IMG/VR virus record: IMGVR_UViG_3300002145_000078
Coordinates: 1 to 24,459 of that record
Strand: one strand, 5' to 3'
Origin: a virus
DNA: 24,459 bases
The notes under the pieces were generated by a model, which was not told where the DNA came from, searched no databases, and saw only the letters and a program-made list of their open reading frames with translations. The translations under genes were made by a program, and so were the position numbers. This document shows positions 1-24,459 of this stretch, piece after piece (the first letter of the stretch is position 1; every line of letters starts with the position of its first letter).

Positions 1-1068
1 GTCAATTCAACCTCCACTCCTGGTAGCCCAGCTTCTGATGCGACCAGCACGACGATCAACCAGGCCAAGTACATCAATGTTTCTGGCATGACCATCGAGA
101 CGACAGGAATCAATGCCAAAGCATTGAACCTTGAGAGCTGCACGGATTCAATCTTCCATGATCTAAAGCTGACTGGTGACTGGGCATCAAGTGATGCGAT
201 AGTGGTGACCAATGTAGGCATCAGCATGTCGGCGCTATCAACTCCGGTCACCTGCTCACGCAACAGGTTCTCCAACATCGAAGTCGTTGGATTCTCATAT
301 GGTGTCGAATCGCGCTATGATGTGATGAACAACAACTTTGATGATTGTGTGTTCCACGAGCTTGGACGCGGCATCGTGTGGGGTCGCAATACCAATGGTG
401 GTATCACAGGGCAGCTAACAGGTCCACTTAACAACACGGTGACCAATTCTGAGTTCCGCGACATTGACGAATATGGTTTCTGGGTAGCTACCGGAAAATA
501 CAACCTGAGCGAAAGCAACCATTATTATGACGTCGGTAACACAGGTGGCACGGAAGCCGCAGCACTTTACCCGGTCATACAGATCGATGATCCGACCAAC
601 AAGAGCATCGATGATTACACTTCTAGGTTCCCTGCACTTTCCTTTGATGGGACTTACTTATCTGATCCTTTCGTTCCGCATTTTGCTGGTGATGGTGTGT
701 CAGAGCAGGGTTTCTATAACAGCAATACGATAGTCCAGGCAGGTGCTGGTGCAAAAGCATTCAAGCTGCCTGCAGACTCGGATAAGGCATACGTGGTAGA
801 TTACATCTACCGATCCAATCAGGTAGATGCGCTACGTCGTGGCTCACTACACCTAACCGTAGACTACTCTACCTCCAACGTGGAGATAGCAGAAGACTAC
901 GAATACAATGGCAACATCTCGTACATAACCAACTTGTCCTTCAGTGCTTCACTGACGGACGAGGATGCAGACACGAACATCGACACACTGGTCGTGACAT
1001 ACGAGAATACCACTACTTCGGATAGTGCAGACTTTTGGTTTAGAGTAAAGACTTATACATTGTCGTGA
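1..1068 (+). CDS. Tail fibre/virion protein, right-handed beta-helix type (5' partial)
   Basis: The frame is open from base 1, so the true start lies left of the window; the visible part is 355 residues. The first two thirds are Asn-, Thr-, Ser- and Gly-rich with short recurring beta segments (IFHDLKLTG, NRFSNIEVVG, NNFDDCVFHELGRG, NTVTNSEFRDID) spaced about one turn apart, as in parallel beta-helix phage fibres and tailspikes. The last 130 residues look like a beta-sandwich cap. Such proteins bind or degrade host surface sugars; that role is inferred from fold type only. The TGA overlaps the next ATG (TGATG), so the next gene is probably translationally coupled. No catalytic motif is recognised. 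Confidence 0.6.
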   Translation, partial: VNSTSTPGSPASDATSTTINQAKYINVSGMTIETTGINAKALNLESCTDSIFHDLKLTGDWASSDAIVVTNVGISMSALSTPVTCSRNRFSNIEVVGFSYGVESRYDVMNNNFDDCVFHELGRGIVWGRNTNGGITGQLTGPLNNTVTNSEFRDIDEYGFWVATGKYNLSESNHYYDVGNTGGTEAAALYPVIQIDDPTNKSIDDYTSRFPALSFDGTYLSDPFVPHFAGDGVSEQGFYNSNTIVQAGAGAKAFKLPADSDKAYVVDYIYRSNQVDALRRGSLHLTVDYSTSNVEIAEDYEYNGNISYITNLSFSASLTDEDADTNIDTLVVTYENTTTSDSADFWFRVKTYTLS

Positions 1069-1469
1069 TGTTCCTTGAACGTGACTACTATGCCAGGCTA
1101 AAGATCTGGAACCAACTACGGTCTCAACTTGAAGAATCAACTGATTCCTTTGGAGATCTCCAAAGGTTCTATCGGAATGCTCCGTTGGTATCAATGGCAG
1201 CAGATCCATACGATAAGCAAACATGGCCTGATCCTTGGGAACAGGTCGAGGAAAACATCTACTGTCCGTTCACGGTCGTGCTGGCAATGTTCTATTCATT
1301 GCAATTAAGCCGTCGCTTTTGTGACAGCAGGTTTGAGATACATATAGGTACGGATGCGAAAAGAGAGCAGGTCATTTATTGCTTGATCGTAGACGGCAAC
1401 AAGATAGGCTTATGGGATGAAGAAGGTGTACCAGACATCATATCACGAGAAGTTCACATCATGTCCTGA
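1068..1469 (+). CDS. Hypothetical protein, small conserved-type phage orphan
   Basis: Unrecognised 133-residue protein starting MFLERDYYARLK. A GTG at 1065 in the same frame is possible, but the ATG at 1068 overlaps the preceding TGA in the usual coupled arrangement. It is rich in aromatic and charged residues (PWEQVEENIYCPF), contains three or four cysteines without metal-site spacing, and has no signal peptide or membrane segment. It lies between a tail gene and nrdA, so it may belong to the structural transcript rather than the nucleotide genes. No function can be assigned. Confidence 0.7.
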   Translation: MFLERDYYARLKIWNQLRSQLEESTDSFGDLQRFYRNAPLVSMAADPYDKQTWPDPWEQVEENIYCPFTVVLAMFYSLQLSRRFCDSRFEIHIGTDAKREQVIYCLIVDGNKIGLWDEEGVPDIISREVHIMS

Positions 1470-1473
1470 GCCC

Positions 1474-1481
1474 CATAAATA
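1474..1481 (+). promoter_or_regulatory. Candidate late promoter octamer CATAAATA before nrdA
   Basis: CATAAATA differs from the T4 late consensus TATAAATA at one position. It sits just after the stop of the upstream orphan and 26 bases before the nrdA ATG, leaving room for the ribosome site AGGAGA (1498-1503). A weak 5-bp pairing TCCTG (1464-1468) with CAGGA (1497-1501) encloses it. Assignment by motif only. Confidence 0.45.
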
Positions 1482-1507
1482 TCATCCAGATTGATACAGG
1501 AGAGAAA

Positions 1508-3832
1508 ATGTCTAACGGAATCATGATCGTTAAAAGGAATGGCTCACGGGAGCCAATCAACATCGACAAGATACACTTTGTCGTGGAAGAGGCCTGCAAG
1601 GGGCTCGCAGGTGTTTCGGCATCTCAGATTGAAATGAATGCTAACCTACAATTCTATGATGGAATGACGACAAAAGAAATACAAGAAATACTGGTCAGAT
1701 CCGCTAACGATCTGATTTCTCTTGATAACCCAAATTACCAATATGCCGCAGCCCGTCTTCTCCTGTACGGAACCTACAAGGAGGTATTTGGTGGTTACAA
1801 GACCGTGGCCCTGGGTGAGATGATCGACATGAACATCGCCCGTGGTGTCTATGACAAGGAGATACTTGACCTTTATGATGATGTCGAGCTCAAGCGTCTC
1901 AATTCATACATGAATCACAAGCGTGATGAGAACTTCACCTATGCAGGATTACGCCAGGTAGTGGACAAGTATCTGCTACAGGATCGTTCTTCTGGTGAGC
2001 TATTTGAGACGCCACAATACATGTATATGATGATTGCAGCGACTCTCTTCGCACGTTACCCAAAAGAAGAGCGTATGCAGCTAGTAAGAAGGTATTATGA
2101 TGCGACCTCACTTTTTAAGATCAACATCCCCACTCCGGTCATGTCAGGAGTGCGCACTCCGATTAGGCAGTTTGCCTCTTGTGTTCTTGTTGACAGCGAT
2201 GATACTCTTGACAGCATCTTTGCTTCTGATATGGCAATCGGTCGTTACACAGCTCAACGGGCTGGCATCGGTTATAACTCAGGCAGGATCCGAGGAGTCA
2301 ACTCCAAGATCCGCGGCGGAGAAGTAGCACACACCGGAGTCATCCCTTTCCTCAAGAAGACAGAATCTACAGTCCGTTGTTGCACACAAAATGGAGTAAG
2401 AGGCGGTAGTGCTACCGTTCATTTCCCATTCTGGCATCAAGAGATCGAAGATGTCCTGGTCCTCAAGAACAACAAAGGAACTGAAGATAACCGTGTACGC
2501 AAGCTAGACTATTCCATACAGTTGAACAAGACCATGTATGAACGTCTGCTTGAAGGCGGTGACATCACATTGTTCTCACCACATGACGTGCCAGATCTAT
2601 ATGAAGCATTCTTCGGCGATGCAGATACGTTCAAGGAACTATACGAGAAGTACGAACGAGCGACATCGATCAAGAAGCGAAAGATTCCTGCGATGGAACT
2701 GTTCTCTGAGCTGATCAAAGAACGTGCTGAGACTGGCAGGATTTACATCATGAACGTGGATCATTGCAACACACATTCTTCATTCCAAGACCGGGTCTAC
2801 ATGAGCAACCTGTGCCAGGAGATCACCCTTCCGACCAAGCCGATCCAGCACATTGACGACAAGGAAGGCGAGATCGCCCTGTGCATCCTTTCCGCCATTA
2901 ACGTAGGTCTCCTGAAAGACCTGGATGAACTCGAAGACCTATGCGAGATTGCGGTACGCGCACTTGAAGAGATCATCGACTTCCAAAACTATCCTGTTGT
3001 TGCTGCGGAGATCTCAACGAAGGCTCGCCGTTCACTCGGCGTTGGTTACATTGGCCTCGCACATTACCTTGCAAAGAACAAGGTAAAGTATTCCGATCCT
3101 GAGGCATGGAAATTAGTGCATGACTTATCCGAAAGTTTCCAGTATTATCTCTTGAAGGCCTCCAACACGATAGCCATGGAGAGAGGTCCTTGTGAAGCTT
3201 TTGGACGCACTAAATACGCACAAGGTCTATTGCCAATTGACCATTACAAGGCGGACATCGATGATGTCCTTCCAACGGAGTTGAAACATGACTGGGATTC
3301 TCTACGCGAAAGCATTCGAGAACATGGATTACGGCACTCGACACTGTCCGCACAGATGCCATCGGAGAGCTCAAGCGTTGTGTCAAACGCAACCAATGGA
3401 ATCGAGCCCCCACGAGGATACCTGTCCGTTAAGAAGTCGAAGAAAGGGCCTCTTAAGCAGATCGTACCGCAGTATCAAACGCTTCGTAACTACTACACTC
3501 TGCTCTGGGACATGCCAGGAAACGAAGGATACATCAACGTCGTAGCGGCGATGCAGAAGTTCTTCGATCAGAGCATCTCGGGCAACTGGTCATACAATCC
3601 AACACAGTTTGAGAACAACGAAGTCCCTATGTCTGTGATGATGCGAGACCTATTGCAGACTTACAAGATGGGATGGAAGACCTCGTATTACCAGAACACT
3701 TATGATTACAAGACTGATGACGACGTCAAGGTTGAAGAAGAGCGCGGAGAGTTGAACGGTCATGCGGAAGAGCCAAGCGTAAGCACTGGTGCTCTTGAAG
3801 ATGCTGAAGCCTGTGAATCCTGCACCATATAA
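1508..3832 (+). CDS. nrdA: Ribonucleoside-diphosphate reductase class Ia, large (alpha) subunit
   Basis: Reduces ribonucleoside diphosphates to deoxy forms with NrdB, in the cytoplasm. The protein is 774 residues, close to E. coli and T4 NrdA. An N-terminal ATP-cone begins at MIVKRNGSREPINIDKI (residues 6-22). Active-site residues are intact: Cys225 (QFASC), Asn434, Cys436 and Glu438 (SNLCQE), Cys459 (GEIALC), and the Tyr727-Tyr728 radical pair (SYYQNT). The tail ends CESCTI, giving the redox Cys pair 769/772 that relays electrons from thioredoxin or glutaredoxin; a glutaredoxin gene lies at 6570. The last 40 residues before it are a charged linker. The ribosome site is AGGAGA. nrdB follows 51 bases downstream behind its own promoter. 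Identity is secure. Confidence 0.97.
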   Translation: MSNGIMIVKRNGSREPINIDKIHFVVEEACKGLAGVSASQIEMNANLQFYDGMTTKEIQEILVRSANDLISLDNPNYQYAAARLLLYGTYKEVFGGYKTVALGEMIDMNIARGVYDKEILDLYDDVELKRLNSYMNHKRDENFTYAGLRQVVDKYLLQDRSSGELFETPQYMYMMIAATLFARYPKEERMQLVRRYYDATSLFKINIPTPVMSGVRTPIRQFASCVLVDSDDTLDSIFASDMAIGRYTAQRAGIGYNSGRIRGVNSKIRGGEVAHTGVIPFLKKTESTVRCCTQNGVRGGSATVHFPFWHQEIEDVLVLKNNKGTEDNRVRKLDYSIQLNKTMYERLLEGGDITLFSPHDVPDLYEAFFGDADTFKELYEKYERATSIKKRKIPAMELFSELIKERAETGRIYIMNVDHCNTHSSFQDRVYMSNLCQEITLPTKPIQHIDDKEGEIALCILSAINVGLLKDLDELEDLCEIAVRALEEIIDFQNYPVVAAEISTKARRSLGVGYIGLAHYLAKNKVKYSDPEAWKLVHDLSESFQYYLLKASNTIAMERGPCEAFGRTKYAQGLLPIDHYKADIDDVLPTELKHDWDSLRESIREHGLRHSTLSAQMPSESSSVVSNATNGIEPPRGYLSVKKSKKGPLKQIVPQYQTLRNYYTLLWDMPGNEGYINVVAAMQKFFDQSISGNWSYNPTQFENNEVPMSVMMRDLLQTYKMGWKTSYYQNTYDYKTDDDVKVEEERGELNGHAEEPSVSTGALEDAEACESCTI

Positions 3833-3836
3833 TCGG

Positions 3837-3864
3837 TTGACATTTGCAGCCGTGCGTATATAAT
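3837..3864 (+). promoter_or_regulatory. Sigma-70-like promoter of nrdB
   Basis: Perfect -35 TTGACA (3837-3842), 16-bp spacer and perfect -10 TATAAT (3859-3864), 19 bases before the nrdB ATG. It lets nrdB be made separately from nrdA, probably early with host RNA polymerase. Confidence 0.85.
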
Positions 3865-3883
3865 GTAGGCAGAGAGGAACAGA

Positions 3884-4987
3884 ATGGGTAAGACCGTATT
3901 CAACCAAAACAAAGTAGACTTCACAAAGCAACACATGTTCTTCGGTGAGGACCAAAACACGCAGCGTTATGATGCGTTCAAGTTTCCGGTCTATGACAAG
4001 CTGAATCAGACCATGCTTGGCTATTTCTGGAGACCAGAAGAAGTCAGTTTGCAGAAAGACAGGGCGGATTATCAGAACTTCCGTCCTGAACAGAAGCACA
4101 TCTTCACCGCTAACCTGAAGTATCAAACCCTTCTAGACAGCGTACAGGGCAGAGGACCGTGCTTGGCATTCCTTCCTTACGCTTCGTTACCGGAACTAGA
4201 AGGTTGCATCGTCACTTGGGATTTCTTTGAGACGATCCACTCCCGGTCGTACACACATATCATGAAAAACGTGTATGCGGATCCGAGCGAGGTGTTTGAT
4301 ACCATCCTTGACGACGAGGAGATCCTAAAGCGTGCTACCAGCGTGACGAGGAACTACGATGCGTTCACGGACGCAGCAGATGCGTTCTTCCATCACGGAA
4401 AAGGATCGCTCAAAGAAGTCAAGAAGAAGCTCTTCCTGGCAATGATGAACGTCAACATACTTGAAGGGCTGCGGTTCTATGTCTCGTTCGCTTGCACGTT
4501 TGCATTCGGTGAGCTAAAGATGATGGAAGGGTCTGCCAAGATCATCTCGCTCATCGCACGTGATGAAGCACAACACCTGGCTTTGACCACACACATCCTA
4601 AAGAACTGGATGTCGGGCAAGGACGATCCTGAGATGGTTACCATTGCCAGAGAATGTGAAGCCGAAGTCTACGAGATGTGGCGCCTATGCGTCGACGAGG
4701 AGAAGGCTTGGGCCAAGCACCTCTTCAAGGACGGAAGCATCATCGGATTGAATGAGACACTGCTACATGGTTACGTGGAATATATCGCGAACCGAAGGCT
4801 CAAGGCACTAGGATATGATACCATCTTCTCGGCGCCGGTCAATACCAATCCGTTGCCTTGGACTCAGCATTGGTTGAGCTCAAGTGGATTACAGGTGGCT
4901 CCTCAACAAACGGAAAATCAATCTTATATCATCGGCGGAATCAAGCAAGATGTGACTACAGAAGATATAAAAGATTTCAAACTATAG
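3884..4987 (+). CDS. nrdB: Ribonucleoside-diphosphate reductase class Ia, small (beta) subunit
   Basis: Houses the diiron-tyrosyl radical that NrdA needs. The 367-residue protein keeps all metal ligands and the radical tyrosine: Asp85, Glu116, His119, Tyr123 (ETIHSRSY), Glu194 (ILEGLRF), Glu228 and His231 (RDEAQH). The C-terminal 20 or so residues (SYIIGGIKQD...DFKL) match the place of the E. coli R2 tail that docks on R1. The ribosome site is AGAGGAA. What is odd is that this C-terminal segment is repeated at 6052-6118, at the end of another reading frame, with a GIY-YIG gene between the copies. The copy here ends in AT-rich codons like the inserted cassette, suggesting that the last ~70 bases of nrdB arrived with the cassette. 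Confidence 0.97.
   Translation: MGKTVFNQNKVDFTKQHMFFGEDQNTQRYDAFKFPVYDKLNQTMLGYFWRPEEVSLQKDRADYQNFRPEQKHIFTANLKYQTLLDSVQGRGPCLAFLPYASLPELEGCIVTWDFFETIHSRSYTHIMKNVYADPSEVFDTILDDEEILKRATSVTRNYDAFTDAADAFFHHGKGSLKEVKKKLFLAMMNVNILEGLRFYVSFACTFAFGELKMMEGSAKIISLIARDEAQHLALTTHILKNWMSGKDDPEMVTIARECEAEVYEMWRLCVDEEKAWAKHLFKDGSIIGLNETLLHGYVEYIANRRLKALGYDTIFSAPVNTNPLPWTQHWLSSSGLQVAPQQTENQSYIIGGIKQDVTTEDIKDFKL
4924..4955 (+). repeat. Left direct repeat: nrdB C-terminal coding segment, copy A
   Basis: Encodes SYIIGGIKQD at the end of NrdB. It matches 6055-6086 with three base differences in 32 and the same reading frame. It probably marks the left edge of the homing-endonuclease insertion. Confidence 0.8.
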
Positions 4988-5007
4988 ATAACTCTGTAGT
5001 TTAGTTT

Positions 5008-5015
5008 GATAAATA
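5008..5015 (+). promoter_or_regulatory. Late-type octamer GATAAATA 4 bases before a GIY-YIG start
   Basis: GATAAATA, then ACGT, then ATG at 5020, with no ribosome-binding site. In T4 late promoters transcription starts about 6 bases after the octamer, which would place the RNA 5' end at the start codon. Confidence 0.55.
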
Positions 5016-5019
5016 ACGT

Positions 5020-5715
5020 ATGGGATACATTTATAAGATAACGAACAAGGTTAACGGTAAGTCATATATTGGATACACTGAAAATCCGACAAAGAGATGG
5101 CAAGCCCATCAACGCAGACAAGGAAGTGAAATAGTTTTCCAAGCTATTAAAAAATATGGCTTAAAAAATCTAAATTTTGAAGTTATAGCTGAGGATAATG
5201 TTACGGGAGAGGACAGGTACATACAAGAACACAATACGATGTACCCAACCGGATATAATCTAACACCCGGCGGATCTTTGCCGCCAAATCATAGAGGCAA
5301 GACATACGAAGAAATATATAAATGTACAAAAAGAGCAAATGAACAAAAAACAAAAAGGCTAGCAAGGCAAAAACTAGCAGGCGGATACGGACCAAAAAAA
5401 CATACAGAAGAAACGAAACAAAAAATCAGTAACTCAATCTCTGGAAAAAATCATCCGATGTATGGCAAAGTACATAGTTCAACTACAATAAAGAAAATGA
5501 AAGAAACACGTAAAGGTCAAAATGCAGGATCAAAGAATAATACTGCTAAAAAATGGAAACTAACTAGTCCGGAGGGTAATGAACATTTTGCACACGGAAA
5601 CCTATACGAAAAATGTAAAGAACTAGGACTGAGTTTTAGTACGGTACATGCAAGCCATATGTATAAAAGACCAATGAGATCAGGGTGGAAGGTAGAAGAG
5701 TTAAATGGAAAATAA
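5020..5715 (+). CDS. GIY-YIG homing endonuclease with NUMOD3-type repeats
   Basis: Free-standing homing endonuclease, 231 residues, that would cut intron- or element-free alleles and copy itself. The GIY-YIG core is MGYIYKITNKVNGKSYIGYT, followed by catalytic Arg (TKRWQAH) and Glu in the RYIQEHNT segment. The middle is basic and carries NUMOD3-like DNA-binding motifs (HTEETKQKIS, HPMYGKVHS); the C-terminal part resembles a NUMOD1-like helix-turn-helix (EKCKELGLSFSTVHAS). It is notably AT-rich compared with nrdAB, a sign of separate origin. It starts 32 bases after nrdB with no Shine-Dalgarno and overlaps the next gene by 11 bases. Its likely target is the 3' end of nrdB. Confidence 0.93.
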   Translation: MGYIYKITNKVNGKSYIGYTENPTKRWQAHQRRQGSEIVFQAIKKYGLKNLNFEVIAEDNVTGEDRYIQEHNTMYPTGYNLTPGGSLPPNHRGKTYEEIYKCTKRANEQKTKRLARQKLAGGYGPKKHTEETKQKISNSISGKNHPMYGKVHSSTTIKKMKETRKGQNAGSKNNTAKKWKLTSPEGNEHFAHGNLYEKCKELGLSFSTVHASHMYKRPMRSGWKVEELNGK

Positions 5716-6118
5716 AATAACAGAGGCTTTTCTTCCGTCCAAAGACGATCCAAGAATAAAAGAAGCAATGGTTGCCCTTAACTGCAACCGTGCTATGTGT
5801 CTTGAGATTAGATTGAAACCTCTCACAAAAGAAAATGACTGTCATAATAATGTACTAAGGTATGTCTCAACTTACGGAGGCCAACAAATAAAAGGTTATT
5901 ACTTAGCGGTAGACAGGCATTCAGAAGTCTGGGCTGCATTTGGTCATAGTGTTTGGAAAAGAGACAGTGAGTTAATAGACATAACACCGGTAAGCGATGA
6001 AAGGACACACAATATTTTTATATGGAACGATAAACAAGAAACAGAGGTTGAGAGTTACATCATCGGCGGTATCAAGCAAGATATGAACGATGATCTCCTA
6101 AAGGGATTCAAGCTATGA
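5705..6118 (+). CDS. Cassette cargo protein fused to a second NrdB C-terminal tail
   Basis: 137 residues. Residues about 31-105 hold a compact domain (MCLEIRLKPL, DCHNNVLRYVSTYGG, GYYLAVDRHSEVWAAFGHSVW, ELIDITPV) that I recognise only as a conserved-looking uncharacterised family. Residues from about 116 on (SYIIGGIKQD...GFKL) repeat the NrdB tail. Its stop overlaps the next ATG (ATGA), and the last codons have the composition of the phage genes, so this is probably the original end of nrdB, now captured by the inserted frame. If made, the protein would carry the peptide with which R2 binds NrdA, so it could dock on NrdA. That is inference; gene displacement is the simpler explanation. Confidence 0.8.
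   Translation: MENKITEAFLPSKDDPRIKEAMVALNCNRAMCLEIRLKPLTKENDCHNNVLRYVSTYGGQQIKGYYLAVDRHSEVWAAFGHSVWKRDSELIDITPVSDERTHNIFIWNDKQETEVESYIIGGIKQDMNDDLLKGFKL
6055..6086 (+). repeat. Right direct repeat: nrdB C-terminal coding segment, copy B
   Basis: Counterpart of 4924-4955, offset 1131 bases, differing at three positions. Downstream of both copies the resemblance continues at protein level only. The pair bounds the AT-rich endonuclease-plus-cargo insertion. Confidence 0.8.
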
Positions 6119-6573
6119 AGATTGACAAGACTTATTTCAACGACTTGAGAGAAACCCTTGCTCGGGCTTGGATCATATGCGATCCAAACCAAGGAATGGA
6201 TAAACCTGGGTCTGGTTATCATCCAGATGATATCATGACCGAAGCTAAGGGCGATCTAAAGGACAAACCAAGATGGCATTGGTTCATCTCCCGTGCCGAT
6301 TCTCTTAAGAAATTCGTTGAAGAGAATGGATTTGTGTTTGCTCGAAAGATGCATGATTATGATCTCCATGTCGAAGTTAATTTCAAGGCAGGAGATCGAG
6401 TAAAAACCGTAACAGCAGGTGATGGTACGGTATTAATGGTTGGTAGTGCGATCAACCTAGCTGACGACGGTAAATCCGCGACGATGGCAATCCAATATAT
6501 GGTCGAGCTCGATAACGAGCAGACCAAATGGTATCCATCATACCAACTAACAAAGATAGAGGAAGAAACATGA
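6115..6573 (+). CDS. Hypothetical protein with C-terminal SH3/KOW-like segment
   Basis: 152 residues, not recognised as a named family. The N-terminal part is helical and polar, with WHWFISRADSLKKFVEENGF in the middle. Residues 91-150 (FKAGDRVKTV, GDGTVLMV, YMVELDNEQTKWYPSYQL) read as a small SH3/KOW-like beta barrel, a fold often used for RNA or protein contacts. The start overlaps the preceding stop by ATGA and its own stop overlaps the glutaredoxin start in the same way. It was probably the gene directly after nrdB before the cassette inserted. Confidence 0.8.
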   Translation: MKIDKTYFNDLRETLARAWIICDPNQGMDKPGSGYHPDDIMTEAKGDLKDKPRWHWFISRADSLKKFVEENGFVFARKMHDYDLHVEVNFKAGDRVKTVTAGDGTVLMVGSAINLADDGKSATMAIQYMVELDNEQTKWYPSYQLTKIEEET

Positions 6574-6818
6574 CGAATACAATCATATGGACTAAGACTG
6601 ATTGTCCGTACTGCCACGTTGCGAAAGATATGCTTGCTTCGAAGAATATCGAATTTGAAGAAAGAATCATCGGCGAAGGATGGACTAGAGATCAGTTGTT
6701 AGAATCAGCACCTGATGCAAAAACGGTTCCTCAGATTTGGTTACGCGGAGAATATATCGGCGGTTGTGACGATCTGGAACAATACTACGAAGAACATGAT
6801 ATGTGGAGAGATGATTGA
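6570..6818 (+). CDS. Glutaredoxin
   Basis: 82-residue thioredoxin-fold redox protein. The redox motif is CPYC (Cys12, Cys15) after the first beta strand; TVPQIW supplies the cis-proline loop and GGCDDLEQY the glutathione-binding segment. It likely re-reduces the C-terminal cysteines of NrdA, as T4 NrdC does, fitting its place downstream of nrdAB. The start is set at the ATG overlapping the preceding stop and preceded by GAGGAAGAA; a longer frame upstream (from 6528) adds unrelated residues inside the previous gene. Confidence 0.95.
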   Translation: MTNTIIWTKTDCPYCHVAKDMLASKNIEFEERIIGEGWTRDQLLESAPDAKTVPQIWLRGEYIGGCDDLEQYYEEHDMWRDD

Positions 6819-7147
6819 TGTTGATTGAAAATAAGTTTAAGAAAGATGACGTCGTATCTATTAAGTTATCCTCAGGAGAGGAACTAATTGGACGCTATGT
6901 TAAAGAAGATATGCAAGTATTAGAACTATCAAAAGTAATGTCTATTGTCATGACCCAGCAAGGAGTTGGACTAGGCCCGTTTATGTTTAGTTTCGACGTA
7001 GATCAGAAAGGTTTCCCAAAAGAAAATATTAAATTTTCAAAGACTACTGTAATGGCTATTGGCAAAACAGCCGAAGGCTTCGCTGCACAGTTTAACAGTT
7101 CGGTATCGGGTGTTGAAGTAGCTCAGAAGCCTTCAATTATTACGTAA
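6818..7147 (+). CDS. Sm/Lsm-like phage protein (tentative)
   Basis: 109 residues. The N-terminal half, KDDVVSIKLSSGEELIGRYVKED followed by short beta strands (LELSKVMSIVM), looks like an Sm-fold beta barrel; the tail is flexible and Ser/Val-rich. Proteins of this fold bind RNA or form rings, but no RNA-binding signature such as the Hfq Sm2 motif is evident, so the function is open. The ATG at 6818 overlaps the glutaredoxin TGA; a TTG at 6815 is less likely. Confidence 0.75.
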   Translation: MLIENKFKKDDVVSIKLSSGEELIGRYVKEDMQVLELSKVMSIVMTQQGVGLGPFMFSFDVDQKGFPKENIKFSKTTVMAIGKTAEGFAAQFNSSVSGVEVAQKPSIIT

Positions 7148-7157
7148 GGAATAGATA

Positions 7158-7931
7158 ATGCCATTCAACTTTGATGCTGTAGACAGTTTAGTAACACAAG
7201 CAGAGACATCAACCAATGCACTTTTAAGTGGAGTTGCTGACGGCTGTGACATCAGCGGTGCATTCAAAGGTGCAATGCCTTCTTTAGCTGGTATTGCGGA
7301 TTCTATTGAAAAGGTTATTGGACAGGTAACTGAGATTGCCGGTGCTGCTCTAACGGCTATAAAAGATGCTATTGCAGCTACCATCGAAGGCTTTACAGGG
7401 GGAATACGTGATTTGATATCTGAAATCAATAGCCGAATTTCAGATTTGACCAGTGAGATTGCAGAAGCTATAGCAGCAGGACAAACAGCACTTGCAAGTT
7501 TACTACAATCGGCACTTGATACCGTTAACAGCGCAGTAAGTTCAGCAATTAGTGCAATACAAGGCGTGGTGTCAAGTATTAACGATGCTATTAGTAGTGC
7601 GGTATCCGCAGTTACGGGAGCGATTGATTCATTGTTAAGTGAGCTTTCATCTGTTGCAGACAACATTAAAATCTCGCTTTGCGGTGTAGCAAAAGATGTT
7701 GTTGAAACTCTTGGCGAAGGAGTAACTGCCGTTGTTGACGGGTTCAAAGACAGTGCAGAAGAGACCTTAACAGCAGCAACTGAAGCACTCAGCCTTGATT
7801 CAGCAATATCTGTTATTGAAGGGGTGACATCATCTCTTGCTTCTATCGATATCAATCCAGCATCGGCAATAAGTGGCATCGCTAGTGCAAGCCAGGATGC
7901 TTTCGCAGCGTTACAGGCATCTTTCATATGA
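7158..7931 (+). CDS. Ala/Ser-rich helical protein paired with PAAR tip
   Basis: 257 residues, almost entirely Ala, Ser, Ile, Val, Glu and Asp with near-heptad repetition (ISEINSRISDLTSEIAEAIA, VNSAVSSAISAIQGVVSSIN). It reads as long amphipathic helices, possibly membrane-active or a bundle. A lone Cys pair (DGCDIS, ISLCGV) is present. It has no signal peptide. The stop overlaps the PAAR start by ATGA, so the two are co-translated and probably work together in the virion spike or baseplate. A cargo delivered with the spike is one possibility; a structural coiled coil is another. The ribosome site is AAGGAATAG. A 283-residue antisense frame over this gene is a codon-bias shadow. Confidence 0.8.
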   Translation: MPFNFDAVDSLVTQAETSTNALLSGVADGCDISGAFKGAMPSLAGIADSIEKVIGQVTEIAGAALTAIKDAIAATIEGFTGGIRDLISEINSRISDLTSEIAEAIAAGQTALASLLQSALDTVNSAVSSAISAIQGVVSSINDAISSAVSAVTGAIDSLLSELSSVADNIKISLCGVAKDVVETLGEGVTAVVDGFKDSAEETLTAATEALSLDSAISVIEGVTSSLASIDINPASAISGIASASQDAFAALQASFI

Positions 7932-8224
7932 GTAGAGGATGTGCCAGATTTGGTGATAGAACCCTTGGCACTTGCGCTATACATGGTTCCGGAATTGGAG
8001 GAACGATCGTTACAGCGTCACCAGATAAAATAGTCAACGGAAGAGGTTGTGCAAGGATTGGTGATATCGTGCTTGCAGATTGCGGGCATACGAGCAAGAT
8101 CATCACAGGTTCTCCTACCACCTTAGTGAACGGTAGGCTATGCGCGAGATTGAGTGATCGAACAGATGGATCTCCGTATCGTGCAACGATCATCACTGCA
8201 TCAGGTGATACTTATCTTACCTAG
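7928..8224 (+). CDS. PAAR-domain membrane-puncturing spike tip protein
   Basis: 98 residues forming the sharp cone that caps the central tail spike (gp5.4 position in T4) and first pierces the host outer membrane. Three similar repeats are visible: GCARFGDRT, GCARIGDIV and LCARLSDRT, each followed by a short beta hairpin with Gly-Ser/Pro turns. Cys and His residues (TCAIHG, DCGHTS) are in place to bind the stabilising metal. The length is typical of stand-alone PAAR proteins. It overlaps the helical partner gene upstream. Confidence 0.93.
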   Translation: MSRGCARFGDRTLGTCAIHGSGIGGTIVTASPDKIVNGRGCARIGDIVLADCGHTSKIITGSPTTLVNGRLCARLSDRTDGSPYRATIITASGDTYLT

Positions 8225-8233
8225 GAGATAGTT

Positions 8234-8818
8234 ATGCGTTTTCAAAAGATCCTTACGGACGTAGATGGCGTCTTGTTGGACTGGGAGACGGCCTTCCACG
8301 CATGGATGGCAGAAAAAGGATACGATCGTACGGGAGATTCAGAAATCTCCTACCACATGGACCAACTGTACGGGATCGACAAGGAACGTGCTAAAGAACT
8401 GATCTTGAGGTTCAACGAAAGTGCATGGATTGGATATCTCAAGCCACTGAGGGACTCAGTTGAGGTATTGCATGAAATGATGATACAGGAAGGTTTCCAT
8501 TTTGAAGCCATCACGTCACTTTCACTCGACCATTGGGCCGGTGAACTTCGACGCAAGAACCTAGAAAGATGGTTTGGTGCATCCGTGCGCCGTTGCATCT
8601 GCCTAGACTGTGGTGGAGATAAAGATGAGATCCTCAAGGAATATGATCCAACTTGGTGGATTGAGGATAAATGGGAAAATGCCATAGCAGGACTTAATGC
8701 CGGTCACCGAGTAATATTAATGAACCACGGACATAACCAAGATCGGACAGATGATCGCATATATAGAGCGGATAATTGGAAAGAAATATATAGTATCATA
8801 AAAGAGAACCCATTATAA
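8234..8818 (+). CDS. HAD-superfamily phosphatase, 5'-nucleotidase-like
   Basis: 194 residues. HAD motif I is DVDGVLLDW (Asp9 nucleophile, Asp11 acid/base), motif II is in AITSLS, motif III is Lys130 (GGDK) and motif IV is WIEDKWENA (Glu144-Asp145). The small cap between motifs I and II and the overall length fit the 5'(3')-deoxyribonucleotidase-like phage group; the substrate cannot be read. The ribosome site is AGGAGATAG. The stop codon overlaps the stop of the convergent minus-strand endonuclease by 6 bases. Confidence 0.85.
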   Translation: MRFQKILTDVDGVLLDWETAFHAWMAEKGYDRTGDSEISYHMDQLYGIDKERAKELILRFNESAWIGYLKPLRDSVEVLHEMMIQEGFHFEAITSLSLDHWAGELRRKNLERWFGASVRRCICLDCGGDKDEILKEYDPTWWIEDKWENAIAGLNAGHRVILMNHGHNQDRTDDRIYRADNWKEIYSIIKENPL

Positions 8819-9454
8819 ATATCGCCATCCAAGGTAAGCGGTTTTGCATCTTTTTCCTATTCCTTCCGGAGTGAGATCATATGCTAATGCCGCTTCCTTT
8901 CTGCTATTGTAAACTGTGCCATCCGGAGCAACACATTTTCGTCTTCCGTGCTGGCTAAGTTTGATCTTAGTTTCTTCACTATGGGGTTTTCTTTTTAGAT
9001 TACTTCTGCCCGGATTAAAATTATTTGGTTGGGTACCTTCAGTTATGTATATGTTTTTATCTCCGTTGGTATACCATCTTAAATTCTGTTCTTGTACGGC
9101 ACTCCTGCCGTACATAGAATTCTTCTCACCGGAAGTATCTCGATTTTTTATACCTATTTGATACTTTTCAGATTTAGACGTGTCGCCACCAGTTCCTGAT
9201 TCTTCACAAAGGTTAGCCCATTCTTTACTATCTGTTATGTTCCAAAGATTACTATAATACATTCCCCATTCTTTTAATTCACTTTTATCTTGACATTCCT
9301 TTAATAAGACTGTAGTATAAGTATAGCCGTGGTTAGCGAGATGGCTCTTCCATCTCGCTCCAGAACCGGTATACAGATGAAAATCTTTCTGTTTAGTTTG
9401 TCCGAGATACTTTAGACCAGTAACAGTATGAGTTTTAATATAGAGGTAATACAT
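8813..9454 (-). CDS. Second GIY-YIG homing endonuclease, antisense
   Basis: 213 residues. The GIY-YIG core appears as MYYLYIKTHTVTGLKYLGQT, with Arg in GARWKSH and Glu in the ELKEWGMYY region. It carries a NUMOD3-like motif (HSEETKIKLSQHG) and a C-terminal NUMOD1-like helix-turn-helix (SRKEAALAYDLTPEGIGKRC). I chose the ATG at 9454 because the GIY motif starts there; a TTG start seven codons upstream would run through the promoter octamer. AT-rich like the first endonuclease and opposite in strand to all its neighbours. It probably entered the gap between the HAD gene and the 9510 gene; no flanking repeat was seen. Confidence 0.92.
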   Translation of the reverse strand: MYYLYIKTHTVTGLKYLGQTKQKDFHLYTGSGARWKSHLANHGYTYTTVLLKECQDKSELKEWGMYYSNLWNITDSKEWANLCEESGTGGDTSKSEKYQIGIKNRDTSGEKNSMYGRSAVQEQNLRWYTNGDKNIYITEGTQPNNFNPGRSNLKRKPHSEETKIKLSQHGRRKCVAPDGTVYNSRKEAALAYDLTPEGIGKRCKTAYLGWRYL

Positions 9455-9459
9455 GAATA

Positions 9460-9467
9460 TATTTATC
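9460..9467 (-). promoter_or_regulatory. Late-type octamer GATAAATA 5 bases before the antisense GIY-YIG start
   Basis: On the minus strand GATAAATA, then TATTC, then ATG. No Shine-Dalgarno lies between. The same layout occurs at 5008, 11343 and 17850 (minus). Confidence 0.55.
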
Positions 9468-9509
9468 GAAGACAAGCCACAAAACTATAAAAGGAGTTAA
9501 TGTTAATAG

Positions 9510-9686
9510 GTGACAACCCATGAAGAAATCGTTTTAGCATTTCAGAACTACCTCAAAGAGAGCGAAAACTTTGAGGGAAATGACGTGAAAGCGGCAGCAG
9601 GTCGCGCACGTAAGGCTCTGATGGATCTCAACAAGCTGTCCAAGACACGGAGAGCTGAGATCCAAGAGCGCAAGAACTCCATGTAA
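9510..9686 (+). CDS. Small basic helical phage protein (GTG start)
   Basis: 58 residues, reading MTTHEEIVLAF, then FEGNDVKAAAGRARKALMD, then LNKLSKTRRAEIQERKNSM. It is highly helical and basic, the style of a nucleic-acid-binding or structural accessory protein common in T4-like phages. The start is a GTG because an in-frame stop lies at 9507. The ribosome site AAGGAG (9491-9496) is 13 bases away, and an ATG at 9500 in another frame opens a 7-codon ORF whose stop at 9521-9523 overlaps this gene, so start-stop coupling is possible. No function is assigned. Confidence 0.7.
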   Translation: MTTHEEIVLAFQNYLKESENFEGNDVKAAAGRARKALMDLNKLSKTRRAEIQERKNSM

Positions 9687-9691
9687 GATGG

Positions 9692-9699
9692 GGTAAATA
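9692..9699 (+). promoter_or_regulatory. Late-type octamer GGTAAATA
   Basis: Lies just after the stop of the 58-residue gene and 16 bases before a TTG-started small ORF. A hairpin GTGAG (9703-9707)/CTCAC (9722-9726), with an inner GGC/GCC, follows it. Confidence 0.4.
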
Positions 9700-9715
9700 G
9701 AAGTGAGAGGCGCGG

Positions 9716-9832
9716 TTGCCACTCACATACAAAAGACCGCAAGAACGCAGGGGCATCCAGCTTCGCTACAAGGCGAGCTATGCTCCAGATCCATTCCCTA
9801 CGGCACCTAACTACGTCAAAAATAGCCGTTGA
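9716..9832 (+). CDS. Small Pro/Tyr-rich ORF, 38 residues (TTG start)
   Basis: The TTG-started frame gives MPLTYKRPQERRGIQ, then LRYKASYAPDPFPTAPNYVK, then NSR. The rich and ordered composition (Arg, Tyr, Pro, no low-complexity runs) is unlike random frames, and a stop at 9704 limits the start to this TTG. A weak GAGAGG precedes it. The start lies in the hairpin 9703-9726, so translation may be repressed when the hairpin forms. Its stop overlaps the -35 of the next promoter. The product is not recognised. Confidence 0.5.
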   Translation: MPLTYKRPQERRGIQLRYKASYAPDPFPTAPNYVKNSR

Positions 9833-9857
9833 CAAACAGTAGGCGTCAGCGTATTGT
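9829..9857 (+). promoter_or_regulatory. Sigma-70-like promoter of the 9911 gene
   Basis: TTGACA (9829-9834), 17-bp spacer, TATTGT (9852-9857). The predicted start is near 9864. The -10 lies in the left arm and loop of the inverted repeat 9839-9879. Confidence 0.75.
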
Positions 9858-9879
9858 CTGACTTTACGTTGACGCCTAC
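9839..9879 (+). repeat. 15-bp inverted repeat spanning the -10 element
   Basis: Arms 9839-9853 and 9865-9879 pair throughout with a single G-T; the loop is 11 bases. RNA started at the local promoter contains only the right arm, so the repeat is either a repressor operator or a hairpin formed only in read-through RNA. There is no U-run after it, so it is not a standard terminator. Confidence 0.75.
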
Positions 9880-9910
9880 GCAACACACAAACCCAAACAA
9901 GGAGAGTTGA

Positions 9911-10189
9911 ATGGCCAAGAAGAAGGGTGGCAAGAGCAAGGGGTACGTTTCCAGCGGCCAGGTCGGAACCAACCGCCAGCTGAAGAAGCAGGCCCGTCGT
10001 GAGTGGATGGTCTCGTGGGACCGTCTCGAAGCCCAGCGCAGTGCCTGGAAGAAAGGCAAGCGGGTGATGCTCACCATTCCGAACCCCAACCAGTCGGAGA
10101 CCAAGAAGCCGTTCGTCCGCGTCGAAGCAAAGACGGTTTGGGGCGATCCTCGTGCCAAGAACAAAGAGGACAAGCACGCAAGCGCCTGA
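9911..10189 (+). CDS. Small strongly basic phage protein
   Basis: 92 residues with a lysine-rich N-terminus (MAKKKGGKSKGYVSSGQVGT) and further basic stretches (RQLKKQARREW, KKGKRVMLTI), implying nucleic-acid or ribosome contact. The family is not recognised. It has its own strong promoter and a good ribosome site (AAGGAGAG), and its codons are more GC-rich than its neighbours, so high early expression is likely. A second frame at 10003-10194 is a shadow. Confidence 0.8.
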   Translation: MAKKKGGKSKGYVSSGQVGTNRQLKKQARREWMVSWDRLEAQRSAWKKGKRVMLTIPNPNQSETKKPFVRVEAKTVWGDPRAKNKEDKHASA

Positions 10190-10208
10190 CCTGATTCCGA
10201 CGCCTGCA

Positions 10209-10245
10209 TAGATTCCTCCGCTAAATAGTCCAGCGGAGGAATCTA
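10209..10245 (+). promoter_or_regulatory. Late promoter inside an RBS-hiding hairpin (nuclease leader)
   Basis: A perfect 14-bp stem pairs 10209-10222 with 10232-10245; the loop is 9 bases. The right arm contains the ribosome site GGAGGA (10235-10240), 5 bases before the ATG. The late-type octamer GCTAAATA (10220-10227) runs from the left arm into the loop. Transcription from it would start near 10233, dropping the left arm and freeing the site, whereas read-through RNA from upstream would be closed. The layout is that of T4 genes e, soc and 49. Confidence 0.8.
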
Positions 10246-10677
10246 ATGCACACATATCATGTAGTAATCAAACGCATCGTTGACGGCGATACAGTCGACG
10301 TAGACATCGATCTAGGATTCAACATGTGGATCCTAAATGAGCGAATCAGGCTCAGTGGGATTGATGCACCCGAGGAACGCACCTCAGATTCGGAAGAAAA
10401 GATATTCGGGCAGTACGCGACCAAGTACGTCGAGGATCGACTTCCTGTCGGTTCCAAAGCCGTCTATCGCTCCGAAGAGTTCCAAGCTGAGAAATATGGT
10501 CGTTCTCTTGGAGACTTCCTCATATACGACGGATTAGAAGATGCAGAAGTACCATTGACTGAAGTCATGATACGAGATAATGTAGCAGTCCGTTACACCT
10601 CGGATGACAAAGCCCTAATGGAACAGAAGCACGCGGAGAATCGTAAGATACTCCGTGATAAGGGACTAGTCGGCTAA
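10246..10677 (+). CDS. Staphylococcal-nuclease-like (TNase/SNc) enzyme
   Basis: 143-residue Ca2+-dependent nuclease of the SNase OB-fold. Metal and catalytic residues are present: Asp13 and Asp15 in RIVDGDTVDVDI, Arg35, Asp40 and Glu43 in RLSGIDAPEER, and Arg86 in KYGRSLGDF (the partner of SNase Arg87). It has no signal peptide, so it acts inside the cell unless released by lysis; host DNA or RNA breakdown late in infection is a reasonable role. Expression should be delayed by the leader hairpin with its embedded late promoter. Confidence 0.92.
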   Translation: MHTYHVVIKRIVDGDTVDVDIDLGFNMWILNERIRLSGIDAPEERTSDSEEKIFGQYATKYVEDRLPVGSKAVYRSEEFQAEKYGRSLGDFLIYDGLEDAEVPLTEVMIRDNVAVRYTSDDKALMEQKHAENRKILRDKGLVG

Positions 10678-10690
10678 TTAGCTAATTAGC
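10673..10690 (+). repeat. 18-bp perfect palindrome upstream of the lysin promoter
   Basis: GCTAATTAGCTAATTAGC equals its own reverse complement and contains two overlapping GCTAATTAGC units. It overlaps the nuclease stop codon and ends 2 bases before the -35 element at 10693. It is a candidate operator or activator site. Confidence 0.7.
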
Positions 10691-10692
10691 TA

Positions 10693-10721
10693 TTGACATC
10701 ATGTGACTTTTAAGTTAAACT
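10693..10721 (+). promoter_or_regulatory. Sigma-70-like promoter of the SleB lysin
   Basis: TTGACA (10693-10698), 17-bp spacer, TAAACT (10716-10721). The predicted start near 10728 falls inside the left arm of the large hairpin 10714-10761. Confidence 0.65.
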
Positions 10722-10761
10722 CTGTGTGTTTGCTACTTGAAACAGACACACGGAGTTTAGC
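10714..10761 (+). promoter_or_regulatory. 19-bp hairpin covering the lysin ribosome site
   Basis: 10714-10732 pairs with 10743-10761 including a few G-U pairs; the loop is 10 bases. The right arm holds the ribosome site CGGAG (10751-10755) and ends exactly at the ATG at 10762. RNA initiated from the -10 at 10716 lacks most of the left arm, so only read-through RNA can form the full hairpin. Confidence 0.75.
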
Positions 10762-11337
10762 ATGAGAAGCACATTGCTTGCGGCGTTGATCGTCGCAGCC
10801 ACATCAACGTCTGCAATCGCCGATACCAGCTTCGGTCAATATAACGTTGCAGACCTCCCAACCGATGAAGCCACTGCCGAAGTTGAGTGCCTTGCGCTTA
10901 ACCTCTACTACGAGGCGCGCGGAGACAACGCTGCTGGAATCTATGCAGTAGCAGACGTCACAATGAACAGGGTCGTCGATCCGCGGTATCCGAACACCGT
11001 TTGCGATGTCGTGAAGCAAGGTTCTCTCAGAGATGGCAACATCTATACATACCGGAAAGATCCTGAAACTGGCGAAGTGAAGCAGTATCCTTCTTGCCAG
11101 TTCAGTTGGTATTGCGATGGCAAGTCAGACGATCCATATAACGAAGAGCTTTACAGCAAGATGACCGACATGGCATTCAAGGCTCTTTACTTCAACCAGT
11201 TCCGTGGCATCACCGAAGGTGCGACGCACTACCATGCCACATACGTGAGCCCAAAGTGGACGAAGGATCTTAAACCGATTGGCCGTATCGGAGCTCATGT
11301 GTTCTATCGTTGGGACTACAAGGGTCCCGGAAGCTAA
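10762..11337 (+). CDS. SleB/CwlJ-type cell wall hydrolase with signal peptide (likely endolysin)
   Basis: 191 residues of the Hydrolase_2 family, which cleaves peptidoglycan. Residues 1-20 form a Sec-type signal peptide (MRSTLLAALIVAATSTSAIA) with an AIA-D cleavage site, so export would not need a holin. The catalytic Glu51 lies in LNLYYEARGD, followed by VADVTMNRVVD; the C-terminal half has the family HYHATYVSPKW and IGAHVFY segments. It is likely the phage lysin or a wall-remodelling enzyme. The neighbouring membrane protein at 11356 may belong to the same lysis unit. Translation is guarded by the leader hairpin, as expected for a lethal product. Confidence 0.92.
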   Translation: MRSTLLAALIVAATSTSAIADTSFGQYNVADLPTDEATAEVECLALNLYYEARGDNAAGIYAVADVTMNRVVDPRYPNTVCDVVKQGSLRDGNIYTYRKDPETGEVKQYPSCQFSWYCDGKSDDPYNEELYSKMTDMAFKALYFNQFRGITEGATHYHATYVSPKWTKDLKPIGRIGAHVFYRWDYKGPGS

Positions 11338-11342
11338 GATCC

Positions 11343-11350
11343 GGTAAATA
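11343..11350 (+). promoter_or_regulatory. Late-type octamer GGTAAATA 5 bases before the 507-residue gene
   Basis: GGTAAATA, then CGAGT, then ATG at 11356, without a Shine-Dalgarno site. It has the same spacing as the two homing-endonuclease starts. Confidence 0.5.
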
Positions 11351-11355
11351 CGAGT

Positions 11356-12879
11356 ATGGGATTAGGCATACTCGCGTTTCTAACGGCGCTTGTGATCAGC
11401 GCCGTTGCTATTTACTACTCGGTGGCAGGATTGGTTGCTATCTTCGCGGCAGCAACCATTCCTATCATCATCATGGGCAGTTCGCTTGAGATAGCAAAGC
11501 TGATCACTGCCGTCTGGCTCCACAGGTATTGGGGTCGAACGAAATGGTGGCTCAAGACATATCTCGCGGCCGCGGTCCTGGTACTTATGTTGATCACCAG
11601 CATGGGCATCTTCGGTTTCCTATCTAAAGCTCATATCGAACAGACTGCCGCTGGCGCCGAAGGTGCAGCCCAAGTCGAGCGACTGGATGCGGAAATAGCA
11701 CGCCAGCAAGCTATCATCGCACGAGCTGATGAGAAGATCCGGCAAGTCGAGACGAGCGGAACAGGCGCAGATGCTAACTTACAACAGCAGATAGACAAGG
11801 AACAAGCGCGTGTTGATAGCGCCTACGAGCGCATACAGCAGGCAGAAGCAAGCGTGGCGTCACGCTTGCAGCCTCTACAACAAGAACTAGACAACATCAA
11901 CAGCACACTAGCTGAACTGTCAACGGCACTCTCAAGCAATGAGGTTGAGAAGGCACAAGGTATCGTGGGTGCAGCACAAGATGGAAAGCTAGGTCCAAAG
12001 ACATCACAGAAGATCGAAGACTTCCGTATTGCGAAGCAGCAACGCAGGGAAGTGATCATCACGCAGATGGAAGACGCTCGTCGAGATAATCCGGGGATTG
12101 AGATCGCCCGTAAACAGATTGAAGATGGCAACGCACTCATCAATCGCTTACGCTCACAACTAGGACAAGGAAATGCAGCAGATATTGATTCCATAGTTGA
12201 CGAGCAGCAACAGCGTATCAAGGATGCCGACGAAGCACTAGACAAGCTCACCGAAGAGAAATACTCCATCCAAGCCGAACAGCGCAAGCTGGAAGCAGAA
12301 GTCGGTCCTATCAAGTACATCGCTGAGTTCGTGTTTGACACGACTGATCAGAGCACACTCGAAGAGTCGGTACGTTGGATGATCGTCGTGATCATCTTCG
12401 TCTTTGATCCGCTTGCCGTATTGTTGCTCATAGCCAGCCAATACACGTTCCGATATCATCGTGAGGATAATCCAGAACCACGAGATGAGCGTAAATGGAC
12501 GAAAATCATTCCGACTTTGACCATCAAGGATACCTTCCCGGAAAACACCGAAGAAGAGGAAGAAGCTTGGGCTAAACGGAAACAGGAAATCGCTAGAGAA
12601 AAGCGACAGCGCGAACACACGGTCCCAGAATCCACCATGCCGGTTGAAGAATTGCTCGAGCTAACGCCCGAGGAAAAGGATCGTGCAGCAAGATTTGAGG
12701 TCCTTGAGCAAGACATAGACATGAAAGCTGCAAAGGTCAGATGGAAAGATGAGAATCCAGACCAGACCTTGAAGGAATACAAGAACGCATATATAAAAGG
12801 ACACATTGACAAGCTACCATGGGAAGATTATGTCGAAGATCCTATTGATAACACCACCGGACAAGATCCACAATCTTGA
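11356..12879 (+). CDS. Large inner-membrane protein with coiled coil and peptidoglycan-binding-like motif
   Basis: 507 residues. Three membrane segments lie at about 4-24, 27-48 and 67-90, and a fourth at about 342-362 (MIVVIIFVFDPLAVLLLIA). Between them is a long coiled coil (100-320) rich in Gln, Glu and Arg. Within it, residues 196-226 (VEKAQGIVGAAQDGKLGPKT, then SQKIEDF) match the helix-turn-helix pattern of the peptidoglycan-binding domain 1 family. The C-terminal 140 residues are charged and cytoplasmic-looking. The topology suggests a loop in the periplasm touching the wall. Being next to the lysin, it could serve lysis or its timing, or superinfection control; this is inference. No known family name is certain. 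Confidence 0.85.
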   Translation: MGLGILAFLTALVISAVAIYYSVAGLVAIFAAATIPIIIMGSSLEIAKLITAVWLHRYWGRTKWWLKTYLAAAVLVLMLITSMGIFGFLSKAHIEQTAAGAEGAAQVERLDAEIARQQAIIARADEKIRQVETSGTGADANLQQQIDKEQARVDSAYERIQQAEASVASRLQPLQQELDNINSTLAELSTALSSNEVEKAQGIVGAAQDGKLGPKTSQKIEDFRIAKQQRREVIITQMEDARRDNPGIEIARKQIEDGNALINRLRSQLGQGNAADIDSIVDEQQQRIKDADEALDKLTEEKYSIQAEQRKLEAEVGPIKYIAEFVFDTTDQSTLEESVRWMIVVIIFVFDPLAVLLLIASQYTFRYHREDNPEPRDERKWTKIIPTLTIKDTFPENTEEEEEAWAKRKQEIAREKRQREHTVPESTMPVEELLELTPEEKDRAARFEVLEQDIDMKAAKVRWKDENPDQTLKEYKNAYIKGHIDKLPWEDYVEDPIDNTTGQDPQS

Positions 12880-13225
12880 TCCAGCCTTCTTGCTCATCTG
12901 TCCAACAGACGAAGCCAAAGCAGAATTCCAAGCAACCTTAGCACAAAGCAATGAAGGTATCCGCATTTACTGGTACCGTGAATCAGACCAAGACATTGAT
13001 TGGCTCTTGGACGTATTCCAAGCGGCCACCGCGGTATACATAGATCTAGACAATTCTCCTCCAGAAGTACGCGAGATCGCGGCATTTTTTATCGCGCATT
13101 CAAAGACTTACTGGTTGACAAATGGGGCTGTCTTGTCTTATAGTAATCTAAGCGTCAACAGGGTGTATGACATGTCCTGGGCGCTTAGTCAGGTAAAAGG
13201 AGAGAGTATCCCCAATGAGGAATAA
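12830..13225 (+). CDS. Hypothetical phage protein
   Basis: 131 residues starting MSKILLITPPDKIHNLDPAF. The ATG at 12830 follows GGGAAG and lies inside the last 50 bases of the membrane-protein gene; an upstream TTG at 12806 is less likely. It has alternating beta and helix segments (ILLITPP, FLLICPT, IRIYWY, AVYIDLD, TYWLTN), suggesting a small Rossmann-like or response-regulator-like alpha/beta fold, but no active-site motif. The distal part also carries the promoter for S21. Confidence 0.8.
   Translation: MSKILLITPPDKIHNLDPAFLLICPTDEAKAEFQATLAQSNEGIRIYWYRESDQDIDWLLDVFQAATAVYIDLDNSPPEVREIAAFFIAHSKTYWLTNGAVLSYSNLSVNRVYDMSWALSQVKGESIPNEE
13115..13144 (+). promoter_or_regulatory. Intragenic sigma-70-like promoter for S21
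   Basis: TTGACA (13115-13120), 18-bp spacer, TATAGT (13139-13144) inside the upstream coding region, about 70 bases before the S21 start. GTTGAC (13114-13119) and GTCAAC (13154-13159) form a 6-bp inverted repeat around it. Confidence 0.6.
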
Positions 13226-13454
13226 CCAGAAGGACCGTCCACAGGGAGGTCTAACGGTAGAGGTAAGAAACGGAGACTTTGGTAAGGCTCTCCGGGTCTT
13301 CAAAAAGAAAGTGCAGGACGACGGTATCTTGCAAGAGTACAAGGAACGTCAGTTCTACATGAAGCCTTCGGAAAAGCGTAATCGCGCGAAGGCCGCTGGC
13401 CGCTCACGCTGGCTGAAGAAGCAGGCAAAGCAGCGGGCAGAATGGGGATACTAA
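13215..13454 (+). CDS. rpsU: Ribosomal protein bS21 homologue
   Basis: 79 residues. The segment LTVEVRNGDFGKALRVFKKK, followed by VQDDGILQEYKERQFYMKPSEKRNRAKA at residues 33-60, lines up along its whole length with bacterial S21, including the start of the basic C-terminal helix. S21 sits in the 30S platform near the anti-Shine-Dalgarno end of 16S rRNA and influences initiation. A phage copy could replace the host protein and bias ribosomes toward phage messages; phage S21 genes are known, mainly from aquatic phages. It overlaps the previous gene by 11 bases and probably has its own promoter at 13115. Its ribosome site is AAAAGGAGAG, slightly distant. Confidence 0.92.
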   Translation: MRNNQKDRPQGGLTVEVRNGDFGKALRVFKKKVQDDGILQEYKERQFYMKPSEKRNRAKAAGRSRWLKKQAKQRAEWGY

Positions 13455-13455
13455 T

Positions 13456-13469
13456 GGGATAAATATCCC
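13456..13469 (+). promoter_or_regulatory. Short palindromic hairpin with late octamer after S21
   Basis: GGGAT-AAAT-ATCCC, immediately after the S21 stop, contains GATAAATA (13458-13465). It abuts the -35 of the hsp20 promoter. It may be a late promoter, a weak hairpin 3' end, or both. Confidence 0.45.
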
Positions 13470-13498
13470 TTGACAACAACTGGTTAGGATACTATGTT
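13470..13498 (+). promoter_or_regulatory. Sigma-70-like promoter of hsp20
   Basis: TTGACA (13470-13475), 17-bp spacer, TATGTT (13493-13498). The hsp20 leader is about 50 bases long. Confidence 0.65.
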
Positions 13499-13504
13499 GT
13501 TGTC
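13472..13504 (+). repeat. 9-bp inverted repeat enclosing the hsp20 promoter spacer
   Basis: GACAACAAC (13472-13480) and GTTGTTGTC (13496-13504) are perfect complements 15 bases apart. They overlap the -35 and -10, as an operator would. Confidence 0.7.
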
Positions 13505-13555
13505 TGCGGTGCTCATTGAGGCCGCACAGATCTTGCTTATGAAAGGAGAACTGAA

Positions 13556-13978
13556 ATGACAAGACTAGATCTACCCACAATCGCACGAGGAACAGTTGGC
13601 TTTGATCGCCTCTTCAACGAGGTTGATCGAATGTTCGCCAATTCCGTCTCAACCGGATTTCCTCCGTACAACATCGTCCTCGTGGACGACAACAAGTACG
13701 AGGTGACACTGGCAGTGGCTGGATTCTCGATGGATGACATCGAGATCACCCAGGACGGAAACGTGCTTCGTGTTGAGGGTACGACACCAGAAGCAGAAGA
13801 CGTGACCTACCTGCACAAGGGTATCGCGGCACGTTCGTTCAAGCGTGAGTTCGCGCTTGCGGACCATGTGCGAGTAGAGTCCGCAGACCTCGAGAACGGC
13901 ATGCTCACCATAGCGTTGGTGCGCGAAGTTCCTGAGGCACTACAGCCGAAAAAGATCGCTATCACGCAGCGTTCCTAA
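13556..13978 (+). CDS. Small heat-shock protein, Hsp20/IbpA type
   Basis: 140-residue ATP-independent holdase. The alpha-crystallin domain spans about 36-132: PPYNIVLVDDNKYEVTLAVA, then GFSMDDIEITQDGNVLRVEG, and the late-strand motif LENGMLTIALVREVPE. The short N-terminal arm (FDRLFNEVDRMFANS) matches the IbpA/IbpB style. Hsp20 genes are frequent in T4-like cyanophages and related marine phages, where they are thought to help capsid or scaffold folding. It has its own promoter and the good ribosome site AAAGGAGAAC. It is monocistronic up to the structured element at 13991. Confidence 0.95.
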   Translation: MTRLDLPTIARGTVGFDRLFNEVDRMFANSVSTGFPPYNIVLVDDNKYEVTLAVAGFSMDDIEITQDGNVLRVEGTTPEAEDVTYLHKGIAARSFKREFALADHVRVESADLENGMLTIALVREVPEALQPKKIAITQRS

Positions 13979-13990
13979 GGTAAACTGAGG

Positions 13991-14065
13991 GCGGCGGGCG
14001 AAGCTTGGAGATTTGGATCTCTACTGAGGATTAGGTCCTCGAATCTAAGCTCGCCGCTCATTTTT
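13991..14065 (+). terminator. Structured terminator/attenuator between hsp20 and clpS
   Basis: A closing stem (GCGGCG 13991-13996 with CGCCGC 14052-14057, or GGCGA 13997-14001 with TCGCC 14051-14055 plus GCTT/AAGC) encloses two hairpins, GAGAT-TTGG-ATCTC (14008-14021) and GAGGA-TTAGG-TCCTC (14026-14040), forming a three-way junction. It is followed by five T (14061-14065). AGATT (14009-14013) can instead pair with AATCT (14042-14046), giving a second fold. clpS begins 13 bases after the T run with no promoter seen in between. Confidence 0.6.
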
Positions 14066-14078
14066 CTAAGAGGTAATG

Positions 14079-14387
14079 ATGTCAGACGTTGATACAATTG
14101 AGAAAGTCGATGAGGAAATTCGTGAGGTCACGAATGAACCAGGCCGTTACAAGGTCGTCTTCATAAACGATAACCACACTCCTATGGAATGGGTGGTGGA
14201 TGTTCTCACTCGGATCTTCAAGCACACCGTTGAGAGTGCTGCGGAGATCACCATGCAGATACATACAGAGGGTTCAGGCATCGCCGGCGTCTACTCATTT
14301 GAGGTCGCCGAGCAGAAGGCCGTTGAGACTGTCGAGCAAAGCCGTAAGCACGATTTTCCATTACAAGTGAAGCTCGACGAGGAGTGA
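14079..14387 (+). CDS. clpS: ClpS-like adaptor of the Clp protease
   Basis: 102 residues. ClpS binds the N-domain of ClpA/ClpC and hands over N-degron substrates. The core PGRYKVVFINDNHTPMEWVV is typical; Asn30-Asp31 and His62 (IHTEGSGIAGVYSFEVAEQKA) sit where the N-terminal residue of the substrate is bound. The N-terminal 20 residues are acidic and flexible, as in host ClpS. The second of two tandem ATGs is chosen because it has better spacing from AGAGG. It could redirect host proteolysis. Its stop overlaps the heme oxygenase start, tying the two into one transcript. Confidence 0.93.
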   Translation: MSDVDTIEKVDEEIREVTNEPGRYKVVFINDNHTPMEWVVDVLTRIFKHTVESAAEITMQIHTEGSGIAGVYSFEVAEQKAVETVEQSRKHDFPLQVKLDEE

Positions 14388-14944
14388 TGCTAAGTAGCTT
14401 TATGGACAACTTAAAGCAACTTACATTTGAGCATCACCGTAACGCTGAGAGACAAGAATTCGTCAAGGAATTGATGTCTGGATCAATCAACGATGAACGA
14501 TACGCAACCTACCTATTCAACCAACATGCCTGTTATAGGGTACTGGAGAGCATGGCGATTCTCCATGATCAGTTTGCAGGCATTCCTGAAGTCCCTCGAG
14601 CCAAAGCGATATGGGAAGACTTCACTGAACTCTGGGGAGAACGCCCAGAGACCCCTCCAACCTTGCCAGTCACGAGTCGGTATCTAGAACATCTCAAGTC
14701 CATCATGGACGAACCAGATAAGATAATGGCACATGTCTATGTGAGGCACATGGGAGACCTATCAGGCGGACAGATGATCGCTCGAAAGGTTCCAGGTGAA
14801 GGACGGTATTATAAGTTTGACGGCGACATACAAGATATCAAAGGACGGTTCCGTGTAAAACTACACGACGGCTTAGCCATAGAAGCCAAGATATGCTTTG
14901 ATTTTGCTACCGAACTATTCAAGGATATGACAGAACTGAAATGA
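14387..14944 (+). CDS. ho1: Heme oxygenase (biliverdin-forming)
   Basis: 185 residues. It opens heme to biliverdin, CO and iron using reduced ferredoxin or a similar donor. The proximal heme ligand is His17 in FEHHRNAE, and the distal helix carries the family signature GDLSGGQ at residues 123-129 (YVRHMGDLSGGQMIA). The length is shorter than cyanobacterial HO1 (about 240) but spans the catalytic domain. An alternative ATG at 14402 removes five residues. It is coupled to clpS upstream (TGATG) and to the bilin reductase downstream (ATGA), so its biliverdin is presumably passed to that enzyme. Confidence 0.95.
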   Translation: MLSSFMDNLKQLTFEHHRNAERQEFVKELMSGSINDERYATYLFNQHACYRVLESMAILHDQFAGIPEVPRAKAIWEDFTELWGERPETPPTLPVTSRYLEHLKSIMDEPDKIMAHVYVRHMGDLSGGQMIARKVPGEGRYYKFDGDIQDIKGRFRVKLHDGLAIEAKICFDFATELFKDMTELK

Positions 14945-15633
14945 GCACAGTTTGGGAAAAGCTCGACGTATGCCGAGCTGAAATGATAGATCTGCTAAAT
15001 CGCAATCTTCGAGCATACCAAGAACCAGGACTTGACCACTTCAACCAACCCGAACAAGGATGGATCAATCTCGTTTGGAAGAGTGATGACGTGCGGCGCG
15101 CCCACGTTGACGTCGTTGATGCACGACAGAAACGTGGATTATGGATGATGCACGTCTGCATCTTTCCAGCATCGAACAATGATGCACCCATCTACGGATT
15201 TGATGTCATCGCAGGTGAAAACAAGATCACTGGAGCCTTCCATGACTTCTCGGCATCAAGTGGTGGGGAGGAGCATCCGCTAGTCGAATGGTATAAAGAC
15301 AGTGTCAAAGACTTTACCCCTTCCAAGAAACGAACACTTCCAGAATGGGCCGAGAACATCTTTACTGATGAGATGATAGCAGCTGGCAACGTGCAAGACG
15401 AAGAAGAGATCGACAAGATCCTTGATCTTGCCGTGAAAAACCTAGAAGTTTACCTAGAAAGTCTCCCTGAATACACAGGAAATGCAAATCAAGACTTGAC
15501 AATAGGGTGTCACAACTATTATGCTCACAATCAGCGTCAGAACCCACATACACCAAAAGTGATGCGGGCGCTAGGACTTGATGAGAAAGATGTTGAGACC
15601 TTTTGCACTGACGTACTTTTTCCAACCACCTGA
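14941..15633 (+). CDS. pcyX: Ferredoxin-dependent bilin reductase (PcyA/PebS/PcyX family)
   Basis: 230 residues that reduce biliverdin to a phycobilin with electrons from ferredoxin. Family landmarks are GWINLVWKS (40-48), LWMMHVCIFPASN with His71, the APIYGFDVIAG strand with Asp88, GAFHDFS (98-104), RTLPEWAENIF (131-141) and the C-terminal HNQRQNPHTPKVMRALGL. His71 and Asp88 occupy the positions of the PcyA substrate-binding His88 and Asp105 by motif context. The GFDVIAG and TGAFHDFS segments look closest to the phage PebS/PcyX groups, and an uncultured-phage origin fits PcyX, which makes phycoerythrobilin. The subfamily is inferred, hence the tentative symbol. It is translationally coupled to heme oxygenase. 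Confidence 0.88.
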   Translation: MSTVWEKLDVCRAEMIDLLNRNLRAYQEPGLDHFNQPEQGWINLVWKSDDVRRAHVDVVDARQKRGLWMMHVCIFPASNNDAPIYGFDVIAGENKITGAFHDFSASSGGEEHPLVEWYKDSVKDFTPSKKRTLPEWAENIFTDEMIAAGNVQDEEEIDKILDLAVKNLEVYLESLPEYTGNANQDLTIGCHNYYAHNQRQNPHTPKVMRALGLDEKDVETFCTDVLFPTT

Positions 15634-15679
15634 GATGGAGGTCGCCGATTAGGCAGGAGTTTGAAGTAAGGAGCAGTCT

Positions 15680-17029
15680 ATGAATCTCATAGGCCTCAAC
15701 GATGGGATCGAAACCATCGAGGAACTACAGATAGAGCTTGAGGAGATCATCCTTAGCTTTCCGAAGAAGCACCAAAAGAAGTTATATGAAGTATTCCAGA
15801 ACATAGCTGAATCGCATTTCGATGCAGGACTGGAACATTCGTTCCAGGAAGAGAAGAACTTCGTTTCGAACTTTAAGATATTGATTGAGAAGCTTGCAGC
15901 CAAGGCTACCGGTTCACTTGAAGCCATCGAAGCACAGTATCAAGAGCAGTTCGCAGAAGAACCAGACACCAAGCTAAAGGGTGCGATGGGTCGCACCATG
16001 CCAGTCGCACCGGAACGCACGCAGATCGAGAAGGCGGTAGAAGATACCCTCATCAGCGTGTTCTTCGATGCTGCCTTTTGCGCCGAAGACATAGCAGAAA
16101 AGGCGCACCGTCGAGAGATGCTACAGAACTTCCTGTTCGATTGTGTCACGGGCGTGATTGAGCTAGGCCCGTTGATCGACAAGAAGTCGGGCAACATCCT
16201 AGAGGAATTCCGCAAGACCGACTATGCAGAACTAGAGCCATTCTTCAATGAATTGCTACAGAAGGTACCGCAAGGCAGCGGTGCTGGTTCTTGGGGACCA
16301 GCCGAGCTTGGACTTTCTATCATCGGCTCTCCGGTCAAGAAGGCAGAGAAGGGAGACCTTAGCCTAGGCGATCGCAAGGTCGAGCTAAAGGCTAGCCGTG
16401 ATCCAAAGGCAGGAGCTCGTATCAACACACCGGCGATCGGTAGCGGAAAGTCTGGAGCAGGCAATTACACCATCGCATGGGATGCTTACACGGAATCATT
16501 TGGATTCACCTACAACAGATCAGGACGCACCCGCAAGGTTGAATATGATCGCATGTTCAAGAAGAACAAGAAGGAAGCACCGGGTATCTCCTGCATCTCA
16601 TATACCAACTTCGGTCCTACGCTGATCAACAAGGTACTGAACCCAGCCATCCGTGCTAACCGTGTTCCAGTCTCACGCACAAGACAGTTCCTTACGGATG
16701 TCGCGCTGTCAGCTGTGATAGCCGAATTCCGTCCGGCCGGTAAGAAGCTATTCGATCCTCAACAGGCCATGAATCGAGATCGCACCATCAACGGTGAAGG
16801 ATTCATCGCACAGTATCTCCACATGCTGCTCACGTTCTACGCAGAAACGGATGACGTCGAAGAGATATTGATCATCAATCCGGTCTCTGGTAACTTCCAA
16901 GTAGTAGATGCCCGTGATCCAGAAACCTTGCAGCGCAAGCTAGAATCTGGAGAAATAGTCATGGGTTCGACCTACATCAATTTCTCAGATTCACAGAGCC
17001 GGGCCTCTCCGCAGCTAGGCACCTATTGA
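15680..17029 (+). CDS. Protein with PD-(D/E)XK nuclease-like core
   Basis: 449 residues, not a named family. Residues 1-195 are helical (two charged helical blocks). The centre carries a restriction-endonuclease-fold pattern: Glu209 (GPAELGLSII), Asp226 (KGDLSLG), then Glu235-x-Lys237 (KVELKAS), with a Gly-rich stretch and basic region (NRSGRTRKVEYDRMFKK) after it. The C-terminal half is alpha/beta with FINPVSG-like strands near 410. This suggests a DNA-cleaving or DNA-binding role, perhaps genome processing, but a structural protein with an inactive nuclease fold is possible. The ribosome site is AAGGAG. It lies 46 bases after the bilin reductase; a weak promoter-like TTGACA at 15496 lies in that gene. 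Confidence 0.8.
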   Translation: MNLIGLNDGIETIEELQIELEEIILSFPKKHQKKLYEVFQNIAESHFDAGLEHSFQEEKNFVSNFKILIEKLAAKATGSLEAIEAQYQEQFAEEPDTKLKGAMGRTMPVAPERTQIEKAVEDTLISVFFDAAFCAEDIAEKAHRREMLQNFLFDCVTGVIELGPLIDKKSGNILEEFRKTDYAELEPFFNELLQKVPQGSGAGSWGPAELGLSIIGSPVKKAEKGDLSLGDRKVELKASRDPKAGARINTPAIGSGKSGAGNYTIAWDAYTESFGFTYNRSGRTRKVEYDRMFKKNKKEAPGISCISYTNFGPTLINKVLNPAIRANRVPVSRTRQFLTDVALSAVIAEFRPAGKKLFDPQQAMNRDRTINGEGFIAQYLHMLLTFYAETDDVEEILIINPVSGNFQVVDARDPETLQRKLESGEIVMGSTYINFSDSQSRASPQLGTY

Positions 17030-17075
17030 GTATTGACAAATTTGGCACCATGCCTTATAGTAAAGACTCAATAGG
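17022..17075 (+). repeat. 10-bp inverted repeat flanking a complete promoter
   Basis: CCTATTGAGT (17022-17031) and ACTCAATAGG (17066-17075) are perfect complements. The whole TTGACA-TATAGT promoter lies between them, and the right arm covers the predicted start site. Confidence 0.75.
17033..17061 (+). promoter_or_regulatory. Sigma-70-like promoter of the 17137 gene
   Basis: TTGACA (17033-17038), 17-bp spacer, TATAGT (17056-17061). The leader is about 70 bases and contains the hairpin TAGGGGC (17098-17104)/GCCCCTA (17113-17119) before the ribosome site CTGGAGA. Confidence 0.85.
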
Positions 17076-17097
17076 GGTCGCTACCTAATAAGCGCGC

Positions 17098-17119
17098 TAG
17101 GGGCCACGGTTAGCCCCTA
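17098..17119 (+). promoter_or_regulatory. Leader hairpin upstream of the 17137 gene
   Basis: A 7-bp GC-rich stem TAGGGGC/GCCCCTA with an 8-base loop lies 18 bases before the ATG. No T run follows, so it is more likely an mRNA-stability or translation element than a terminator. Confidence 0.55.
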
Positions 17120-17136
17120 ATCACCCTGGAGAAACG

Positions 17137-17466
17137 ATGTTAGGACTCATTGAAGGAACGATTGATTACGGAAGCTGGAAAGCGTTCGTCTTCTATCAAG
17201 AAATGCTAGAAGCCAAGGGCTATAAGCCTGTCAATCACACAGAGACCGATAAAGAATCTCTCCATCCGGAACACCTCCTGTGGATGTGCATCACCATGCG
17301 CAGGAACATCGAGAAAGGTAACTCTGCCTTTCCGGTTGACAAGTATAGCCGATGGCTAGGCTTCGTCCAAGCTGGGCTCATAGCCAACAAGTTCACAGAT
17401 GTCGAACAAGAACGGAATCGGACAAGAACTTGGTTGAATGAGGCGGAGTCACCGAGACCTCAATGA
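17137..17466 (+). CDS. Hypothetical phage protein
   Basis: 109 residues, beginning MLGLIEGTIDYGSWKAFVFY. It is mostly helical with HLLWMCITMRRNIE in the centre and RWLGFVQAGLIAN toward the end, and ends in a polar tail. The function is not recognised. It has its own strong promoter with an inverted repeat and a structured leader, implying tight early control. Its last 74 bases overlap the end of the convergent minus-strand gene. Confidence 0.8.
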   Translation: MLGLIEGTIDYGSWKAFVFYQEMLEAKGYKPVNHTETDKESLHPEHLLWMCITMRRNIEKGNSAFPVDKYSRWLGFVQAGLIANKFTDVEQERNRTRTWLNEAESPRPQ

Positions 17467-17845
17467 ATTCGCTTATTGCCTCAAACCGTGTCGATAGGCG
17501 ACTAAATAGATCGAAATGAAGAGTTTCAGCTACTTGCGCATACGAACTTATCCCGATGCTACTATAGTAGGTCCTATCAAGTCCGTACTTCCTGCCATAA
17601 TGGGGGAACACGCCCGTAACGAAAAGACAGGTATCCCCCAGTTCCTTAGGAGAGTAACGAGATGAGTTTTCTAACTTCAAGTATGATTCGGCAAATGAAC
17701 GCTCGGGGAGAAAATCAGGTTTCTCCATGTGATCTGCAAGAAGCATCACAACGTATGCTTCAATCTCCTCCGGAAGGGTGTATCCAGTCCTATCACGAGT
17801 GGATTGGACAACTTCACGGAACGCAGCAACATAAGCATCGTTCAT
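17393..17845 (-). CDS. Hypothetical protein on the minus strand
   Basis: 150 residues from the ATG at 17845: MNDAYVAAFREVVQSTRDRT through RYSPKELGDTCLFVTGVFPH and GLDRTYYSSIGISSYAQVAE to a helical C-terminus. The ordered alternation of conserved-looking aromatic and Gly motifs makes it a real protein rather than a shadow, and no good plus-strand frame covers 17467-17842. The family is unknown to me; the GLDRTYY and SIGISSYAQVAE segments look conserved. The frame is open 100 codons further upstream, but those lie over the 17876 gene. It starts 4 bases after a late-type octamer, with no Shine-Dalgarno. Confidence 0.75.
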   Translation of the reverse strand: MNDAYVAAFREVVQSTRDRTGYTLPEEIEAYVVMLLADHMEKPDFLPERSFAESYLKLENSSRYSPKELGDTCLFVTGVFPHYGRKYGLDRTYYSSIGISSYAQVAETLHFDLFSRLSTRFEAISEFIEVSVTPPHSTKFLSDSVLVRHL

Positions 17846-17849
17846 ACGA

Positions 17850-17857
17850 TATTTAGC
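17850..17857 (-). promoter_or_regulatory. Late-type octamer GCTAAATA 4 bases before the minus-strand start
   Basis: On the minus strand GCTAAATA, then TCGT, then ATG. It lies in the 30-base gap between the two divergent genes starting at 17845 and 17876. Confidence 0.5.
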
Positions 17858-17875
17858 AAGGAAGGGAAAAGGAAC

Positions 17876-18142
17876 GTGATCAAAGAGAAAGTCTTCATCT
17901 GTGATTGCCATACACCAGAACACCAGTTCGTGGTGAGCTATTTTCCGGATGATCCGGAAGATCCGTTGGTATATGTGCAACCGCGTTTGAATCATTATCT
18001 TGGGTTCTGGAAGCGCCTGTGCAAGGGTCTTGGGTACATCTTCATGGCCAAGGAGGCTTCGTACGACGAGGTCATCTTGAACAAGGAACAGATGACCGAG
18101 CTTCGAGATCTTCTCAACGAAAAACTTGACGAGCTCGACTGA
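17876..18142 (+). CDS. Hypothetical phage protein (GTG start)
   Basis: 88 residues, MIKEKVFICDCHTPEHQFVV, then SYFPDDPEDPLVYVQPRLNH, then a helix with ILNKEQMTELRDLLNEKL. The start is the GTG after AAAAGGAAC; the frame is open further upstream, but those residues are the antisense of the minus-strand gene. Cys and His residues in ICDCHTPEHQ could bind metal. Short proteins of this type are common phage orphans of unknown role. Confidence 0.75.
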   Translation: MIKEKVFICDCHTPEHQFVVSYFPDDPEDPLVYVQPRLNHYLGFWKRLCKGLGYIFMAKEASYDEVILNKEQMTELRDLLNEKLDELD

Positions 18143-18154
18143 CACTGTTATAGT
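18126..18154 (+). promoter_or_regulatory. Sigma-70-like promoter of the 18189 gene
   Basis: TTGACG (18126-18131), 17-bp spacer containing the palindrome CGAGCTCG, and TATAGT (18149-18154). It overlaps the end of the upstream gene. Confidence 0.75.
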
Positions 18155-18188
18155 AGTGGCATGTTAAACCAACAACAAGGAGAGAACC

Positions 18189-18437
18189 ATGCCACGTATG
18201 ACCAAAGCACAGTTTGACAAGATCAAGGCTGCTGCACCCGATGTTCCGCCGGATACCTGTCCGCTGATCGATTTCGTGATCGATCGTCTCGATGACATTC
18301 CTCAGAAGAACGGGTTCGAGGCCGCGCAGATCGAAGCCATGAAAGCGATCCTCGAGGCGATCCGCACCGCGAACGAGACTCTCCGGAGCTCGAGCTACTA
18401 CTGGTACCGCGAGTGGCAGAAAGGAAAAGGTCAGTGA
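18189..18437 (+). CDS. Small acidic helical phage protein
   Basis: 82 residues. After a short basic start (MPRMTKAQFDKIKAAAP) comes TCPLIDFVIDRLDDIP and a long helix AAQIEAMKAILEAIRTANET, ending SSYYWYREWQKGKGQ. It looks like a helical hairpin, perhaps a coiled-coil partner protein. The family is unknown. The ribosome site AAGGAGAG and its own promoter predict good early expression. Its codons are relatively GC-rich, like the 9911 gene. Confidence 0.75.
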   Translation: MPRMTKAQFDKIKAAAPDVPPDTCPLIDFVIDRLDDIPQKNGFEAAQIEAMKAILEAIRTANETLRSSSYYWYREWQKGKGQ

Positions 18438-18663
18438 GGTAACTCGCCCGAATCCCAACCCCCGCGACTGTGTCATAGGTCTAGCGTAGCGAAGAAGATA
18501 TAAGGCACGAATGCACATGGGGGCGGTCAAGACGTTTTACCAATAAGTCCAGTGGACCACAGAAGGGTATGCGTGGAGTGATAGAGCTCTTGAACAGTGA
18601 AGCGCATACTTACCGTAAGGGATAGACCTATCCTGGCATGATCCATAAATCGGAGGCTGGGGT
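18438..18663 (+). other. Intergenic stretch without a convincing gene
   Basis: 226 bases. It holds an inverted repeat GTATGCG (18567-18573)/CGCATAC (18603-18609) with a 29-base loop, a small stem GGATA-GACC-TATCC (18620-18633), a short GTCC/GGAC stem near 18547, and CATAAATC (18644-18651), one base off the late octamer. No ORF of credible composition and no tRNA-like fold was found. A structured RNA is possible. Confidence 0.4.
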
Positions 18664-18741
18664 ATGGCCGCGAGCAGTTCGAAGCCGGAACCGACGAGGC
18701 TCAAACCTGGCAAGTGGGTGGAAAGCCCACATTTTGAATAG
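18664..18741 (+). CDS. Tiny ORF, 25 residues
   Basis: MAASSSKPEPTRLKPGKWVE, then SPHFE. It has a good ribosome site (CGGAGG, 18651-18656) and a late-like octamer just upstream, and sits 9 bases before the phosphoesterase gene. The short length means low certainty; it may be a leader peptide coupling translation to the next gene. Confidence 0.4.
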   Translation: MAASSSKPEPTRLKPGKWVESPHFE

Positions 18742-18750
18742 AGAGATACG

Positions 18751-19299
18751 ATGACGAGGACATTCCTCATAAGTGACACGCACTTCGGACACACCAATGC
18801 CTACAAGTTCATGAACTTTGACGGCACGAAGATGCGTCCGTGGGACACGGCAGAAGAAGGCGATGCGGCAATGGTCGAGCACTGGAACTCTGTCGTTGGT
18901 GATAACGACAAGGTGATCCACCTTGGCGACGTAGCCATTCCACGAAGAGGCCTGAAGGTACTGGAGCAACTGAAGGGACGCAAGGTCCTGATCCGCGGCA
19001 ACCACGATATCTTCAAGCTGCGAGACTACACGCCTTACTTCGAAGATATCCTGTCGATCAAGAAGATCGATACGTTCTATCTGACGCACGTTCCTCTGCA
19101 TCCAGGTTCCGTTCCTCATTGGGCAAAGGCAAACATCCATGGACATACGCACTACAATCTCGTTCCGAGAGAAGTGCGTAACAAGTGGATGCCTTGGCGT
19201 GTGACTAGCGAGCCGGATCCGATGTACTTCAACGTGAGCGTGGAGCGCATCAACTTCACCCCGATTGATTTCGAGGAGATCCGTGCCCGCTTCGCTTAA
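18751..19299 (+). CDS. Calcineurin-like metallophosphoesterase
   Basis: 182 residues with all five metal-binding motifs: ISDTHFGH (Asp9, His11), HLGDVA (Asp60), RGNHD (Asn84, His85), LTHVP (His113) and HGHTH (His132, His134). It hydrolyses phosphodiesters or monoesters with two metal ions; the substrate cannot be read. The compact size is typical of the stand-alone phage and YfcE-like members. The stop codon overlaps the late octamer and left hairpin arm of the next operon. Confidence 0.93.
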   Translation: MTRTFLISDTHFGHTNAYKFMNFDGTKMRPWDTAEEGDAAMVEHWNSVVGDNDKVIHLGDVAIPRRGLKVLEQLKGRKVLIRGNHDIFKLRDYTPYFEDILSIKKIDTFYLTHVPLHPGSVPHWAKANIHGHTHYNLVPREVRNKWMPWRVTSEPDPMYFNVSVERINFTPIDFEEIRARFA

Positions 19300-19310
19300 A
19301 TACTGCGGAG
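19290..19310 (+). promoter_or_regulatory. Late octamer in an RBS-hiding hairpin before the 19318 gene
   Basis: CTTCGC (19290-19295) pairs with GCGGAG (19305-19310), one G-U, with a 9-base loop. The octamer CTTAAATA (19295-19302) fills the loop, and the ribosome site GGAG (19307-19310) is in the right arm, 7 bases before the ATG. It has the same plan and loop length as 10209-10245, but the stem is shorter. Confidence 0.6.
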
Positions 19311-19317
19311 AAAAGGC

Positions 19318-19506
19318 ATGGCAAAACGCACAGTTGAGATCCTCGTAAAAGGTGGAAAGCAACGATCATGGGATTGGGAGGTTGGATACGGAACTCCGCC
19401 TCCCGAATACCTAGAGAATCGTGTTTTCACATACGAGACCGAAGCCTCTAATATCAAAGAGATACTAAAGACAATTCCAGAGAGCATCTGTCATGACAGA
19501 GGGTGA
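19318..19506 (+). CDS. Small protein preceding the radical SAM gene
   Basis: 62 residues: MAKRTVEILVKGGKQRSWDW, then EVGYGTPPPEYLENRVFTYE, then TEASNIKEILKTIPESICHDRG. It has an N-terminal beta-strand segment and a C-terminal helix, with one Cys near the end. The family is unknown. It overlaps the radical SAM start by 14 bases and opens that operon. A short protein directly ahead of a radical SAM enzyme could be its substrate or a docking partner, but the lack of a leader/core pattern means this is only a possibility. Confidence 0.7.
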   Translation: MAKRTVEILVKGGKQRSWDWEVGYGTPPPEYLENRVFTYETEASNIKEILKTIPESICHDRG

Positions 19507-20350
19507 GGTCTTCATAGACTGGCGCTTTGGAAACGTCTGTGATTGGAATTGCTCATATTGCCCAGCAGCGTTCAAGCAAGGTACAGCACCGTTCTTTGAA
19601 GAAGATGAAGTGAAGGATGCTTGCGCACGCTTGATCGAGCATTATGAGACCATAGGTAAGAGAACGGTTTTCTCTTTCGTTGGTGGAGAACCAACGATAC
19701 ACCCAGGGTTCCTAGGCATAATGCGTTCGTTGCACAACAGAGGTGCAGGCGCGGTCGTGCATACGAACGGAGGTTCTAGGAACCTACAATGGTGGCAAGA
19801 GATACGGCAATACGTCCATGCCATCAATCTTTCCATACATCTTGAATATGCAACTGATAAGCAACTGGATGACCATTACATCCCGTTGATCAAGCTGTTC
19901 AAAGACTCAGAAAAAAGCTATTTCCAGATTCCTTACTTGCCACAGCATGACGCGAAGGCTACCGCCTTCCAAGCTCACATCAAGGAAGCTACTGGTTTGG
20001 ACGTTCCTAAGCGCGTGCTCTATAGAGATTCACCAAGGAACACCAGATTGTACGACTATGGAGATTGCCAAGAGCTCAAGCAAAAGGCGGTCGCTGAGAA
20101 CATCACTAACAATGAACGTTTCGTCTACAAAGACTGGACTTGTTACGCAGGCGTGGATCAGTTGGTGATTGATCCAGTTGGGAACATCTATCGTGGCTGG
20201 TGCCGCATGGGTGGTCTCATAGGCAACGTGGTCGACGAAGAACTCGATCTACCAACGGAGCCGATCGTCTGTATGAGAGATGCTTGCAGGAATGGTTTCG
20301 ACCAGCAAGCCAAGAAAGTAAAACCAAATGAGCAAACAAACGAAGATTGA
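19493..20350 (+). CDS. Radical SAM enzyme with SPASM/twitch-like C-terminus
   Basis: 285 residues. The [4Fe-4S] motif is CDWNCSYC (Cys16, Cys20, Cys23), and the SAM-binding GGEP follows at 64-67 (FVGGEPTIHP). The C-terminal part has Cys217 in WTCYAGVDQLVIDPVGNIYR, Cys237 and then Cys260 and Cys265, resembling the auxiliary-cluster SPASM/twitch segment of peptide- and protein-modifying enzymes. It lacks the short QueE architecture, so queuosine-type synthesis is unlikely. The substrate is unknown. It overlaps genes on both sides, in one unit with the 62-residue protein, an AbrB-like protein and an HExxH peptidase. Confidence 0.92.
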   Translation: MTEGEVFIDWRFGNVCDWNCSYCPAAFKQGTAPFFEEDEVKDACARLIEHYETIGKRTVFSFVGGEPTIHPGFLGIMRSLHNRGAGAVVHTNGGSRNLQWWQEIRQYVHAINLSIHLEYATDKQLDDHYIPLIKLFKDSEKSYFQIPYLPQHDAKATAFQAHIKEATGLDVPKRVLYRDSPRNTRLYDYGDCQELKQKAVAENITNNERFVYKDWTCYAGVDQLVIDPVGNIYRGWCRMGGLIGNVVDEELDLPTEPIVCMRDACRNGFDQQAKKVKPNEQTNED

Positions 20351-20534
20351 GGTTGAGACCTTAGGAGAATACCCAACAGAACAGATATTCACTGAAGTGG
20401 ATGGTCAGTTCGAGATGAAGATCCCAAAAGAGATCTCAGACAGGTTAGGCTTGGACGAAGGCGATCAAGTCAAGATTGAACTCGGTGACAAGGGCACTAT
20501 GATCATCTCTAAGGTGATCAAGAATGAAGCTTAA
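20328..20534 (+). CDS. AbrB/SpoVT-like (MazE-type) swapped-hairpin protein
   Basis: 68 residues; positions 24-65 (VDGQFEMKIPKEISDRLGLD, then EGDQVKIELGD) show the AbrB pattern of strand, IPKEI turn, helix LGL and closing strands. Such proteins dimerise and bind DNA, or in some families act as antitoxins; no toxin frame lies next to it. It overlaps the radical SAM gene by 23 bases and the peptidase by 11. It may regulate its own operon. Confidence 0.85.
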   Translation: MSKQTKIEVETLGEYPTEQIFTEVDGQFEMKIPKEISDRLGLDEGDQVKIELGDKGTMIISKVIKNEA

Positions 20535-21003
20535 CGTCTACGGTGGCTCCCATCGCCAAAAAGAACTAGCAACAGACATGGCTCATTTTGCGGGCAAGAG
20601 GATCATGTCATCTCGCATGTATGACTCTCTTGAAGTCAACCTTCATCTACGTGATAAGATGCAAGAACGTGAAGGGGTCTACGGAACGTGCATTTGGATG
20701 GATGATAACTACCGTCCGAAAGAGTTTGAGATCAACATCGATCGCGGAATGAAACAAAGGCTGCTCTTGGAAAGCGTTGCTCATGAGATGGTACACGTCA
20801 AGCAATGGGCAACCGGACAGCTATATGACTATATCGACGGCGACACGAGTCGATATGATGGCAAGAAGTATTCCAAGAGAAAGATGGACTACTATGACTA
20901 TCCTTGGGAGATCGAAGCATATGGTCGAGAAGCAGGACTCTTCGTGAGGTGGGCTGAATCTCGGGGATTTGCTGATGCGGCTTGGGCACAACGCACCAAG
21001 TAG
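20524..21003 (+). CDS. Zinc metallopeptidase-like protein (SprT-like HExxH)
   Basis: 159 residues. HEMVH (His87, Glu88, His91) gives the zinc ligands and catalytic Glu; YPWEIEAYGRE supplies Glu129 or Glu131 as the likely third ligand. It is a short, cytosolic SprT/minigluzincin-like enzyme with no signal peptide. SprT-type proteases act on proteins bound to DNA; another option is processing of the product of the adjacent radical SAM enzyme. Both are inference. It ends just before the promoter at 21005. Confidence 0.85.
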   Translation: MKLNVYGGSHRQKELATDMAHFAGKRIMSSRMYDSLEVNLHLRDKMQEREGVYGTCIWMDDNYRPKEFEINIDRGMKQRLLLESVAHEMVHVKQWATGQLYDYIDGDTSRYDGKKYSKRKMDYYDYPWEIEAYGREAGLFVRWAESRGFADAAWAQRTK

Positions 21004-21004
21004 G

Positions 21005-21034
21005 TTGACGAATTGCCTAGCTTATGCTTTTATA
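21005..21034 (+). promoter_or_regulatory. Probable sigma-70-like promoter of the 21061 gene
   Basis: TTGACG (21005-21010) with TTTATA (21029-21034) at an 18-bp spacer; the -10 is less certain because the stretch around it is AT-rich. Confidence 0.5.
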
Positions 21035-21060
21035 TAGAACAGCAAAGCAAGGGGCAAGCC

Positions 21061-21735
21061 ATGTCGGGAACGATCACATTGCATGATGCACTGGCCGCGG
21101 CATATGCTGCATGGCGTGTGAACGGGTGTTATCGAAACAAGGAAAAGGTTGAGTACGCCTGGATAGGGGATACTCGCATACGCAAGACATGGGCCAATCG
21201 TGAGCTTGCAACCCTTGCTCTTCGTCGTTGGCATTCCAGAGAAGCACCATCCATTGAGATCACCGAAGAGGATCATGTCAATGCTGATACGGCAGATCGA
21301 CGCCTCAAGCATCTAACGGTGAAAGCCATCACGAATGGGTTGAACAGTTTTGAGGGGAAGGTCTACCAGATCCTCGGTAAGGAAGAGATTGATGTGCGTT
21401 CTGAGCTTGGACTGATCTGTTACGTGCCAGTGATGGTGCAGAACGAAATGGACAGGAAAAAGACGAACGATTTCATCAAGAGCTTTGCCGAGGCACCAAC
21501 ACTTCCGGTAGGGCAAGGGGTGCAAGGCAACGTGAACATCCATTCGCGTCGCTTTATAAAGCACATGAATTGCTGGGTGTATCTCGGAGAGCTAAACGGC
21601 TCCTTGGTCACTTTCTATCGTGATTTGGAGATCACAAAGGACACGGTCCATATAAGTGCTCGTGTGAAGGAAGTGGTGCCCTGTTATGAGAATCGAAAGG
21701 TGATGACCAGCGTCATCAATTACGTCAAGTTATGA
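21061..21735 (+). CDS. Hypothetical phage protein
   Basis: 224 residues from the ATG after AAGGGGC; the frame extends to a TTG at 21013 that overlaps the promoter and is rejected. It reads MSGTITLHDALAAAYAAWRV, with a middle FEGKVYQILG beta region and VHISARVKEV near the end. Its alpha/beta composition lacks any catalytic motif I can name. It overlaps the TilS-like gene by 4 bases (ATGA), so the two are co-translated. Confidence 0.8.
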   Translation: MSGTITLHDALAAAYAAWRVNGCYRNKEKVEYAWIGDTRIRKTWANRELATLALRRWHSREAPSIEITEEDHVNADTADRRLKHLTVKAITNGLNSFEGKVYQILGKEEIDVRSELGLICYVPVMVQNEMDRKKTNDFIKSFAEAPTLPVGQGVQGNVNIHSRRFIKHMNCWVYLGELNGSLVTFYRDLEITKDTVHISARVKEVVPCYENRKVMTSVINYVKL

Positions 21736-22349
21736 TCCACGTACAAGGAAAGTTACCACCAAAGCTCGCAGTCGCTTGTTCTGGCGGCCCAGACTCCATG
21801 GCGGTGCTTGACTTCCTGCGCCGCAGGCATGAAGTTACTGCCTACTTCTGTGACCATGGAACCGATGATTCCATGGAAGGCTTCAACAAGCTGGCGCACT
21901 ATGCGACCGACAATAAGATTCCGATCTTGCAAGCAAGCATCAAGGAATTCCGCGACAAGTTTGATAGCGAGAGCCAAGAAGAATATTGGCGCGAGTTCCG
22001 TTATGATGCGTTCTGCCTGCGCAAGCCAAACACTACCATCATCATGGCACACCACCTTGATGATTGTGTAGAGACATGGCTTTGGAACATGGTGAACGGA
22101 AAGCCGGGCATCATTCCGTACCGCAACAGGAACGTCATCCGACCGTTCCGCTTGAATCGCAAGCGTGATCTTGAGCTGTGGTGCAACATGAACGGAGTTC
22201 CCTTCCACCAAGATAAGTCTAACCTTGACTTAAGGCGGACGAGGAATTATATTAGACATGAGATGATGCCACACGTCTTGCGCGTGAATCCGGGCATCTA
22301 CAAAGTGATCAAGAAGAAAGTCTTGGAAGATGCACCTGAAGTCGAATAA
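21732..22349 (+). CDS. tilS: tRNA(Ile)-lysidine synthetase-like PP-loop ATPase
   Basis: 205 residues. TilS joins lysine to C34 of tRNA-Ile(CAU), changing it from a Met to an Ile decoder. The PP-loop ATP motif is ACSGGPDSMA (Ser17-Gly-Gly-x-Asp-Ser22), followed by AHHLDDCVET, and IRPFRLNRKRDLELWC and SNLDLRRTRNYIRHE match the TilS catalytic core. It is about half the length of bacterial TilS: the C-terminal tRNA-binding domains are missing. The shorter protein may recognise a different tRNA or rely on host factors. It is coupled to its neighbours on both sides. Confidence 0.88.
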   Translation: MIHVQGKLPPKLAVACSGGPDSMAVLDFLRRRHEVTAYFCDHGTDDSMEGFNKLAHYATDNKIPILQASIKEFRDKFDSESQEEYWREFRYDAFCLRKPNTTIIMAHHLDDCVETWLWNMVNGKPGIIPYRNRNVIRPFRLNRKRDLELWCNMNGVPFHQDKSNLDLRRTRNYIRHEMMPHVLRVNPGIYKVIKKKVLEDAPEVE

Positions 22350-22548
22350 CAGTAGTCTGCTCCGCTTGAAAAGAGCAACGGTTGAGCTCTCGACGGTCAG
22401 GCTTCCGTTCCGACATTCTGGAGGCATCTATGAAACGGCACTCTTCACGGAGAGTGATTCTGAAGTGCTCGAACGTTACGAAACCGCGTGCGAGGCTATC
22501 GAGGGTCATCGCAGGTATGAACGCCAGTATGGGTTGAAGGAAATATGA
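22330..22548 (+). CDS. Hypothetical small phage protein
   Basis: 72 residues, MHLKSNNSSLLRLKRATVEL, then STVRLPFRHSGGIYETALFT, then a charged helix ending ERQYGLKEI. It starts inside the tilS 3' end (20-base overlap) after TTGGAAG and ends with an ATGA overlap into the next gene. The function is not recognised. Confidence 0.75.
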   Translation: MHLKSNNSSLLRLKRATVELSTVRLPFRHSGGIYETALFTESDSEVLERYETACEAIEGHRRYERQYGLKEI

Positions 22549-22862
22549 TCGACGATATCGACACAGAAATGGGCCTGGACACGGATCTCAACGATGAAGT
22601 TGAGATCGTGGAATGTGATAGCTGCGGCCGCGCCTTCGAAGGTTATGGTTGGGGCAACGACCAGGCAACAGGTTGTGCATCAACGGTCGATGACAATCAT
22701 ATCATAGGTCACTACGGATCCACGACGATCGACGGTGAGCTCCACGAACTCGTGGAGCGACCGGAATGGGTTTCAAACGGAACCATCTGTGACGGCTGCG
22801 TCACAAAGCTGCAGGACGGTGGTAACATCAAACTTGCGGAGAATGGCCGCTTCTTCGGATGA
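22545..22862 (+). CDS. Small zinc-ribbon-like protein
   Basis: 105 residues with two CxxC pairs, CDSCGRAF (24-31) and ICDGCVTKL near 88, spaced as in a two-knuckle zinc ribbon. The acidic N-terminus (MIDDIDTEMGLDTD) precedes them. It could bind nucleic acid or a polymerase; no family is assigned. ATGA overlaps on both sides put it in one unit with its neighbours. Confidence 0.75.
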   Translation: MIDDIDTEMGLDTDLNDEVEIVECDSCGRAFEGYGWGNDQATGCASTVDDNHIIGHYGSTTIDGELHELVERPEWVSNGTICDGCVTKLQDGGNIKLAENGRFFG

Positions 22863-23359
22863 ACAAGGCCGCAAGGAACACATATTGGATGATGAAGACA
22901 GACCTTTATACCAACATCGCTAAGGAAAGCGAGATCTTCAAGCCGGATGGCATCAAGAAGATCGAAGAGATGAAGAACGCCAAGTACGTCTGTGAGACCT
23001 GCTTGCGTAACGTGGACGGTGGATGGGCTAACCAGCCTGTTGCCATCTTCTACGGTGCAGAAGAACACCCGGTCAGCAAGAGCCGATACTTTGGACTCTA
23101 CGTTGACATGCAGGACCGCGTGATGATAACGAACGGGCAGAGCGCGGTCGACGAACCCATCCAAGGCATCATTGCCGACGATGGCGAGATCATCTATAGC
23201 CGATACAGGCATGACTTCCGTCGTTCGAAGGACGGTAGCGTGTTCATCGACGGAGGAAGGGATTACATAAGGTCTTCCGTGCTTCCGGAAGATCGACATG
23301 TCACCCTGCGCATCGTGGACGGAGAGCTCATAGTGGAGGATCCGGTTGATGCTGAGTAA
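22859..23359 (+). CDS. Hypothetical phage protein
   Basis: 166 residues. A basic helical start (MNKAARNTYWMMKTDLYTNI) is followed by CETCLRNVDGGW, a single CxxC, and beta-rich sequence (YFGLYVDMQDRVMI, GSVFIDGGRDYI). The single CxxC could form a metal site with a partner or a disulfide. It overlaps the next gene by 11 bases. The function is unknown. Confidence 0.75.
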   Translation: MNKAARNTYWMMKTDLYTNIAKESEIFKPDGIKKIEEMKNAKYVCETCLRNVDGGWANQPVAIFYGAEEHPVSKSRYFGLYVDMQDRVMITNGQSAVDEPIQGIIADDGEIIYSRYRHDFRRSKDGSVFIDGGRDYIRSSVLPEDRHVTLRIVDGELIVEDPVDAE

Positions 23360-23744
23360 GCATTATGTTACATTTTATTCTCCAGGCACGTTCGTCGCAG
23401 AGACGACGTCAAAGGAGATCGACAAATGGAACACGGATCTTGCGCTTGAGATGATGGATGACATCGTCGAGCGTTACGGCGCAAGACCATACGGATTCAG
23501 GTTCTCCACTCGTGGACGTAGCGATGATGAACTTGACGCAAGGCAGATTGCCGCTTCGGGCATGTATTACGTGAACTGTAACATCGAGACGATCGATGAG
23601 GTTCGCGACCGTGCTGACCCGAATGAGAAGATCTTGCTATCGAACATGGAGATCAATGATTGGAGCATCATCGTGTCTCCAAAAGAAGGATACAAATGGA
23701 CACAACCTCTGCTAGACGGAGACTGCGTCCTAAACAAGGAGTAA
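23349..23744 (+). CDS. Hypothetical phage protein
   Basis: 131 residues, MLSKHYVTFYSPGTFVAETT, then a helix and RYGARPYGFRFSTRGRSDDE and a C-terminal beta part with WTQPLLDGDCV. The ATG is chosen over the in-frame TTG 3 bases upstream, since it has better spacing from GGAGG. Compact alpha/beta protein of the kind found widely in phage genomes; the role is unknown. Confidence 0.75.
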   Translation: MLSKHYVTFYSPGTFVAETTSKEIDKWNTDLALEMMDDIVERYGARPYGFRFSTRGRSDDELDARQIAASGMYYVNCNIETIDEVRDRADPNEKILLSNMEINDWSIIVSPKEGYKWTQPLLDGDCVLNKE

Positions 23745-23748
23745 GGAC

Positions 23749-24210
23749 ATGCCGACGTTATACATGCTGATCGGTGTACCGGCTGCGGGCAAGAGCACGT
23801 GGCTTGAGAAGAACAAGACGGGCGGAGTGATCATCTCTTCTGATGATCACATCGAGCGCCTTGCGGCCGAGCGTGGGCAGACCTACAATGAGGCCTTCCG
23901 TGACGTGAGCGGACAGGCGATGACGCTGATGATGCAGGACCTCCGTGCAGCAATCAAGGCTGGCGAGGACATCTATTGGGATCAGACCAATACCGGTGTC
24001 AAGTCTCGTGCCAAGAAGCTGAAGCAGGTTCCAAGCAACTATCGCAAGGTAGCGGTGTTCTTCAAGACGCCGGATGATGCGGAGCACGAGCGTCGCTTGG
24101 CTTCGCGTCCGGGAAAGAGCATCCCGGCCCATGTCATGAAGACCATGAAGGAGAATCTCCAGTTCCCGACCAAGGATGAGGGATTCAACGAGATCGTCAA
24201 TGTGGCTTGA
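23749..24210 (+). CDS. P-loop kinase, polynucleotide 5'-kinase-like
   Basis: 153 residues. Walker A is GVPAAGKST (9-17); ISSDDHIERL supplies the catalytic Asp, DQTNTGVKSRAKK the substrate region, and RLASRPGKSIP the Arg-rich lid. This matches the AAA_33 kinase domain of T4 polynucleotide kinase, without its C-terminal phosphatase domain. Possible roles are tRNA or DNA end repair or nucleotide phosphorylation. It starts 4 bases after the previous gene with the ribosome site AAGGAGTAAGG. Confidence 0.88.
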   Translation: MPTLYMLIGVPAAGKSTWLEKNKTGGVIISSDDHIERLAAERGQTYNEAFRDVSGQAMTLMMQDLRAAIKAGEDIYWDQTNTGVKSRAKKLKQVPSNYRKVAVFFKTPDDAEHERRLASRPGKSIPAHVMKTMKENLQFPTKDEGFNEIVNVA

Positions 24211-24301
24211 TCTCACATGGAAGTTTGGAGAACCTAAAGACGACCAGTTCAAGAACCACGAAAACAGCTTCCAGACGCTTACAGCCGAAGAAAGCACTTG
24301 A
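24200..24301 (+). CDS. Tiny ORF, 33 residues
   Basis: MWLDLTWKFGEPKDDQFKNH, then ENSFQTLTAEEST. It overlaps the kinase stop by 11 bases, as true small phage genes do, and ends inside the -35 of the next promoter. Its composition is ordered, but no function is seen. Confidence 0.45.
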   Translation: MWLDLTWKFGEPKDDQFKNHENSFQTLTAEEST

Positions 24302-24316
24302 CGCGAGGAAAGCACT
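24290..24316 (+). repeat. 9-bp direct repeat across the pth2 promoter
   Basis: GAAAGCACT occurs at 24290-24298 and 24308-24316, an 18-base period, overlapping the -35 and the spacer. It may be a tandem regulator site. Confidence 0.5.
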
Positions 24317-24326
24317 ATGCTACTAT
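24298..24326 (+). promoter_or_regulatory. Sigma-70-like promoter of the PTH2-like gene
   Basis: TTGACG (24298-24303), 17-bp spacer, TACTAT (24321-24326), 30 bases before the GTG start. Confidence 0.65.
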
Positions 24327-24355
24327 AGGAACAGTTAACAGAGACGGAGACTCAA

Positions 24356-24459
24356 GTGGAAAAACTACCCACCCTTTACATCCTGATGCGTAACGACATG
24401 CGCTCCATGAACGCCGGCAAGGCCATGGCGCAGGCGTCTCACGCATCCAATGCGTTCAT
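24356..24459 (+). CDS. Peptidyl-tRNA hydrolase 2-like protein (3' partial)
   Basis: The GTG start after GACGGAGAC is followed by LPTLYILMRNDMRSMNAGK and AMAQASHASNAF, running off the window at about residue 35. The pattern of an N-terminal strand, Arg-Asp, GKAMAQASHA helix matches the catalytic core start of the archaeal/eukaryotic PTH2 family, which releases peptides from stalled peptidyl-tRNA. It would recycle tRNAs during heavy phage translation, in keeping with S21 and TilS. Confidence 0.75.
   Translation, partial: MEKLPTLYILMRNDMRSMNAGKAMAQASHASNAF

Follow-up and report, generated by a model that had tools for sequence, protein, structure and literature searches.

Introduction

Why would a phage place the gene for a protease adaptor directly in front of two genes that turn heme into a bilin? 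The question is raised by an IMG/VR virus record of 24,459 bases, analyzed here over its whole length (the window) and representing a 24-kb fragment of its phage, in which clpS is followed by hemO and a gene for a ferredoxin-dependent bilin reductase. The pigment half of this arrangement is not new, since the marine-phage hemO-pcyX pair, its activity and a variant of three genes that includes AlaS have been published by authors who termed the heme-catabolic genes beside AlaS enigmatic (PMC11480375). ClpS is absent from that paper. Setting aside the original PcyX papers (Ledermann 2016, 2018), whose gene maps could show ClpS, we found no paper on ClpS together with heme oxygenase in phages in the literature searched, and the conserved ClpS link that we report here is apparently undescribed.

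Results

Three overlapping genes encode ClpS, a heme oxygenase and a bilin reductase

The three genes overlap on the plus strand at 14079-15633, and all are intact (Table 1). In a Pfam search, each product scored well above its curated cut-off: 93 bits versus 23 for ClpS, 78.3 bits versus 23 for Heme_oxygenase, and 55.3 bits versus 31 for the Fe_bilin_red family (PF05996). Reading the junctions directly from the sequence, we observed that the TGA stop of clpS (14385-14387) overlaps an in-frame ATG of hemO (TGATG) and that the TGA stop of hemO (14942-14944) overlaps the ATG of pcyX (ATGA), just as an earlier reading of this DNA from sequence only had described. The hemO start may, however, be the ATG 18 bases downstream, at 14405, because homologues start at "M-xNLKELT".

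Table 1. Positions of the three-gene unit and of its upstream neighbors in the window
Feature	Position	Strand	Evidence
bS21, ribosomal protein gene, upstream cluster member	13215..13454	+	tblastn to annotated phage S21 proteins, e.g. Mosig 6e-12
hsp20, small heat-shock chaperone	13556..13978	+	Pfam HSP20 3.8e-19; PHROG Hsp20 3.4e-39
GC-rich hairpin, hsp20-clpS intergenic, followed by a short U run	13989..14059	+	MFE -36.9 kcal/mol, z -2.8
clpS, predicted N-degron adaptor for ClpA	14079..14387 (likely ATG 14079; alternative ATG 14076; ORF 14076-14387)	+	Pfam ClpS 9.9e-27; PDB Caulobacter ClpS 9.9e-21
hemO, heme oxygenase	14387..14944 (start ATG 14387, GTG 14384 or ATG 14405)	+	Pfam Heme_oxygenase 9.2e-22; PDB heme oxygenase 3.3e-14
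pcyX, ferredoxin-dependent bilin reductase	14941..15633	+	Pfam Fe_bilin_red 9.3e-15; PDB 5owg PcyX 9e-80

The bilin reductase groups with PcyX

Among proteins of solved structure, the best match of the reductase was PcyX_EBK42635 (PDB 5owg; phmmer 9e-80, residues 4-228), with a cyanobacterial PcyA next (7e-12). A maximum-likelihood tree placed it in a clade with PcyX_EBK42635 and the PcyX of Pelagibacter phage Mosig EXVC030M (support 99/96), the latter being 50.7% identical to the window protein. Cyanobacterial and cyanophage PcyA and PebS belong likewise to the ferredoxin-dependent bilin reductase family but lay outside this clade, PcyA being split off at 99/89 and 100/98; cyanophage PcyA is distant, with ~25% identity to the window protein over 69% of the query. 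An 87-sequence tree agreed (PcyX clade support 95-96), and in it EBK42635 and Mosig PcyX nested inside the diversity that is linked to ClpS. The reductase trees contained PcyX, PcyA and PebS, with PebA, PebB and HY2 absent. Ferredoxin-dependent bilin reductases of any kind occurred in 3 of 385 bacterial genomes (a class sample); those not already collected gave no match to the PcyX profile and were left out of the tree.

The catalytic residues of PcyA, His88 and Asp105, have their counterparts in His71 and Asp88 of the reductase, both of which were invariant across 24 sequences. The position of PcyA Glu76 is taken by Asp57, and PcyX enzymes are without this Glu76 (PMC10151467). The protein missed the PcyA equivalog cut-off (NCBIfam NF002760, 74.4 bits versus 206). 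The possibility that the reductase belongs outside the family was not borne out: it fell inside PcyX in both trees, and the 5owg match and the clade support argue for a PcyX-type enzyme, to which we assign it by sequence. From its family membership, the expected product would be phycoerythrobilin, a pink bile-type pigment; the published CB_2 enzyme, in contrast, makes phycocyanobilin (PMC11480375). Rough dN/dS counts, from partly saturated pairs, were low, at 0.07 for pcyX, 0.18 for hsp20, 0.23 for hemO and 0.40 for clpS.

Key residues are retained in the heme oxygenase and in ClpS

The heme oxygenase carries HO-1-type marks, namely the distal GDLSGGQ and a proximal-His motif with His17. In an alignment of homologues, this proximal His was nearly invariant and the distal GD invariant. 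The family scores and key residues of this enzyme and of the PcyX-type reductase agree with the complete heme-to-bilin route that the sequence-only reading had proposed.

In ClpS, the E. coli pocket residues Asn34, Asp35 and His66 correspond to Asn30, Asp31 and His62 of the window protein, and the gatekeeper Met40 to Met36. Across 157 distinct phage ClpS proteins, the equivalents of E. coli Asn34, Asp35, Thr38, His66 and Glu79 were essentially invariant and the gatekeeper was retained in most, whereas E. coli Met62 was replaced by Thr in 109 of the 157 (Thr58 in the window). Glu79 and Lys84 of E. coli ClpS are ClpA-contact residues; the former was present in all 157 proteins, and the latter was Lys, or Arg in 9. 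Phage ClpS should therefore bind N-degrons and ClpA, as judged from these residues, perhaps with altered specificity. The window protein missed the NCBIfam ClpS equivalog cut-offs (best 93.1 bits versus 149).

The order clpS-hemO-pcyX is kept across divergent phages

With PcyX as bait, we observed the order hsp20-clpS-hemO-pcyX in 46 of 47 non-redundant viral PcyX contigs that had enough upstream sequence, among the matches listed. With ClpS as bait (three scans, best 80 matches per scan, at least 3 kb downstream required, the proportions being those of a sample), hemO-pcyX lay directly downstream of clpS in 78 of 107 non-redundant phage clpS loci and neither gene was found in 29, again among the matches listed. 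Of 125 distinct sequences, 73 had a 4-base overlap (ATGA) between the stop of clpS and the ATG of hemO and 10 had a 1-base overlap; gene order and overlap persisted down to ~40% protein identity. An order kept in all but one of the PcyX loci is a linkage far beyond chance. The coupling to a protease adaptor had at first been taken as unusual; by both counts it is instead normal in this lineage, and the existence of a bS21-hsp20-clpS cluster without pigment genes (see below) also speaks against that description.

The known hemO-pcyX cassette of PcyX_EBK42635 and Mosig has the same two adjacent enzymes in the same order, likewise in non-cyanobacterial phages. The Mosig pair, however, has no hsp20 or clpS beside it, whereas the window pair stands behind bS21-hsp20-clpS in what looks like a jumbo-phage lineage. 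Mosig gave no match to ClpS, to a ClpA-type ATPase or to ClpP, so the pigment route can do without the adaptor. The hemO-pcyA/X-valaS cassette (PMC11480375) likewise combines hemO with a ferredoxin-dependent bilin reductase. AlaS occurred in 12 of 39 contigs of relatives; in a 275-kb relative it lies ~35 kb from the block, unlike in that cassette.

The intergenic region between hsp20 and clpS forms a hairpin with a stem of at least 7 bp in 154 of 156 distinct regions, variable in sequence and constant in structure, both with and without pigment genes downstream. An Rfam search gave no match for it, and a known RNA element was rejected. The hairpin is a possible terminator or mRNA end or processing element; since it separates hsp20 from clpS, clpS-hemO-pcyX may be a transcript of its own or a processed mRNA.

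Several relatives (L118, L169, L174, L102, L028, L034 and L152) have extra genes inside the clpS-hemO-pcyX block. By eye, these inserts comprise a fatty-acid desaturase pair and genes resembling an FAD-dependent halogenase, a nitrilase and a 2OG-Fe(II) oxygenase.

The carriers resemble jumbo phages

Nearly all of the window is collinear with its nearest relative, a 100-kb contig of 35% G+C, and most of it, more loosely, with a 275-kb relative that carries bS21, Hsp20, ClpS, HemO, PcyX, ClpP, a ClpA-like protein and AlaS. Carrier contigs reach 365 kb. Four long contigs yielded a TerL; the one from the 275-kb contig is nearest to PA5oct (54%), then to Phosso (50%), and then to Vibrio and enterobacterial jumbo phages. 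The carriers thus look like a jumbo-phage lineage and not like cyanophages, and a pseudomonadotal host is our best guess. Searches for psbA in 39 relatives and for phycobiliprotein-family genes in 40 records found neither, in line with the earlier impression that nothing pointed clearly to a cyanobacterial host. The search for [2Fe-2S] (Fer2) ferredoxins that had been suggested along with the one for psbA likewise found none in the 39 relatives.

Other routes to the lineage and the host were tried and rejected. We searched the loci, most of which span only 10 kb on each side, for eight Mosig proteins (two neck proteins, TerL, TerS, sheath, tube and others); as none of the eight turned up, a Mosig-like lineage was rejected. 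Host assignment through co-binning was rejected as well, with PcyX contigs falling in metagenome-assembled genomes (MAGs) of six unrelated groups; these are probably binning errors, because most are small contigs carrying the phage block. A plasmid search for the host gave no match.

The window NrdA is 70% identical to a Synechococcus phage NrdA, which makes gene exchange with cyanophages likely and any host assignment tentative. Over most of the window, G+C is ~47-50%, compared with 35-43% in nearly all relatives of the same gene order, a difference that suggests a different host or mutation bias.

The nrd region of the window has a further peculiarity. The C-terminal tail of NrdB (3884-4987), SYIIGGIKQDVTTEDIKDFKL, recurs as SYIIGGIKQDMNDDLLKGFKL at the end of another ORF, of 137 aa (5705-6118), which sits behind an ORF (5020-5715) that by eye resembles a GIY-YIG homing endonuclease. 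The nearest relative is without this insert. Since the C-terminal tail of NrdB docks NrdB on NrdA, the 137-aa ORF may be an insertion scar or an NrdB competitor. A second ORF resembling a GIY-YIG homing endonuclease by eye lies on the minus strand at 8813-9475.

Many relatives encode further parts of a Clp protease

ClpP was matched in 21 of 27 long contigs, and a Clp ATPase of ~750 residues (ClpA-like) in 13 of the 27; ClpS, ClpP and the ClpA-like protein occurred together on at least 10 single contigs. The ClpA-like ATPases of relatives have two Walker A motifs and an IGF loop, with a Clp N-terminal domain in three of the four scanned. ClpA was the best of all Clp ATPase models for them, over the full length, at 854-879 bits, below the TIGR02639 cut-off of 993. 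The ClpP proteins of relatives keep the Ser and His motifs. These features, and the ClpS pocket and ClpA-contact residues, are shared with the bacterial ClpAPS N-degron protease, although the phage proteins do not reach the strict NCBIfam cut-offs, Met62 of the pocket is replaced by Thr in most, and their activity is a prediction.

In the nearest relative (100 kb), ClpP was present and ClpA was not seen. As the window spans only 24 kb, ClpA and ClpP are seen in relatives only, and for the window's own phage it is ClpS alone that has been shown. With ClpP and a ClpA-like unfoldase encoded by many relatives, ClpS may serve a phage-encoded protease. A review of jumbo phages names ClpP, ClpS and ClpA separately, with ClpS serving the host ClpAP (PMC7824862). 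PA5oct, SCTP-2 and Phosso have ClpA-size and ClpX-size ATPases together with ClpP, so a phage Clp set is not confined to the pigment phages.

Two further arrangements were noticed in passing. In a different phage (locus L096, 5998-8482), ClpS has a ClpP gene 1.6 kb downstream, and in Acinetobacter phage MD-2021a (CAKLQF020000008.1, 105327-107801) clpA and clpS are annotated side by side.

A bS21-hsp20-clpS cluster also occurs without pigment genes

Positions from the Pfam search were measured in 23 long relatives; in 21 of them, bS21 precedes clpS by 0.06-4.3 kb. The bS21-hsp20-clpS cluster is followed by other genes in place of the pigment pair in PA5oct and in at least 22 contigs. PA5oct, an isolated Pseudomonas jumbo phage, has the order ClpX-bS21-(two genes)-Hsp20-ClpS: the three genes of the window cluster stand in the same order and near a ClpX gene, but bS21 and Hsp20 are set apart by two additional genes, and clpS is not followed by hemO-pcyX. 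In Salicola phage SCTP-2 the order is ClpX, a small gene that matches bS21, and ClpS; in Sinorhizobium phage Phosso, Hsp20 is followed by thymidine kinase and then by ClpS. The bS21-hsp20-clpS cluster is probably older than its link to the pigment genes. Most simply, an older proteostasis cluster would have received the pigment pair behind clpS, the alternative being loss of the pair from the phages that are now without it.

Discussion

We give a probability of about 0.7 to the operon and its biochemistry as set out here. The genes clpS, hemO and pcyX would form a co-translated operon behind bS21-hsp20, in jumbo phages of non-cyanobacterial, probably pseudomonadotal hosts. HemO would convert heme to biliverdin IX-alpha, Fe2+ and CO, and PcyX would carry out the four-electron reduction of biliverdin to phycoerythrobilin. 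We infer host ferredoxin as the source of electrons because no [2Fe-2S] ferredoxin was found in the 39 relatives. ClpS would act as a working N-degron adaptor for ClpA(P), with a ClpA-like unfoldase and ClpP supplied by the phage itself in many relatives. In this lineage bS21, Hsp20 and ClpS would have come first; the pigment pair would then have entered directly behind clpS and stayed coupled to it, suggesting that the phage produces both at one stage of infection.

What the two halves do for each other is less clear. Their most likely purpose would be to deplete and divert the heme/tetrapyrrole pool of the host during takeover, with the Clp system clearing away host proteins meanwhile, but such a shared purpose is weakly inferred and we regard it as doubtful. 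A more ambitious picture, that environmental jumbo phages carry their own ClpA-ClpP-ClpS N-degron protease and Hsp20, joined in an operon to a heme-to-phycoerythrobilin pathway (with AlaS in some) as one system that seizes tetrapyrrole and heme-protein turnover in non-photosynthetic hosts, also seems rather unlikely. The sequence-only reading had proposed that ClpS helps to dismantle a heme- or bilin-protein, a role that it may have. Since clpS and hsp20 also occur without the pigment route, the adjacency could be positional.

Close to an even bet, indeed, is that hemO-pcyX landed behind a well expressed hsp20-clpS by accident of insertion and was kept there for expression timing only, with no shared function. 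The presence of hsp20-clpS without pigment genes in PA5oct, Phosso and at least 22 contigs fits such an accident, as do the unrelated genes that have also inserted between clpS and hemO or between hemO and pcyX, and the hemO-pcyX pair that Mosig holds elsewhere. Chance neighbors, however, usually keep less than the order and overlap seen here, which persist in 46 of 47 loci among the matches listed and at protein identities down to ~40%. We consider co-expression without shared function at least as likely as a functional coupling of ClpS and HemO.

If the coupling is functional, the most testable idea for it is heme-regulated Clp control of tetrapyrrole synthesis. Phage ClpS/Clp and HemO would act on one regulated step: ClpS would retune the turnover of glutamyl-tRNA reductase, HemO would lower heme, PcyX would remove biliverdin and AlaS would add input, bringing the flux under phage control. 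We hold this full scheme to be unlikely. The ClpS-HemO translational overlap kept over large divergence and the presence of AlaS in 12 of 39 contigs favor it; against it, Mosig manages without ClpS, no AlaS was seen in most fragments, and we know of no substrate of any phage ClpS. Its precedent lies in Salmonella and chloroplasts, where glutamyl-tRNA reductase is a heme-regulated Clp substrate, and in plants, where ClpS1 is the adaptor and interacts with the enzyme; this published link could explain why it might pay to couple an adaptor with a heme oxygenase, yet the rate of glutamyl-tRNA reductase degradation in the dark is unchanged without ClpS1 (reviewed in PMC7966870).

Recycling of iron is a further alternative, in which ClpS/Clp would degrade host heme proteins, HemO would free the iron for, e.g., class I ribonucleotide reductase, and PcyX would only clear biliverdin. 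The genes nrdA and nrdB do stand in the same block of the window and in relatives, and a role in iron supply has also been raised for the published cassette (PMC11480375). A dedicated reductase is, however, not needed for iron release, and AlaS in 12 of 39 contigs implies that new heme is made, costing as much iron as HemO returns, which argues that the making or removal of tetrapyrroles counts for more than any net gain of iron; we judge recycling improbable. Loading of phycoerythrobilin as a chromophore onto a host phytochrome or bilin-binding protein, with a change in light signaling, is very improbable: although phycoerythrobilin is what PcyX produces and the PcyA of a freshwater phage has provided a phytochrome with its chromophore (PMC11480375), no phycobiliprotein-family gene was found in 40 records.

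Whichever account of the coupling holds, the near-constant partnership with ClpS is a strong new clue to the enigmatic heme and bilin genes in phages of non-photosynthetic bacteria. Through it, the pigment genes are connected with a set of phage proteostasis genes, and heme-regulated Clp control offers a concrete link that can be tested. A jumbo-phage lineage related to PA5oct thereby replaces the Mosig-like pelagiphages as the main carrier of PcyX, and the nesting of the structurally solved PcyX and of Mosig PcyX inside the diversity of this lineage suggests where the cassette came from.
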